DNA of 64,000 nucleotides, taken from NCBI GenBank assembly GCA_024403775.1, contig JAKSRE010000011.1, positions 17,738 to 81,737 on the forward strand, read 5' to 3'. The first letter of the stretch is position 1. Each line of letters opens with the position of its first letter. Below, piece by piece: positions 1 through 64,000 of this stretch. Position numbers and translations under genes: made by a program. Source of the stretch: Clostridia bacterium (lineage in GTDB: Bacteria; Bacillota; Clostridia; Saccharofermentanales; Saccharofermentanaceae). The notes under the pieces are model-generated. The model was not told where the DNA came from, searched no databases, and worked only from the letters and a program-made list of their open reading frames with translations.

Positions 1-81
1 GACTTTACAAGAACCTATGAAGACATAGTAGCTGGACTTAATGGATTTATAAGCTACTTACAGTCTGAAGGATCGATCTAA
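1..81 (+). CDS. C-terminal end of an unknown protein (partial)
   Basis: An open frame enters from the left edge and gives 26 residues ending in LQSEGSI before a TAA stop at 79-81. It is followed directly by a strong terminator, which supports a real gene end. The fragment is too short to assign to a family. Confidence 0.55.
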   Translation, partial: DFTRTYEDIVAGLNGFISYLQSEGSI

Positions 82-94
82 AACTTAAATTTAG

Positions 95-142
95 GAACAG
101 CCTCAGGGGTGGAGATACTAATCCCCTTAAGGCTGTTCTTTT
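95..142. terminator. Rho-independent terminator
   Basis: A long stem pairs GAACAGCCT (95-103) with AGGCTGTTC (130-138). An inner AGGGGT/ATCCCCT pairing extends it, and TTTTAT follows on the + strand. It ends the truncated gene to its left. The minus-strand gene ending at 157 also points into it, so it may serve both. Confidence 0.85.
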
Positions 143-156
143 ATGTGAAAGGTAAA

Positions 157-834
157 TTAAGAGAAATCAAAATTGAAAATTGAGAAGTCTAGAAGGTCGC
201 CTAGTGTCGCTCCAGACTTACGATTCTCATCATAAAGATAGCTCTTGATGATATTTACTTCTTCCTTATAGTCATCAGAAGTTGCCATTGCTTTATAAAC
301 TCTTCCTGTATTGTGTGCATCATCGAGTGCGTCATGCATATGACCTTCGAAGACCATGCCGAGCGCATCAAGGGCATTTGAAAGGGAAGTGTGATAGTCC
401 TTAAGAAGAGATTTATCAAATTCAAGCTGTAAGTCTTTCCAGTTGTCGATAACCTTTGTTAGTGAAGGCGTTTTAGTGATATTTTTGAGCTTCATCTCTG
501 AAATTACCTGTGCAAGATCATTCTCGCTCCAGGCATATACACAGAACTCCTCTCCTTCAGATAAACACCATTCAGAGAAGTTAAGTAGTTCTTCTCTAAT
601 GTCCTTCTTACCAAGAAGGGTAGCATCGCTTATGCCTGTGAGATCAGTAATCATATTTGAGATATGTTCTGAATAAGAAGGTTTTACATATCTTTTAAAT
701 GAAGAGATTTCTTCAAAATCTGAGTTAAGCATTACTGCGCCAATCTCAATAATTTCCATCCTGGAAATCTTACGCGCTGTCTTATGGATTCTATCAATTC
801 TTTCCATCTCAAAATCAACAAATATGTAATTCAT
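157..834 (-). CDS. DEDDh-family 3'-5' exonuclease (RNase T / DNA Pol III epsilon-like)
   Basis: A 225-residue predicted exonuclease that should remove nucleotides from DNA or RNA 3' ends with two metal ions. Motif I is FVDFE (Asp7, Glu9), motif II has Asp106 in SENDLAQ, and motif III is HDALDD with His167 and Asp172, the HxAxxD form of the DEDDh class. A strong AGGAGG site lies 5 bases before the ATG. There are no extra domains, so it is a free-standing nuclease rather than a polymerase subunit. Substrate is not deducible. It is transcribed alone and divergently from the gene at 1212. Confidence 0.85.
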   Translation of the reverse strand: MNYIFVDFEMERIDRIHKTARKISRMEIIEIGAVMLNSDFEEISSFKRYVKPSYSEHISNMITDLTGISDATLLGKKDIREELLNFSEWCLSEGEEFCVYAWSENDLAQVISEMKLKNITKTPSLTKVIDNWKDLQLEFDKSLLKDYHTSLSNALDALGMVFEGHMHDALDDAHNTGRVYKAMATSDDYKEEVNIIKSYLYDENRKSGATLGDLLDFSIFNFDFS

Positions 835-1117
835 ATGAACCTCCTGATCAAAAAATATAGTTACTAGTGATGTCTTATGCTACTTATTATATACGTTTGA
901 TGTACAATTAAATGTACTTATCAGAAGGGCTTGAGACTGAATTATTTTCATATCATATTTTAGACATTTTTATCACAAAACGTTATGCGCAGAAACGCCC
1001 ATTTTACGCGGGTTTTGCATTAAATTGCTTTTCGATTCCTGATGCCTTAGGGGCGGGGAAGCACGTATTTAAGGGATTTAACAGTGTTAAATTGTACATT
1101 TTCGAGAAGGAAAAATA

Positions 1118-1157
1118 GGGCAATAAAGCAATAAAATATTATTGTTATTTTTGCCCC
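1118..1157. promoter_or_regulatory. Imperfect dyad upstream of the reductase/response-regulator pair
   Basis: GGGCAA (1118-1123) and TTGCCC (1151-1156) bracket AT-rich arms (AATAAAGCAATAA against TTATTGTTATT) that also largely pair. It lies about 55 bases before the ATG at 1212 in an otherwise empty 377-bp divergent interval. It has no T-tail in the downstream direction, so an operator or leader hairpin is more likely than a terminator. A TAGAAT-like -10 lies at 1178-1183, without a clear -35. Confidence 0.35.
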
Positions 1158-1211
1158 AAACAATTACAATAAAAAGGTAGAATTTTTGCTTATAGCAGAG
1201 TAAGAGGTCAT

Positions 1212-2510
1212 ATGGATAAGGTTTTAATTATTGGTTGTAACAAGGTGACGGAAGTTCTCGTTCCGATTCTCACTGGTATTGGTTCCCAGATAAGGGAACT
1301 CTGTATTGCTGGACCAGATAAGGCGCAGTGCGATGAATACAGAAAGTATGCAGTTCCAGGCAAGATTCGTATCTTGACTGCTGGAGTTGATTTGCAGAAT
1401 GAAGAACGCACCAAGATGATGATGAATATTTTTGGACCTCAGTTAATCGTGTATCTTGATGACCCTGCTTATTCTTTGACTGCAATGCAGTATGCACTTG
1501 ATATGGGTGCAAATTATATCGATAAGAACCTTTTGTATAACGGAATTGAGGATACTTTTGTTGCAAAGCAGTTCGAGAGATATTCTGACTTCAGAGATAA
1601 GAATCTGACTGCAGTTGTTGGTTGTGGCTTTGCTCCTTCAGTTCTTATGGCTATTGTAAGAGATGCTTTGGAGAATGACTTTGATAAGATTACTTCCCTT
1701 GATTTGTTTGATGCAGCAGGCGAGGACGAAGATGATAGTAACGATGATCTCATGAATGAGATTAATAAGCTCTCTATTGATGCTACTGTTGTAGAAGGCG
1801 GCGAGCTTAAGACATATTCACCACTTGAGTGCAAGACTTCTATTGATGTTGAGAATGTTGGTATGAAGGATTATTTCATCTTCAATCATTCAATCATTAA
1901 TAGTTTCATGAAGGAGATGCCAGAGATTGATAATATTAGATTTTTCTCTACATTCAATACTCGCAATTTGAATTTGATTAGTACCCTTAAGAAGGTTGGA
2001 ATGCTTGATAAGACGCCAATTTCTGTTAATGGTGCAAATATATCTCCATTTGAGTTCTTAAGTGCTATGCTCGGCATGAATCTTGTTAAGGCTGCTGAGA
2101 CTTCTGAGGAGAATTCTGGCTCATTAACTAATGAGAATTCTGCTAATAATTCTGGTGTAGTCAGCCTCTTTATTACAGGTAACAAGGGTGGCTCAGAGAA
2201 GACAATTCGCTATTCAATTGAGAGCGATATTCGTGGAACTCAGGATGTTAGTGTGGTAGATTATTTGTCTGGCGTTGCTATCGCTGCTGCAATTAAGTTT
2301 ATGAATAATAATTCATGGATTAAGGCTGGTGTATATGCGCCATCTCGTTTTGATAATAATTCATTTATGAATAATCTCAAGGAGAATGGTCTTAAGATTA
2401 AGACTTCTGAATGTGATGCAGTTCGTCTTATCGGCGAGAATAATGTTGTAAGTAAATTAGGAAAGAGTGCTGGCAGTGAGAATGAAAGCGCTGCGGTAAA
2501 GGTTGGATAA
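1212..2510 (+). CDS. Saccharopine dehydrogenase-like NAD(P)-dependent reductase
   Basis: A 432-residue protein with an N-terminal Rossmann start (VLIIGCNKVTEVLVP) and the fold order of the saccharopine reductase / carboxynorspermidine synthase superfamily: a nucleotide-binding domain to about residue 125, then a catalytic domain, then return to the first fold. Family members reduce imines formed between amino acids or polyamines and aldehydes. The substrate here cannot be told. Start ATG has AGAGGT just upstream. The next gene, a response regulator, begins 5 bp after the stop and has no clear ribosome site of its own, so the two are probably translationally coupled, an unusual partnership. 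Confidence 0.7.
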   Translation: MDKVLIIGCNKVTEVLVPILTGIGSQIRELCIAGPDKAQCDEYRKYAVPGKIRILTAGVDLQNEERTKMMMNIFGPQLIVYLDDPAYSLTAMQYALDMGANYIDKNLLYNGIEDTFVAKQFERYSDFRDKNLTAVVGCGFAPSVLMAIVRDALENDFDKITSLDLFDAAGEDEDDSNDDLMNEINKLSIDATVVEGGELKTYSPLECKTSIDVENVGMKDYFIFNHSIINSFMKEMPEIDNIRFFSTFNTRNLNLISTLKKVGMLDKTPISVNGANISPFEFLSAMLGMNLVKAAETSEENSGSLTNENSANNSGVVSLFITGNKGGSEKTIRYSIESDIRGTQDVSVVDYLSGVAIAAAIKFMNNNSWIKAGVYAPSRFDNNSFMNNLKENGLKIKTSECDAVRLIGENNVVSKLGKSAGSENESAAVKVG

Positions 2511-2515
2511 TTTTT

Positions 2516-3223
2516 ATGAGTGCGGAGATTTTAATTGTTGAAGATGACTCAAGCATCAATAATATGATGTGTGAGGCGCTTACCAAGCATGGATTTAGTT
2601 GTACACAGGCTTTCTCTGGAACTGAAGGTCTTCTCAATATTCAGAACAAGAATTTTGATATTGCTATTTTTGACCTGATGATGCCTGGTCTTACTGGCGA
2701 GGAGCTTCTGGCTAAGATTCGTGAGTTTACAAAGCTCCCTGTAATTGTTGTCTCAGCCAAAGTCGATGTTGATTCACGTCTTAATCTCCTTGATCTTGGT
2801 GCAGACGATTATCTTGTTAAGCCATTTGAGGTTAGAGAGCTTATTGCACGTGTTGAAGTTCAGCTTCGCCACTTAGAGGACCGCCGTAATGGAGCTGGTT
2901 CTGGCGATGGCGAATCAGAAGAGATTATAAGTGCCAAGGATATGCAGCTTAATAAGCTTACATATGAAGTAACTCTTAAGGGTGAGGAACTCCCTCTTAC
3001 ACGTCAGGAATATAAAATTCTGGAGCTTCTTATTACACATCCTACAAAGGTTTTCACTAAGCAGGAGATATTTGAATTCGCCTGGAATGAAACTTATTTC
3101 TCAGAGGACAAGACTATTAATGTTCATGTGTCTAATATTCGTTCGAAGATTAAGAAGATTACTGATGACGAATATATTGATACTGTTTGGGGTATCGGCT
3201 TCAGACTTGCTAAGTTTAAATAA
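2516..3223 (+). CDS. OmpR/PhoB-family response regulator
   Basis: A 235-residue two-domain regulator. The receiver domain (about 1-120) has the acidic pocket EDD at 9-11, the phospho-acceptor Asp53 in IFDLMMPG, and the conserved Lys in VVSAK. A winged-helix DNA-binding domain follows (about 138-235), with the typical LTRQEYKILELL and VHVSNIRSKI stretches and the terminal WGIGFRL. A short Gly/Asp-rich linker separates them. No kinase is adjacent; the nearest is the histidine kinase at 8999-9925, which lacks its own regulator. A terminator follows the gene. Confidence 0.93.
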   Translation: MSAEILIVEDDSSINNMMCEALTKHGFSCTQAFSGTEGLLNIQNKNFDIAIFDLMMPGLTGEELLAKIREFTKLPVIVVSAKVDVDSRLNLLDLGADDYLVKPFEVRELIARVEVQLRHLEDRRNGAGSGDGESEEIISAKDMQLNKLTYEVTLKGEELPLTRQEYKILELLITHPTKVFTKQEIFEFAWNETYFSEDKTINVHVSNIRSKIKKITDDEYIDTVWGIGFRLAKFK

Positions 3224-3260
3224 AGTTAAACTTAGATTATAAGATTATAGGATTACTAGA

Positions 3261-3300
3261 GGCTTCGCTTAAGCTATAAGTTTATAAGCGAAGTCTTTTT
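3261..3300 (+). terminator. Rho-independent terminator after the response regulator
   Basis: GGCTTCGCTTA (3261-3271) pairs with TAAGCGAAGTC (3285-3295) and is followed by TTTTT and more T residues. It closes the operon starting at 1212. From here to the array element at 3462 no gene is visible. Confidence 0.88.
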
Positions 3301-3600
3301 GTTTGAATTGCTTTTTGTTGGTTAATGATAGATATCTCTAATAAAAAGGGATGCCTCATGCCATGGTTCTTATAGTATTATGTGACTAATTGCCAGTAGT
3401 ATTTTAGGTTAGGTGTTTTACCTCTATGAATCTTTTAAAATGCAGGGGGGCTTGGCGTAGCGCTTGTAAAATATAGGCTAAAAGCTTAATTTTACAAACA
3501 TTTGGAAGCCGTGTTTATAAAAAATGGATTTAACATGGATTTTTACAAACATTAAAAGACTCGGTTTGGAATTTTCTGGAAAAACATGTTTTTTACAAGC

Positions 3601-3721
3601 GTTACTTTCGCTTAAAAATGGTTAGGATCTCTATTTATTCGTGAGAATATTAGTTAACATCCATTTCGGATAGGAAAAACACATTATAAGGGTAGATTGG
3701 AGGTGCTTTAGGAGCATAGGT
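3601..3721 (+). repeat. Core 1 of array element, copy A
   Basis: A 121-bp non-palindromic segment between two TTTGTAAAA-type units whose starts are 158 bp apart. It aligns by eye, without large gaps, to 37474-37594 and to the reverse complement of 11859-11978. Shared landmarks are GCTT-AAAATG near the left, a TTTATT-GTGAGA stretch, TTTCG near the middle and GATT-GGAG near the right. Confidence 0.7.
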
Positions 3722-4017
3722 GTTTGTAAAAATTAGAAAAAACAGTTGTTTTTACAAACGAGGAATGATTATGTTTGTAAAAAACTCGAATTTTGGCTAT
3801 TTTTACAAACACTGGGAAATCTGGAAAAATCTGGGATGAACTCTATTTATTCTGAATTCTATAGTAAACGACCCCTAGTTTATAATTTTTGCCAATTCTG
3901 ACCATAATTATAAAATCTTCTGAAGGCAATTTATAATTCTCGAAGGTTGGGGCGATTTTTATAAACTCATTTTTCATAGATTTATAATTTTGGTCTGAAA
4001 TCGAAGTTTTTATAAAT

Positions 4018-4117
4018 TGGATTTTTCCATTTAAGCACACAAAAGTGCCATAAAGAAGGAAATGCAACATAAGATGCCAAGATTTATTTGCAGGGAAGCT
4101 TAGGTGTAGCATTTACA
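4018..4117 (+). repeat. Core 2 of array element, copy A
   Basis: A 100-bp segment separating the two runs of TTTATAATT-type units (3980 and 4118). It matches the reverse complement of 11294-11382, for example TTAAG followed by GCAC, GTGCCA and AAATGCAACAT. It is about 10 bp longer than the other two copies. Confidence 0.6.
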
Positions 4118-4446
4118 ATTTATAATTCTTCAAAAATTCCCAGGAAATTAAAAATTACCATTACCCCAGTTTATAATTTTTCTTCTGTTCAAGTAAAATT
4201 ATAAATTCAGCTCTCAGTAGTTTATAATTTTTCTTCTGTTTAAGTAAAATTATAAATTCAGCTCTCAGTAGTTTATAATTTCCAGTAATTTTCCCCAATT
4301 TTATAAACTCATTTCTCTTGAGCTGGTAATCTGCACTTCTACTCCTTAAAAAACATCAAAATCCAACGACAGAAGGAGAAGTACACCTCACATCCTTCCC
4401 CCAAAATGCAAACAATTTAAGAGCCAGTAGAATCCTAATGAAATTA

Positions 4447-4496
4447 ATACAAAAAGAACTGCCTCAAAAGTAAAACTCCGATTACCTTTGAGACAG
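4447..4496 (-). terminator. Terminator of the symporter gene
   Basis: On the minus strand CTGTCTCAAAGGTAA (4496-4482) pairs with TTACTTTTGAGGCAG (4473-4459), followed by TTCTTTTTG. The same CTGTCTCAAA stem word recurs in the terminator at 14453. Confidence 0.85.
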
Positions 4497-4528
4497 CCGC
4501 ATATTGAATAAACAAAAATATCTAAGTA

Positions 4529-6079
4529 TTAGTCAGCGCCCTTCTTAACTTCTTCAGCATGTGCTTTTTGTACATCTGGATCATAAGAAAGGAGAGGCTC
4601 AACGTCCTTTTTACCCTTGATTCTACGATCGACATAGTTCTTTGTAATTCTACGAACAAGAGGGAATAAAGAGAGGACACCTATAAGGTTAGGAACCATC
4701 ATAAAGCCGTTAAATGTATCTGATATCTCCCATGCGAGTGCTGATGTCATAAGGGCACCTGAAACCGTCATAAGAACGAAGATTGATTTATAGTAGATAA
4801 CTGCCTTGCTGCTAAAGAGATACTCAATACACTTAGAACCGTAGTGAGACCAGCCCAGGATAGTTGTAAAAGCGAAAAGGAACAAAGCAACAGCGATGAA
4901 TTTCTGACCGATATCAAAGAAAGAGAATACGCTGTTAAAGGCTGAAGCAACGAGTGTTGCTTCCTTTGTATTCTCACCAACCATCATACCAGTTGAGAGG
5001 TCATAGACACCAGAAGTAAGGATAACGAGAGCTGTAAGTGTACATACAACGATTGTATCGATAAATACTTCGAAGATACCCCACATACCCTGTGTGATAG
5101 GTTCCTTAACTGTTGAGTTTGAGTGAACCATAACTGAAGAACCAAGACCAGCTTCGTTTGAGAAAGCACCACGCTTGAAGCCCTGTGTTACTACTACGCT
5201 TATAACGTAACCTAATACACCACCTGTAACAGCAATTGGCTTAAATGCTGTTGTGAAGATAGCAGCGATTGCTGGAATGATTGCCTTGTAGTTGATTGCT
5301 ACAACTGTGATACTTCCGATAAGGTAGAGGATAACCATGAATGGAACAACCTTCTCGGCAAAAGACGCGATTCTCTTAAGGCCACCGAGAACGATTAAGC
5401 CTACAAGAGCTACACAGACAAGACCAATAATGAGGTTATATAATGTTACACCTTCGTAAAGGACTCTGCTTGAGAGGAACTTAACATCAAATGCGCTTAC
5501 GAAGTTCTCAACGATTTTATTAACCTGACCGATGTTCCCAATACCGAATGAAGCGAGTGTGGCAAAGCATGCAAATAAGATGGCAAGAATCTTACCTAAT
5601 TTCTTACAACCCTTATATGAGCCGAGACCATCCTGGAGATAGTACATTGCACCGCCTGACCACTCGTTGTCTGAGTTACGGCGACGATAGTAGATACCAA
5701 GAGTATTCTCAGAGTAGTTAGTCATCATACCAAAAAATGCGGCAATCCACATCCAGAAGATGGCACCAGGACCGCCTGTTACGATAGCAGAAGCAACTCC
5801 TGCAATATTACCAGTACCGATTGTAGCAGCAAGAGCTGTACAAAGAGCCTGAAATGGTGAGATTGAACCTGAATCACTTGAATGACCAATTACGTTCTTG
5901 TGGAACATACTTCCGATGGTCTTACTAATCCATGTCTTAAGATGTGTTATCTGGAAAAATCCATTACAGAAAGACATGAAGATACCTGAACCGATAAGAA
6001 GGATAAGACCTACCTTGATCCAGATAAAATCATTAATCACTGAATTTATCTCTCCAAGTGTTTCGAGAAAATTTGTCAT
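4529..6079 (-). CDS. Sodium:alanine/glycine symporter (AGCS family)
   Basis: A 516-residue polytopic membrane protein importing a small neutral amino acid with Na+. Family signatures include ALAATIGTGNIAGVASAI near the N-terminus, GGPGAIFWMW, and FKRGAFSNEAGLGSS. About 10-11 hydrophobic segments are visible. The frame opens at 6121, but the ATG at 6079 is preferred: it has GGGGG about 7 bases upstream and its product begins MTNFLETLG, matching the normal family start. It is monocistronic, with its own terminator, and convergent with the response regulator across array element A. Confidence 0.93.
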   Translation of the reverse strand: MTNFLETLGEINSVINDFIWIKVGLILLIGSGIFMSFCNGFFQITHLKTWISKTIGSMFHKNVIGHSSDSGSISPFQALCTALAATIGTGNIAGVASAIVTGGPGAIFWMWIAAFFGMMTNYSENTLGIYYRRRNSDNEWSGGAMYYLQDGLGSYKGCKKLGKILAILFACFATLASFGIGNIGQVNKIVENFVSAFDVKFLSSRVLYEGVTLYNLIIGLVCVALVGLIVLGGLKRIASFAEKVVPFMVILYLIGSITVVAINYKAIIPAIAAIFTTAFKPIAVTGGVLGYVISVVVTQGFKRGAFSNEAGLGSSVMVHSNSTVKEPITQGMWGIFEVFIDTIVVCTLTALVILTSGVYDLSTGMMVGENTKEATLVASAFNSVFSFFDIGQKFIAVALFLFAFTTILGWSHYGSKCIEYLFSSKAVIYYKSIFVLMTVSGALMTSALAWEISDTFNGFMMVPNLIGVLSLFPLVRRITKNYVDRRIKGKKDVEPLLSYDPDVQKAHAEEVKKGAD

Positions 6080-6338
6080 AGAACCCCCAATAGTGTGACA
6101 TTTAGATACATAGAAATACAATAATTATTTAGCGTACTGAAGTATTTTATTATATTAATAGAGGATGTGCAACATTAGGTCAGTTAATGTATCATTATGG
6201 ATGTGGTAGTTTTTGACTGTAAATCTTTATAAATACTTAAACTTTAGTTTGCGATATGGTAAACATATGAACTGATAATGCTTACTTATAATGAGGGAGG
6301 TGTACGGGTTACGCCTTTCGAGAAGGAGAACATTGATT

Positions 6339-7247
6339 ATGTCCGAGTACTTTCTTACAACAGAAAATCTGACAAAGACTTACGGTAAAAAGACCGTGGT
6401 CAAGAATGTCAATTTACATATAAAGCGTGGCGCGATTTATGGCCTTATCGGTCGTAATGGTGCTGGTAAGACAACGATTATGAAGATGATTACTGGCGTT
6501 GCGATACCAAGCGATGGAGTTTTTAGATACGAGGGACTTGAGTGTTCTTTGAAGGATGCTTTCGAGCATGTTGGCGCCCTTATTGAGTCTCCCGCTGTAT
6601 ATTACGATATTACTGCTTACGATAATCTTCGAATTAAAGCACTTGCCTATGGTGTTGACAACAGCAAAGAAAGAATAGATGAACTTCTAGCTATTGTCGG
6701 ACTTACAGATGTTAATAAGAAGAAGGTTGGCAAGTTCTCCCTTGGTATGAAGCAGAGACTTGGAATCGCGATGGCACTTGTTGCAAATCCTGATTTTCTG
6801 GTGCTTGATGAGCCTATAAACGGCCTTGATCCACAGGGTATAGTTGAGATTCGTGAGCTTCTTATAAAACTTAATAAAGAGAATGGAATTACTATTCTTA
6901 TCTCAAGCCATATTCTCGAGGAACTCTCAAAATTTGCTACAGACTACGCGATTATTGAGGAAGGCGAGATTATCGAGGAGTCTACAAGAGAGGAACTTAA
7001 TCGTAAGTGCACAAGCAGAATTATTATTGAGTCAAATGAGCTTTCCAGAGTAGCTCCTGTAATTGAGGAGATTGGTATTAGAAATTACTCAATAATTAAT
7101 TCGAATACACTGGAGATATATGAGAGAACTGACGAACTATCTCTTGTTAATACTGAACTTGTTAAAGCGGGAATAAGTATTGAGTCAATTTCAGTTAAGA
7201 AGCAGGATCTTGAAGAATATTTCCTCGAAGTAATTAAGAAACATTGA
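6339..7247 (+). CDS. ABC transporter ATP-binding protein (BcrA / lantibiotic-immunity type)
   Basis: A 302-residue ATPase: Walker A GRNGAGKTT (38-46), signature FSLGMKQR, Walker B FLVLDEPINGLDP, and a switch His in LISSHILEEL. The roughly 80-residue C-terminal extension is typical of bacitracin/lantibiotic-resistance ATPases. ATG 6339 is chosen over 6291 because AAGGAG sits 8 bases upstream. It is followed at once by two permeases and a histidine kinase, a layout usual for sensing and exporting, or resisting, cell-envelope-active peptides. A substrate cannot be read from sequence. Confidence 0.92.
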   Translation: MSEYFLTTENLTKTYGKKTVVKNVNLHIKRGAIYGLIGRNGAGKTTIMKMITGVAIPSDGVFRYEGLECSLKDAFEHVGALIESPAVYYDITAYDNLRIKALAYGVDNSKERIDELLAIVGLTDVNKKKVGKFSLGMKQRLGIAMALVANPDFLVLDEPINGLDPQGIVEIRELLIKLNKENGITILISSHILEELSKFATDYAIIEEGEIIEESTREELNRKCTSRIIIESNELSRVAPVIEEIGIRNYSIINSNTLEIYERTDELSLVNTELVKAGISIESISVKKQDLEEYFLEVIKKH

Positions 7248-7261
7248 TTAAAGGGAAAACT

Positions 7262-8167
7262 ATGTTTGGTGATTTATTTTCAGCTAATTTATATAGAATT
7301 TGTAAAAGTAAGGTTCCAGTTATCTTACTGATTATTGCTGCTGTTGTAACCCTGTATTCAGGATATATTCTGATCAGAGTTGAACTGTCGCAGATTATTT
7401 CTAAAGAAGATTTTCTAGAGATGGCAAAAGAGAGCGATGATACACTTGAGGGTGCGTCAAAGGGCTATATTCTTGGTGCAGACGCCGCAACTAATGAGTT
7501 GGATATGAACGAGATACGATGGGGTGAAGGATATTTCATTGATGTAGGTGTTGATGAACTCTACTGTATCAATACTCAGCTTTGTACATTTGTTATGGTA
7601 AATGCAATTCTTGTGTGCACCTTTATTGGACGTGAATTAAAGACAGGATTTTATAGAAATCTTACTAATGTGATTGGTAAAAGACATATTCCGATACTTA
7701 GTCAGTATGCGTTGTTTGCTGCTGTTTGTGCTGTTGAATGTATAATAAATCTCGTATTTACTCTGATTGATGCTTTCTGGTTTCAAGGAGCTCCTATCTG
7801 GCATATTAGTGCACAATTTTTTGCTTACTTTTTTATGTCCTGGATAATGCTTTGTGCGATGACCAGCGTATATATCGGACTTATTTATGTTATTAGAACT
7901 AAGACAATTCCTCTTATTATTTCTATTTGTATTTCTCTGGATGTTCATACTTCTATATTGAAAAGTCTTACCAGAATAATTGAACATATAAATCCAAATT
8001 TTAAATTTAAAATTGTTGATTACCTTGTATCTACTCATCTGGAGGATACGCTTGATATTTATTCACCAGCAAATGTGTTTTTTAAGGTTTTGGCTTTATC
8101 GGGAATTTATATTATAATCTCGATGAGTTTAAGCATTTATTTAAACAAGAAGAGAGATTACAAGTAA
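7262..8167 (+). CDS. ABC transporter permease (lantibiotic-immunity-like), subunit 1
   Basis: A 301-residue membrane protein with about six hydrophobic segments and a large extracytoplasmic loop between the first two, as in ABC-2 permeases of the BcrB/NisE group. The frame could begin at a TTG at 7244 overlapping the ATPase stop, but ATG 7262 with AAAGGG six bases upstream is the better start. Second gene of the operon; it should pair with the product at 8187 and the ATPase at 6339. Confidence 0.8.
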   Translation: MFGDLFSANLYRICKSKVPVILLIIAAVVTLYSGYILIRVELSQIISKEDFLEMAKESDDTLEGASKGYILGADAATNELDMNEIRWGEGYFIDVGVDELYCINTQLCTFVMVNAILVCTFIGRELKTGFYRNLTNVIGKRHIPILSQYALFAAVCAVECIINLVFTLIDAFWFQGAPIWHISAQFFAYFFMSWIMLCAMTSVYIGLIYVIRTKTIPLIISICISLDVHTSILKSLTRIIEHINPNFKFKIVDYLVSTHLEDTLDIYSPANVFFKVLALSGIYIIISMSLSIYLNKKRDYK

Positions 8168-8186
8168 TTTGGAGTGCGGATAAGTT

Positions 8187-8999
8187 ATGTTTGCTGATCA
8201 GGTCAAAATCTTTTTCATAACGATAAGCAGACGCAGTGTGTTTTGGAAATTATTGTTGATAACTAGTACAGTTATTATTGCACTGATTTCATATGTATTG
8301 CATGTTAATGCTTCTGCTAATTTAAATCTGCTGACCTCATTTTTTAACACTCAGGAGCAGTATGTTCTGTCTTATAATTTCTATATGTTTTTAAGAACTT
8401 TTTTTCCTGTTGTGATGGTAATTATTATCTGCAAATATATTTCGGATTTCTATAAAAACCGTTTCTACATAAATGAACTTCAAGATAGAGATATTAAATT
8501 AGCGCGTAATTTTGCAGAGTTTTTTGGATTTCTCTTGTTAGACGCTTTGGTTGTTTTTATATTGATGACAGCTTCATATATATTTGCCAGAATTAATGGA
8601 CTTACATTTGTGTGGCGTGATATAGGTTCATTAATGCGTAGTGCAATTCTTCTTTTTATTGAATTAATATTTGAAGCAGTAATTCCTTCTATGGTAGTAG
8701 CTAAGATATCCCGTAGTATGTCCATATCTTTTGTCTTAGGTACTATTTACTATTTTCTAAGACCACGATTAATCCTGTACATTAGAAATATTTTGAGTGT
8801 GTTTACTATTATGCCACTCTGGGGAAAACTTATGATATCTGATATGATTGTGACATATAATGGTTCGCTTCCTTTTTACGCACGAGTGACTCCAGTAGAA
8901 GGTATGGATGTTAAGGTATTTGTTGCTTCAATTGTAATCAGGATTTTGGTATTTGTTGGATTTATTCTGGTTATCTCCAGAAGAGAGGAGAATATGTAA
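8187..8999 (+). CDS. ABC transporter permease (lantibiotic-immunity-like), subunit 2
   Basis: A 270-residue protein with about six membrane segments, similar in layout to its neighbour at 7262 but not a close copy; together they probably form a heterodimeric channel. A GGAG site precedes the ATG. Its stop TAA shares one base with the ATG of the kinase gene (TAATG), so kinase translation is likely coupled to permease translation. Confidence 0.8.
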   Translation: MFADQVKIFFITISRRSVFWKLLLITSTVIIALISYVLHVNASANLNLLTSFFNTQEQYVLSYNFYMFLRTFFPVVMVIIICKYISDFYKNRFYINELQDRDIKLARNFAEFFGFLLLDALVVFILMTASYIFARINGLTFVWRDIGSLMRSAILLFIELIFEAVIPSMVVAKISRSMSISFVLGTIYYFLRPRLILYIRNILSVFTIMPLWGKLMISDMIVTYNGSLPFYARVTPVEGMDVKVFVASIVIRILVFVGFILVISRREENM

Positions 9000-9925
9000 T
9001 GGGAACCCTTCCTATTATCTACATTGTAGTAGTATTACTTCTGGCAATAATTATTGTGCTGGGAATGCTGGTTGTGAATTTCTCTATTCAGATAAAGCAG
9101 ATTCGCAAACAGCTTCGCTTTGTAGCACACAACAAAACAAATCAGAAAATCAGAATTCACACGCCATCTCGTGAAGTCCAGAGCATGATAAATGATATCA
9201 ACTACCTGATTCAGTCTACTCGCGAAGAAGAGATTGAGATTATGCGTAAGGACAAGGAACTTCGAGATACAATTGTTAATATGTCTCATGACATAAGAAC
9301 GCCTCTTACGTCTCTGTCTGGATATTTTGACTTATTAATTTCTTCTGATGATGCTTCGGAGAAAGAGCGATATGCAGCGATTATACGTGAGCGTATAGCA
9401 TCGCTTTCGGATCTTCTTGAATCAATGTTCTTTTACACCAAGCTTTCGAGCGATAGCATAAAGGCTGACTTTGATAAATGCGATATATCTTCGATTTTTA
9501 TGCAGTCGATGTTCTCCTACTTCGATGATTTTGAGAGACTGGAGATTACGCCTGAACTTGATGTGGAAGAGGGCATTGAGTTTATTACCGACGAGAAGCT
9601 TCTGAAAAGAATTTTCCAGAATCTTATTAAAAATGTTCTGACTCACGGTAAGGACGAACTTAAGGTGTCGCTTAAGAAGGTGAATGGTCAGCAAGGTAAG
9701 CCGAGCGAAGTGGTGCTTATTATGGCCAACAAGTACGACACCTCCACAAATATTGATGTGGAACAGGTTTTTGACCGTTTTTATCAGTCGGATAAGACTC
9801 GAAACAATAACTCGAGCGGTATCGGTCTCGCGGTTGTACTTAAGCTCTCTAGACTTCTCGGAGGCAATGTAACTGCAAGAGTAGATGGTGAGTTTTTTGA
9901 GATAACACTGAAACTTAAGAAATAG
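8999..9925 (+). CDS. Membrane histidine kinase
   Basis: A 308-residue sensor kinase. One N-terminal membrane helix (about 5-27) is followed by a short linker, a dimerisation/phosphoacceptor domain with His97 in VNMSHDIRTPLTSL, and an HATPase domain with NLIKNVLTHG (N box), DRFYQSDKTR (F box) and SSGIGLAVV (G box). With one helix and no extracytoplasmic domain, it resembles intramembrane-sensing kinases that monitor a partner ABC transporter. No response regulator is in this operon; the one at 2516 is the nearest candidate partner. Confidence 0.92.
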   Translation: MGTLPIIYIVVVLLLAIIIVLGMLVVNFSIQIKQIRKQLRFVAHNKTNQKIRIHTPSREVQSMINDINYLIQSTREEEIEIMRKDKELRDTIVNMSHDIRTPLTSLSGYFDLLISSDDASEKERYAAIIRERIASLSDLLESMFFYTKLSSDSIKADFDKCDISSIFMQSMFSYFDDFERLEITPELDVEEGIEFITDEKLLKRIFQNLIKNVLTHGKDELKVSLKKVNGQQGKPSEVVLIMANKYDTSTNIDVEQVFDRFYQSDKTRNNNSSGIGLAVVLKLSRLLGGNVTARVDGEFFEITLKLKK

Positions 9926-9975
9926 TTCAATTTTATTAAACCCTGGCTTAATAATTGCCGTGTTTATTAAGTTGA
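9926..9975 (+). terminator. Possible weak terminator after the kinase
   Basis: TTCAATTTTATTAAAC and GTTTATTAAGTTGAA form an imperfect AT-only stem with a 20-base loop, followed by a few T residues. It lies exactly between the kinase stop and the next gene's leader, but pairing is weak. Confidence 0.35.
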
Positions 9976-10044
9976 ATTAAATCTTTTGTTCATATAAAAT
10001 GACAATACAAGTGACATATAGTTTTTTACTTTCTTTGGGGGCAA

Positions 10045-10965
10045 ATGATGGTAAATGATGCAGAAAAACAAGCGCAACTTAATAAGTTGTGCCTTGAGAC
10101 CATACGCGATTTCTCGTATGACACAGTATATTTTAAGGATAAGGATTCGAGATTTATCTGGAATTCTCTTCAGCATGCAAGACAATGTAATGTCTCAGAT
10201 CCTGAGCAGATGATTGGCAAGACAGATGCGGATTTCTTTCCGCTTGAATTCGCACAGAAGGCTCGCGAGGATGAACTCGAGATAATGAGAACGGGCCGAC
10301 CTAAGACCAATATTATGGAAGAAATGGTTCGCGAAGACGGAACGAATATGTGTTTTCTCGCGTCCAAATATCCTTTTTATGATGAGAATCATGAGATAAT
10401 TGGAACCTGGGGCATATCTCGCGATATAACCGTCGAAAGGCGCATGCAAAAGGAGCTCCAGCTCACAAATGAGAAGCTCGAGAGACTCTCCAGAATGGAC
10501 GAACTCTCAGGTCTTTATAACCGCCGCCATTTTTATGAATCTCTTGACACAATAGTTGCCGAGGATGATAGTTCAGTCTTTGCATTAGTGGCGATTGATG
10601 TAGATAATCTCAAATTTGTTAATGATAATTATGGTCACCCATGTGGCGACAAGGTTATTGACCTTGTATCTTCATCGATGCAGGAGGCCGTTGATGGAAG
10701 AGGAAAGTGCTTTAGAATTGGTGGCGATGAATTTATAGTTTTGCTTCCTGGAATGACTAGAGATGAGGCTAATTTAATGGCCGTGAATCTTATGGCGCTT
10801 CTTGCTTCAAGACCAATTACTCTCGGGGATTCTCCATATCATGTCACCACATCTATCGGTATCGCGATGTATGAGAAGGGCATGGATGTTCGAGAGGTGA
10901 TTTCAATTGCAGACAGAAAACTTTATAAATCCAAGCGCAACGGCAAGAATCAGATTTCTAATTGA
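10045..10965 (+). CDS. PAS-GGDEF diguanylate cyclase
   Basis: A 306-residue soluble enzyme expected to make cyclic di-GMP from two GTP. A PAS domain (about 15-135) ends with the usual GTWGISRDITVERRMQ connector; the GGDEF domain follows (about 150-306) with RMDELSGLYNRRHF and an intact active site RIGGDEF. The RxxD product-inhibition site expected just upstream of GGDEF is absent, so feedback control there is unlikely. Start has GGGGGC nearby; a second in-frame ATG lies one codon later. The ligand of the PAS domain is unknown. Confidence 0.93.
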   Translation: MMVNDAEKQAQLNKLCLETIRDFSYDTVYFKDKDSRFIWNSLQHARQCNVSDPEQMIGKTDADFFPLEFAQKAREDELEIMRTGRPKTNIMEEMVREDGTNMCFLASKYPFYDENHEIIGTWGISRDITVERRMQKELQLTNEKLERLSRMDELSGLYNRRHFYESLDTIVAEDDSSVFALVAIDVDNLKFVNDNYGHPCGDKVIDLVSSSMQEAVDGRGKCFRIGGDEFIVLLPGMTRDEANLMAVNLMALLASRPITLGDSPYHVTTSIGIAMYEKGMDVREVISIADRKLYKSKRNGKNQISN

Positions 10966-10970
10966 TTTAT

Positions 10971-10995
10971 TAAGAGTCTGAGTGGAGGCTTTTTT
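10971..10995 (+). terminator. Probable short terminator
   Basis: AAGAGTCT and AGGCTTTT form a short stem with one wobble pair and a six-base loop, running into TTTTTT. Placed 6 bases after the diguanylate cyclase stop. Confidence 0.5.
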
Positions 10996-11033
10996 GCTTG
11001 GCTTGGCGCGGCTTCGCGTTGGGGACGCTTGAT

Positions 11034-11125
11034 GCGTGGTGGCCTATGGTGCCAGTGGTGCGTTATATTCGCGGTGCGTGGTGGCCCATGGCGTCCGTAG
11101 TGCGTTATATTCGCGGCGCGTGGTG
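11034..11125. repeat. Imperfect 42-bp tandem repeat, 2.2 copies
   Basis: Copies start at GCGTGGTG at 11034, 11076 and 11118 (last one partial). Each full copy contains TGCGTTATATTCGCGG. It is noticeably GC-richer than the surrounding DNA and sits just left of array element B. Too degenerate and short to be a CRISPR; no ORF covers it convincingly. Confidence 0.8.
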
Positions 11126-11293
11126 AAGAATTAAGGTCCCCGTTTCCGCCGCGGTTTATAATTTTGTGTGATTTAGGTGGAAATTATAAACTGCTTTGGG
11201 TGGAATTTATAATTTTCTTAAAATAGAAGAAAAATTATAAATTGAGAAAGCAGGAATTTATAATTTACAGGAAATAAGGTGGGAATTATAAAC

Positions 11294-11382
11294 TGCAAAA
11301 TGCGTCTCAAAGGCTAGACTGTGGCTATTGAGTTGTTTTTTTCTGTTTGGCACAAATCGGGTGCTCTTAAGACCAAAATCTG
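11294..11382 (-). repeat. Core 2 of array element, copy B
   Basis: An 89-bp segment between TTTATAATT-type runs (unit starts 127 bp apart). Its reverse complement matches core 2 of copy A (TTAAG, GCAC, GTGCCA) and the right half of core 2 of copy D (AGCCA and GCCTTTGA). Confidence 0.6.
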
Positions 11383-11858
11383 GTTTATAAAAAATGTGAT
11401 TTTGGGTAAGAATTATAAACTGTGAGAGAAAGAGTTTATAAAAACAGGACCAAACTCTGAAAATTATAAACTGGCCTTAGGAGAATTTATAATTTTGATC
11501 TAAATCGGCAAAAATTATAAATCGCTGAGAATTGAGGCTTGCTGCTTACCAACTTGAATTGCTGAAAATTTAGAAAAATCGAAGGTTAACCCCAATATTC
11601 TAAATTTAGTTTTGCCTAGTTTAGAATATTCGAAGGAAGCCGCCATAATTCTAAATATCCTCTTTGAGAATTTAGAAATAACACATATATGCCACATTAT
11701 TCTAAATTGCCCATTTTAAAATTTAGAATTCTCTGCGCTAAGACCGATTATTCTAAATTTTTAATCAGCGTTTGTAAAATATGCTTCTAACCCAGTCTTT
11801 TACAAACTTTATTCTTCTCGATTTGTAAAAACAATGCATTTTCCTTATTTTTACAAAC

Positions 11859-11978
11859 ATCTATAATCCCAATTCTGCTCCAAATCGAACTTACAATAAT
11901 ATTTATCTTCGAAAAGCTGATATCCGCACGTTATCTCACTAATAAACCAAGTCCTCACTCATTTTCAAGCCCCGCACT
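11859..11978 (-). repeat. Core 1 of array element, copy B
   Basis: A 120-bp segment between units at 11821 and 11979 (158-bp step). The reverse complement aligns along its whole length with 37474-37594, sharing GCTTTTCGAAGA, GGATA and GGAGCAG, at roughly two thirds identity by eye. Confidence 0.72.
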
Positions 11979-12118
11979 GTTTGTAAAAACCGCAGGAAAC
12001 CAACATTATTCCAAACCGCGCCTTACAGAGTTTGTAAAAACACGAATTAACCTCACTTTTTACAAACAACGCCTCCCAGAATTTGTAAAAAACAGACTCT
12101 ATCCCATATTTTACAAAC

Positions 12119-12441
12119 ACCCTCCCAACTTCCCACTCTCTACGCACATGAATCATGGAAAACAATGCCAGAGAATGGATACATATTTATTAATCTCGGT
12201 CGATACTCATAAGGATAACAAAAAGCACTTACAAAGAAGAAGGAGTTTCTCTGCTTCTGGTTTCTTTCTACCAGCCTCGCAAATCCCTGTCGTGGACATT
12301 TGTGCCCACTTTATCCGACTTAGACATTTTTATGCTTTTATTCTTTAAACAATAAGAAAATATTAATGATTTTGGTATCGTCTTTTCGCCTAGAGAGTGC
12401 GATAATATTTAAGTTAATCGGATTATGAAGGGGATAAACTA
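12119..12441. other. Intergenic leader of the DUF4214/L,D-transpeptidase gene
   Basis: 323 bp with no convincing gene. A 66-codon frame at 12148-12348 has no ribosome site and no recognisable product. Only an AAGGGG Shine-Dalgarno site just before the ATG at 12442 is clear; I see no defined riboswitch fold and no consensus promoter. Confidence 0.5.
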
Positions 12442-14424
12442 ATGAAAAGACGATACACCAAAGTATTAACAGCAGTAGTTGCTGCTTCGATGGTATTTTC
12501 CTCAGTATCAATGATGACTTTTGCTGATGATGAGATTAATTCAGGTGACGAGGCCTCAACATCAACAAGTGAGCCAATTGAGGTTGATGGACAGATTGCT
12601 ACACCAGAAGTTACTTCTGAAGTGACACCAACACCAACAGCAGAGCCTGAGGCAGAACCTGAAGCTCAGCCTTTGACAGGCGTTGAGGGCTTCGTGCAGA
12701 GACTCTATTTGAATACTCTCGGACGTGATGCGGAACCTGCAGGACTTGCCTATTGGGCGGATGAGATTAATGGCGGAAAGCCAGCAGTTGAAGTTGTTCA
12801 GTTTTTCTTTGAGGGTGAAGAGTTCACTAATAAGCAGATGAATGATAGTGAATACGTTGAGGTGCTTTATAATACGCTTTTCGGAAGAGAGGCTGATCAG
12901 GCAGGACTCGACTATTGGACAGAGCAGATTGCACAGGGTGCAACAAGAAGATTTGTGCTCTCTGGTTTTGCAAATTCAGATGAATTCCAGAATTTATGCA
13001 CATCCTATGGTGTTACCAAGGGTGAGTTCAGTCTCACAGAGGCTACAGATATCAGACCAGAACTTAATAGTTTTGTGGCACTTGCGTATAGCGGCGTTTT
13101 GGGCAGACTTCCAGATCAGGCAGGACTCAGTTACTGGGTAAATCAGGTTGCTTCTGGTACAACTGCCAGCGAAATGCTTACTGGATTCTTCTATTCAGAC
13201 GAGGTTGCTAATAAGAATCTCACTAATGAGGAATTTGTTACTTTGTGCTATAGAGCTTTTCTCTTAAGAGAGCCAGATGAAGCAGGACTTCAGGCTTGGG
13301 CTTCACTCTTTGATCAGGGCTTGTCCAAGAGATATATCATGTCACGTATTGCGGAGTCACAGGAGTTCAAGAATCTCTGCGACAGCTATAATGTTGTGAA
13401 GGGCAGCATCAATCTTTTCGAATACCGCGACATGTATCCAGAGTATACAAAGTTCATCAATAATGCATATACAAAGCTCGTGGGTACAGCACCTTCAGCA
13501 GAGACTTTGAATAATTATCTTGGCAGTATTCGAAAGGGTACTAAGACATTAAGACAGACAATCAAGGATATTGCTGAGCTTGGTTCTTCAAGACCTTCAA
13601 GTGAGTGGATTCCTGCTCTTTATGATGCAGCACTCGGACGTGGTTGTTCTCAGGCTGAACTTAACAGCCAGTTAGATACTTTGGAATCTTCAGGCAAGAA
13701 GACAGTTATTGAGGCGCTTGTGGATTCAGGTGAATTTGATACACGTTGCTCTAATCTTGGTTTGATTACAGATTCAACAAACAGACTTGAGAGAGGCGCT
13801 AATGGTGCTATCTATGGTTACTCAATGGAGAATGCACTTCTCACAGGATGGAACTATGTTGATGGCTTGAAGTATTTCTTCTATGAAGACGGTACAATGT
13901 GTCAGGATGTAAGAGGAATTCTTGAGGATCAGGAAAGTTATCACCTTACAATCAACACTGTTAATAACATCATTATGGTTTATGCATGGGATGATGTTCT
14001 TGATGACTGGGCTATCCCAGTTGTAGCATTTGTATGCTCATGTGGTCAGGATGCAACACCTACAATTCTTGGTGATTATACACTTCACAGCCAGTCACGT
14101 TGGGGACTCATGATGGGAGACGTTTATTGTCAGTATCTTACACGTATCAGCGGTAACTATCTTATCCACTCTGAGTGTTATTCAACTGTTGATAACTACA
14201 CAATGAATGCTTATGGTTATAGCCTTCTCGGTCAGAGAGCTTCACACGGATGTGTACGTGTAACTTGTGCTGATGCAAAGTGGGTTTATACACACTGTAA
14301 CAACTCTTCAGTTCATATTTATGCTGATGGTTCTGTAAAGGCTCCATTTGATAAGCCAGTTCCACCTCCAGCAGTAATTCTTCCAAACGGAAGAGCTTAT
14401 GATCCAACAGATCCTGAGTGTTAA
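12442..14424 (+). CDS. Secreted DUF4214-repeat protein with C-terminal L,D-transpeptidase domain
   Basis: A 660-residue exported protein. A signal peptide (about 1-28, ending FADDE) is followed by an acidic, Thr/Pro-rich linker, then several DUF4214 repeats (about 80-450) marked by recurring LGRxADxAGLxYW-like sequence. Residues about 480-640 form a YkuD-type L,D-transpeptidase domain with catalytic Cys604 in SHGCVRV. Such enzymes make 3-3 cross-links in peptidoglycan or attach proteins to it. DUF4214 is a surface-protein domain of unclear role; the same domain forms the outside part of the pseudokinase at 27507. It ends at a strong terminator. Confidence 0.9.
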   Translation: MKRRYTKVLTAVVAASMVFSSVSMMTFADDEINSGDEASTSTSEPIEVDGQIATPEVTSEVTPTPTAEPEAEPEAQPLTGVEGFVQRLYLNTLGRDAEPAGLAYWADEINGGKPAVEVVQFFFEGEEFTNKQMNDSEYVEVLYNTLFGREADQAGLDYWTEQIAQGATRRFVLSGFANSDEFQNLCTSYGVTKGEFSLTEATDIRPELNSFVALAYSGVLGRLPDQAGLSYWVNQVASGTTASEMLTGFFYSDEVANKNLTNEEFVTLCYRAFLLREPDEAGLQAWASLFDQGLSKRYIMSRIAESQEFKNLCDSYNVVKGSINLFEYRDMYPEYTKFINNAYTKLVGTAPSAETLNNYLGSIRKGTKTLRQTIKDIAELGSSRPSSEWIPALYDAALGRGCSQAELNSQLDTLESSGKKTVIEALVDSGEFDTRCSNLGLITDSTNRLERGANGAIYGYSMENALLTGWNYVDGLKYFFYEDGTMCQDVRGILEDQESYHLTINTVNNIIMVYAWDDVLDDWAIPVVAFVCSCGQDATPTILGDYTLHSQSRWGLMMGDVYCQYLTRISGNYLIHSECYSTVDNYTMNAYGYSLLGQRASHGCVRVTCADAKWVYTHCNNSSVHIYADGSVKAPFDKPVPPPAVILPNGRAYDPTDPEC

Positions 14425-14452
14425 GATTGGTGAATTTAATATTGATATGTGG

Positions 14453-14491
14453 CTGTCTCAAAATCGATTGTGGTTTTGAGACAGTTTTTTT
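14453..14491 (+). terminator. Rho-independent terminator
   Basis: CTGTCTCAAAA (14453-14463) pairs perfectly with TTTTGAGACAG (14474-14484), then TTTTTTT. It shares its stem word with the symporter terminator at 4447-4496. Confidence 0.95.
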
Positions 14492-14574
14492 GTGCCTTTT
14501 TATAGGAGGAGAAGAGAGGATTTATGGCGTGGCGGCGCTGCGTTGGTGCTGATTTTGGAATGCGTGTCAGCTGT

Positions 14575-14633
14575 GTCTATGTAAACCCCACTTTGTGTCG
14601 ATGTACATAGACCAAAATGCCAAAAACATAGAC
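14575..14633. repeat. Orphan array unit with a fourth arm word
   Basis: GTCTATGTA (14575-14583) and TACATAGAC (14604-14612) form one 38-bp unit, the same size as units in the large elements. A further ACATAGAC lies at 14626, exactly 51 bp after the unit start, but in the opposite arm orientation. The remainder of 14492-14872 holds no gene; 14520-14560 is locally GC-rich. Confidence 0.5.
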
Positions 14634-14872
14634 ACGCAGCATATGGCATGATAACTTGAGACCTTTTCTCTTAATAAACATCCGCGCCGCCATCTCCATA
14701 TCCATCTACAACCCTATCTTTCTCTCAAAAAACATGAGAATTCCTTTCGATATAGAACCCACTTTCGCAATATATAATAATTAAAGCAAGAATAATTTAC
14801 TTTTTGATAACATTTAGAAAGATACTTCGGAGTACAATCAAGATACAAACTCATACGTGGGAGGATTAGGCC

Positions 14873-16609
14873 ATGCCTGTTGTTGACAAAGATCAAAAAC
14901 TTGCTTTGACGACAAGAGTGAGAATTCTGATTATCGGAATTATTACAATCACTGCATGCATCGTGATATTTACACTCAAATATCAGGAAAGTTCTGACTA
15001 TAGGATTAATCTTCTCAATGATGACAGACGTGAATTAAGTACGGTATGGTTTTATGAAGACGGAATGCCTGCAATATATGGCGACGAACTTGAAGGCAAG
15101 AAAACCTATAGAATCAGCACCAAGTGGGATGAGACAATACCTAATCGTGAGATTATCTCGATGGAAGTCTGCGAGATGGGCGTCAGAGTTTTCTTTGATG
15201 GTTTTCTTATTGACAGCGTTCACGTTGAAGACAAAGATGGCAATTTCAGAATTGCCGACCACGAGACAATATATCTGGATATGGATAACGCCATAAAGAG
15301 ACTAAAGTCGCAGGTTACTGTTGGCCAGCTCAAGAATCCGCATAATCTGACAATCGAATTTACTCCAGACAATAACAGAGGCAGATTCCCGACCGTTTTT
15401 GTGGAGTCAGAAATTGGTGCCTTAAGTGAGGCGGTTCATCGCGGCTATATCGAACTTGTTGAGTTTGTTGTTTTGTTCATGTGCGCATGCATATTTATGG
15501 TTTTATTCCTGGTTTACTATCTGAATAAAATTGAAGAGGCGCTGGGATTTCTTCTTCTGGCGCTGTTCTGCTTTATAACTTCAGCGTATGGAATATCGAA
15601 TTCGAATGTTGCGAGCATATTGGGATGGAGCGCGATGAGAACGACTTTCGCGGAATATGTAACGCTTATTCTCATGATGGTACCTGCGGTTTTATATGTA
15701 AGATTTACCTGCAGATCTAATAGAAAGGCGACGCTTTTCGCGGCATTTCTTCTTACTCTGACTTTGAATGTTCAGCTTCTTTTGTATGCATTTAATATTG
15801 CATCTTTAACAGAGATGTCCTGGTTAACCACACTTGTGTTTTTTATACAGGCGGCAATCTGCCTGGTTGCACTTATGAAAGACTGGCATGTATATAGAAG
15901 CGAACGTGCGCTGACTCATCTTTGCGCGAATGTAGTATTAAACATAATGCTTATGTATGAGATGCTTCATAGAGTTTTCCTTGATGAGAACAGCAAGAGC
16001 CACTATCTTCAGGTAGGAATCATCGCATATATCATTGTAATTGCAAGTAATACGCTCAAACAAAATGTAACCATGAGTGCTGACAATATGTCTTTGCAGC
16101 TCTATAAAAAACTTAGCCTTGAGGACTCACTTACAGGGCTTGGAAGCAGAGCCGCATATGAGATTTTCCTTATCGAAAAGGGTAACTCCAAACTTACAGA
16201 CAAAGAGATGTCCGTCTTATTCGTTGACATAAATAATCTCAAGCAGACTAACGATATAAAGGGCCATGCAGAAGGCGACAGACTAATAAAGACTGTCTCT
16301 GGAATTTTGCAGGATGTAATAAAAGAATCACATTCTGACTGCTATCGAATTGGTGGAGATGAGTTTGTAATTATTGCAAACCAGAAGGATGAAGCTGAGA
16401 AAATTCCAGGTAAAATCAGGGAGAGACTTACTGAACATAATACAAAAAATAAGCTCGACTATAGTGTCGCAATCGGATTAAGTTCAGGTGTTATTGGACA
16501 CAAAAATCCATATGGTGAAGGTATATGTACCATGACCGAACTTGTGCAGGAGGCAGATCGAAGAATGTACAAGGACAAAAACGAATATAAGGCGAGCCTT
16601 AAAAAGTGA
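14873..16609 (+). CDS. Membrane-bound GGDEF diguanylate cyclase
   Basis: A 578-residue protein: an N-terminal membrane helix (about 17-36), an extracytoplasmic domain to about residue 195, a block of about seven membrane segments (200-400), and a cytoplasmic GGDEF domain (about 415-578) with LEDSLTGLGSRAAYE and intact YRIGGDEF. The layout resembles 7TMR-type signalling receptors. It should make cyclic di-GMP in response to an outside signal. No RxxD inhibition site precedes GGDEF. GGAGG sits about 8 bases before the ATG. The second cyclase in the window (see 10045); no EAL or HD-GYP phosphodiesterase is present. Confidence 0.9.
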   Translation: MPVVDKDQKLALTTRVRILIIGIITITACIVIFTLKYQESSDYRINLLNDDRRELSTVWFYEDGMPAIYGDELEGKKTYRISTKWDETIPNREIISMEVCEMGVRVFFDGFLIDSVHVEDKDGNFRIADHETIYLDMDNAIKRLKSQVTVGQLKNPHNLTIEFTPDNNRGRFPTVFVESEIGALSEAVHRGYIELVEFVVLFMCACIFMVLFLVYYLNKIEEALGFLLLALFCFITSAYGISNSNVASILGWSAMRTTFAEYVTLILMMVPAVLYVRFTCRSNRKATLFAAFLLTLTLNVQLLLYAFNIASLTEMSWLTTLVFFIQAAICLVALMKDWHVYRSERALTHLCANVVLNIMLMYEMLHRVFLDENSKSHYLQVGIIAYIIVIASNTLKQNVTMSADNMSLQLYKKLSLEDSLTGLGSRAAYEIFLIEKGNSKLTDKEMSVLFVDINNLKQTNDIKGHAEGDRLIKTVSGILQDVIKESHSDCYRIGGDEFVIIANQKDEAEKIPGKIRERLTEHNTKNKLDYSVAIGLSSGVIGHKNPYGEGICTMTELVQEADRRMYKDKNEYKASLKK

Positions 16610-16626
16610 TTTTATAGCCATAATAT

Positions 16627-16676
16627 ACAGAAATTTCTGTCCCCAAATTAATATATATATATTATAATATATTAAT
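16627..16676. promoter_or_regulatory. Palindromes in the promoter region of the rfb cluster
   Basis: ACAGAAATTTCTGT at 16627-16640 is a perfect 14-bp palindrome. It is followed by a second dyad, ATTAATATAT (16647-16656) with ATATATTAAT (16667-16676), around a TATAAT-containing AT tract. They precede the first gene of the sugar cluster by about 65 bp and are good candidates for an operator and promoter. No regulator is adjacent. Confidence 0.45.
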
Positions 16677-16738
16677 TAGTGCGATTATGCGTTGTTTGTT
16701 GCGCAAAAAATCGGTTCAGACTATGTGGAGGATGAGAA

Positions 16739-17518
16739 ATGAAAGTTGTAATTCTTGCAGGCGGATTTGGAACAAGAATCAGCGAAGAGAGTGTTTTAAA
16801 GCCAAAGCCAATGGTAGAGATTGGTTCAAAGCCTATTTTGTGGCACATCATGAAGTATTATTCTTCATTCGGATATAACGATTTTATTATCTGCTGTGGA
16901 TATAAGCAGTATGTTATCAAAGAGTGGTTTGCAGATTATTATCTTCACAACTCTGATATTACTTTCGATTTTACTCAGGACAATAAGATGATTGTTCACA
17001 GCAATCACACAGAGCCATGGAAGGTTACTCTTGTAGATACTGGTCTTAACACAATGACTGGTGGACGTATCAAGAGAATCAAGAAATATGTTGGCGATGA
17101 GCCATTTATGCTCACTTATGGTGACGGTGTCAGCGATGTTGATATCGATGCACTTGTAAAATATCATAATGAGCATGGCAAGATTGCAACAATCACAGCA
17201 GTAAGAGTTGGTCAGCAGTTCGGCTGCCTTGATATGACTGAGGATGGTTCAATCACAAAGTTCAGAGAGAAGAGCGATAACGACGGTGCCATCATTAATG
17301 GCGGTTATATGGTTTTAAATCCTGAAGTTTTTGATTATATCGAGGGTGACAGCACACCATTTGAGAAGGCTCCAATTGAGAACCTTGCAAAAGATGGCGA
17401 GCTTAAGGCTTTTGTTCATGAAGGTTTCTGGAAATGTATGGATACCAAGCGTGATAAAGAGAGACTTGAAGAGCTTATTGCAGATGGCAAGGCACCTTGG
17501 ATTAAGTGGGAGAACTGA
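16739..17518 (+). CDS. rfbF: Glucose-1-phosphate cytidylyltransferase
   Basis: 259 residues. It joins CTP and glucose-1-phosphate to give CDP-glucose, the first step to CDP-linked 3,6-dideoxyhexoses. The N-terminus has the nucleotidyltransferase signature LAGGFGTRISEESVLKPKP and later MVEIGSKPILWHIMKYY, both characteristic of RfbF/AscA. GGAGG lies 6-10 bases before the ATG. It starts a cluster of eight co-directional genes ending at 27310; the next gene begins 3 bp after its stop. Confidence 0.96.
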   Translation: MKVVILAGGFGTRISEESVLKPKPMVEIGSKPILWHIMKYYSSFGYNDFIICCGYKQYVIKEWFADYYLHNSDITFDFTQDNKMIVHSNHTEPWKVTLVDTGLNTMTGGRIKRIKKYVGDEPFMLTYGDGVSDVDIDALVKYHNEHGKIATITAVRVGQQFGCLDMTEDGSITKFREKSDNDGAIINGGYMVLNPEVFDYIEGDSTPFEKAPIENLAKDGELKAFVHEGFWKCMDTKRDKERLEELIADGKAPWIKWEN

Positions 17519-17521
17519 TAG

Positions 17522-18583
17522 ATGGCAAATCTTGATTTAAGTTTTTTTAGTGGTAAGAGAGTTTTCCTTACAGGACATACAGGTTTTAAGGGTTCATGGA
17601 TGAGCAGAATTCTTGTTAACAGCGGCGCTGTTTTAACAGGATTCTCACTTAACCCACCAACAGAGCCATCACTTTTTAAGATGAGCGGCGTGGAAGATAA
17701 GATGACTTCCGTTATCGGAGATATAAGAGATTTTGAAGCTTTATATAAGGCTTTCGCAGAGGCTAAGCCAGAGATAGTAATCCATATGGCGGCTCAGCCG
17801 ATTGTAAGAGATTCCTATAAGGATCCACGTTATACTTATGACACAAATGTTATGGGTACAGTAAATATCTTAGAGTGCGTAAGACTTACAGATTCAGTAA
17901 AATCTTTCCTCAATGTCACAACAGACAAGGTTTACAAGAACAATGAATGGGAATGGGGTTACAGAGAAGATGAGCCACTTGATGGCTTTGATCCTTATTC
18001 AAATTCAAAGTCATGTAGTGAGCTTGTTACACACAGCTATAAGGCAAGTTTCTTTGCTGACAGAGACATAGCTATCTCAACAGCAAGAGCAGGTAATGTA
18101 ATTGGTGGTGGAGATTTTGCAAATGACAGAATCATCCCTGATTCAATCAGAGCTATTGCTGAAGAGAGGGACATCATCGTAAGAAATCCATACTCAACAA
18201 GACCATATCAGCATGTATTAGAGCCAGTTATGGCATATCTCATGATTGTAAAAGAGCAATATGACAATAAGGATTTGGCTTCCTGGTTTAATGTTGGTCC
18301 AGATGACTGTGACTGCGTTACAACTGGTGATCTGGTTACCAAGTTCTGTAATTCATGGGGCAACGGACTTACCTGGGTTAATAAGGCAGAAAAGGATGCT
18401 CCACATGAGGCGAACTTCTTAAAGCTTGATTCAAGTAAGTTAAAGAAGACTTTTGGATGGAGACCTACATGGCATATCGATACCACAATCGACAAGATTA
18501 CTGAGTGGACCAAGGTTTATTTTGAAGGTGACGATATACCATCAGTAATGGATAAGCAAATCGCAGATTTTCTTAGAGACTAA
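17522..18583 (+). CDS. rfbG: CDP-glucose 4,6-dehydratase
   Basis: 353 residues, an extended short-chain dehydrogenase/reductase. It converts CDP-glucose to CDP-4-keto-6-deoxyglucose with bound NAD+. The N-terminal nucleotide-binding stretch reads FLTGHTGFKGSW, and the conserved TTDKVYKNNEW and DPYSNSKSCSEL segments (Tyr-x3-Lys) are present. Length and sequence match RfbG/AscB. It lies between rfbF and rfbH in the order known from dideoxyhexose loci. Confidence 0.96.
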   Translation: MANLDLSFFSGKRVFLTGHTGFKGSWMSRILVNSGAVLTGFSLNPPTEPSLFKMSGVEDKMTSVIGDIRDFEALYKAFAEAKPEIVIHMAAQPIVRDSYKDPRYTYDTNVMGTVNILECVRLTDSVKSFLNVTTDKVYKNNEWEWGYREDEPLDGFDPYSNSKSCSELVTHSYKASFFADRDIAISTARAGNVIGGGDFANDRIIPDSIRAIAEERDIIVRNPYSTRPYQHVLEPVMAYLMIVKEQYDNKDLASWFNVGPDDCDCVTTGDLVTKFCNSWGNGLTWVNKAEKDAPHEANFLKLDSSKLKKTFGWRPTWHIDTTIDKITEWTKVYFEGDDIPSVMDKQIADFLRD

Positions 18584-18652
18584 TTTTTTATAAAACAGAA
18601 GACTTTCGAAAAAGAATAGAAACGAAAAGCAAACACAAAGGAGATAAGACAG

Positions 18653-19990
18653 ATGTTTGAGAATATGACAGAAGCACAGGCAAAGGAACAGATTCTTGGA
18701 ATGGTAAGCGAGTACTGTGATAAGTTCCACGCTGTTAAGGCATATGAAGAGGGTGACAGAATCCCTTATGCAAGAAGAGTATATGACCACGAGGAGATGG
18801 TAAATCTCGTAGACAGTTCTCTTGAGTTCTGGCTTACTGCAGGTAGATATACAGATCAGTTCGAGAAGGCTTTTGCTGAGTATCTTGGTGTTAAGTTCTG
18901 CTCACTTGTAAATTCAGGTTCTTCAGCTAACCTCAATGCATTTATGGCTTTGACAAGTCCGCTTCTTGGCGACAGAAAGATCAACAGAGGCGATGAGGTT
19001 ATTACTGTAGCAGCAGGCTTCCCTACAACAGTTGCTCCTGTTATTCAGTATGGTGCAATTCCTGTTTTCGTTGATGTTACTATTCCACAGTACAATATTG
19101 ATGTTACAAAGCTTGAAGAGGCTTTATCTGATAAGACTAAGGCAGTTATGATTGCTCACACTCTTGGTAACCCATTTGATTTGGGTGCTGTTAAGGCTTT
19201 CTGTGATAAGCACAACCTCTGGCTTGTAGAAGATAACTGCGATGCTTTGGGTTCAAAGTACACAATTAATGGTGAGGAGAAGTTCACAGGTACAATCGGT
19301 GATATTGGTACTTCATCTTTCTATCCACCACATCACATGACAATGGGTGAAGGTGGTGCTGTTTATACAAATAACCCTATTCTTCATAAGGCAATTCGTT
19401 CAATGCGTGACTGGGGTAGAGACTGTATCTGTCCTTCAGGAAGAGACAACTTCTGCGGCCACAGATTCGATAAGCAGTATGGCGAATTACCACTTGGTTA
19501 TGATCACAAGTATGTATATTCACACTTCGGATATAACCTTAAGGCTACTGATCTTCAGGCAGCTGTAGGATGCGCTCAGATTGTTAAGTTCCCTTCATTT
19601 GTTGAGAGAAGAAGACATAACTTTGACAGACTTCTTGCTGGACTTAAGGGCACAGAGGATAAGCTTATTCTTCCAGTTCCTTGTGAGAATTCAAGACCAT
19701 CATGGTTCGGTTTCCTTATTACTTGTAAGGAAGGCGTTGAGAGAATCAAGGTTGTTGATTATATCGAGAGCCACGGAGTTCAGACAAGAATGCTCTTTGC
19801 TGGTAACCTTACAAAGCACCCTTGCTTTGATGAGATGAGAAAAACAGGTGAGGGCTACAGAGTAGTTGGCGAACTTAAGAATACAGACAGAATCATGAAC
19901 GATACTTTCTGGGTAGGCGTATATCCAGGAATGACAGATGAGATGATTGACTATATGGCAAAGACCATTAAGGAAGCATTGGAGGCTTAA
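18653..19990 (+). CDS. rfbH: CDP-4-keto-6-deoxyglucose 3-dehydratase (E1)
   Basis: 445 residues. A pyridoxamine-phosphate, iron-sulfur enzyme that removes the C3 hydroxyl of CDP-4-keto-6-deoxyglucose. The usual PLP-binding Lys is replaced by His (HH at 227-228 in FYPPHHMTMGEGG), as in E1 and ColD enzymes. A Cys196, Cys258, Cys260, Cys268 set (C-x61-C-x1-C-x7-C) fits the unusual [2Fe-2S] motif known for Yersinia E1, which indicates a need for an electron-donating reductase. No such E3 reductase gene (RfbI/AscD) lies in the window. A strong AAAGGAG site precedes the ATG. Confidence 0.95.
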   Translation: MFENMTEAQAKEQILGMVSEYCDKFHAVKAYEEGDRIPYARRVYDHEEMVNLVDSSLEFWLTAGRYTDQFEKAFAEYLGVKFCSLVNSGSSANLNAFMALTSPLLGDRKINRGDEVITVAAGFPTTVAPVIQYGAIPVFVDVTIPQYNIDVTKLEEALSDKTKAVMIAHTLGNPFDLGAVKAFCDKHNLWLVEDNCDALGSKYTINGEEKFTGTIGDIGTSSFYPPHHMTMGEGGAVYTNNPILHKAIRSMRDWGRDCICPSGRDNFCGHRFDKQYGELPLGYDHKYVYSHFGYNLKATDLQAAVGCAQIVKFPSFVERRRHNFDRLLAGLKGTEDKLILPVPCENSRPSWFGFLITCKEGVERIKVVDYIESHGVQTRMLFAGNLTKHPCFDEMRKTGEGYRVVGELKNTDRIMNDTFWVGVYPGMTDEMIDYMAKTIKEALEA

Positions 19991-20096
19991 TCAATCTCCT
20001 TTTTGGATATATTTCCTTCTCGAAAGGCTAGAATAAAAAACATTCTGACCTTTCAGACTAAAGTTTATTAACGACACAGAATTAGAGGCTTAGATA

Positions 20097-22355
20097 ATGA
20101 GAGAAATCAGTTTGCTTGACTGCACATTGCGAGACGGCGGATATGTAAATGACTGGAAGTTTGGTAAGAATACTATCATCAGTATTTTTGAGCGACTTGT
20201 TGCATCAGGCGTCGAATTTATTGAGATTGGTTTTCTTGACCAGAGAAGACCATTTGATCCAAACAGAAGCATCATCCCTGATGTTAAGTCCGTAAATAAG
20301 ATTTATGGAAATCTTGATAAGGGTAATGCCCAGCTCGTTGGAATGATTGACTATGGCACATTGGATATCGATAAGATTATTCCATGCAGCGAGAGCTGTC
20401 TTGATGGAATCAGAGTAATTTTTAAAAAGCACTTAAGAGAAGAGGCTCTTAACTATATAGCTCAGATTAAGGCGCTTGGTTATAAAGTTTTTGCACAGCT
20501 TGTATCTATTACAAGTTATTCTGATGAAGAATTAATGGATCTTATAAGACTTGCAAATGAGGTTAAGCCTTATGCAGTATCCATGGTAGATACCTATGGT
20601 CTTTGTCATAGTGATACACTGATGCACTATGCTGATCTTCTCGATGAGAAATTAGATAAAGAAATAAGCCTTGGTTATCATGCACATAATAATTTCCAGC
20701 TTGGCTATGCAAACTGCATTGAACTTTTAAGTAAGAAGACAGAACGTAATGTATTAGTAGACGGTACTGTATTTGGTATGGGTAAGAGCGCAGGTAACTG
20801 TCCTGTTGAGCTTCTTGGTATGTACTTAAATGACCGTCATGGCAAAAATTATGATATTAACCAGTTCCTTGAGGCTGCGGACTCAAATGTTATGAGTATC
20901 TATAATGAGGCACCTTGGGGTTATTCAATGTTCTACTTCATTGCAGCATCTAATGACTGCCATCCTTCATATGTAAGTTATCTCATGAAGAAGAGAACTC
21001 TCTCAATAAGATCAATCAATCATATCCTTAAGAAGCTTCAGGGAGATAAAAAGCTCCTTTATGATGAGAAGTTAATTGAGGATTTGTATATTGAGCATCA
21101 GGAAAAAGAGATTGACGATAAGGAAGATTTAAGAAGATTATCTGAGGAATTAAACGGTAAGAAGATTCTTATCTTGGGACCTGGCAACAGTGTAGTTAAT
21201 GAGAAGGAAAAAGTTCACAATTTTGTAGTTAAGAATAATCCTGTAGTTATCTCAATTAACTTTATCCCTTCTGAGATTAAGCCTGAATTCTGCTTCATTA
21301 CTAATGCCAAGAGATTTGTTCAGCTCTCACAAAGCTTAGCTAAGAATGCAGATACTTTTAAGGTTATTGCTACTTCAAATGTAACAAGTTCAACATTTAA
21401 TTTTGACTATAAACTTAAGTATTCGAGCCTTTTGGATTTTAATGCACAGATTATCGATAACTCATTTTTGATGCTTCTTAAGGTGCTTAATAAGCTCGGT
21501 GTAAGTTCTGTTGCTGCAGCTGGATTTGATGGCTACAGAACAGATAATATGCCAAATTACTTTAATCCTGACATGGAGTATGTGTTTACTTCAAATGAGG
21601 CTTCCGAACTTAATGATTATGTTATCGGTGAATTAAACAAACTCTCATCAGGAATAAAAGTTGACTTCATTACAAAGTCTTATTATGACGTAATTAGAAA
21701 TTATAAGGCAGTTCTTTTTGATCTCGATGGAACAATACTTGATACTTCGGAGGGTGTTCTCGAATCAGTAAGAGATACTATTACAAAACTTAATCTTAAG
21801 GAACTTACAAATGCTGAGATAAAGACTTTTATCGGTCCTCCAGTTGAGTGGTCTTTTAAGGATAAGTGTGGTATGGATGGAGAGGATCTTGTTGAGACCT
21901 GTAAGGTATTCAGAGACATCTATGCCAATAGAAATCTTCTTCGCGCTACGCCTTATGAGGGTATTTTTGAACTTATGGCAAAGCTTAAAGAGAAGGGTAT
22001 TAAACTTGCTGTAGCAACATATAAGAAGGAAGCCTATACAGGAAGACTTCTTGATGAATATGGTTTTGACAAATATCTTGATATTTTCCATGGATCAGAT
22101 CCAGAAGGAAAACTATTGAAGTCAGATATCATCGAACTCTGCCTTAAGGAGATGGGCGTAACTAGTTACGCTGATGTTCTTATGGTAGGCGACTCCAAGC
22201 ATGATGCTGGTGGAGCAGCTTCTCTTGGAATTGATTTTGCAGGTGTATCTTATGGCTTCGGATTCGGCGAAGGCGATTTTGCAGCTGATGACATTAATGA
22301 TTATCCACATGTAGCTTATGTTGATAAGCCACTTGAATTATTGAATTTGTTTTAA
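20097..22355 (+). CDS. Three-part fusion: HMGL-like aldolase, Rossmann-like domain, HAD phosphatase
   Basis: 752 residues. Residues about 1-270 form a DRE-TIM/HMG-CoA-lyase-like aldolase domain, opening with LLDCTLRDGGYVNDW as in 4-hydroxy-2-oxovalerate aldolases; HxH in YHAHNNF supplies metal ligands. Residues about 345-520 look like a separate alpha/beta domain starting ILILGPGNSV. Residues about 535-752 are a HAD hydrolase with DLDGTILDT and VLMVGDSKHDAGG, like phosphoglycolate phosphatase. Similar aldolases occur beside ThDP enzymes in polysaccharide loci, but the fused arrangement is unusual. It may make or consume a 2-keto acid for the neighbouring ThDP enzyme; that role is inference. 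Confidence 0.8.
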   Translation: MREISLLDCTLRDGGYVNDWKFGKNTIISIFERLVASGVEFIEIGFLDQRRPFDPNRSIIPDVKSVNKIYGNLDKGNAQLVGMIDYGTLDIDKIIPCSESCLDGIRVIFKKHLREEALNYIAQIKALGYKVFAQLVSITSYSDEELMDLIRLANEVKPYAVSMVDTYGLCHSDTLMHYADLLDEKLDKEISLGYHAHNNFQLGYANCIELLSKKTERNVLVDGTVFGMGKSAGNCPVELLGMYLNDRHGKNYDINQFLEAADSNVMSIYNEAPWGYSMFYFIAASNDCHPSYVSYLMKKRTLSIRSINHILKKLQGDKKLLYDEKLIEDLYIEHQEKEIDDKEDLRRLSEELNGKKILILGPGNSVVNEKEKVHNFVVKNNPVVISINFIPSEIKPEFCFITNAKRFVQLSQSLAKNADTFKVIATSNVTSSTFNFDYKLKYSSLLDFNAQIIDNSFLMLLKVLNKLGVSSVAAAGFDGYRTDNMPNYFNPDMEYVFTSNEASELNDYVIGELNKLSSGIKVDFITKSYYDVIRNYKAVLFDLDGTILDTSEGVLESVRDTITKLNLKELTNAEIKTFIGPPVEWSFKDKCGMDGEDLVETCKVFRDIYANRNLLRATPYEGIFELMAKLKEKGIKLAVATYKKEAYTGRLLDEYGFDKYLDIFHGSDPEGKLLKSDIIELCLKEMGVTSYADVLMVGDSKHDAGGAASLGIDFAGVSYGFGFGEGDFAADDINDYPHVAYVDKPLELLNLF

Positions 22356-22377
22356 TTTACTTACGGAGGAATACAGT

Positions 22378-24198
22378 ATGAAAATCAAAGTAGCACAGTT
22401 AATTGCTGATTTTCTGACTGAACGCGGTGTAACACATATGTTTACCGTTACAGGCGGTGGAGCAATGCATTTAAACGATGCTTTCGGACATAAGGAAGGC
22501 CTTACATGTATTTATAATCATCATGAGCAGGCTTCTTCTATTGCTGCCGAGGGTTATGCAAGACTTACAGGAAATATCGCAGGTCTCTGCGTTACTTCTG
22601 GTCCTGGTGGTACAAATGCTATTACAGGTGTAATGGGTGGTTACCTTGATTCTATTCCAATGTTTGTTGTATCTGGTCAGGTTAAGAGAGAGACAACAAT
22701 CTGGGCTTGTCCTGAGCTTCCTTTAAGACAGCTCGGAGACCAGGAGTTCCCAATCATCAATAGTGTAGGTTCAATGACCAAGTATGCAGTAATGATTACT
22801 GAGCCAAATGATATTTTATATCACTTACAGAAGGCATGGTTCCTCGCTAATAACGGACGTAAGGGACCAGTATGGCTTGATGTTCCACTTGATGTTCAGG
22901 GTGCTATCGTTGAGATGGATGATCTTAAGGTATTTGATGGTACAGAAGAGGCTGATTTCCTTATGGAGGAAGAGAAGCCAGAGTATTCTTCTGATACAAC
23001 AAAGGCTATCCTCGATAAGATTTATAATGCAAAAAGACCTGTTATTCTTGCTGGTACAGGCATAAGACTTGCAAACGGATATAGCGAGTTTAAGAAGGCT
23101 GTTGAAAAGCTTCAGATTCCAGTAGTTACAGCATGGAATGCACATGATGTAATGGAAGATGATAATCCATATTACTGCGGTCGCCCAGGTACAGTAGGTA
23201 CAAGAGGCGGAAACTTTGTAGTTCAGGAAGCAGATGTTCTTCTTGTTATTGGCTGTCGTATGAATATCAGACAGATTAGTTATAACTACAAGGAATGGGC
23301 AAAGAATGCCTATAAGATTGTTGTTGAGATTGATGAAGCTGAACTTAATAAGCCAACAGTAAATGTTGATATGAAGGTTCACGCAGATCTTCTTGATGTA
23401 TTAAAGTCTATTAATGAATCAGACTATAAAGCAAATCCAGTTCATGCTGAATGGGTTAAGTGGGGAAGAGATATTGATGCAAGATTCCCAGCATGTCTTC
23501 CTGAGTACAATAATGTAACTAAACCAATGAATCCTTATGTATTCATTGACCGTATGTCTAAAACCTTGGATGAAGGTGATAAGGTAATCTGTGGTAATGG
23601 TTCTGCCTGTGTTATTACTTTCCAGGGTATGCACATTAAAAAGGATCAGAGACTTTTTACTAACTCTGGCTGTGCAGCAATGGGTTATGGTTTCCCAGCA
23701 GCACTTGGTGCAGCAGTAGCTGAGGGCGGATCTAGAGTTATCTGTATCGATGGTGATGGTTCATTCCAGATGAATATGCAGGAGATGCAGACTATCGTTT
23801 ATAATAAGCTTAATCTTAAGACATTTATTCTTAATAACAATGGTTATCATTCAATCAGACAGACACAGACCAACCTCTTTAATCCACCTCTTGTTGGTGT
23901 ATGTGATGGTAATGGTTTAAGTTTCCCTGATCTTTGTAAGCTCTCTGATGCTTATGGAATGAGATATGTAAGAATTGATGATTCTTCTGATATCGAGGCA
24001 AAGGTTAAGAAAGTTCTTAGTGGAAACGATCCAGTTCTCTGCGAAGTAGTTGTTGATGAGAAGCAGAACTTTGAGCCAAAGCTCTCTTCAAAGAGACTTC
24101 CTGATGGAACAATGGTATCACCACCTATCGATGATATGTTCCCATTCCTTGACAGAGAAGTCTTTGATGAGATTAAGGCATCAGTGCCAAATAAATAA
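22378..24198 (+). CDS. ThDP-dependent acetolactate-synthase-like enzyme, possible YerE-type sugar acyltransferase
   Basis: 606 residues with the three domains of the acetohydroxyacid synthase family: N-terminal ThDP domain with catalytic Glu50 (NHHEQASS), a central domain, and a C-terminal ThDP-binding motif GDGSFQMN (about 457) ending in LNNNGY. As it sits inside an rfbFGH cluster and not with ilv genes, a role like Yersinia YerE (decarboxylating pyruvate and adding a two-carbon unit to C4 of a CDP-4-keto-3,6-dideoxyhexose) is attractive. A catabolic or biosynthetic acetolactate synthase cannot be excluded. GGAGG precedes the ATG closely. Confidence 0.75.
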   Translation: MKIKVAQLIADFLTERGVTHMFTVTGGGAMHLNDAFGHKEGLTCIYNHHEQASSIAAEGYARLTGNIAGLCVTSGPGGTNAITGVMGGYLDSIPMFVVSGQVKRETTIWACPELPLRQLGDQEFPIINSVGSMTKYAVMITEPNDILYHLQKAWFLANNGRKGPVWLDVPLDVQGAIVEMDDLKVFDGTEEADFLMEEEKPEYSSDTTKAILDKIYNAKRPVILAGTGIRLANGYSEFKKAVEKLQIPVVTAWNAHDVMEDDNPYYCGRPGTVGTRGGNFVVQEADVLLVIGCRMNIRQISYNYKEWAKNAYKIVVEIDEAELNKPTVNVDMKVHADLLDVLKSINESDYKANPVHAEWVKWGRDIDARFPACLPEYNNVTKPMNPYVFIDRMSKTLDEGDKVICGNGSACVITFQGMHIKKDQRLFTNSGCAAMGYGFPAALGAAVAEGGSRVICIDGDGSFQMNMQEMQTIVYNKLNLKTFILNNNGYHSIRQTQTNLFNPPLVGVCDGNGLSFPDLCKLSDAYGMRYVRIDDSSDIEAKVKKVLSGNDPVLCEVVVDEKQNFEPKLSSKRLPDGTMVSPPIDDMFPFLDREVFDEIKASVPNK

Positions 24199-24222
24199 TT
24201 TTGTTTTGGGTAAGTAGAATAT

Positions 24223-25176
24223 ATGAGTACAGCAATAGTAACTGGCAGCACAGGAATGCTTGGCATAGCATTGATAAATAAACTTCTTAGTGAAGGAATT
24301 TCTGTTGTTGCGATAGCACGTCCAAATTCCAAAAGAATTGCTAATATTCCTGAGGATGACAGAGTAACTGTTGTGGAATTGGAGTTATCTGATATCGAAG
24401 AATTACCAGGTATTCTTAATTCACTTGGAATTGAGAAGGCGGAGTATTTTTATCATTTCGCGTGGGACGGAACTTTCGGAGATGCCAGAAACAATATGGA
24501 CGGACAGTTATTAAATGTTCAGGCCGCAGTAAATGCAGTAAGAGCTGCAGCAGATCTTAACTGTGAGGTTTTCCTTGGTGCAGGTTCTCAGGCTGAATAT
24601 GGCCGCGTACCTGATGGCACCAAGTTGTCTTCTACTACTCCGGCAAATCCTGAGAACGGTTATGGAATTGGCAAGCTTTGTGCATGCCATATGACAAGAG
24701 TCGAGGCACATAAATATAATATGAAGCACATCTGGACCAGAATTTTAAGTGTTTATGGTCCTTATGACGGGCTTCACACAATGGTTATGAGTGGCATAGG
24801 AAATATGCTTGATGGAAAGAGAGCTTCCTATACCAAGGGAGAGCAGATGTGGGATTACATTTACTGTAAGGATGCGGCTAATGCTTTTTATCTGGCAGCA
24901 ACCAGAGGAATCGACGGAAGCATCTATCCGATAGGTTCTGGTAAGGTAAGACCGCTTTCTGATTATATAAAGGATATAAGAGACGCGATAAATCCTGAGC
25001 TTGAGATTGGATTTGGCGAGGTTGATTACTATCCTGGACAGGTAATGTATCTTTGTGCAGATATTGATAAGCTCACATCTGATACTGGATTCGTGCCTGA
25101 ATACACTTTCGCTGAAGGTATAAAAGAGACGTTAGAGTATTATAAGAAGTATATTTATTCCTCTCGTGAGTCCTGA
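24223..25176 (+). CDS. NAD(P)-dependent sugar epimerase/dehydratase/reductase (extended SDR)
   Basis: 317 residues. TGSTGMLG at 7-14 binds the dinucleotide; Tyr147 and Lys151 (YGIGK) form the catalytic pair. It resembles CDP-abequose/paratose synthases and other RfbJ-like ketoreductases more than UDP-glucose epimerases, but specificity is a guess. In this cluster it would reduce the 4-keto group, or the side-chain carbonyl added by the ThDP enzyme (a YerF-like step), finishing the CDP-sugar. 24 bp after the previous stop. Confidence 0.75.
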   Translation: MSTAIVTGSTGMLGIALINKLLSEGISVVAIARPNSKRIANIPEDDRVTVVELELSDIEELPGILNSLGIEKAEYFYHFAWDGTFGDARNNMDGQLLNVQAAVNAVRAAADLNCEVFLGAGSQAEYGRVPDGTKLSSTTPANPENGYGIGKLCACHMTRVEAHKYNMKHIWTRILSVYGPYDGLHTMVMSGIGNMLDGKRASYTKGEQMWDYIYCKDAANAFYLAATRGIDGSIYPIGSGKVRPLSDYIKDIRDAINPELEIGFGEVDYYPGQVMYLCADIDKLTSDTGFVPEYTFAEGIKETLEYYKKYIYSSRES

Positions 25177-25220
25177 TTTTTGGTTTAGGGACTTACAAAG
25201 AAATTATAAGGAGAAATTGC

Positions 25221-26174
25221 ATGAAGAAAATCAGTATTCTGATACCTTGCTACAACGAGGAGTTAAATGTAGAGCCGATGGCAAAAGAGCTTAAGGAAAT
25301 GTTCGCTCGTGATTTGCCTAATTATGACTATGAGATTTTGTTTATCGACAACGATTCAAAGGACTTAACAAGACCTAAGCTTCGTAAGATGTGCGAAGAA
25401 GATAAACATATCAAAGCTATCTTTAATGCCAAGAATTTTGGCCAGTTTAATTCTCCATATTATGGAATGCTTCAGACTACTGGTGACTGTACAATCTCCA
25501 TGGTCTGCGATTTCCAGGATCCAATCGAGCTCATTCCTAAGTATGTTAAGGAATGGGAGAATGGCTATAAGATTGTAATTGGAATTAAGACTTCTTCCAA
25601 GGAAAGTAAAATCATGTATTTCTTAAGAAGCCTTTATTATAAGGTAATAAAGAAATTCTCAGATGTTGAGCAGATTGAGCATTTTACTGGTTCTGGTCTT
25701 TATGACAGAAGCTTCGTTAATGTTCTCCGTGATCTTAAAGATCCTAAGCCATTCCTTCGCGGAATTGTTGCTGAATTAGGTTTTGAGCGTAAAGAAATTC
25801 CTTATGAGCAGCCACAAAGACGTGCTGGTAAGACAAGTAATAATTTCTACCGCCTCTATGATGCGGCTATGCTCTCTATTACTTCCTATACAAAGATAGG
25901 ACTTCGTATTGCTACTATTGGCGGCGCCTTTTTGTCTGCAGCAAGCCTTGTAATTGCCTTTGTGTATCTTATATTGAAGCTTCTTCGCTGGGACAGTTTC
26001 CCAGCAGGTATGGCACCAGTTCTTATAGGTATGTTTGTATGGGGTTCTGTACAGATGTTCTTTATCGGACTTCTTGGTGAGTATATTTTGAATATAAACG
26101 ATCGAATTATGAATCGTCCACTCGTTGTTGAGGCAGAGCGACTCAACTTTGATGAGGATGAGAAGAAGTCCTGA
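25221..26174 (+). CDS. Family 2 glycosyltransferase with two C-terminal membrane helices (GtrB/DPM1-like)
   Basis: 317 residues. The GT-A domain starts ISILIPCYNEELNVEPM; FIDNDSKD and CDFQDP supply the metal-binding acidic residues. Two membrane segments lie at about 230-290 and the protein ends in a charged tail. This layout is that of polyprenyl-phosphate glycosyltransferases such as GtrB and ArnC, which load a sugar onto undecaprenyl phosphate for transfer outside the cell. The sugar may be the CDP-linked product of the upstream genes (inference). AAGGAG precedes the ATG. Confidence 0.85.
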   Translation: MKKISILIPCYNEELNVEPMAKELKEMFARDLPNYDYEILFIDNDSKDLTRPKLRKMCEEDKHIKAIFNAKNFGQFNSPYYGMLQTTGDCTISMVCDFQDPIELIPKYVKEWENGYKIVIGIKTSSKESKIMYFLRSLYYKVIKKFSDVEQIEHFTGSGLYDRSFVNVLRDLKDPKPFLRGIVAELGFERKEIPYEQPQRRAGKTSNNFYRLYDAAMLSITSYTKIGLRIATIGGAFLSAASLVIAFVYLILKLLRWDSFPAGMAPVLIGMFVWGSVQMFFIGLLGEYILNINDRIMNRPLVVEAERLNFDEDEKKS

Positions 26175-26206
26175 TAGAGTTTTGGTGTTTTTGAAGGAGA
26201 CGCATT

Positions 26207-27310
26207 ATGGCTGAATATGATTTTTTGATTGTTGGTGCAGGCCTTTATGGAGCAACAATTGCCCGCCTTGCAACAGACAGCGGCAAAAAGTGCCTTGTTA
26301 TCGATAAGAGAGACCACGTAGCAGGTAATATCTATACCGAAAATGTTAATGGTATTAATGTTCATAAGTATGGTGCACACATCCTTCATACTGACAGTGA
26401 GGAAGTTTGGGATTTCTTACAGAGATTTACAAAGTTTAACCGCTATACAAATATGGTGGTAGCAAACTATAAGGGCGAGATGTATTCAATGCCTTTTAAT
26501 ATGTATACATTTAATAAGATGTGGGGCGTTATTACTCCTGAAGAGGCTCGTGCTAAGTTGGATGAGCAGATAGAAGAGAGTAAAATCGACGAGCCACAAA
26601 ACTTAGAAGAGCAGGCTTTATCCCTTATCGGTAAGGATATTTACGAGAAACTGGTAAAAGGATATACCGAGAAACAGTGGGGAAGAAAGGCAACCGAACT
26701 CCCAAGTTTCATCATTAAGAGACTTCCAGTAAGACTTGACTATAATAATAACTATTTCAATGACACATATCAGGGTATTCCAATAGGTGGCTATACCAAG
26801 ATGATTGAGAATATGCTCTCAGGTGTCGAGGTTAGAACAGGAGTAGACTTCCTTAAGGACCGTGAAGCACTTGGTGCATTGGCAGATAAAATCATTTATA
26901 CAGGAATGATCGATGAATTCTACGATTACTGCTATGGTGAGTTAGAGTACAGAAGCCTTAAGTTTGAGACTGAATATATGCCAGATGTAAGTAACTTCCA
27001 GGGTAATGCAGTTGTAAACTATACTGATGCAGAGACTCCATATACAAGAATCATTGAGCATAAGCACTTTGAGTTTCAGAAGGGTGAAGGTACTGTTGTA
27101 ACAAGAGAGTATCCAGCAACCTGGAAGAAGGGTGACGAGCCATATTATGCAATGAATGATACAAAGAATAACGAGCTTTATGCAAAGTATGCTGAACTTG
27201 CATCAAAGGATTCAAAAATCCTATTTGGTGGACGTCTTGGAAAATATAAGTATTACGATATGGATGACGTTGTACTTGATGCAATGAATGACTTCAAGGC
27301 TTTAAGCTGA
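26207..27310 (+). CDS. glf: UDP-galactopyranose mutase
   Basis: 367 residues, the normal family length. A flavoenzyme that interconverts UDP-galactopyranose and UDP-galactofuranose. FAD-binding LIVGAGLYGATIARLA opens the protein; the conserved VHKYGAHILHTD, EKQWGRKATELP and NYTDAETPYTRIIEHKHF regions line the active site. It indicates that the surface glycan contains galactofuranose. Last gene of the cluster, followed by a strong terminator. Confidence 0.97.
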   Translation: MAEYDFLIVGAGLYGATIARLATDSGKKCLVIDKRDHVAGNIYTENVNGINVHKYGAHILHTDSEEVWDFLQRFTKFNRYTNMVVANYKGEMYSMPFNMYTFNKMWGVITPEEARAKLDEQIEESKIDEPQNLEEQALSLIGKDIYEKLVKGYTEKQWGRKATELPSFIIKRLPVRLDYNNNYFNDTYQGIPIGGYTKMIENMLSGVEVRTGVDFLKDREALGALADKIIYTGMIDEFYDYCYGELEYRSLKFETEYMPDVSNFQGNAVVNYTDAETPYTRIIEHKHFEFQKGEGTVVTREYPATWKKGDEPYYAMNDTKNNELYAKYAELASKDSKILFGGRLGKYKYYDMDDVVLDAMNDFKALS

Positions 27311-27348
27311 TAATAAATTTATTGTAAGTTATAGTAATGAATAATAAG

Positions 27349-27384
27349 TCCCGCAGCGCCTGATTTGGGTACTGCGGGATTTTT
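27349..27384 (+). terminator. Terminator of the sugar cluster
   Basis: TCCCGCAG (27349-27356) pairs with CTGCGGGA (27372-27379) and runs into TTTTT. Confidence 0.95.
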
Positions 27385-27454
27385 GCTGTCTGCATAAAGG
27401 GATGATAAGTGCAATCCAACTTATATGTACATAATGGGATTTATAAATTTATCC

Positions 27455-27486
27455 ATCAAAAAACGAGCTCACAGGGAGCTCGTTCG
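27455..27486 (-). terminator. Terminator of the pseudokinase gene
   Basis: AACGAGCTC (27462-27470) and GAGCTCGTT (27476-27484) form a tight stem; on the minus strand it runs into TTTTTTGATGG. Confidence 0.93.
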
Positions 27487-27506
27487 TTGAATAATCGTAG
27501 TAATTA

Positions 27507-30146
27507 TTAGTTAGCTACATTATAGTTCTCACAAAGACCAATGAACTCTGGAGAATCTGCGAATGTAAGGAGCAAGTCTTCACGAGCTACAGTCTCATTA
27601 GTGAGCTGCTCAACCCAGTAATTAAAGCCTTCCTCATCTGGCTCTCTGTTAAAATATGTATTATAGAGAACCTTAACAAAAGCTGCATCGTCAAGTCCAC
27701 GCTCCTGGAATTCAGCACTCTGGATAAGTGCACTAGCGATATCTCTACCAAGTGACTCGCCAGAAACTAATGCAGATACCCAAATGAACTGGCTACCCTG
27801 ATCAGGACGTCTCTCAAGACAACCTTCATACATTGAAACAACGAATCTGTTCACATTAACAAGCTTTGTCTGATTACAGTTATACAAGAATGCTCCGCAC
27901 TCTACTTTGTGCTGTGTAGCATAGAGTTCACACTCAGGTGCATTAGCACAAATCTGGAAGAAGTCTTCATGTGTTACACCATTAGCGAACTGCTCAACCC
28001 AAGCGGCTGTCTCTTCATCTGCTGGTAAACGACCGAATAATACATTATATACATCATTAATATATTCTTCGTCTGTTTTATTAAGAGCAGCATACTCTTT
28101 ACTTGTGAAGAGATTATAGATAACGATACCACCGTATGTAGTATTAGACTCAAGATCTGAACCAATCTTATTTGCGATATCTTCAGCTACTTCCTCGCCA
28201 AAAATCTTGTTGTAAGACTTAGCATAATAAGAAGCTGGAGTAAATACCTCAGGAGTTGGAGTAGGTTCAGTCTCAGAAGGCTCTGTCTCCTCTGGTTCAG
28301 TCTCTTCAGTTTCCTTAGTTGTAGCTGGCTTCTTTGTCTCCTCTGTCTCCTCGATTGTTGTCTCTTCTGTCTCATTAGGATCTTCGCCGTCACCGCCTAA
28401 GAAAATGACTACAAGTAAAAATACGAGTAAGAGGGCGAGTACAGCAATGATAACTGGAATCAAAGGGAACTTCTTCTTTGGCTTCTCGCCAGAAGAAGGA
28501 ACAGCTGACATTGGGATAGCTCCACCCATTGGATTATTTGCGGAATTAACACTGCCAGGAGTGTTCTGATATGATGGTGGAATAGGTCTAAAGAAAGCAT
28601 CAGAATTCTGTGCAGCTGGCTGTGGCTGCTGAGCCTGTGGCTGAGGCTGTGCCTGAGGTGCAGGGTTCATCATTGAAGCATCAAGAACAGTAGTCTCACC
28701 GAAATTTACAGCAGGACGAGCAGTGTATCTTGCAGCTGTAACAGCCTGTCTTGCAACGCTCTCTTCAAAAGCCTTGTTTTCTTCTTCTTCACTTGTAAAA
28801 ATTCTTGCACTTGCAGACTTCTTAACCACATTTCTTTCAGGAGTATTCTGAGCCTTTGGTGTGGCTGCAGGAACTTCTGACAAGTCATCGATAATAGTCA
28901 TGTAAGGTGATGAAAGATAATAAAATTTATTGCCATTAGACAATTCAAGCAACTTGCTTGCTGTGATTGTTGTAGCATCCATATTTGAAGTGTCTGCTTC
29001 GCTGCTATGAACAATCTTACGCCCCTTAAAGAGATTTGCTACTTCTTCTGCAGTATATTTCTTCTCATTTGCAGAAGTTGCATTTACATCTTGATTTGGT
29101 TCTTCTGTTGACACTGGTATATCCTCCTGAATTGTTTTTTTATTTATTTCTTTTTTGGGTATAGTTTCAATAACTGGCGTAGCCTTAACTACATGAGCTG
29201 GCTCAGAAATTGGGGATTTTGAAGAAGCATCCATCGCAATTACATCAACAGCTGGCTCTATATCAAGACTGTCGAGAGCTTCCTTGAATTCTTGTGCACT
29301 CTGATATCGTTCGCTGATGTCATAGCTACATGCCTTGTTAATAACATAGAGCAAATCAGAATTTACATTCTTAATTAAAGGAAGAGAATTCCACTTGTGT
29401 ATCTGATTTGATTCAATAGCATTTTTTGCATCAACGAAAGGCGGAATCTTACCACCGCACATCTCATATAATGAGAGTCCAAGACTATAAATATCAACCA
29501 GATTAGTATAATCAGTTCCCTCTATTTGTCCAGGGGCTGCATAAAATTTATTGGCTGTTATTATATTATCAATTGTATCTGTAATTCCAAAGTCACCAAG
29601 TTTGTAGTTCTTCTGACCAACATAGATGGTATCTGGTTTAATATTGCGATGGATAATGCCGTTATCGTGAGCGAGAATAAGTGCTGAACAGATGTCTTTA
29701 CCAATCTTGATTACGTCGCCTTCAGATAATTTGATGCCATTAGACATATAAGTTCTTACATTATATATATGCTCTGTAGTCCAGTGGAGATCTAAACCAA
29801 AGGAATCTAATTCCTTAAAATCTCTCGCAGCTATATTAATAGCTTTAACGATGAAAGCGCTATTTCCGAGTGAATCCATAATCGCCTTAAGTTCGTTTAC
29901 AGAATTCTGGCGAAGAGCTGATCTAAAAGTTTCATACTCAGACTGCTTTTCTTTTGGTAAGGCTGATTTGTCACCTTCAATGGTAATCATATTCGCTACT
30001 CTTAATGCAAGATTATTAGTGCCTGTATTGAGTGGATTTAATAAAAAAGTTGCATCAAGACCATCTGGTGATTCGGAAATCAAATCTGCGATTTTCCAAC
30101 TGCCAAAAACAAGTCTTACTGCTTCAGTTCTATTTACAATTGCCAT
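27507..30146 (-). CDS. Membrane Ser/Thr-kinase-like protein (probable pseudokinase) with extracellular DUF4214 repeats
   Basis: 879 residues from ATG 30146, which has a GGAGGG site upstream; an in-frame TTG at 30164 is less likely. A kinase-fold domain (about 10-295) keeps DFG (185-187) but has HRN (166-168) where active kinases have HRD, has no clear glycine loop, and lacks the APE motif (AAPGQ), so phosphotransfer is doubtful. A long Gln/Pro-rich linker leads to one membrane helix (about 560-583), an acidic Thr/Glu/Pro stalk, and DUF4214 repeats outside (about 640-875). It looks like a surface receptor built on the PknB plan but with DUF4214 instead of PASTA. Confidence 0.85.
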   Translation of the reverse strand: MAIVNRTEAVRLVFGSWKIADLISESPDGLDATFLLNPLNTGTNNLALRVANMITIEGDKSALPKEKQSEYETFRSALRQNSVNELKAIMDSLGNSAFIVKAINIAARDFKELDSFGLDLHWTTEHIYNVRTYMSNGIKLSEGDVIKIGKDICSALILAHDNGIIHRNIKPDTIYVGQKNYKLGDFGITDTIDNIITANKFYAAPGQIEGTDYTNLVDIYSLGLSLYEMCGGKIPPFVDAKNAIESNQIHKWNSLPLIKNVNSDLLYVINKACSYDISERYQSAQEFKEALDSLDIEPAVDVIAMDASSKSPISEPAHVVKATPVIETIPKKEINKKTIQEDIPVSTEEPNQDVNATSANEKKYTAEEVANLFKGRKIVHSSEADTSNMDATTITASKLLELSNGNKFYYLSSPYMTIIDDLSEVPAATPKAQNTPERNVVKKSASARIFTSEEEENKAFEESVARQAVTAARYTARPAVNFGETTVLDASMMNPAPQAQPQPQAQQPQPAAQNSDAFFRPIPPSYQNTPGSVNSANNPMGGAIPMSAVPSSGEKPKKKFPLIPVIIAVLALLLVFLLVVIFLGGDGEDPNETEETTIEETEETKKPATTKETEETEPEETEPSETEPTPTPEVFTPASYYAKSYNKIFGEEVAEDIANKIGSDLESNTTYGGIVIYNLFTSKEYAALNKTDEEYINDVYNVLFGRLPADEETAAWVEQFANGVTHEDFFQICANAPECELYATQHKVECGAFLYNCNQTKLVNVNRFVVSMYEGCLERRPDQGSQFIWVSALVSGESLGRDIASALIQSAEFQERGLDDAAFVKVLYNTYFNREPDEEGFNYWVEQLTNETVAREDLLLTFADSPEFIGLCENYNVAN

Positions 30147-30281
30147 ATTCTTTTCCCTCCCCAACAGACATTATATAATGAAATCCACCTCACTGTAAGA
30201 TGTAATATTAAATATAAGGTGAGTTTTACGTATTTTGTGTTACAATTTAATCTATATTATTGTGAGAAATGGAGTGACAGT

Positions 30282-31499
30282 GTGAGAAGAGACTTTTTTC
30301 TTTGCTTTTTTCTATTGTGCATAGCAACCTCATTGTTGTTTGTGTGTCTGCAGCCACTCTATTTTACCTATGACATAATTGTGCCAAGAGAGTTTGGTCT
30401 TCTTGAGAAATTTTTGTCTCTTGTTGTGGCTGGTTCATTTCTTTTAGTAATTCCAATTATAGCTGCTATAAAGCGCAAGTTCTGGATAAGTGCGGGGCTT
30501 GCATGTTATGGACTTCTTGCATATATTCCAGGATGGATTCTTCCAGGCATGACAGATAAAATCTCAGGAAGCGGAGCAAAACTTACAAGTGTGATTTATG
30601 CTTCATGTCTTAAGGGATTATATGGCATGGTAAATGCCCCTTTCGCTTCCTTAAGTAAACTTCTTGGAGATAATATGGCAGCTTCATTGTCAAAGAAGAT
30701 TTTGCCAATTGCACTTTTATCCTATATTTTGGTTCAGCTCTACAGATTCTACAGAGATGCATATGTAAGAGATAAGCTTAGTGCAAAGCAGGTTGATCCT
30801 TCAATCGAGCGTGGTGAAGAGGCACGTGCCGCTGAGCCAGAGGATAAGGATGTTCTTGGAACTGTTGTTTTGGCACCAGTGGGTAAAGATGATAAAAAGA
30901 TTGAAGTTAAGCCTTCAAAGAGAGAGCCTGTAAAGAGCGAGACTAAGGCTATTCCAAAGCTGAATAAGGAGGATCTTAAGGCCCTTAATCATGATGATGT
31001 AATTCTTCTTGGTGCTCCTTCTTTTGAGAAGACAGAAACTGGTTCTGAGACAAAGGCTATGAAGAAAGTTACTCAGGAGGACATTATTAAGCTTGGCCCT
31101 CCTTCAAAGCCTGTTATAGAGAAAGATTCTTCCAAGCCAGATGTAATTAAGCTCGGTCCACCTGCAAAACCAGTTATTAAGGAAGAAACTCCTAAGAAAC
31201 AGGATGTAATTAAGCTCGGTCCACCACCTGCTGAAGTTAAGACAGCAACGGCACCAGTTAAGGCAGAATCTTCTTCAAAGGCAGCACCTGCTGCTTCAGG
31301 AAGTGTAAAGCCACAGGCAGAATCTTCTTCCAAGCCAAAACTTGATATGGATTCTTCCGAAATTGCAAAAATGAATAAGATGTTTGAAGAGTTTATCACA
31401 AATTATGAAACGCAGACCAAGAAAAAGGTATCTGGTGCAGAGAAACAGACCCTTTATCTTAAGTTTGTTGATTTGTATAAACAACAGAATAAGAAATAA
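30282..31499 (+). CDS. Membrane protein with cytoplasmic LGPP repeats, function unknown
   Basis: 405 residues from a GTG at 30282 with GGAG 7 bases upstream; an earlier GTG (30219) lacks a good site. About three or four membrane segments occupy residues 5-160. The rest is a charged, Lys/Glu/Pro-rich tail with three clear copies of an IKLGPPxxPVI-type repeat (about 265-330) and a degenerate fourth before them, then a Ser/Ala-rich spacer and a short conserved-looking C-terminal helix. I do not recognise the family. Divergent from the pseudokinase gene; next gene starts 17 bp on. Confidence 0.7.
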   Translation: MRRDFFLCFFLLCIATSLLFVCLQPLYFTYDIIVPREFGLLEKFLSLVVAGSFLLVIPIIAAIKRKFWISAGLACYGLLAYIPGWILPGMTDKISGSGAKLTSVIYASCLKGLYGMVNAPFASLSKLLGDNMAASLSKKILPIALLSYILVQLYRFYRDAYVRDKLSAKQVDPSIERGEEARAAEPEDKDVLGTVVLAPVGKDDKKIEVKPSKREPVKSETKAIPKLNKEDLKALNHDDVILLGAPSFEKTETGSETKAMKKVTQEDIIKLGPPSKPVIEKDSSKPDVIKLGPPAKPVIKEETPKKQDVIKLGPPPAEVKTATAPVKAESSSKAAPAASGSVKPQAESSSKPKLDMDSSEIAKMNKMFEEFITNYETQTKKKVSGAEKQTLYLKFVDLYKQQNKK

Positions 31500-31516
31500 T
31501 AGGAGAGAGGTTAGTT

Positions 31517-32317
31517 ATGGCTGCTGATAAAAGTTTTTGGCGTGAATTCATGAGTAAAGATACCGATAGGGAACTCATGGACAGTAACATTGATCCATTA
31601 GAGGAAGGTCTTGCGGGAATCAGCTGGATTGAGAATTCCAGAAGAATTGTAAAAGAGAGCATTCGTAAGACACAGGAGACTCTTGGTGAGGAGATAGGTA
31701 ATACAATAACACATGGTGTTATGGCTTTGTTCTTCCTTGGAATGGTGCCATTTGCTTCCATTCATGCCTACATTAAGGCTCCTGAGAATATGAAGGTCAT
31801 TGATCCACTTTCTATCTCAATCTTCATGATATCAATGATTCTTATGTTTCTTGGTTCAACAATCTATCATGTAATGAAGCATAACACTACACAAAAGCGT
31901 GTAATGGCAAGAATTAATCAGATTATGTTTTTCTGGGCTATCGCTGGCTGCTATACTCCAATCTGCCTGTCAATCATTGGCGGAAGATTAGGTCTGGGAA
32001 TCTGTATCGCACAGTGGTGTATGGTTCTTGCGGGTACTCTTATTAAAGCTATCGCGTTTAATAGAAGTAAACTTCTCAAGGCTCTTACATACCTTATGTA
32101 TTTCATCATGGGTTGGATGATGCTGTTCTGCCTAAGTAAGTTCCGTCTTGCTGCAACTGCACCTTCATTCTGGCTCATCATCGCTGGTGCGCTCTGCTAC
32201 ACTCTTGGTGTATTCTTCTATTCAACAAAGTTTAAGTTCGCACACATGATCTGGCATTTCTGTATCAATGCTGGTGCTGTCTGCCACTTCATCGGCCTTG
32301 TTTATTTCTTGAGATAA
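31517..32317 (+). CDS. Hemolysin III / TrhA-family membrane protein
   Basis: 266 residues. The C-terminal 210 residues carry seven membrane segments of the HlyIII/PAQR-like family, with its metal-type His and Ser residues in TITHGVMAL, LGSTIYHVMKH and FAHMIWHFCINAGAVCH. The family influences membrane properties; the hemolysin name is historical. An N-terminal soluble region of about 50 residues is longer than usual. A GGAGAGAGG site precedes the ATG. Confidence 0.9.
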   Translation: MAADKSFWREFMSKDTDRELMDSNIDPLEEGLAGISWIENSRRIVKESIRKTQETLGEEIGNTITHGVMALFFLGMVPFASIHAYIKAPENMKVIDPLSISIFMISMILMFLGSTIYHVMKHNTTQKRVMARINQIMFFWAIAGCYTPICLSIIGGRLGLGICIAQWCMVLAGTLIKAIAFNRSKLLKALTYLMYFIMGWMMLFCLSKFRLAATAPSFWLIIAGALCYTLGVFFYSTKFKFAHMIWHFCINAGAVCHFIGLVYFLR

Positions 32318-32358
32318 AAGAATTTTGGATTTTTACAGTAAATTAAGGGATAGTGTCT

Positions 32359-33888
32359 GTGAATAATGTAATCAGAAATAAAATGACGAAGGACAATAGT
32401 GCCTGTCTTCTAATCTGCCTTTTAATATTCGTTCTTACTTTTTTATGTAGTCCGTTTTCTCCGCTTTATAGATATTGTTTTGGTCAGGATGAAATATGCT
32501 ACAGTGTATTGGCAAAAGGCTTATTAAATGGCAAGGTACCATACAGAGATTTGTTTGACCATAAAGGTCCTCTTACATATTTCATATATGCTTTGGGATA
32601 TCTTGTATCTACCAAAACTCATGTTGGTGTCTGTATTCTTTTGGCTTTAATAAATTCTTTAATCTACATAGTGGCGTATAAGACACTACGTTTGTATTTT
32701 GATGAAGAAAAGTCTCTGTTTACTTTATTGATATTTATTACGCTTATCGGATGCTGTAAAGCAAATATTCTATCAACTATGAGTAAGCCTGAAAACATTC
32801 TTATGCTTCCTATTATGTTGTCGGCATATGTGTTACTTAAAAATTGTCGAACAGCTTCTAACGCAGATGAATATATTCTTAAACGTTCAAAGATTTATTT
32901 AATTGGTTTAATGTGTGGATGCGTTTTTCTGATTAAACTGAATTTCTGCATTTATTACTTATGTTTTATTGGCCTTTATTTTATCTGGCTGTTAGTTAAG
33001 AAGTATATAAAAGATTTTTTTGTGCAAGTTATTTTATTTATTGCAGGTATCATTACTATTAATGTTCCTATATTGGCATTCTACTATTTTAATTCTGCAT
33101 TAAAGTCTATGTTTGACGTGTATATTATGTTTAACATTACATATTCTGGAAGAGGTAAGCCATTTGGTCTGAATTATCTGGGTGGTGTTGCAAAACTGGC
33201 AGGCATTGTATTTTTGTTATTGCTGGCGGGAGGATTTGCTGTTTATCTTTTACGCAAGAAATATGAAAAGCAGGATATCGTCATGTATATGGCTTCGCTG
33301 GTAGTAATTCTTTTTGTATTGTCACCATCCATGACCTTGGCATATACAATAATTGTATTGATGCCTATTATGTTTTTTGGAATCAGCTGGCTTACAAATA
33401 TGATTGTAGATTGCGTAAATGACGACAAAACGATTAATCAGATATCAATAATGATAGCAATTATATTATGCATAAATTTAAGTTATCAGTTTTTTTATCT
33501 TGTTCCCAATATCAGCAAAGAGAAAACTGAATTTGAAAATCATGTCGAGAGTTTTGCAGAAATACATCCTGATGCTGAGTATATGTTTCTTGGCTCAATA
33601 TGTCAGCCAATATATTATGATCTGACAAGTAGCCAGCCATCATTTAGAATTTTTTATTTGCCACCTCTCTTTACAGAGGAAGTGTTCAGTGATGAATTGA
33701 ATGCTGTAAAAATGCAGATGCCAGATGCCATAGTTATTCCATATGGCGGAATACATTCAAATATATCAGGACAGCTTCAGGAGTTTGTTGTAGATAATGG
33801 TTATGTCATCTATGCAGAGGATTTTCGTGGCGAAAATAATGGATTTTATCTCTATGTAAGGGCTGATGATCCAATTCTTGTAACATAA
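32359..33888 (+). CDS. Polytopic membrane protein, GT39-like glycosyltransferase candidate
   Basis: About 509 residues from GTG 32359 (AAGGGA 8 bases upstream); GTG 32353 is also possible. At least ten membrane segments and a short extracytoplasmic C-terminal domain of about 120 residues. The first loop has CFGQDEICYSVLAKGLLNG and PYRDLFDHKGPL, typical of PMT/GT39-like lipid-linked sugar transferases, where an acidic residue in this loop is catalytic. Substrate unknown. Followed by the NrdR box region. Confidence 0.65.
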   Translation: MNNVIRNKMTKDNSACLLICLLIFVLTFLCSPFSPLYRYCFGQDEICYSVLAKGLLNGKVPYRDLFDHKGPLTYFIYALGYLVSTKTHVGVCILLALINSLIYIVAYKTLRLYFDEEKSLFTLLIFITLIGCCKANILSTMSKPENILMLPIMLSAYVLLKNCRTASNADEYILKRSKIYLIGLMCGCVFLIKLNFCIYYLCFIGLYFIWLLVKKYIKDFFVQVILFIAGIITINVPILAFYYFNSALKSMFDVYIMFNITYSGRGKPFGLNYLGGVAKLAGIVFLLLLAGGFAVYLLRKKYEKQDIVMYMASLVVILFVLSPSMTLAYTIIVLMPIMFFGISWLTNMIVDCVNDDKTINQISIMIAIILCINLSYQFFYLVPNISKEKTEFENHVESFAEIHPDAEYMFLGSICQPIYYDLTSSQPSFRIFYLPPLFTEEVFSDELNAVKMQMPDAIVIPYGGIHSNISGQLQEFVVDNGYVIYAEDFRGENNGFYLYVRADDPILVT

Positions 33889-33920
33889 GCACCAGTTTGC
33901 GATTTATCATTAAAATTTTA

Positions 33921-33967
33921 AAACTATATATAGTGTTCATTTTGTTGTGATGCCCTATATATAGTTT
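33921..33967. promoter_or_regulatory. Distal pair of NrdR boxes
   Basis: Two 16-bp sites at 33921-33936 and 33952-33967 fit the NrdR box (aCaCwAtATaTwGtGt) at about 15 and 13 of 16 positions. Both contain CTATATATAG. Their starts are 31 bp apart, three helical turns, the usual spacing for the ATP/dATP-responsive repressor NrdR. The two boxes can also pair as a hairpin followed by TTTTTG, so the site may double as a terminator for the upstream gene. Confidence 0.8.
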
Positions 33968-34075
33968 TTGTTTTATTACAAAAATGTTACAAACCTGCAA
34001 CATTTGACAACCTAAAACCGCCGTGAAGCCTTGTGGGATGGGGAGTTTGAGCTTTTCGAGAGAAAAAATAATGAA

Positions 34076-34123
34076 ACACAATATCTAGTATTTTGTTATT
34101 GACATGACCACTACATATAGTTA
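34076..34123. promoter_or_regulatory. Proximal pair of NrdR boxes over the nrdG promoter
   Basis: Sites at 34076-34091 (ACACAATATCTAGTAT, about 14 of 16) and 34108-34123 (CCACTACATATAGTTA, about 12 of 16), starts 32 bp apart. The second lies inside the -35/-10 spacer, so bound NrdR would block RNA polymerase. Confidence 0.75.
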
Positions 34124-34127
34124 GAAT
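34099..34127 (+). promoter_or_regulatory. Sigma-A promoter of nrdG-nrdD
   Basis: TTGACA (34099-34104), 17-bp spacer, TAGAAT (34122-34127). A GGGGAAGGG ribosome site follows before the GTG start at 34163. Confidence 0.88.
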
Positions 34128-34162
34128 GTAGTAGCAAAAAAGAGAGGGGAAGGGAAAATAGC

Positions 34163-34882
34163 GTGAAAATTGGCGGTTTACAAAGATTAACGCTTCTGGA
34201 CTTCCCAGGCACAGTCAGTTGCACAATCTTTACAATAGGTTGTAACTTCAAATGCCCATTTTGCCACAATGCTTTACTGGCTCTTAAGGAGAGGGAGGAA
34301 GAACTCCTCGGAATGACCGAAGAAGAAGTTTTTGAATTTCTTGAGGGCAGAAAGAAGCGTCTGGATGGTGTCTGTATTACAGGTGGTGAACCACTGCTTC
34401 AGAGTGATATCAGAGCATTTATTCAGAAGGTGCGAGCCCTGGGCTACAAGGTTAAGCTTGATACCAACGGTTCAAATCCTGAACTTCTTGAGGCGCTTAT
34501 AGATGAAGGGCTTCTTGATTATGTGGCTATGGATATTAAGAACTCTAAGGAGCGCTACAAGGAGTCAATCGGAGTTGACGGCGAACTTGGTGACAAGCTT
34601 CTTAACAACGTTATTAGAAGTGTTGAGGTTCTTAAGAAGGGTAAAGTAGATTATGAATTCAGAACCACAGTGGTTGATGAACTTCATGAGACAGAGGATA
34701 TAGCTTCCTTATGTAAATGGATTGAGGGTGCACCTCACTACTACATACAGGACTTTAATGACAGTGGCGATCTGATTGACTCTAATATGCACCAGATGCC
34801 TTATGAGAAATTAAAATCACTTCTCGATGAGGCACGAAAGACTATTCCGCAGACAGGGCTTCGCGGAACTGATGAAAAATAA
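34163..34882 (+). CDS. nrdG: Anaerobic ribonucleotide reductase-activating protein (radical SAM)
   Basis: 239 residues, GTG start with GGGAAGGG upstream. The radical-SAM cluster motif CNFKCPFC (Cys27, 31, 34) and the SAM-binding VCITGGEP are present. It uses an iron-sulfur cluster and S-adenosylmethionine to place the glycyl radical on NrdD. Sequence and length are of the longer NrdG form that opens GGLQRLTLLDFPG. It lies 37 bp before nrdD and shares the NrdR-controlled promoter. Confidence 0.93.
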   Translation: MKIGGLQRLTLLDFPGTVSCTIFTIGCNFKCPFCHNALLALKEREEELLGMTEEEVFEFLEGRKKRLDGVCITGGEPLLQSDIRAFIQKVRALGYKVKLDTNGSNPELLEALIDEGLLDYVAMDIKNSKERYKESIGVDGELGDKLLNNVIRSVEVLKKGKVDYEFRTTVVDELHETEDIASLCKWIEGAPHYYIQDFNDSGDLIDSNMHQMPYEKLKSLLDEARKTIPQTGLRGTDEK

Positions 34883-34919
34883 TAGAAGCAAATACATAAA
34901 ATTTTTTGGAGGGTGAAAA

Positions 34920-37301
34920 ATGTACGAGGTAGTAAAGCGTGACGGTAAGAACGTTGAATTTCAATTGAGTAAGATCTCGGATGCTATTCGTAAGGCTTTC
35001 GTAGCTCAGGATAAGCAGTTTAATGAGGATATTATCAGTCTTCTTACTTTGATGGTTACTTCAGATTACCAGAGCAAGATTAAGAACGGCAGAATTACAG
35101 TTGAGGAGATTCAGGACAGCGTTGAGTCAGTTCTTCAGAGAGCAGGCTATGAGGATGTTGCTAAGGCATATATCCTTTACAGAAAGCAGCGTGAGAAGAT
35201 TCGTTATATGAATTCAGCTGTTCTTGACTATAAGGAACTCGTTGACAGCTACGTTAAGATTGATGACTGGCGTGTTAAGGAGAACTCAACAGTTACATAT
35301 TCTGTTGGTGGTCTCATCCTTAGTAACTCAGGTGCTATCACAGCTAACTACTGGCTCTCAGAGATTTACGATGACGAGATTGCACAGGCTCATCGTAATG
35401 CTGATATCCATATTCATGACCTCTCAATGCTCACAGGTTACTGTGCCGGATGGTCTTTGAAGCAGCTTATCCAGCAGGGTCTTGGCGGAATCACAGGTAA
35501 AATTACATCTTCACCACCTAGCCATCTCGCTACACTCTGTAATCAGATGGTTAACTTCCTCGGAATCATGCAGAATGAGTGGGCTGGTGCTCAGGCATTC
35601 TCATCATTTGATACATATCTTTCAGCTTTTGTTAAGGCTGAGAACCTCTCATATACACAGGTTAAGAAGGCTATTGAGTCATTTATCTATGGTGTAAATA
35701 CACCAAGCCGTTGGGGTACACAGGCTCCTTTCTCAAATATCACTCTTGACTGGACAGTTCCAAATGACCTTGCTGAACTCAACTGTATCGTTGGTGGTAA
35801 GGAGATGGACTTCAAGTACAAGGACTGCCAGAAGGAAATGGATATGATCAACAAGGCATTCATTGAGATTATGATCGAAGGTGATGCTAACGGCAGAGGA
35901 TTCCAGTATCCAATCCCAACATATTCAATCACACGTAACTTCGACTGGTCAGATACAGAGAACAACAGACTTCTCTTCGAGATGACAGCTAAGTATGGTA
36001 CACCTTATTTTTCAAACTATATCAACTCTGACATGGAGCCATCTGATGTACGTTCAATGTGCTGCCGTCTTAGACTTGACTTAAGAGAGCTTCGTAAGAA
36101 GTCTGGTGGATTCTTTGGTAGTGGTGAGAGCACAGGTTCAGTTGGTGTTGTTACAATCAACCTTCCTAGAATTGCTTACCTCTCAGCTAACGAAGATGAG
36201 TTCTTTACAAGACTTGATAAGATGATGGACATCTCAGCTCGTTCACTCAAGGTTAAGAGAGAGACAATTACCAAGCTTTTGGATGAGGGACTTTATCCTT
36301 ATACAAAGCACTATCTTGGAACATTTGCTAACCACTTCTCAACAATCGGTCTTATCGGTATGAACGAAGTTGGACTTAATGCAAACTGGATTAAGAAGGA
36401 TCTTACTTCTAAGGAGACACAGGAGTTCGCTAAGAAGGTATTGAACCACATGCGTGAGAGACTCTCTGATTACCAGGAGAAGTATGGTGATCTTTATAAC
36501 CTCGAGGCTACTCCAGCTGAGTCAACAACATATCGTCTTGCTAAGCACGATAAGAAGAAGTATCCAGATATCATTACTGCTCACGATAACAGCGGTGTGT
36601 ACTATTACACAAACAGCTCACATCTCCCAGTAGGATATACATCAGATATTTTCGATGCTCTTGATATCCAGGATCAGCTCCAGACTCTCTACACATCAGG
36701 TACTGTATTCCATGCATTCCTTGGTGAGAGACTCCCAGACTGGAAGGCAGCTGCTTCTCTTGTACGTAAGATTGCTGAGAACTACTCACTTCCTTACTAC
36801 ACAATGTCACCAACATACTCAATCTGTTCTGCTCACGGCTACCTTGCTGGTGAAGTTAAGATTTGTCCAGTATGTGGTAACCTTACAGAGACACACAGCC
36901 GTATCACAGGTTACTATCGTCCAGTACAGAACTGGAATGATGGTAAGGCTCAGGAGTTTAAGGATCGTAAGACATATGTTATCTCAACATCAATTCTTAA
37001 GCATAAGGGTCCAGCAGTTCAGGCAGTTACAGAAGAGAAGGCTACAGAAGCTACAGCTTCAAGAGCAATGCTCTTTACTACAAAGACATGTCCTAACTGT
37101 GTAATGGCTAAGAATATGCTTAACGAGCAGGGCTTCACTTATGACATCATCGATGCTGAGGAAGAAGTTGAGCTCACAAAGAAGTTTGGCGTAATGCAGG
37201 CTCCAACACTTATCATTCCTGATGGAGACTCATATAAGTCAATCCAGAACGTTTCAAACATCAGAAGATTCATCGCTGAGAGTAAGGGCGTTAAGGCGTA
37301 A
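34920..37301 (+). CDS. nrdD: Anaerobic (class III) ribonucleotide reductase with fused C-terminal redoxin domain
   Basis: 793 residues. An N-terminal ATP-cone domain (about 1-95) precedes the catalytic barrel. Radical-chain Cys residues are in GYCAGW and RSMCCRL; the glycyl radical is Gly664 in RITGYYRP; a zinc site is formed by CSAH and CPVCG just before it. From about residue 716 a glutaredoxin/thioredoxin-like domain follows with CPNC (Cys724, Cys727) and the cis-Pro loop QAPTLII. The catalytic part makes dNTPs without oxygen. The fused redoxin would reduce the active-site disulfide, so thiol, not formate, is the likely reductant. Confidence 0.95.
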   Translation: MYEVVKRDGKNVEFQLSKISDAIRKAFVAQDKQFNEDIISLLTLMVTSDYQSKIKNGRITVEEIQDSVESVLQRAGYEDVAKAYILYRKQREKIRYMNSAVLDYKELVDSYVKIDDWRVKENSTVTYSVGGLILSNSGAITANYWLSEIYDDEIAQAHRNADIHIHDLSMLTGYCAGWSLKQLIQQGLGGITGKITSSPPSHLATLCNQMVNFLGIMQNEWAGAQAFSSFDTYLSAFVKAENLSYTQVKKAIESFIYGVNTPSRWGTQAPFSNITLDWTVPNDLAELNCIVGGKEMDFKYKDCQKEMDMINKAFIEIMIEGDANGRGFQYPIPTYSITRNFDWSDTENNRLLFEMTAKYGTPYFSNYINSDMEPSDVRSMCCRLRLDLRELRKKSGGFFGSGESTGSVGVVTINLPRIAYLSANEDEFFTRLDKMMDISARSLKVKRETITKLLDEGLYPYTKHYLGTFANHFSTIGLIGMNEVGLNANWIKKDLTSKETQEFAKKVLNHMRERLSDYQEKYGDLYNLEATPAESTTYRLAKHDKKKYPDIITAHDNSGVYYYTNSSHLPVGYTSDIFDALDIQDQLQTLYTSGTVFHAFLGERLPDWKAAASLVRKIAENYSLPYYTMSPTYSICSAHGYLAGEVKICPVCGNLTETHSRITGYYRPVQNWNDGKAQEFKDRKTYVISTSILKHKGPAVQAVTEEKATEATASRAMLFTTKTCPNCVMAKNMLNEQGFTYDIIDAEEEVELTKKFGVMQAPTLIIPDGDSYKSIQNVSNIRRFIAESKGVKA

Positions 37302-37340
37302 AACAGATTTTTGGAAAACTCATAAATAAAACAATAAGAG

Positions 37341-37390
37341 GCCATCTCAAAAGTGATTTATTGATTACTTTTGAGATGGCTTCTTTTTTT
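37341..37390 (+). terminator. Terminator of the nrdG-nrdD operon
   Basis: GCCATCTCAAAAGT (37341-37354) pairs perfectly with ACTTTTGAGATGGC (37367-37380), then TTCTTTTTTT. Its T-tail runs directly into array element D. Confidence 0.95.
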
Positions 37391-37473
37391 GTGGGTTCTG
37401 AGGGCGAACTGTTTTTTACAAATTCTTTTTGGATTGGTTTGGAATATAGTGGTTTTGGCGGTTTTTTACAAAC

Positions 37474-37594
37474 ATGTGGCCGCTTGGGAATGGGCAATAT
37501 CTTAGTTTGGTTGCGAAGAATCGTGGGGATAGATGCTTTTCGAAGAAGAATTCTGCTCGAGATTGAATTCTGGAGCAGGATTAGGATTAAAGTA
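37474..37594 (+). repeat. Core 1 of array element, copy D
   Basis: A 121-bp segment aligning with the reverse complement of 11859-11978 and more weakly with 3601-3721. It contains GCTTTTCGAAGAAGAATTC in the middle and GGAGCAGGATTAGGATTA near the right end; TCTGCTC and GAGCAG could form a small internal hairpin. Confidence 0.72.
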
Positions 37595-38027
37595 GTTTGT
37601 AAAAATTAGTAAAATGCGTGTTTTTTACAAATATGGGAGGCTGATGTTTGTAAAAATGGAGGGCAGGAGTTGATTTTACAAACATGGGGAAGTTTAATTT
37701 GTAAAATTGAGGTTTTGCCCTGAATTTTACAAACGTGCCTTTGAGATCAGGTGGCAGGCAGAGGATGTTTTTTTGGATGCCCTTTATTTTTATGAGAACC
37801 GCAATATTTAGAATAATCGGAGTAAACAGAGATTATTCTAAATTTTCTTGGGGACAAGTAGCAGAGGTGTCACTGGGCTATTCGGCAATTTATAATTATC
37901 GCCAATTTTGACCAGAATTATAAATTTTTCCAAGGCCAGTTTATAATTTCCAGGGTTTAAGTTGAATTTTATAAACTCATTCTCTTTGAATTTATAATTC
38001 ATAACAAAAATCACATTTTTTATAAAC

Positions 38028-38117
38028 AAGAGTTTGATATTTGTCCTCTTCATCGACGCTATACAGGTAGAAATCTAACTTAGGAGCCATATTCCTGCCT
38101 TTGAAGGAGCGTTTGCT
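38028..38117 (+). repeat. Core 2 of array element, copy D
   Basis: A 90-bp segment between TTTATAATT-type runs (unit starts 128 bp apart). Its right half, with GAGCCATATTCCTGCCTTTG, matches the reverse complement of core 2 in copy B; the left half is much diverged. Confidence 0.55.
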
Positions 38118-38474
38118 GTTTATAATTTTTCTAAGATTTCCAGTAAATTATAAATCCTGCTCTCAGCAGTTTATAATTTCCCTTCTATTCTAAATAAATT
38201 ATAAATCTCGCCCCAAGCAGTTTATAATTCCCGCCTATTTCCCCAATAATTATAAATTCGCCCAGCTCTAGTTCATAATTTCTACTCCCCCCTAAAAAAC
38301 TCGCGAAATAATAAAATGTTGCAATAAAACCACACTGCTTCCAATACCCCAAAATAAAATCATACTTTTACCCCTCCAGCCGATTCCTTTTACAAGAGGA
38401 TTTTTCTTACATAGTTAAGATAGAAATCTGTGTTATAATAGCCGTAGTTTTTGTTCTTTAAAGGGGTAACTCGA

Positions 38475-39284
38475 ATGTATACATTAGAAGAAATACATGA
38501 TATCAGCTATGATTTTCTTGTTGAGTTAAATACTATCTGCCGTAAGCATGATATTGATATTATGCTTGATAGTGGTACCCTTCTTGGCGCTGTCAGAGAA
38601 AAGGATTTCATACCATGGGATGACGACGTTGATTTAGTAATCAAGCGTTCTGATTATGATAAGTTTATAAAAGTTATCTGTGATGAATTGAGCGACAAGT
38701 ATGAATTTCTGCCAACTTCGGCATATAATGGACATTTCTTCGATTTTGCTCCTCGTTTTATTTATAAGGAAGGCTTCCTTCGTAATGAGACAGAAGAGGA
38801 CAAGGCATATAACAATATGCAAAATCGTGTAGCTTTCGATCTTTTTATTCTCGAGAACTGCCCTGATAATGAGTTAATCCATAAGCTCTATGTGTTTATG
38901 CTTAAGATGCTTTATGGTATGGGAATGGCGCATCGTGTAAGTCTTAAAGTGGAGAAACATTCTTTCGTGGATCGCATGAGAATTATGGTGCTCACCACGA
39001 TGGGAAAGTTTTTTAGTTTGAAGTCCATTTTCGCGATGTTTGATAAGCTTTCTAATAAATGTAATAAAAAGGATACTGCACGTTACTGGATTCCAACCAC
39101 AATTCTTAAGGAAATCCACCTTACATATGATAAGAAATGGTACGAGGGTACTTCTGAATATCCTATAAGAGATACGAGCTTTAAGTGTCCAAAGGATTCT
39201 GATGCTGTGCTTAAAAATCTTTACGGACCAACTTATATGACTCCGCCTCCTGTTGAAGAGCGCGTGTCTATGCACATGGAGTGA
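38475..39284 (+). CDS. LicD-family nucleotidyltransferase-fold protein
   Basis: 269 residues from ATG 38475, chosen because AAGGGG lies 8 bases upstream (the frame opens at 38451). The LicD core reads LDSGTLLGAVREKDFIPWDDDVDL, with the metal-binding acidic pair DDD, and the family C-terminal LKNLYGPTYMTPPP is intact. LicD proteins transfer phosphocholine or similar phospho-groups to surface glycans. Here the acceptor is unknown. The flippase gene begins 5 bp after its stop, so both probably serve one surface polysaccharide. A TATAAT at 38434-38439 may be its -10. Confidence 0.9.
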   Translation: MYTLEEIHDISYDFLVELNTICRKHDIDIMLDSGTLLGAVREKDFIPWDDDVDLVIKRSDYDKFIKVICDELSDKYEFLPTSAYNGHFFDFAPRFIYKEGFLRNETEEDKAYNNMQNRVAFDLFILENCPDNELIHKLYVFMLKMLYGMGMAHRVSLKVEKHSFVDRMRIMVLTTMGKFFSLKSIFAMFDKLSNKCNKKDTARYWIPTTILKEIHLTYDKKWYEGTSEYPIRDTSFKCPKDSDAVLKNLYGPTYMTPPPVEERVSMHME

Positions 39285-39288
39285 TTCG

Positions 39289-40605
39289 ATGGATTCTGTA
39301 TATAAGTTTTTTCTCGATTCAAAAGACAGAGATAGGTCAGGGGTAATCTGGAATACCGCGGCCAATATGATTTTTGGTTTTCAGTCTCTTCTCATAAATA
39401 TTGTTCTTCGTATGGTCGTTGATTTGTCGATGAGCGGAATTTTTACTATCGGCTTTTCGAATGCGACTCTGTTTTTGATGATTGGAAAATACGGAATGCG
39501 TGACTATCAGGTGTCCGACATTAATGAGAAATTTAGTTTCTACGACTATCGCTCTGCCAAGTATTTTACGACATTTCTGATGATTGTTGTGTCGCTTATT
39601 TATACGACATATGCGAGCATAAATAATTCCTATTCGCTTTTTAAGGCGACCGCCATGATTCTTATCTGTTTCCTTAAAACACACGATGCGATTGAGGATG
39701 TATATTATTGTCATTATCTTAAAAATAAGCGCCTCGATATTGCTGGTAAACTCATGTTTACTCGCCTTATGCTTACCATTGTGGCATTTTCTATTGCTAT
39801 AGTTATCAGCAGAAATCTCGTTGTTGCTCTTGTTGTGGCAAATATTGTATCGCTTTTTCTTCTCGTGTTCTCTATCGTGAGAATTTTTCCTAGATCTGAA
39901 GTTAAGGACTGCGATCTTAAAATGTTTTCCAATAAGAGAAGCAGCGGTTCAGCACCAATGCCAAAGGCAAAAATTCGCAGTATTCTCTCTGTAGGATTCC
40001 CATTATTTCTTGGAGTTTTCCTAGCATATTATGTTACAGCTGCCTCGAAAATCGCAGTTGATTCACAAATGAATGATGACATCATGGCTATCTACGGCTT
40101 CCTTACTATGCCACTTTTTGTAATAAGTCTTATGAATACAATCATCTTCACACCACAAATGCTTGGTGTTGTTAACTCCTGGGAGAAACGTGATTTAAAG
40201 GCATTCTTTAAATCAATGTGGCGCCAGATTTTAATTATTCTTCTATTAACTGTTGCGTGTGTCTGCGGCGCATGGCTTCTCGGTGTGCCTGTCTTATCAA
40301 TAGTGTTTAATACTGATCTTGCACCATATAAGACTGAACTTCTAATTCTTCTTGTAGGTGGAGGATTACTTGCTTTATCAGAATTTTTGGTAATTATGGC
40401 CACGCTTATTAGATTTCAGAAGGCTACTGCAATTGGATATATCATTGGTGGTGTCTGTGCATTTTTTGTAAGTACACCAATGGTAAAACATTATGGAATT
40501 CGTGGTGCTGCAAATTCTTATGTTCTTCTCACAGGACTTTTGTGTTTGTGTTTCAGCATTATTTTTGCAATCGGATACAAAAAGCGCGTAAGCGAGAAGG
40601 TATGA
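39289..40605 (+). CDS. Polysaccharide flippase-like membrane protein (Wzx/MOP type)
   Basis: 438 residues from ATG 39289, with ATGGAG upstream overlapping the LicD stop region. About 12 membrane segments without large loops, as expected for a flippase that moves lipid-linked sugars across the membrane. The opening RSGVIWNTAANMIFGFQSLLI is typical of the MOP/Wzx superfamily. Co-transcribed with the LicD gene; a strong hairpin follows. Confidence 0.82.
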   Translation: MDSVYKFFLDSKDRDRSGVIWNTAANMIFGFQSLLINIVLRMVVDLSMSGIFTIGFSNATLFLMIGKYGMRDYQVSDINEKFSFYDYRSAKYFTTFLMIVVSLIYTTYASINNSYSLFKATAMILICFLKTHDAIEDVYYCHYLKNKRLDIAGKLMFTRLMLTIVAFSIAIVISRNLVVALVVANIVSLFLLVFSIVRIFPRSEVKDCDLKMFSNKRSSGSAPMPKAKIRSILSVGFPLFLGVFLAYYVTAASKIAVDSQMNDDIMAIYGFLTMPLFVISLMNTIIFTPQMLGVVNSWEKRDLKAFFKSMWRQILIILLLTVACVCGAWLLGVPVLSIVFNTDLAPYKTELLILLVGGGLLALSEFLVIMATLIRFQKATAIGYIIGGVCAFFVSTPMVKHYGIRGAANSYVLLTGLLCLCFSIIFAIGYKKRVSEKV

Positions 40606-40657
40606 TGTATTAATCTATTCTGGTACACACTTCATCTTTACAGAAAAAATACAATAA

Positions 40658-40687
40658 TAGAGCCCCGCTATTTCTAACGGGGCTCTA
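40658..40687. terminator. Bidirectional terminator between flippase and TspO genes
   Basis: TAGAGCCCCG (40658-40667) pairs perfectly with CGGGGCTCTA (40678-40687). The + side tail is AT-rich; the minus side reads ATTATTGTATTTTTT, a better T-tail. The rest of 40606-40849 shows no gene. Confidence 0.85.
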
Positions 40688-40849
40688 ATAATACAAACTT
40701 AAATTCTAAATAAAGAGGTTTTTCTTTTCTTTTATGATTTCATTATAAATATCAATTTAGTGTTTGTTAGGGAGCATTTGTTAATAAAAAAAGAACAAAA
40801 ACGCCAAATGCCACAATTTTGAACATTTTTATCATAAAAGTACACACTT

Positions 40850-41320
40850 TTAGTTCAAAAGTGCTATTCCAAGGTTCAAATAGCCTGCAAATGTGAGCCA
40901 AATGAGATATGGAATTGTGAGGATAAATGCAAAAGCTGATACTTTGCGATAGTTTTGTGCCATTTTATAGACAAGAAACCAGAGAAGAACAAGAAGAAGA
41001 AAGGCGACCAGATACTGTTCCATATTAAAGAAGACTATAGACCAGCTAAAGTTAACAATTAACTGAAGGATGTAGAAAACAAGGCCGCCTACACGAGCGG
41101 AGTCTTTGGTGTTCTTTCTGAACATTAGAAAACTTCCAAGTCCCATGAAGATATAAAGGATTGTCCAGGCTACAGGGAAGAGCCAGGAGGGCGGGGCCAG
41201 CGGTGGCTTTGACATTGTGTCAAACTGAAGCATGGCGGAACGTGTAAAATTACTGACCAGAAAGCCACCGAGTAAAGGTATGGCGATTGCGATAATGAGT
41301 TCTATGATTTTGCGCAACAT
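40850..41320 (-). CDS. tspO: TspO/MBR (tryptophan-rich sensory protein) family
   Basis: 156 residues with five membrane helices. Family signatures KPPLAPPSWLFPVAWTILY and, near the end, the FxxxPYLIWLTFAGYLN stretch are clear. TspO proteins bind porphyrins and other hydrophobic ligands and are linked to oxidative or photo-stress; the exact role here is unknown. AAAGGAG precedes the ATG. It lies downstream of the superoxide reductase gene on the same strand, separated by a structured 179-bp leader ending in a terminator-like hairpin. Confidence 0.93.
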   Translation of the reverse strand: MLRKIIELIIAIAIPLLGGFLVSNFTRSAMLQFDTMSKPPLAPPSWLFPVAWTILYIFMGLGSFLMFRKNTKDSARVGGLVFYILQLIVNFSWSIVFFNMEQYLVAFLLLVLLWFLVYKMAQNYRKVSAFAFILTIPYLIWLTFAGYLNLGIALLN

Positions 41321-41340
41321 ATAAATATCTCCTTTCGAGA

Positions 41341-41404
41341 ATAAAAACCACCCGGATGTTTATAAGAGAAAGTGGGAGAGAGAATCTTAAAACATCCGCG
41401 TGGT
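41341..41404 (-). terminator. Strong hairpin with T-tail just before tspO (terminator or attenuator)
   Basis: On the minus strand ACCACGCGGATGTTT (41404-41390) pairs with AAACATCCGGGTGGT (41361-41347) with one mismatch, then TTTTATT. The T-tail ends about 10 bases before the tspO ribosome site. Upstream in the same leader AAGAATTCGG (41502-41493) and CCGAATTCTT (41427-41418) can also pair around about 65 nt. It may end superoxide reductase transcripts, attenuate tspO, or both. Confidence 0.75.
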
Positions 41405-41499
41405 AATATCAGCCTTTAAGAATTCGGAGTAACCTTTTGTAACGGCTGGGTGATTACTTTGGCCTCTTTAGACATCGTGATCGAATACTGCCCGAATTC

Positions 41500-41880
41500 T
41501 TATTCCGTCTTCCAGAGTCCGTGAATATTGCAATAGCAGTAGACACTTAGGACCTCGTCATCCGGAGCCACGTGAAACTCGACAACCGGCTCATCACTAT
41601 CGGAGAGCTCAACCCGCTGGCAGCCATTTTTGGTGTGAAGGAGTATCCACTTAATATGGTGCTGCGGGCTCATAGGATGAGCCAATTTGCCCACTCGAAC
41701 AGTAATGACATTGCCTCTTCTCGAGTAGACTGGTAGATGGTGCTCCCCGTTTTCTTCTTCAGAGGTGTGGGGAATCAATTCTGTCATCTCTGTCATGCAG
41801 CATGTAAACGGAAGATCCTTGTCTTCAATGACGTTTATCAGCTGACCACAGATCGAACAAATAAAAAAGCGTGAATTCAT
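41500..41880 (-). CDS. Desulfoferrodoxin / superoxide reductase (2Fe type)
   Basis: 126 residues from ATG 41880; the frame opens far upstream at 42036 but the product MNSRFFICSICGQ begins as the family does. The N-terminal desulforedoxin-like centre has Cys8, 11, 27 and 28. The catalytic iron site is formed by His48, His68, His74, His120 and Cys117 (HPMSPQHH and YCNIHG). It reduces superoxide to hydrogen peroxide in the anaerobe's cytoplasm. The conserved catalytic Lys in EKH is His here (Glu46-His47-His48). Divergent from the regulator gene at 42062. Confidence 0.93.
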   Translation of the reverse strand: MNSRFFICSICGQLINVIEDKDLPFTCCMTEMTELIPHTSEEENGEHHLPVYSRRGNVITVRVGKLAHPMSPQHHIKWILLHTKNGCQRVELSDSDEPVVEFHVAPDDEVLSVYCYCNIHGLWKTE

Positions 41881-42061
41881 TGGAGTAACCTTCTTTCCTT
41901 GGAGTTGTCGAAGCTTCGTTGTGCCTAGAGTATATCTGGTGGGAATTTTTATTGTATGTGTCACAAAACCGAATTTAATGTCTATCAATCTAATAAAGTG
42001 TGTTCTGCCACACCCAAACGCAAGTATAATGACCATAAATTACCAGGTGGGAGGGACTTAT

Positions 42062-42844
42062 ATGTTAGATAAAAGGAGACTTCGTGAATTATCACGCAAT
42101 CTTGAACAAAATCCAGATAATTACATGAATTCTCTGCGTAATAATCTTCTGATGTATATAGGACAAAAAGATATCACGCTCTGTGATCTTGCAAATAAGG
42201 CGGATGTCTCAGTTAACACACTTAAGACTCTGGTTTATGGATATTCTGATGACTGTCATCTGTCGACAGTTGTTAAACTGGCAAGAGCTTTAAATGTTAG
42301 TGTTGATGAATTGATTGGAAGTGGAACGCTGGCGCCTCAGACCTGTGAGACTCTCCAGATTATAAGGATGCTCCCTGAGAGTTTTACTCACTTTGTAAGG
42401 TGGGCTACGCACTATCATTATGATATGCTTAATTCAAATAAAGTTTCTGTTAAGTCCGTTGAGCTTATGACTCCAAAGATAACGGAGCATGGAAATCTTA
42501 AAGTATCCAGTAACTTTGACGTAATAGATATATCTGATGTGAATCCTAATGTAAGAGCTAAAATTTTTATGGGAATTAAGATACCGAATTCACATTATGC
42601 ACCAAGTTACTTCGAAAATGATGTTGTTTTTATAGCAAACGACAGAGATGCAAGACCAGGTGAGAATGTGGTAGTATCTATCTCGGACTGTATGTGGATT
42701 CTGGAGAAACGCATGGAGGCCGTTGGAGGTCAGCTTAAAGTATCCTATTATTCAATAAGGGATAATCGCTTATTTGCCAAAGAAGAAGAGATTCAGCTTG
42801 TGGTCGGATATATAGCGGAAGTAAAGCATCTTCCTCAAGAATAG
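42062..42844 (+). CDS. XRE-family regulator with S24/LexA-like C-terminal domain
   Basis: 260 residues from ATG 42062 with GGGAGGG about 7 bases upstream (frame open from 41921). An N-terminal helix-turn-helix (about 30-85) reads LCDLANKADVSVNTLKTLVYG. The C-terminal half resembles the LexA/CI S24 fold (PSYFENDVVFIAND, ARPGENVVVSISD), but the position of the catalytic Ser appears to be His, so self-cleavage is doubtful. It shares a 181-bp divergent promoter region with the superoxide reductase, which contains the palindrome CGAAGCTTCG (41909-41918), a possible operator. Confidence 0.8.
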   Translation: MLDKRRLRELSRNLEQNPDNYMNSLRNNLLMYIGQKDITLCDLANKADVSVNTLKTLVYGYSDDCHLSTVVKLARALNVSVDELIGSGTLAPQTCETLQIIRMLPESFTHFVRWATHYHYDMLNSNKVSVKSVELMTPKITEHGNLKVSSNFDVIDISDVNPNVRAKIFMGIKIPNSHYAPSYFENDVVFIANDRDARPGENVVVSISDCMWILEKRMEAVGGQLKVSYYSIRDNRLFAKEEEIQLVVGYIAEVKHLPQE

Positions 42845-42876
42845 TCAGGTGACGGATCTGGGAGAATTACTTACTA

Positions 42877-43821
42877 ATGAAGGTTTATGAGGAATATAAC
42901 GAATGTACTCTGTGTCCAAGAAACTGCAGGGTCAATCGTAATGAAGGACAGAAGGGATTTTGTAAAATGCCTTCTTCTTCTGTAGTAAATCTTATCATGC
43001 ACCATTTTGGTGAAGAACCAGTCATAAGTGGTACAAATCCTGAATTAGAAAGAGGAAGCGGAACAGTATTTTTTGAGGGCTGTACATTAAGATGTGCTTT
43101 TTGCCAGAATCATGAGATCTCAAATAGTGAGACAGCCAGAGGGCAAATTATGGATGCCTCTGAACTTGCAGCAAACTATTTAAGACTTCAGGATGAGGGC
43201 GTATATAATATTAATCTTGTGACAGCAAGTCATTTTGCACCTGTTATAATAGACAGTCTTAAAATTGCGAAGAATAATGGTCTTCATATTCCTGTAGTTT
43301 ATAACTGCTCTGGTTTTGAGAAAGTTGAGACGATAAAAAAATTGGAAGGCCTTGTGGATGTCTATCTCCCAGATATGAAGTTTTGTGGAAGCCAGCTTGC
43401 GGGAGAGATAAGTAGTGCCCCTGATTATTTTGAGATAGCAAAACTTGCCTTGGAAGAGATGGTAAGGCAGACTGGGGAAATAAGAATTAATGACGAAGGA
43501 ATTATGGAAAAAGGCGTAATAGTAAGACATCTTATGCTTCCAGGCGAGCTCTTTGACACCCGTAAAATCTTAGATTATCTTCTTGATAATTATGGAAACA
43601 GAATTTATATAAGTCTTATGTGCCAGTATACCCCTTGTGAGGAATATATTAACAGCAACAAAAATCTAAGTGATAGTCTTCGCAAAAAACTTCTTGGTAC
43701 CCTTAATATGAAGCATTACGAGGCCATGGCGGACTATCTTTATGGCCTTGGACAGGAGAATGCTTTTATTCAGGAAGAACAGTCTAAAGGTAATACCTTT
43801 CTTCCAGATTTCAATGTTTAG
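42877..43821 (+). CDS. Radical SAM protein, PflX-like (pyruvate formate-lyase activase-related)
   Basis: 314 residues. An N-terminal Cys set CTLCPRNCRVNR...GFC binds a probable extra cluster; the radical-SAM motif is CTLRCAFCQN. The rest matches the PflX/YgiQ-like activase relatives found in many anaerobes, whose substrates are unproven. No glycyl-radical enzyme is next to it. The nearest Shine-Dalgarno-like GGGAG is about 17 bases before the ATG, so translation may be weak or coupled to the regulator gene 32 bp upstream. Confidence 0.85.
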   Translation: MKVYEEYNECTLCPRNCRVNRNEGQKGFCKMPSSSVVNLIMHHFGEEPVISGTNPELERGSGTVFFEGCTLRCAFCQNHEISNSETARGQIMDASELAANYLRLQDEGVYNINLVTASHFAPVIIDSLKIAKNNGLHIPVVYNCSGFEKVETIKKLEGLVDVYLPDMKFCGSQLAGEISSAPDYFEIAKLALEEMVRQTGEIRINDEGIMEKGVIVRHLMLPGELFDTRKILDYLLDNYGNRIYISLMCQYTPCEEYINSNKNLSDSLRKKLLGTLNMKHYEAMADYLYGLGQENAFIQEEQSKGNTFLPDFNV

Positions 43822-43832
43822 TGAAGTTTCAT

Positions 43833-43860
43833 TTGCCAAAGAATAAAAAAACATTATAAT
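43833..43860 (+). promoter_or_regulatory. Probable promoter of manA
   Basis: TTGCCA (43833-43838), a 16-bp spacer and TATAAT (43855-43860), about 32 bases before the ATG at 43893. Confidence 0.65.
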
Positions 43861-43892
43861 TAGAATTAGTTACTTTTACTTATGAGGATGAT

Positions 43893-44861
43893 ATGGCAGT
43901 AGTTCGATTAAAGCCGTTTTGTACAGACTATATCTGGGGTGGAAATAAACTCAGAACGGATTTTGGAATTGAATATGATAAAGAACGTCTTGCAGAGGCG
44001 TGGGTTTTGTCTTGCCATAAGGATGGCCAGTCTGTAATTGATTCAGGCGAATATAAGGGCCTTACATTATCTGAATATATAAACGAACGTACCTATAAGG
44101 TTTTGGGTACAAACCGTGATCCAAGCGGATTTTTTCCAATTATTACCAAGTTAATTGATGCCAAGGAGAACCTCTCTATTCAGGTTCATCCTGATAATGA
44201 CTATGCTCTTAATGAAGAGGGCGAACTTGGTAAGACAGAGATGTGGTATATCGTAGATGCAGAGAAGGATGCCAAGATTTACTATGGTGTAAACAGAAGA
44301 ACTGACAGAGCTGAGATGGAGCAGATGATAAATGATGGTACATTTACTGAGCTTCTTAATGCAGTTCCAGCAAAGGCAGGCGACTGTTTCTTTATTCCTG
44401 CAGGTACAATTCATGCGATTTGTAAGGGAGTAATTGTTGCTGAGGTTCAGCAGAATTCAAATGTTACTTACCGCGTATTCGACTATAACAGAACTGATAG
44501 TAATGGTAACAAGCGTGAGCTTCATATAAGTAAAGCACTGGATGTTGCAAGATGTACACCTAATTATCTTCAGCATCATGCGGGCAACCATATGGTTAGA
44601 TGTAATTTCTTTACTGCTGATATCTTAAGAGGAAGCAATATAACTGATATGGTTACAGAGAAGTCATTTGTATCTCTTGTAGTTTTGTCTGGAGAGGGAA
44701 AACTTATTCACGAGGACAAAGACGGAGTTGAGACAGTGATGCAGGTAAGAAAGGGAGAGTCTTACTTCATTGACGCTGCCGAAAGTGATACTGTGGAGTC
44801 TTATAAACTTATTGGTGAGAACTTAAATGTTCTCAAAACACAAATTGGTAAGGTTGATTGA
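43893..44861 (+). CDS. manA: Mannose-6-phosphate isomerase (short, class I)
   Basis: 322 residues, the short Firmicutes form. It interconverts fructose-6-phosphate and mannose-6-phosphate, feeding mannose use or GDP-mannose synthesis. Zinc ligands lie in IQVHPDNDYA (Gln, His), EMWYIV (Glu) and FFIPAGTIHAI (His), and the conserved Arg is in TYRVFDYNR. TGAGGATG provides a ribosome site. Probably the first gene of a unit running through the CBS protein and gatCAB. Confidence 0.95.
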   Translation: MAVVRLKPFCTDYIWGGNKLRTDFGIEYDKERLAEAWVLSCHKDGQSVIDSGEYKGLTLSEYINERTYKVLGTNRDPSGFFPIITKLIDAKENLSIQVHPDNDYALNEEGELGKTEMWYIVDAEKDAKIYYGVNRRTDRAEMEQMINDGTFTELLNAVPAKAGDCFFIPAGTIHAICKGVIVAEVQQNSNVTYRVFDYNRTDSNGNKRELHISKALDVARCTPNYLQHHAGNHMVRCNFFTADILRGSNITDMVTEKSFVSLVVLSGEGKLIHEDKDGVETVMQVRKGESYFIDAAESDTVESYKLIGENLNVLKTQIGKVD

Positions 44862-44912
44862 TCAGGGAGTAGATCGGATAGAATTCTTACCAGAGATTAA
44901 GGGAAAAAGAAT

Positions 44913-45356
44913 ATGAATATAGCACTTTTTATGAAGCCTAAGCCACTGGTAGCTTATCTTTATGATGACTATACAGTGAGACAGGCAATAGAGAAGATGG
45001 CGCATCATGGATATGCGGCAATCCCAGTAATCGACAGAGAAGGACATTATGTAGGAACCGTTAGTGAGGGTTCTTTTCTCTGGTATATTATTAATGGCGA
45101 GAATGGTGAGATTAAGTCAGTAGATATCACAAATCTTGAGGACGTTTTCCTTAGAGATGTTCCATATGACAAGCGCAATACTTCAGTAAATATTTCTGCT
45201 TCAATTGAAGAAGTGTATGAGAAGGTATTAAACCAGAACTTTATTCCAGTTGTAGATGACCGTGATGTTTTTATCGGTCTTATTACAAGAAGTACGGTTA
45301 TTCAGTATCTTAAGAAACAGGCCTCTATTGGTAAGGCCCTTGACTCTGGATTCTAA
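44913..45356 (+). CDS. Two-CBS-domain protein
   Basis: 147 residues made of a tandem CBS pair (about 8-65 and 78-140), usually an adenine-nucleotide-sensing module; IPVIDREGHYVGTVSEGSFL and IPVVDDRDVFIGLITRSTVI mark the two halves. No fused catalytic domain. Its target is unknown. Four bases separate its stop from the gatC ATG. Confidence 0.9.
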   Translation: MNIALFMKPKPLVAYLYDDYTVRQAIEKMAHHGYAAIPVIDREGHYVGTVSEGSFLWYIINGENGEIKSVDITNLEDVFLRDVPYDKRNTSVNISASIEEVYEKVLNQNFIPVVDDRDVFIGLITRSTVIQYLKKQASIGKALDSGF

Positions 45357-45360
45357 TAAA

Positions 45361-45651
45361 ATGAACAAAGTAAATATCGACCAAAATCTGATTAGTGAGC
45401 TTGAAGCCTTAAGTAAAATAGAGCTTTCCGAAGAGGAACGCCAGAGTACTTTGCGGGATTTTGAGAAAATCTTAGACTATATGAATATCCTAAGTAGCTG
45501 TGATACATCATCTGATATGAAGAATGGCAGTGTATTAAATTCAGAGGAAGCTTCTAATTTAAGATCAGACGAAGTTAATAAGGATAAAGTCACTTCTCAG
45601 TATATCGATATGTTTACTAATAAAGATATTAGTGTTCCGGAGGTTATCTGA
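45361..45651 (+). CDS. gatC: Asp/Glu-tRNA amidotransferase subunit C
   Basis: 96 residues. The small subunit that holds GatA and GatB together in the enzyme converting Glu-tRNA-Gln (and often Asp-tRNA-Asn) to the amide forms. The LSKIELSEEERQ and FEKILDYMNIL helices are typical. The frame is open from 45256 but ATG 45361 gives the normal family length. No clear ribosome site, so translation probably depends on the CBS gene ending 4 bases earlier. Confidence 0.92.
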   Translation: MNKVNIDQNLISELEALSKIELSEEERQSTLRDFEKILDYMNILSSCDTSSDMKNGSVLNSEEASNLRSDEVNKDKVTSQYIDMFTNKDISVPEVI

Positions 45652-45652
45652 T

Positions 45653-47053
45653 ATGCCATCTGGAAAATCTTCTGTTGAATTGGCAGTAAAAATAAAGGAA
45701 GGCAAAACTTCCTGCGTTGAACTTACCAGACTTGCACTTAAAAGAATCGAAGAGACATCTGAATATAATGTTATAACTTCCATATCTGATACCGCACTTA
45801 AGGAAGCGGCGGTTATTGATGCCCAAATTAAGGAGGGAAGTCTTAAATCACCATTAGCAGGTATTCCAATTGTTGTTAAAGATAATATCTGTGTTAATGG
45901 ACTTGTTACATCAGCTGGTTCAAAAATGCTTAAAGACTTCGTATCTCCTTATGATGCGACGGTTATTAGTAACCTTAAAAATGAAGGCCTTCTTGTAATC
46001 GCTCATACTAATATGGATGAATTTGCTATGGGTTCATCTTCAGAGACTTCAATTTATGGTGAGGTACATAACCCTTTCGATTTTGAGAGAAGTGCAGGGG
46101 GCTCTTCTGGTGGAAGTGCTGCCTCTGTGGCATTAGGTATTACACCTATATCTCTTGGTTCTGATACAGGTGGGTCAATAAGGCAGCCTGCTTCATTTTG
46201 TGGAATTTATGGACTTAAGCCTACTTATGGAAGAGTATCAAGATACGGGCTTATAGCTTATTGTTCTTCAATGGATCAGATTGGTCCTATGGCAAAAGAC
46301 GCCAGAGACTTAAAGGAACTGTTTAGAATTATTTCTAATCCTGCTGATAAATCTTCTGTTTCTTCAGGATTAGAAAAAGATAAAAAAATTAAAGTTGGTG
46401 TTCTTGAAGGATTTGAGAAGACCGCAGCTTCATTTATAGATACTATGAGAGAAAAAATATCCGAAGTTAAAATAATTCAGATAGATTCTCTTAAATATGC
46501 AGTACCTTCATACTATATTATTGCCTGCGCAGAAGCTTCTTCCAATCTTGCAAGATATGATGGAATTAGATACGGCTATGTAAGTGAGAATAGTGAAGAT
46601 TCTGATTATATAAAAACATCAAGAACAGAAGGCTTTGGCACAGAAGTTAAACGAAGAATAATGCTTGGTAATTTTGTTTTATCACATGGCTTTTATGACG
46701 ATTACTATCTTAAAGCGTCGCAAGTTCGTTCTCTCATAAAAAAAGAGATAGAAAACCTTTTTAATGAGGTCGATGTAATCCTTATGCCTGTAACTTTAAA
46801 TGAAGCGCCAAAACTTGGTGAAGCACTTAAAGATACGCTTAAGACATATAAAGAAGATGTTTATACCTGCTTAGCTAATCTTACAGGTAATCCTTCTATA
46901 TCAATTCCTGTTGGTATGAATGAAGAACTTAATCTTCCAAAAGGAATCCAGCTTCTTGGCAGAACAAATGAAGATGAACTTCTTCTTGATCTGGCGGTAA
47001 AATACCAGGAAACTATATTCTTGGACAGGAGGAAAGAAACTAATGGCATTTGA
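45653..47053 (+). CDS. gatA: Asp/Glu-tRNA amidotransferase subunit A (glutaminase)
   Basis: 466 residues from ATG 45653 with GGAGG 8 bases upstream, one base after the gatC stop. An amidase-signature enzyme that frees ammonia from glutamine for GatB. The catalytic Lys76 lies in IVVKDNICV; the Ser-cisSer pair lies in AGGSSGGSAASVAL and SDTGGSIRQPASFCG. It overlaps gatB by 11 bp. Confidence 0.96.
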   Translation: MPSGKSSVELAVKIKEGKTSCVELTRLALKRIEETSEYNVITSISDTALKEAAVIDAQIKEGSLKSPLAGIPIVVKDNICVNGLVTSAGSKMLKDFVSPYDATVISNLKNEGLLVIAHTNMDEFAMGSSSETSIYGEVHNPFDFERSAGGSSGGSAASVALGITPISLGSDTGGSIRQPASFCGIYGLKPTYGRVSRYGLIAYCSSMDQIGPMAKDARDLKELFRIISNPADKSSVSSGLEKDKKIKVGVLEGFEKTAASFIDTMREKISEVKIIQIDSLKYAVPSYYIIACAEASSNLARYDGIRYGYVSENSEDSDYIKTSRTEGFGTEVKRRIMLGNFVLSHGFYDDYYLKASQVRSLIKKEIENLFNEVDVILMPVTLNEAPKLGEALKDTLKTYKEDVYTCLANLTGNPSISIPVGMNEELNLPKGIQLLGRTNEDELLLDLAVKYQETIFLDRRKETNGI

Positions 47054-48455
47054 GACTATTATCGGTCTTGAAGTTCATATTGAACTTCAAACTAAGACTA
47101 AGATTTTCTGTAACTGTCCTAATAGTTTTGGTAAGAAACCAAATTCTCTTACCTGCCCTGTTTGCATGGGCCTTCCTGGAACACTTCCTTCACTTAATAA
47201 AAGTGTAGTTGATTATGGTATAAGAACGGCACTTGCACTTAATAGTAAAGTAAGCGAAGTTACTATAATGGACCGCAAGAATTATTTTTATCCTGATCTT
47301 CCCAAGGCCTATCAGATATCTCAGCTTTACCATCCGCTGGGAACTGAAGGCGGGCTCGAGATATCTACCTCTAAAGGAAATAAAGTAATAAGAATTCATG
47401 AACTGCATATGGAAGAAGATGCGGGTAAACTTATTCACGATAAGGATACTGGAAGAACTCTTATTGACTACAACCGATGCGGCGTTCCACTTATTGAGAT
47501 AGTGACGGAACCAGACTTTAGAAGTGGAGAAGAGGTTGTAGCTTTCCTTGATTTACTTAGAAGAACTCTTATTTTTGCAGGCGTATCTGACTGTAAAATC
47601 GAAGAGGGCTCCATGCGAGTAGATGTAAATCTCTCAGTAAGAGAAGAAGGAATGCCACTTGGAATTAGAACTGAGACAAAAAATCTGTCTTCCTTTAAGG
47701 CAGTTGCAAATGCAATTGAGTATGAAAGTAAGCGTCAGACAGAGGTTATAAAATCTGGCGGACAGATTTCTATGGAGACAAGAAGATTCGATGAGAATAA
47801 GCTTGTTACTGTGGCAATGCGCCCCAAGGAAGAGTGCTATCAGTATAAGTATTTTCCTGAACCTGATATTCTGCCAATACATATATCAGAGGAATATGTG
47901 GAGAAAATAAGAAAAGAACTTCCTGAGCTTCCTTCTGATATAAAAAAGCGTCTTATTGAGGAGGATGAACTTCCGCCTTATGACAGCGATATACTTACAA
48001 CGGATCCTTATTTATATGATTTATATAATAGGACCTGCGCTATAACAAAAAATCCGAAGGAGTCTTCTAACTGGATTCTCACAGAATTTATGAAAATGGA
48101 TTCTCCTGATGGAAGAAGAAATTTCTCTAAGGATTCTCTTGGAATAATTATTAATATGGTGCTTTCTGGTAAAATTAACCGCCAGAGCGGTAAGGAAGTA
48201 TTATTGTTTATCTTCGAAAATGGTGGCTCTCCAGAACAGGTGGTTCAGGAAAAGGGACTTTCCATGATCTCAGATGAAGAGGTTATATCTTCCAAAATAA
48301 AGGAAGTTCTCGCTAATAATCCTAAGGCAGTTCAGGAATATAAAAGCGGCATAGGAAAGAGTTTTGGCTTTCTTATGGGGAACTCCATGCGTGCACTTGA
48401 TAACAAAGCAGACCCTTCATTGGTACGCACGATTCTGACAAAGTTACTAAAGTAA
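47043..48455 (+). CDS. gatB: Asp/Glu-tRNA amidotransferase subunit B
   Basis: 470 residues. It binds misacylated tRNA and transfers the ammonia supplied by GatA. The N-terminus GLEVHIELQTKTKIFCNCPN and the zinc-type CPVCMGLPGTLPSLN are diagnostic; a YqeY-like tail occupies the last 150 residues. Its start lies inside the end of gatA, with AGGAGG upstream, so the two are coupled. No strong terminator is seen after it. Confidence 0.97.
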   Translation: MAFETIIGLEVHIELQTKTKIFCNCPNSFGKKPNSLTCPVCMGLPGTLPSLNKSVVDYGIRTALALNSKVSEVTIMDRKNYFYPDLPKAYQISQLYHPLGTEGGLEISTSKGNKVIRIHELHMEEDAGKLIHDKDTGRTLIDYNRCGVPLIEIVTEPDFRSGEEVVAFLDLLRRTLIFAGVSDCKIEEGSMRVDVNLSVREEGMPLGIRTETKNLSSFKAVANAIEYESKRQTEVIKSGGQISMETRRFDENKLVTVAMRPKEECYQYKYFPEPDILPIHISEEYVEKIRKELPELPSDIKKRLIEEDELPPYDSDILTTDPYLYDLYNRTCAITKNPKESSNWILTEFMKMDSPDGRRNFSKDSLGIIINMVLSGKINRQSGKEVLLFIFENGGSPEQVVQEKGLSMISDEEVISSKIKEVLANNPKAVQEYKSGIGKSFGFLMGNSMRALDNKADPSLVRTILTKLLK

Positions 48456-48537
48456 TTTCATTGTAGAAATATGTGAAATGTGATATTTTATTACTTAAAA
48501 ATATATATGTTTTCGAAAGGATGAAAGAAAATTTAAA

Positions 48538-49890
48538 ATGCCTGAGGACGCGGGGACAACCCTAATACAGTTATTAGTTGTATTTATTCTTATTTTAGTT
48601 AATGCTTTTTTTGCCGGCACTGAGATGGCTGTTATAGCTTTAAACGATGCAAAAATTCGTAAAATGAGCGAAGATGGAGACAAAAAGGCAAAGCAAGTTC
48701 TCAAGTTTATTGATAATCCTGGTTCTTTTCTCTCAACAATTCAGGTTGGTGTAACCTTTGCAGGATTCTTATCATCTGCTTTCGCTGCTAACAGCTTTGC
48801 GCATAAGTTAGCACTTCTCATTGATCCAAACAGTAAACATGCATGGATAGCTACAGTTTCTACTGTACTTATTACTATTGTGCTTTCTTTCTTTTCACTT
48901 GTATTTGGTGAATTAGTTCCAAAACGTGTAGCTCAGAAATATCCTGAGAAATGGTCTTTTACTGCAGCAGGTGTAGTTGCTATGTTCAGTGGTTTTGCAA
49001 AGCCATTTGTAAACCTTCTTACTATCTCAACAAACAGTGTTTTGAAGCTCTTTAGAATTAACCCTGACGATACTGATCCGGAAGTTACTGAAGAAGAAAT
49101 CCGTATGATGGTTGATGTTGGTTCTGAATCTGGAATGATTGAGGACAGCGAGAAGGAAATGATTCAGAATATCTTCGAGTTTAACGACAAAGAAGTATCT
49201 GAGATTATGACTCATCGTAAAAAGATTATCTCACTTCCTGTGGATGCTGACTTTGAGCAGGTTATGAGAGTTGCCCGTAACGAGAAGTATACCCGTATTC
49301 CTATATATAAAGATACTATTGATGACGTTGTCGGAATTCTTCACATCAAAGATCTCCTTGGCATTGATGCCAAGGCATTCGATATGAACAAGGTAATGAG
49401 AGAACCATTATTTGTTCATGAGACACGTAAGATTTCCAAGCTTTTCGCTGAGATGAAGACCTGTGGTATGCAGATGGCTGTCATTATTGATGAATACGGC
49501 GGAACTATGGGTATCGCGACTATCGAGGATATGATTGAGGAGATTGTTGGTAATATCTCTGATGAATTCGATGATGAGGAGCAGGAATGCATCAAATTAA
49601 GTAACGGTGACCTTATTGTTGCTGGTGATATGACTTTAAGTGATCTCGAAGACGTAATAGGAATTGAGCTTACTGATGATGACTACGATACTATCGCAGG
49701 TCTTGTAATTCAGCTTTTGGACAGAGTTCCAGAAGAGAGGGAGAAGCCTTCAGTTAAATATAAGAACCTTGATATTAAGGTTTTAAGAGTTCAAGAGAGA
49801 TGGATTTCAAAGGTTATGATTCACATAAATCCTGTGGAAGAGCCTTCTGAAGACGAGGATGGAGAAGAAAAGAATGAAGAAAAATCTTAA
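48538..49890 (+). CDS. CNNM/CorC-family membrane protein (DUF21, CBS pair, CorC_HlyC)
   Basis: 450 residues. An N-terminal DUF21 transmembrane domain (about 1-190, with NAFFAGTEMAVIALNDAKI), a CBS pair (about 205-335) and a CorC_HlyC domain (about 350-435). These proteins are linked to magnesium or cobalt efflux; the hemolysin label is historical. The acidic tail is rich in Glu. An AAAGGATG site lies about 14 bases upstream, rather far. It overlaps the following HAD gene by 17 bp. Confidence 0.9.
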   Translation: MPEDAGTTLIQLLVVFILILVNAFFAGTEMAVIALNDAKIRKMSEDGDKKAKQVLKFIDNPGSFLSTIQVGVTFAGFLSSAFAANSFAHKLALLIDPNSKHAWIATVSTVLITIVLSFFSLVFGELVPKRVAQKYPEKWSFTAAGVVAMFSGFAKPFVNLLTISTNSVLKLFRINPDDTDPEVTEEEIRMMVDVGSESGMIEDSEKEMIQNIFEFNDKEVSEIMTHRKKIISLPVDADFEQVMRVARNEKYTRIPIYKDTIDDVVGILHIKDLLGIDAKAFDMNKVMREPLFVHETRKISKLFAEMKTCGMQMAVIIDEYGGTMGIATIEDMIEEIVGNISDEFDDEEQECIKLSNGDLIVAGDMTLSDLEDVIGIELTDDDYDTIAGLVIQLLDRVPEEREKPSVKYKNLDIKVLRVQERWISKVMIHINPVEEPSEDEDGEEKNEEKS

Positions 49891-50542
49891 GTATGATGCT
49901 GTTTTTTATGATTTTGACGGTACACTGGGAGATTCATTACCAGTGATACTTAAATCATTCAAGGGAGCATATACTGAGGTTTTTGGCGAGTGCACAAGAA
50001 CTGAAGAAGATTTTAAAAAGTTCATAGGACTTCCTCTCATAGAGACTTTCAGGGCGCATGACGAAGAGACACAGCAGAAACTTCTTAATGCCTACCTTAA
50101 GATTAATCACAAGATGCTAGATGAGAATAAAATTCCTCTTTTTCCAGGAGTGATTGAAGCTCTTAAAGAGATAAAGGCGAAAGGCGTAATTCAGGGAATT
50201 GTTACAAGCAAGAGAATCGAAGCTTTTGAAGTAACTGCAAAGCTCACAGGAATCTGGGATCTCTTTGATGTAATTATCTGTAATGGCGATACGAGATACC
50301 ATAAGCCTAATGCGGATCCTCTGATTGAAGCAGCCAAGAGAAGTAATATCACTGATTATAAAAGAATATTATATGTTGGAGATGCACTTGCAGATATCTG
50401 CTGTGCCAAAAATGCTGGTACTGATTTTGCTTTTGTTAACTGGTCTCAGATGCAAAAAGACGATATTCTGTTTATGAAGCCAGATTATTGTATTAATCAA
50501 TTAAAAGAGATTTCTTGCATTATTGACAACATCGAATTATAA
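49874..50542 (+). CDS. HAD-family phosphatase (phosphoglycolate phosphatase-like)
   Basis: 222 residues from ATG 49874 with GGAG 9 bases upstream, inside the end of the previous gene; ATG 49859 is possible. Motif I is FYDFDGTLGDS, motif II Thr lies in IVTSKR, motif III Lys in HKPNADP, and motif IV in YVGDALADICCAKNAG. The helical cap after motif I fits the PGP/beta-phosphoglucomutase subgroup. The natural substrate cannot be assigned. Confidence 0.88.
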   Translation: MKKNLKYDAVFYDFDGTLGDSLPVILKSFKGAYTEVFGECTRTEEDFKKFIGLPLIETFRAHDEETQQKLLNAYLKINHKMLDENKIPLFPGVIEALKEIKAKGVIQGIVTSKRIEAFEVTAKLTGIWDLFDVIICNGDTRYHKPNADPLIEAAKRSNITDYKRILYVGDALADICCAKNAGTDFAFVNWSQMQKDDILFMKPDYCINQLKEISCIIDNIEL

Positions 50543-50638
50543 TGTTTAGTGCTTTGTCATCTAAAAGCAGGTTTTTTGATGGCACAAATTTAAATATAAA
50601 TGTATTTAAAATATTTATGCAAAGGTGGGGTTCCTTTT

Positions 50639-52189
50639 ATGGCAGACTCAAAAAAGCTCAAAAAGGGTCTTAACACAAAAGCAAAGAACAACGTAATTAT
50701 TGGCGCTATTATCGCAGTTGTAATTGTTGCTGTTGTCGGATATATGATTTATATTTCCGGTTTTGCTACACGTGTTATGACAGGTATGAAGATTACTAAT
50801 GTTACACCAGAAGGTAAGACAGTTGTCGTTGATAACGTTTCTGTAGCTGAGTTAAATCTTCACTACTATCAGGTTTTGAACACATATTATTCACAGGGCG
50901 TTATCACTGGTGATACTGACTTGGATGCAGTTCTTGATGAGACTACAGGTAAGACATTGAAGCAGACATTGTATGATGAGGCTGCTGATGAGATTAAAAA
51001 TATTTATTACCTCCTTGAATGGGGTAAGGTAAATGTTCCTAACTATCAGGATCTCAAGGAAGTTGCTCAGCACTATATGGATGTATCTATCGATAACCTC
51101 AGAGATACATCAAAGAGCTATGGTTATCCAAGTGTAAATAACTATCTTCAGGCTATGTATGGTACAGGTGTATCTCTCCGTGTATATCGTAGCGTAATTG
51201 AGGAGCAGATTCTTGCAGAACTTCTTCAGAATTATGTTCAGCAGTTCCAGTTCAGTGCTGATAAGGCTGATCTCCAGAAGACGCATGATGAGAACCCTCT
51301 TACATATATGAGAGCAGACGTAAATGCTTATGCATTCAGTGCTGAGTCAACAACAGAAGAGGATGGAACAGTTGTATTTGATAATACATCAGCTCTTGAG
51401 AAGGCTAATAAGGTTGCAGAGCAGGCAACAGACCCACTCACATTTAACCTTGCAGTTATGGATCTTATTGATGATCCAGACACACTTGCTCAGTTTGAGA
51501 CAGCTGACGATCCTACTCTCCAGTCTGGTATCACAACAAGCTGGACATCTTCACTTGCTGGTGGAATTATGCAGGACTTCGTTTTCGAGACAGGTGAGAT
51601 TGGTACATGTCAGGTATTCGAGCTCGAGAGCGTTGTATGGGTTGTTCTTCTTAATGACAGATATGAGAATAATGAGGATACAGTAACATATCGTACACTC
51701 GTTCTCTATAACGACAAGAGAGCTGCTGATGGTTGTACTGAGGCTCAGATTGCAGCTGGTGCTGACAAGCTTGAGGTAAAGGCAAATGAGATTGTAGCTT
51801 CTATCACAGATGAGCAGTCATTTGCTGCAGCAGTTGGTCGTAGTTCAAGTAATATCAATGACGTTATCGATGGTGGTTTGTCAGATGGTATGACATATGA
51901 AGATTATTCAACATCAGACGGTTCTGAAATCCCTACAGCAACACTTCAGCTCAGAGACTGGCTCTTTGATGCTAACCGTCAGCCAGGTGATATGACTGTA
52001 ATCAGAAATGTAAGTAACACAACAGTTACTATTTACTATTTCGTAGATTCTGTTCCAGCTTGGATGTATATTGCTGAGCAGCAGGTTATTACAACAAGAA
52101 CAAATATCTGGAGCCAGGATCAGGAATTCCTTCCAAGCACAGCTGGCGTTCAGATTGCTTATGAGCTTGCTGAGAAGCTTACATACTAA
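50639..52189 (+). CDS. Membrane-anchored SurA/PrsA-like extracytoplasmic chaperone
   Basis: 516 residues from ATG 50639, with GGTGGGG upstream (the frame opens at 50600). A short basic N-terminus precedes one membrane helix (about 20-42); the rest faces outside. Residues about 60-230 form a helical SurA-N-like region, and the C-terminal part could hold a degenerate parvulin-like fold, but I cannot identify parvulin active-site residues. Likely helps exported proteins fold. Monocistronic, ending at a terminator. Confidence 0.65.
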   Translation: MADSKKLKKGLNTKAKNNVIIGAIIAVVIVAVVGYMIYISGFATRVMTGMKITNVTPEGKTVVVDNVSVAELNLHYYQVLNTYYSQGVITGDTDLDAVLDETTGKTLKQTLYDEAADEIKNIYYLLEWGKVNVPNYQDLKEVAQHYMDVSIDNLRDTSKSYGYPSVNNYLQAMYGTGVSLRVYRSVIEEQILAELLQNYVQQFQFSADKADLQKTHDENPLTYMRADVNAYAFSAESTTEEDGTVVFDNTSALEKANKVAEQATDPLTFNLAVMDLIDDPDTLAQFETADDPTLQSGITTSWTSSLAGGIMQDFVFETGEIGTCQVFELESVVWVVLLNDRYENNEDTVTYRTLVLYNDKRAADGCTEAQIAAGADKLEVKANEIVASITDEQSFAAAVGRSSSNINDVIDGGLSDGMTYEDYSTSDGSEIPTATLQLRDWLFDANRQPGDMTVIRNVSNTTVTIYYFVDSVPAWMYIAEQQVITTRTNIWSQDQEFLPSTAGVQIAYELAEKLTY

Positions 52190-52220
52190 GCAAGTTAATG
52201 ATGTAATTTAGATACATACA

Positions 52221-52256
52221 ATGAGTTGTCTCATTTGGGACAGCTCATTTTGTTTT
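52221..52256 (+). terminator. Rho-independent terminator
   Basis: ATGAGTTGTC (52221-52230) pairs with GACAGCTCAT (52239-52248) with one wobble pair, then TTTGTTTTG. Confidence 0.88.
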
Positions 52257-52328
52257 GTGAAAATCTTGTGTATATTTCTATGAATATATATAATCATTTT
52301 CGGAAACAAATAGTAAAGGAAAGACGAT

Positions 52329-53777
52329 ATGCAGTTTAATTCATATTTATTCATATTATTATTCTTGCCAATATCAGTTATTGCATACTTTCTGTGTAAT
52401 AAGATTAATAAGTTAGCTGGAAAAATTTTAATAATACTGGCAAGTGCTTTATTTTATATGTATGACGACTGGAAGGTAGGCATTATTCTTGGAATAAGTT
52501 TACTGATTAACTATGGTTTTGCTCAGTTAGTATCAAAGTCAAAACGATTTAATCGTTTGTATATGGCAATACCTGTAGTTATCAATATCGGGTTGCTTTT
52601 GTATTTTAAATACACGAATTTTGCGATTTCTAATATAAATGTTTGGTTTGAGAGAGATATTGCTTTAAGGGATATAATTCTTCCATTAGGAATTAGTTTT
52701 TTTACTTTCCAGCAGATTGCATATATTGTAGCAACTTTCAAGAAAGAACTGGAAAATACCTCTGTTGTTGACTATTTGGCGTATATCCTTTATTTCCCAA
52801 AAATATTAATGGGACCACTTGCTGATCCATCAGACTTTATTAAGCAGCTAAACGATTCTGATTCAAAGAAAGTTAACTGGGATAATATTGCAGCTGGAAT
52901 TCAGATTTTTTGTTTTGGTTTATTTAAAAAAGTTATGTTAGCTGATATTTTTGCCAAAGCAGTTATGTGGGGATTTGCTAATTTTGACGTTGCTACGTCC
53001 ATGGATTGGATTCTTGTGATGCTCTTTTATACTTTTGAAATCTATTTTGATTTTAGCGGTTATAGTGATATGGCTGTTGGTACATCACTTATGTTTAATA
53101 TTACATTGCCAATGAATTTTGATTCTCCTTATAAGGCTGTCTCTGTCAGAGATTTCTGGAAAAGATGGCATATGTCGCTTACGAAATTTTTTACTAAGTA
53201 TATATATATTCCGTTGGGTGGAAGTAAGAAGGGTAAGTTTTTTACATATTTGAATACTCTTATAGTTTTTACTATTAGTGGAATCTGGCATGGAGCTAAC
53301 TGGACATTTATCTTATGGGGCGTCCTTTATGGCTTATTAATGATTCTTGACAGAGTATTTGAGGAATATGAGAAAAAAGTATTTGAGCCAGCAAGATGGA
53401 TGGTTACTTTTAGTATCATTAATGTGTTATGGCTTTTATTCAGAAGCAACTCAATACAGGAATGGAAAAGTATACTTAAGACTATTTTGCAGTTTCAGAA
53501 TACAGTGGTAAGTAATGGGTTAATTGAAGTGTTTAAGTTGCCTGAGACCACACTTTTGGCAAATATATTTCATATAAATGGTATTGTAGATGGTTGTCGT
53601 GGTTTTTGGATGATTATATATATCATCAGTTCTTTAATTATTTGTCTGATTCCTGATAATAACTATAGAAAGATTCGAAGACTTACAGCTATTACGATGG
53701 TTCTTGCTTTCATTGCGTTTGTATGGGGCTTTATCTGTTTGAGCAGTGAATCTGTATTTGTATATTTCAATTTTTAA
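52329..53777 (+). CDS. MBOAT-family O-acyltransferase (AlgI/DltB/PatA-like)
   Basis: 482 residues with about 10-11 membrane segments. The MBOAT catalytic His lies in SGIWHGANWTFILWG and the preceding conserved Asn/Asp region in VRDFWKRWHMSLTKFF. Such proteins pass acyl groups from the cytoplasm to the outer face for polysaccharide or teichoic-acid acylation. Its partner is the SGNH-like gene 11 bp downstream. No D-alanine ligase (dltA) is nearby, so acetylation is more likely than D-alanylation. Confidence 0.93.
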   Translation: MQFNSYLFILLFLPISVIAYFLCNKINKLAGKILIILASALFYMYDDWKVGIILGISLLINYGFAQLVSKSKRFNRLYMAIPVVINIGLLLYFKYTNFAISNINVWFERDIALRDIILPLGISFFTFQQIAYIVATFKKELENTSVVDYLAYILYFPKILMGPLADPSDFIKQLNDSDSKKVNWDNIAAGIQIFCFGLFKKVMLADIFAKAVMWGFANFDVATSMDWILVMLFYTFEIYFDFSGYSDMAVGTSLMFNITLPMNFDSPYKAVSVRDFWKRWHMSLTKFFTKYIYIPLGGSKKGKFFTYLNTLIVFTISGIWHGANWTFILWGVLYGLLMILDRVFEEYEKKVFEPARWMVTFSIINVLWLLFRSNSIQEWKSILKTILQFQNTVVSNGLIEVFKLPETTLLANIFHINGIVDGCRGFWMIIYIISSLIICLIPDNNYRKIRRLTAITMVLAFIAFVWGFICLSSESVFVYFNF

Positions 53778-53788
53778 GGTGTAATTAT

Positions 53789-55381
53789 ATGAAAGTAAAA
53801 AACTGGTTGATTGGTTGGTTTGTTTTAACAGCGTTAGCTCTCGTCTTAATAGCGGCGTATGTTTTTAAGGTGGATCCATATTTTCATTTCCATGCTCCGG
53901 ACACAGATACCTATTACTATGTTTTGGATAATCAAAGAAGTCAGAATAACGGTATAAGTAAGAACTTTGAGTATGATGCAATTCTTACTGGAACTTCTAT
54001 GACAGAAAATTTTAAGACTTCTGACATGAATAGAATATTTGGCGTTAATTCGATAAAGGTATCCTATTCTGGTGGTTCATTCAAAGAGATAAATGATAAT
54101 CTTGCCATAGCACTGGAGAATAACTCAGAGGTAAAGTATGTTGTCAGAGGATTGGATCTTTTAAAATTATTCGATGAGAAAGATACCATGAGAACAGATC
54201 TTGGTGAATATCCTACATATCTATATGACAACAATATTTTTAATGACGTTAAGTATATTTATAACAAGGATATTATTTTTGGAAAAGCTTATGCTATGAG
54301 CTGTGCCAGAAACGAAGAAGGTTTTGTTCCAGGAATAACCGCTTTTGATGATTATTCGAGTTGGCAGAAATCATATACTTTTGGTGCAAATGTTGTAATA
54401 CCTGATGGTCTTACCCCTCTTAATCCGGGGGAACCAGTTCATTTAACTGAAGAAGAAAAAGAGTTGATTCATGGAAATATTACCCAGAATGTAACTGATT
54501 TAGCTGATAAATATCCTAATGTTGACTTTTATTATTTCTTCACCCCTTATAGTGCGGTATGGTGGAAAGAATTAGTAGATAGTGGAAGGATTTATGCTCA
54601 AATCGAGGCAGAAGAATATATTATTGAATTAATCCTCGAACATGAAAACATACATTTTTATTCATTCAATAATTGTCCAGAGATTACAGGTGATTTAAAC
54701 AACTATAAAGATCCCAGACACTATGCTGCATGGGTTAATAGTCTGATTCTCAGCTGGATGCATGATGGAAGATGTCTGATGACCAAGGATAATTACAAGG
54801 ATTATATTAATTCAACTTTGTCCTTATATCTAACATTCGATTACGACAGTTTAAATGGACAGGTCGATTTCCGTAATGACTACTATTCTGCTGCAATTTA
54901 TAATTATGAGATAACTAAGACTGCTCCTGAGGATCTTATTACTAGTGAGAATTGCTATAGAGAACTTTATTCAGCTGAGATAGTTGAGGAACAGTATCAG
55001 GGGGCTTTAGGTATTCAGTGTAATGGATGTCTTAAGCGTGATGCTAATAGTGATGAAAGCGTAAAAGATTATATTATTAGTAATGAATTTGTGGGTGCAA
55101 AAATCAGGGTGGATGACATTGGCCTTCATAAATATCTTGTTTTCTATTGCCGTAAGATTGAAGATAACGGTCAGCCATCTGTTTATATTCTGGATGATAA
55201 TGGCGAAACTGTTTTTGAATTAGTTCAAAATTATCAGGATTTGGATACCCACTGGTATCAGTATGTTGTTGATTTATCAGATATAGATGGTGGAATAACA
55301 ATTTACCTGAATGGTGGATATGTTGATAACACTGGAAGTTCAGATTCGGTTTACGTTTTTAGTAATATAGTATTGTATTGA
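53789..55381 (+). CDS. SGNH-hydrolase-like partner of the MBOAT acyltransferase (AlgJ/AlgX-like), with C-terminal extension
   Basis: 530 residues. One N-terminal membrane anchor (about 5-27). The SGNH-like domain (about 30-350) has a Ser in ILTGTSMTENF and the Asp-x-x-His pair in KDPRHYA near its end. The final 150 residues look like a separate beta-rich domain, longer than in simple AlgJ-like proteins and possibly sugar-binding. With the MBOAT protein it should acylate a surface polysaccharide; the acceptor is unknown. Confidence 0.78.
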   Translation: MKVKNWLIGWFVLTALALVLIAAYVFKVDPYFHFHAPDTDTYYYVLDNQRSQNNGISKNFEYDAILTGTSMTENFKTSDMNRIFGVNSIKVSYSGGSFKEINDNLAIALENNSEVKYVVRGLDLLKLFDEKDTMRTDLGEYPTYLYDNNIFNDVKYIYNKDIIFGKAYAMSCARNEEGFVPGITAFDDYSSWQKSYTFGANVVIPDGLTPLNPGEPVHLTEEEKELIHGNITQNVTDLADKYPNVDFYYFFTPYSAVWWKELVDSGRIYAQIEAEEYIIELILEHENIHFYSFNNCPEITGDLNNYKDPRHYAAWVNSLILSWMHDGRCLMTKDNYKDYINSTLSLYLTFDYDSLNGQVDFRNDYYSAAIYNYEITKTAPEDLITSENCYRELYSAEIVEEQYQGALGIQCNGCLKRDANSDESVKDYIISNEFVGAKIRVDDIGLHKYLVFYCRKIEDNGQPSVYILDDNGETVFELVQNYQDLDTHWYQYVVDLSDIDGGITIYLNGGYVDNTGSSDSVYVFSNIVLY

Positions 55382-55388
55382 TTTGATT

Positions 55389-55417
55389 GATGGTCGAGTA
55401 ATTCGGCCATCTTTTTT
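55389..55417 (+). terminator. Rho-independent terminator
   Basis: GATGGTCGA (55389-55397) pairs with TCGGCCATC (55403-55411), with one wobble pair, then TTTTTT. It separates the acyltransferase pair from the rpoB promoter. Confidence 0.92.
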
Positions 55418-55438
55418 GCCCATTTTCGAAAATGGATG

Positions 55439-55467
55439 TTGACAAGCACAAAATTTATATCTATAAT
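55439..55467 (+). promoter_or_regulatory. Consensus sigma-A promoter of rpoBC
   Basis: TTGACA (55439-55444), exactly 17 bp, TATAAT (55462-55467): a perfect match, as expected for a highly expressed housekeeping operon. Confidence 0.95.
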
Positions 55468-55641
55468 ACAAAAATCTGTCAGTGTGCATAGGGGCATTAT
55501 GCCCTTTTGACTTGACTAAAATGGAAAAGTGTGGTATGGATTGCCGCGGCACCTCAAAAGGCCAAGGCAGGTTATACTGTGTTTTTCCCAAAGCGAAGGC
55601 CGCTGGAGTTATCCAAAGCTATAAATAAGAGGTGATAAGTA
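55468..55641 (+). promoter_or_regulatory. rpoB leader with early hairpin
   Basis: The predicted transcript has a leader of roughly 165 nt. GGGCA (55492-55496) and TGCCC (55500-55504) form a tight hairpin followed by TTTT only about 20 nt after the expected start; GCATA/TATGC can extend or compete with it. A GAGGTGA ribosome site precedes the ATG. The rest is GC-richer than normal intergenic DNA here and may fold further. Confidence 0.5.
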
Positions 55642-58600
55642 ATGGTTCATTCCATCAAGCAAGGCAAGACTGAGCGTATGTCTTATTCTCGTATCGACGA
55701 GAAAATTGATTTACCTAACCTCATCGAGATTCAGACCAATTCATACAAGTGGTTTATGAATGAAGGTATGAAGCAGATTTTCGATGAAGTATCTCCTATT
55801 ACAGATTCACAGGGAATTTGGCAGATTTATTTCCTTGATAAGGAATTTAATCCTGAAGAGCCTGTATGTGATTTGGACGAGTGTAGAGAGAAGGATAGCA
55901 ATTATGCTGCTCCTTTGAAGCTTTTACTCCGTTTACGTAATACAGAGACTGGTGAAGTAAAGGATCAGACCGCTTATGTCGGTGAGTTCCCAATTATGAC
56001 AGATCACGGCACATTCGTTATTAACGGTGCTGAGCGTGTTGTTATTTCTCAGATTGTAAGATCACCGGGAGCTTATTTTGGTAAGGAATACGGTAAATTA
56101 GACGCGACTTTATATACTTCACAGATTATCCCAAACCGTGGTGCATGGTTGGAGCTTGAAGAGGATGAGAACGGTGTAATCAGCGTTCGTGTTGATCGTA
56201 CACGTAAATTCCCACTCACAATTTTCCTCCGTGCTTTGGGTATTGATACAAATGAGAAGATTCTTGAGATGTTTGGTGACGAGGCTTGTCTCCAGGCAAC
56301 AATGGCTAAGGATTCATGCACTGGTCGTGATGATTCCCTCGCTGAGTTCTACAAGAAGGTTCGTCCAGGTGAGCCAGCAAGTAAGGAAGCTGCTACAGCT
56401 CATCTTAATAATCTCTTCTTCGATCCAAGACGTTATGATCTTGCAAGAGTAGGTATTTATAAGCTCAATCAGAAGCTTAGCCTTGCTGCAAGAATCAGAG
56501 GCCACAAGGCTGCTCAGGACGTTGTTACAGTAGATGGTGAGCTTATCTGTAAGAAGGATACAATCATTGATAAGGATATGGCTCGTGATATCGAAGAAGC
56601 TGGTATCAGTTCATGTGCTGTTTACCCAATCGTTAAGAAGGGTGATACAGTTATCGTTTCTGAGGATTCACACATCGTTATTGGTAACGGTCGTGTAGAT
56701 TGTGATAAGTTCATTAGAAACAGCTTCAAGGCTTCAGAGCTTAAGGGCTTTGATATTACTGAGACTAAGGTTAACGAGAGAGTTCGTGCTGAGGTTCTCC
56801 GTGAGATCATCGCTGATGTTCGTGAGAATTATGACAAGTCAGAGTATGTTGAGCAACTCACAAGACAGCTCAATAACCGCGTTACAGAGCTCATGCCTAA
56901 GAACCTCGTTCTTGCTGATATCGTAGCTATGGTTTCTTACTATATCGGATTGAGATTCGATATTGGTACTCTTGATAATATCGACCATTTGGGTAACAGA
57001 CGTATCAGATCTGTTGGTGAGCTTCTCCAGAGCTCAATGAGACAGGGTATGGCTCGTCTTGAGAAGAATGTTCGTGAGAGAATTGCTCAGATTGATGATA
57101 ACGAGGCTGAGAAGGTTACAGCAACTTCACTTGTTAATACAAGACCTTTGAGTGCTTCATTCCGTGAGTTCTTTGGTTCTTCACAGCTTTCACAGTTTGG
57201 TGACCAGCAGAACCCATTGGCTGAGCTTACACATAAGAGAAGACTTTCTGCATTGGGACCTGGTGGTCTCTCAAGAGATCGTGCTTCATTCGAAGTTCGA
57301 GATGTTCACTCATCACACTATGGTCGTATGTGTCCTATCGAGACACCTGAAGGACCTAACATCGGACTTATTACTTCACTTGCAACATATGCACGTGTTA
57401 ATAATTATGGCTTCATCGAGACTCCATATCGTAAGTACGACAAGGAGAACGGTGTAGTTACAGACGAAGTTGTTTACATGACAGCTGATAAGGAGGATAC
57501 ATTCAATATCGCTCAGGCTAATGAGCCATTGGATGAGAACGGACACTTCATCTCAAAGAAGATTGTATGTCGTCACGTTGATCAGTTCCTTGAGCTTGAC
57601 CCATCAAAGGTTGACTACATGGACGTATCTCCTAAGCAGCTCGTATCAGTATCAACAAGCCTTATCCCATTCCTTGGTAACGACGATGCTAACCGTGCTC
57701 TCATGGGTTCAAACATGCAGCGTCAGGCAGTTCCACTTATCAAGGCTGAGTCACCTATCATCGGTACAGGTATGGAGTACCGTGCTGCCAAGGACTCAGG
57801 TGTATGTGCTGTTGCTAAGCATTCTGGTGTAGTTACACGTGTTACTGCTCAGCTCATCGAGATTACTCGTGAGGATGGCGTAGTAGACAGCTACAAGCTC
57901 GCTAAGTATCAGAGATCTAACCAGAGTAACTGTATTAACCAGCGTCCAATCGTTGCTATTGGCGAAGAGGTTAAGGCTGGCGATGTTATCGCTGACGGTC
58001 CTTCTACAGATAAGGGTGAGCTTGCTCTTGGTAAGAACGTTCTCATCGGCTTCATGACATGGGAAGGTTATAACTACGAGGACGCCGTTCTTATCAATGA
58101 GCGTATCGTAAGAGATGATGTTTATACATCTATTCATATTGAGGAATACGAGTGTGAGGCTCGTGATACAAAACTCGGTGCTGAAGAGATTACTCGTGAG
58201 GTTCCAAACGTAGGTGATGATGCACTTGCTAACCTTGACGAGAACGGTATTATCCGTGTTGGTGCTGAGGTTAAGGCTGGCGACATTCTTGTTGGTAAGG
58301 TATCACCTAAGGGTGAGACAGACCTCTCTAACGAGGACAGACTCTATCGTGCAATCTTCGGTGAGAAGGCTCACGAAGTTAGAGATACATCACTCCATGT
58401 ACCACATGGTGAGTCAGGTGTAGTTGTTGCTGTTGACAAGTTTGATAAGTCAAACAATCCAAATCTTAAGAGTTCTGTACACCAGATGGTTCGTGTATAT
58501 ATCGCTCAGAAGAGAAAGCTCTCTGTAGGTGATAAGATGGCTGGTCGTCACGGAAATAAGGGTGTTGTATCAAGAATTCTTCCTGAGGAGGATATGCCAT

Positions 58601-59382
58601 TCCTTCCAGATGGTACAACTCTTGATATCGTACTTAACCCATTGGGCGTTCCTTCCCGAATGAACATCGGTCAGCTCCTCGAGGTACACCTTGGACGTGC
58701 TGCACGTGCTCTTAACTGGAAGGTTGCAACTCCTGTATTTGATGGTGCTAACGAGAATGATATTTTCGAGGCTTTCCAGATGGCAGGTATCGACCACGAT
58801 GGTAAGACAATCCTTTACGATGGACGTACAGGTGAGCAGTTCGAGAACAGAATCACAGTAGGTGTTATGTACTACTTGAAGCTCCATCACCTTGTTGATG
58901 ATAAGATGCATGCTCGTTCTACTGGACCTTACTCAATCGTTACACAGCAGCCACTCGGTGGTAAAGCTCAGTTCGGTGGACAGAGATTCGGAGAGATGGA
59001 GGTTTGGGCTCTTGAGGCTTACGGTGCTGCGCACACACTTCAGGAGATTCTTACAGTTAAGTCCGACGATATCGAAGGTCGTGCTAAGACATACGATGCT
59101 ATTATTCGTGGTAACAACGTTCCTGCTTCAGGTATCCCTGAGTCATTCAACGTTCTTGTAAACGAGCTTAAGGCTTTGGCATTGGATGTTGAGCTTATTA
59201 CAGACAACAATACAAATGAGCTTACTCGCTCAGAAGATGATGGAATCGCTGAGATGGACGAAGCAACACGTCGTTCTTTCGAGGAAGAGGTTTCTGAGGA
59301 AGAGTTGTTGGCTGCAGGCTATGTAGAGGCTGATGCGAACGGTAACGTTCTTGAAGATGATTCAGTTAGTTTTGACGAGTAA
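55642..59382 (+). CDS. rpoB: RNA polymerase beta subunit
   Basis: 1246 residues, full length. The rifampicin-binding region [16 protein letters not shown] and [20 protein letters not shown] is intact; the residues equivalent to E. coli Asp516, His526 and Ser531 are retained, so no classical rifampicin-resistance change is visible. The C-terminal [18 protein letters not shown] and [20 protein letters not shown] segments contact RpoC. The acidic tail after residue 1190 is typical of Firmicutes. It is preceded by surface-acylation genes rather than the frequent rplJ-rplL neighbours. Confidence 0.99.
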
Positions 59383-59428
59383 TCGTAAAAATTAGTATCA
59401 GTCACTAAGTTGTAGTATTGGATAATTC

Positions 59429-59470
59429 ATTTCTGCCGGTTTGTTCAACCGGAATAGACCGGGTAGAAAT
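59429..59470 (+). other. Structured RNA element between rpoB and rpoC
   Basis: ATTTCTGCC (59429-59437) can pair with GGTAGAAAT (59462-59470) with one wobble pair, enclosing a smaller GGTT/AACC hairpin (59438-59450). It sits mid-way in the 167-bp intergenic gap. No T-tail follows, so it is not a terminator. It could be an RNA processing or stability site. Confidence 0.5.
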
Positions 59471-59549
59471 GTTACTTGTAATAGAAGGGTAGTGCTTCGA
59501 CGTATAGAGAAATGAACGAGGCAAACCCAGGGAAGGAGATTTCATAACC

Positions 59550-62500
59550 ATGTATGAATCAAATCATCTTGCATCAATAGGAATCAAGCTTGCTTCACCA
59601 GAGAAGATTAAAGAGTGGTCTCATGGTGAGGTTAAGAAGCCTGAAACTATAAATTATCGTACACAGAAGCCTGAAGTTGACGGTCTTTTCTGTGAGAAGA
59701 TCTTTGGACCTACAAAGTCATGGGAATGTCATTGTGGTAAGTATAAGAAGATTCGTTATAAGGGCATGATTTGTGACAAGTGCGGCGTTGAGGTAACAAA
59801 GAATACTGTTCGTCGTGAGAGAATGGGTCACATTGAACTTGCTACTCCTATTTCACATATCTGGTATTTCAGAGGTGTTCCAAGCCGTATGAGCTTGCTC
59901 CTTGATGTACCACCTAAGACATTGGAGAGAGTTCTCTATTATGCTGCATATATTGTAATTGATCCAGGCGAGACTGAGCTCGTTAAGCTTCAGATTCTCG
60001 AAGAGGGTGAATATAGAGAGATGGTATCTAAGTACGGTTCTAAGGCATTCGATGCTAGAATGGGTGCTGAGGCTATCAAGATTTTGCTCGAGCAGGTAGA
60101 TATCGACTCATTGGCTGAAGAGCTCAATGAGGCACGTGCTAATTCTTCAGGACAGAAGAGAGCTCGTATCATCAAGAGACTCGAGGTTGTTGAAGCATTC
60201 AAGAACTCAGGCAACAAGCCAGAGTGGATGGTTCTCACAGTACTCCCAGTACTTCCACCTGAGATTCGTCCAATGGTACCACTTGATGGTGGTCGTTATG
60301 CTACTTCAGATCTTAATGATCTTTATAGAAGAGTAATTAACCGTAATAACAGACTTAGAAAGCTCAACGAGATTAAGGCTCCTGAGATTATTAAGCGTAA
60401 CGAGAAGAGAATGCTCCAGGAAGCAGTAGATGCTCTTATCGATAATGGTCGTCGTGGTCGTGCAGTAACAGGTTCAACATCTGCTACATCAAACAGATCA
60501 CTTAAGTCACTTACAGATATGCTCAAGGGTAAGCAGGGACGTTTCCGTCAGAACCTCCTTGGTAAGCGTGTTGACTATTCAGGACGTTCAGTTATCGTAG
60601 TAGGACCTACACTTAAGATTTATCAGTGTGGTCTTCCTAAGGAGATGGCTCTCGAGCTCTTCAAACCATTCGTAATTAAGAGACTCATCGAATTAGGTGA
60701 GACTCCAAACATGAAGACAGGTCGTCGTCTTGTAGAGAGATCAAGCCCTAAGGTATGGGCAGTATTGGAGGAGATCATTAAGGATCATCCTGTAATGCTT
60801 AACCGTGCTCCTACACTCCACAGACTTGGTATTCAGGCATTCGAGCCAGTACTCGTTGAAGGTCGTGCTATTAAGCTCCACCCACTCGTATGTACAGCTT
60901 TTAACGCTGACTTCGATGGTGACCAGATGGCTGTTCACGTACCACTTTCTGCAGAGGCACAGGCAGAGGCTAGATTCCTTATGCTCTCATCAAATAACTT
61001 GCTCAAGCCTCAGGATGGTAAGCCAGTTACAGTTCCTACACAGGATATGATTCTTGGTTGTTATTACCTTACACAGGAGCGTAAGGGCGTTAAGGGTGAG
61101 GGAATGGTATTCTCATCACTTGATGAAGCATCTATGGCTTATGACGACCACCACATTACACTTCAGTCAAAGGTATACATCCGTGTAAGCCGTGAAGTTA
61201 ATGGTGAGATGAAGACAGGTATCGTACATGCTACATACGGAAGATTCATCTTCAATGAGATTATTCCTCAGGATCTTGGTTATGTTGATCGTACTATCCC
61301 AGGAAATGAGCTCGTTCTCGAGTGTGATTTCCAGATGGGTAAGAAGAAGATTGGTGAGCTCATCGCTAAGTGTATCGATGTACACGGTGCTGGTCTTACA
61401 GCAGTTCTTCTCGATAATATCAAGGCACTTGGTTACAAGTATTCAACACGTGGTGGTATCTCAATCGGTATCGAGGACATGACAGTTCCAGATATCAAGG
61501 AGAAGATGATTCACGAAGCTGAAGAGCAGGTTGATATTGTTACTAAGAAGTATCAGCGTGGTTTCCTCAATGAGGATGGACGTTATAAGGCTGTAGTAAA
61601 TATCTGGACTTCAACAACAGACCAGATTACAGATGCCCTTAAGAAGAGTCTTGATCCATACAACCCAATCTTCATGATGTCAGATTCTGGTGCCCGTGGT
61701 AACATTAACCAGATTAAGCAGCTCGCTGGTATGCGTGGTAACATGGCTGATACATCAGGTAAGACAATCGAAATTCCTATCAAGTCTAACCTCCGTGAAG
61801 GTATGAACGTATTAGAGTTCTTTATTTCTTCACACGGTGCTCGTAAGGCCCTCTCTGATACAGCTCTTAAGACAGCTGACTCTGGTTACCTTACACGTCG
61901 TCTCGTTGATGTTGCTCAGGAAGTTATCATCAGTGAAGAAGATTGTGGAACAGACGATTTCACATGGGTTAAGAAGATTGAGATTAAGGCTAATAAGAAG
62001 AGTGAAGTTATCAAGTCATTGGCTGAGAGACTTACTGGTCGTTATGCAGCTGAGGACTTCGAGGATCCAGAGACACACGAGATTCTTATCAAGCGTAATG
62101 ATCTCATTACAATTGATGTAGCTAAGAAAATCGAGGCAACAGGTGTTGCTAAGGTTAAGATCAGATCAGCATTTGACTGCTGCTCACGTCACGGTATCTG
62201 TTCTAAGTGTTATGGTATTAACCTTGCTACAGGTCTCCCAACAACAGGTGGTGAGGCAGTAGGTATCATGGCTGCTCAGTCAATCGGTGAGCCTGGTACA
62301 CAGCTTACAATGAGAACCTTCCATACTGGTGGTATCGCATCAGGTGAAGATATTACACAGGGTCTTCCACGAGTTGAGGAGCTCTTCGAGGCTAGAAAGC
62401 CTAAGGGAGAAGCTATCATCTCTGAGATCGATGGTACAGTTAGAATCGAAGAGGATGCTAAGGGTATTCGTGAGATTATCGTTACACCTACATCTACTGA

Positions 62501-63236
62501 GCCAATCTACGATGAGGATGGCGAGATTATCACAGAGTGCCGTTACAAGGTACCTTTGTCTGCAACACTCAAGGTTGATACTGGTGCAGTTGTTGAGGCA
62601 GCTCAGCAGCTCACAGATGGTACAGTTAACCCATCTGACATCATGAAGATCAAGGGTGTACGTGGCGTTCAGAAGTACGTTGTTGAAGAGGTTATCAAGG
62701 TATATAACAACGGAGGTGTTGCTATCAACGATAAGCACATCGAAGTTATCACTCGTCAGATGATGAGAAGAATCCGTATCGAGGATCCAGGTGATACTAA
62801 CCTCATGACAGGTAGCACAGTTGATATGTTTGACTTCGAGAAGGCAAACAAAGAGGCAGAAGAGAATGGACTTCGTCCTGCATTCGGTAAGAGACAGCTC
62901 CTTGGTATTACAAAGGCTTCTCTTGCAACAGACTCTTTCCTCTCAGCTGCATCATTCCAGGAGACAGCTCGTGTACTTACAGACGCTGCTGTTAAGGGTA
63001 AGGTTGACCCACTTATCGGTCTCAAGGAGAACGTTATCATCGGTTCAATCATCCCAGCTGGTACAGGTGTTAAGAGATATAGCGATATCACAGCTGTTCC
63101 TGCTCTCAAGGAGAACTACGAGATTATCACTGGTAAGGAGTATGATCCAATGGCAGAGGATGCTCAGGATTATAACAACGCTTACTACAATTCAATCGTA
63201 GACGCTGAGGCTATTGAGGAACTCGATAATTATTAA
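59550..63236 (+). CDS. rpoC: RNA polymerase beta-prime subunit
   Basis: 1228 residues. The N-terminal zinc ribbon has [20 protein letters not shown]; the catalytic magnesium loop is [16 protein letters not shown]; a second zinc site uses [13 protein letters not shown]. The trigger-loop region [21 protein letters not shown] is intact. AAGGAG precedes the ATG. Co-transcribed with rpoB and closed by a strong terminator; rpsL/rpsG do not follow. Confidence 0.99.
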
Positions 63237-63260
63237 TCAGTTTGTTAAGTTGAATATTTA

Positions 63261-63290
63261 CTGCTCTCACATATTGTGGGAGCAGTTTTT
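63261..63290 (+). terminator. Terminator of rpoBC
   Basis: CTGCTCTCAC (63261-63270) pairs with GTGGGAGCAG (63276-63285), with one wobble pair, followed by TTTTT. Confidence 0.95.
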
Positions 63291-63365
63291 ATGAGATAAT
63301 AAGAAGCATATTTGCGAATAACAAGTTGTGTTAAAAAAAGTTAAAAATGTGGATGGGTGAAGAAT

Positions 63366-63971
63366 ATGAATCAAGAGAATAGTAAAAAGCCAATGACAAT
63401 GGAAGAGATACACCAGTCTCAGATGGATATCATTAGATATATCGATAAATTATGTAGAGATAATAACATAAAGTATTCTTTGGCGTATGGCACACTTCTT
63501 GGTGCCATAAGACACAAGGGTTTTATTCCGTGGGATGATGATATGGATATCATGATGGAAAGAGTTGATTATAATAAGTTTCTTGACATAATGAAAAAAG
63601 ATAAATCTGATAGATTTAATGTAATTAATTATGAGAATGCATATTTTCCATGGACCAAGATTTGTGATGGTAATACATATATTATAGAAAAAGATGATTA
63701 TCGAATTCCAAACTATGCATTATGGGTAGACGTTTTCCCTATAGATGAGATGCCAGAACCAAATTCAGAAGAATGTAAAAAGCATCTAAAAAATCTTCAA
63801 ACTATAAAGAACAAAGCAAAATATAGAGCACTTACTTTTGGATTTGCCAGAAAGAAGAGTTTTGTTAAGTGCATAATGATTACCCTTTATAAACTGCCAC
63901 TTCAGTTTTTCTCAATAACTCATTTTGGAAAGAAATGGAATGAAGTGTTTCTTGCCTCGCAAGAGCACTAG
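63366..63971 (+). CDS. LicD-family protein, apparently truncated at the C-terminus
   Basis: 201 residues from ATG 63366 (GGGTGA just upstream; GTG 63357 possible). The LicD core GTLLGAIRHKGFIPWDDDMD and LWVDVFPIDEMP are intact. Family members, such as the one at 38475, run to about 270 residues and end with an LYG-x-Y-x-PP type segment; here a TAG stop comes before that. The stop coincides with the first base of a perfect hairpin at 63971-63991. A frameshift, an insertion point or a shorter family form are all possible. Confidence 0.75.
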   Translation: MNQENSKKPMTMEEIHQSQMDIIRYIDKLCRDNNIKYSLAYGTLLGAIRHKGFIPWDDDMDIMMERVDYNKFLDIMKKDKSDRFNVINYENAYFPWTKICDGNTYIIEKDDYRIPNYALWVDVFPIDEMPEPNSEECKKHLKNLQTIKNKAKYRALTFGFARKKSFVKCIMITLYKLPLQFFSITHFGKKWNEVFLASQEH

Positions 63972-63991
63972 GTGTTCACAGCGTGAACACC
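63971..63991. other. Perfect 9-bp palindrome at the end of the short LicD gene
   Basis: GGTGTTCAC (63971-63979), AGC, GTGAACACC (63983-63991). The arms are perfect and GC-richer than the local DNA, with no T-tail in the remaining 9 bases. One copy only; the window ends before any repeat could be seen. Confidence 0.6.
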
Positions 63992-64000
63992 ACATCAATA

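Follow-up and report, generated by a model that had tools for sequence, protein, structure and literature searches.

The stretch of DNA analysed here, which we call the window, is 64,000 nt long and holds three copies, A, B (inverted) and D, of a family of palindrome arrays. Each of three words, TTTATAAT (A), TTTGTAAA (G) and TTTAGAAT (R), occupies modules of its own, and the three copies are composed as follows.

3463..3809, forward strand: copy A, G module (word TTTGTAAA); units at 3463, 3514 and a decayed one at ~3565, a spacer, then 3723 and 3774, from the unit map and alignment to other G modules.
3879..4307, forward strand: copy A, A module (word TTTATAAT); units at 3879, 3930 and 3981, a spacer, then 4119, 4170 and 4221, with an extra unit at 4272.
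11155..11521, reverse strand: copy B (inverted), A module; units at 11155, 11206 and 11257, a spacer, then 11384, 11435 and 11486.
11569..11757, reverse strand: copy B, R run (word TTTAGAAT); units at 11569, 11620, 11671 and 11722.
11771..12117, reverse strand: copy B, G module; units at 11771 and 11822, a spacer, then 11980, 12031 and 12082.
37337..37384, forward strand: terminator-like hairpin, 3' of a gene of nrdD type and directly ahead of copy D; context, outside the array.
37387..37733, forward strand: copy D, G module; decayed units at 37387 and 37438, a spacer, then 37596, 37647 and 37698.
37807..37842, forward strand: copy D, single R unit.
37889..38280, forward strand: copy D, A module; units at 37889, 37940 and 37991, a spacer, then 38119, 38170 and 38221, with the left arm only at 38272.

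The hairpin beside copy D, CTCAAAAGT...ACTTTTGAG (37337-37384), has look-alikes near copy A (4440-4500) and on contig C11. Between a GGDEF gene and copy B there is a 42-bp tandem duplicate, 88% identical (11033-11116).

With a unit defined by the pattern TTTRKAAW-N20-WTTMYAAA, copies A, B and D contain 9, 15 and 10 exact units, respectively, and the remainder of the window none; allowing one mismatch per unit gives 11, 15 and 10. In 1000 dinucleotide shuffles per copy the mean number of units was 0.000, 0.003 and 0.001 for A, B and D, respectively, with a maximum of 1, and the 51-bp step, for which this control had been set beforehand as a check, never appeared, so that a chance origin of the arrays is ruled out. 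When no gap was presupposed, inward-facing word pairs 10 to 60 bp apart had a spacing of 28 in 34 of 39 cases, and outward-facing pairs one of 23 in 24 of 36. An earlier note on this sequence had claimed palindrome arrays with an exact 51-bp pitch in the three copies. The arrays and their pitch are confirmed, with palindromes of 36 bp, and the step is exact inside runs but not across whole elements: over the 19 elements described below, 86 of 132 consecutive unit spacings are 51 bp and four are 50 bp, the remainder being mostly spacers (127/128, 82/83 and 158/159 bp). The 12, 15 and 13 units counted previously are exact for B, and are reached in A and D only if decayed units, judged by eye (~3565; 37387, 37438 and 38272), are included. 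The unit starts that were given (4118 and so on) sit one base ahead of the TTT, and the last of them in D (38271) is a left arm alone. Arms that were said to alternate about every 25 bp do so at 27 and 24 bp, and the pitch, taken to be close to five helical turns, amounts to ~4.9 turns at 10.5 bp/turn.

The arrays are abundant in their own genome (2.82 Mb in 93 contigs, 97% complete). It contains 51 exact palindromes of the word TTTATAAT; gaps of 16 to 26 were allowed, yet the gap is 20 in all 50 that were listed. With the gap fixed at 20, there are 30 exact palindromes of TTTGTAAA and 13 of TTTAGAAT, and reversed control patterns gave no match in this genome. All 93 listed of these 94 same-word palindromes lie inside array loci, while single words are also found outside them (11 exact matches to the four words used, within the window). 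From 13 stretches around the matches and from the window we recognise at least 19 elements, distributed over 13 contigs including that of the window, with 3 to 15 units each; 151 units with at most one mismatch to the consensus were scored over 19 elements. The elements are clustered in places, with three copies within 35 kb of the window and four elements within 33 kb on contig C67.

A full module consists of three palindromes, a spacer and three palindromes, the second half having up to five at locus L050. The distance from the start of unit 3 to that of unit 4 is 125 to 138 bp in A modules, mostly 127 or 128. It is 116, 117 or 128 bp where an R module retains its two halves, and 158 to 159 bp where the units on either side of a G-module spacer can both be placed. 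All five copies with three words (B, D, L050, L052:4350 and L058) have the order G-R-A. Partial composites are copy A (G-A), L049 (R-A) and L054 and L059:9130 (both G-R); A modules occur alone at L051, L053, L055, L056, L060 and L059:15890, R at L059:4277 and G at L057 and L061, and L052:13253 combines G units with one A unit. Pairwise alignments of the copies mostly end at the outermost half-sites. The exceptions are L052:13253, L054 and L057, which have neighbouring gene sequence in common, and a few pairs with flanking stretches of up to ~120 bp, such as L059:15890/L049 and L054/L059:9130. These observations support the earlier description of a dispersed, composite, non-coding family in which spacing is strongly constrained. 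The spacer of the G module is well conserved between composite copies (L050, L052 and window D), and parts of it (ATTCTGGAG and neighbours) are kept also in the diverged L061; since it is itself conserved, this spacer may hold a further site.

Several conventional roles were tried and rejected. The longest open reading frame overlapping an array has 131 aa (L050), and an A unit has stops in two of its three frames, which rules out a coding role. The A word contains TATAAT, but copy D has 5 promoter-like matches against 4.3 in shuffles, and the G word does not fit a promoter. A known RNA family was likewise dismissed, no Rfam family matching the window at gathering scores. As to intrinsic termination, the strong hairpin at copy D precedes the array, within which there is one 5-pair stem, on both strands.

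The constraint on the arrays was measured in the 13 A modules with both halves, drawn from the 14 elements with A units, which form 78 pairs. Differences over these pairs amount to 100 of 8424 positions (1.2%) in the half-sites (9-bp arms), 2040 of 4680 (43.6%) in the linkers and 2966 of 5616 in the free loop positions (52.8%, compared with 72% for non-homologous units); dyad pairs differ at 230 of 936 and shoulders at 767 of 1872. The tree, for which 116 + 111 columns of free positions and spacers were used, has terminal branches of 0.06 to 1.48, on which ~364 changes would be expected in unconstrained arms; only 9 departures from the arm consensus are observed. Excluding L060, whose branch of 1.48 is poorly measured, the figures are ~296 expected and 6 seen. 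The earlier suggestion that spacing is under stronger constraint than sequence thus holds for loops and linkers but not for the 9-bp words, which are about as fixed as the spacing.

Within the units, dyad positions 18-19 are A/T in 95% of half-site views for A, 83-84% for G and 97% for R. All 13 A modules have TTTTATAAA as the right arm of both unit 2 and unit 3, with two palindrome positions (8-9) mismatched identically, and the left arm of the third unit is TTTGGAAT in all seven G modules that retain this unit (10 aligned). At positions 4-5 the two arms of a unit agree in word in 143 of 151 units, whereas they are identical across all 9 bp in only 91, the differences being mostly at positions 8-9. 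Fixed half-sites, an A/T dyad and shared arm breaks fit protein sites on duplex DNA and speak against passive repeats. As the words have stayed fixed while the intervening DNA drifted, the array is likely to be a docking strip for a DNA-binding protein. Folded as RNA, eight units gave 0 to -10.5 kcal/mol, seven of them no better than -5.6, and from these weak folds, the A/T dyad and the conserved arm mismatches we infer that the binding target is duplex DNA and not RNA.

The arrays have a characteristic position with respect to genes, which were called as the longest open reading frames of at least 100 aa, small ones overlapping arrays being dropped. All 19 elements sit behind at least one gene 3' end, in gaps of which 8 are convergent, 11 tandem and none divergent; the element-free gaps of at least 150 bp at the same loci are 2 convergent, 19 tandem and 9 divergent (divergent against the rest, Fisher p = 0.008, in one genome and without matching for length, the control gaps being 155-612 bp and the element gaps 488-1709 bp). 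The first half of the element gap is G-rich in 18/19 cases and the second half C-rich in 15/19, both being true in 14/19. This inversion of skew (first half G>C, second C>G) contrasts with 1 of 19 element-free tandem gaps, and is also found when only tandem gaps are compared (11 with and 19 without an element, p = 1.8e-4, again not length-matched). Possible sources of the inversion are transcription entering from two sides, selection, and the composition of the arrays themselves, the A modules being C-rich in their loops and linkers; it is no proof of a barrier. The flanking genes are diverse: the 36 of 38 that were scanned include a response regulator, an amino-acid carrier, an nrdD-type reductase, lactate racemase, HydF, HPr kinase, an RNase and a tRNA synthetase among others, and 8 had no Pfam match. 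Genes with DUF4214 border four of the 19 element gaps; recurring proteins of this kind are encoded at window 12442-14424 and at L052:11306-13075, L054:293-2491 and L057:3260-5362, and a further one, at window 27507-30164, also has a protein kinase domain.

Outside this genome the picture is very different. The triple of A words occurs in the array's own genome only among 147 relatives, as do the three-word pattern among 84 other genomes of the genus and the looser TTTNNAAW pattern among 82; earlier expectations of similar arrays elsewhere are therefore borne out within the genome but not in the sampled relatives. In genome_contigs (84,980 species) the A-word triple has no match. A loose two-unit pattern recovers 92 stretches there, in none of which are the arms identical in both units, the best having 15/16 positions (four loci). 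Disregarding words, runs of like palindromes at 51 bp reach three in 2 of these 92 stretches (L098 and L127), two in 27 and one in 63, while the same test gives runs of 3 to 5 in 13 of 14 sources from the array's own genome. Viral contigs contain no match, and phages and plasmids none to copy D. At the level of sequence, there thus appears to be no convincing counterpart of the searched words, patterns that match TTTNNAAW forms alone and that arrays with other words would escape, in the 82 to 147 relatives, genome_contigs, viral contigs, phages and plasmids, databases in which records very close to the window's genome may be missing. Two Bacteroidetes bins, NBLL01 and JAOZVH01 (e.g. L066, L098 and L127), have many AT-rich direct tandem repeats of ~51 bp, with other words and no mirrored plan. 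Among the open-licence papers that our literature searches listed, no title or abstract opening describes such arrays.

The best relative for nrdD, G020 (85% identical there, 65-82% in other compared stretches), lacks arrays at the syntenic places of A and B, and the neighbouring gene is absent too. At the place of copy A, the response-regulator match is followed ~130 bp on by a match to window 6351 onward; at that of copy B, window positions 9826 and 12718 are 388 bp apart, compared with 2892 in the window. With the neighbouring gene gone these empty sites are not clean, and gain together with the gene is as compatible as loss. Beyond A and B synteny is uninformative, the relatives being distant and the flanking genes scattered.

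No candidate for the binding protein was found among the flanking genes, the ParB HTH family or the serine recombinases. The genome has one ParB HTH member, on contig C39, where no array match was listed; among 25 relatives 14 have one, six none and five two or three. Serine recombinases number two in the genome and 0 to 7 in relatives, and no partition family was among the matches shown for the 36 of 38 flanking genes scanned beside arrays. The word TTTATAAT resembles the PerR half-site. This identification was dropped, as the half-sites are 18 bp apart here and not 1.

Two known kinds of repeat bear comparison with the arrays. REP/BIME elements are described, in two accounts, as dispersed, extragenic and species-specific, of alternating orientation, regularly spaced within clusters, often located between convergent genes and bound by host proteins (PMC2817692, PMC1525189). 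The present arrays are likewise extragenic, clustered and of alternating orientation. Modified REPs are reported to retain their palindromic features, suggesting complementary mutations (PMC2817692), whereas in the present arrays two units out of six depart from the palindrome in an identical way and most of the eight units folded as RNA form weak structures; nor do the exact 51-bp pitch and the module of three units, spacer and three units figure in those descriptions as far as they were compared. CRISPR arrays also have constant words between variable stretches of fixed length. In the present arrays, however, the variable stretches of different copies are homologous and have diverged by substitution (52.8% against 72% for non-homologous units), the arms are inverted 9-bp words and an element has 3 to 15 units.

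Taking all this together, we consider it very probable, on sequence evidence, that the array is a platform on duplex DNA for a putative binding protein. The reading that we prefer, with a probability of roughly 0.4, goes further: the array would be a multi-site platform for a dimeric protein, acting as a lineage-specific nucleoprotein barrier behind gene 3' ends. Among the three roles proposed previously, a binding array for a multimeric DNA-organising protein is the best fit, given the fixed half-sites and spacing, the A/T dyad and the conserved asymmetric arms. An RNA-hairpin role is disfavoured by the arm mismatches conserved in 13/13 A modules and the weak folds of seven of eight units. 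A mobile role agrees with the dispersal of the copies and with homology that mostly stops at the array edges, while for the host-defence role joined to it there is no support here.

The main rival is a non-autonomous mobile element, in which the half-sites serve a transposase or recombinase encoded elsewhere, modules copy into safe gaps at 3' ends and only copies with intact arms spawn new ones. It would account for copies dispersed in both orientations beside unrelated genes, for homology ending mostly at the outermost half-sites, for restriction to one genome among those searched, for the absence of A and B from their syntenic places in G020 and, through the tolerance of insertions, for the avoidance of promoters. 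Like MITEs, the arrays are short, non-coding, dispersed and intergenic. Their outermost half-sites are inverted copies that mostly mark the edge of homology. Their boundaries differ from those of MITEs in being putative binding words and not one terminal inverted repeat, and their interior words are conserved far above the loops, with no free drift after insertion. Given the long terminal branches, 9 arm differences where ~364 are expected require that most parent copies have been lost. Inspection of the A-module flanks by eye revealed no target-site duplication, and the empty sites in G020, lacking the neighbouring gene as well, are not clean. Transposition usually needs fewer internal half-sites than the 12 or more in each module. 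On balance, this explanation is unlikely, though to be taken seriously.

Less probable still is an array that organises or segregates the chromosome, either like a centromere or as an anchor of nucleoid domains, its protein binding and bridging clusters so as to fold the chromosome. The multi-site plan with fixed pitch resembles, by analogy, plasmid centromeres, whose tandem inverted-repeat sites and constant pitch are found here too, and the copies are both constrained and clustered. Twelve 43-bp repeats are reported for the F plasmid centromere (sopC/parS; PMC6238139) and heptad repeats for parS of pSM19035 (PMC9499535). A plasmid centromere, however, is one partition site per plasmid, as against at least 19 loci beside ordinary genes here, spread over 13 contigs; the half-sites here are wider-spaced, there are three words and the genome has no extra ParB-like HTH protein. 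Such a role also does not predict the 3'-end bias or the skew inversion.

Titration, in which arrays soak up a regulator and set its free level, would agree with the many sites per genome and with the confinement of all 93 listed exact palindromes to array loci, the protein seeming to be without scattered single operators of that exact form. We regard it as very improbable, since it leaves the 3'-end location, the skew and the fixed module plan unexplained. Least credible is a transcribed element whose palindromes form tandem RNA stem-loops, for in spite of the word match between inverted arms in 143/151 units and one R unit that folds well (-10.5 kcal/mol, z -5.7), mismatches conserved in two of six units in 13/13 A modules break two base pairs, with the arms so nearly invariant that no covariation can be counted, the A and G units tried fold at only 0 to -3.7 kcal/mol, the A/T dyad falls in the loop, Rfam has no match in the window and arrays lie in both orientations relative to genes.

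In the preferred reading, that of a protein barrier at gene ends, one dimer would bind each 36-bp palindrome, and neighbouring dimers 51 bp apart would touch and build up a phased complex, the three words being read by three related proteins or in three binding modes. The complex would limit transcription, and supercoils driven by transcription, entering from either side, and such limited two-sided transcription might leave the first half of the gap G-rich and the second C-rich, and selection would act on each copy where it stands. The putative barrier is weakened by the incomplete skew inversion in 5/19 gaps and is not obviously needed at copy D, where there is already a terminator-like hairpin ahead of the array; arms would also be fixed if the copies came from lineages mobile throughout.

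We know of no bacterium that uses dedicated multi-site intergenic boundary elements in the manner of eukaryotic insulators or factor-bound terminators. It is conceivable, if speculative, that the arrays form an undescribed class of bacterial boundary element, invented in a single lineage, in which word-specific modules of at least 12 half-sites each have their own reader from a small protein family and hold the DNA between transcription units in a phased nucleoprotein block, stopping transcription and supercoils that arrive from either side. Should they be mobile instead, they would be non-autonomous elements with an unusually elaborate site under strong constraint. With their fixed words and drifting loops, the 19 or more natural arrays would offer a ready-made system for finding the binding protein and for studying how neighbouring genes are insulated from one another in a bacterium.
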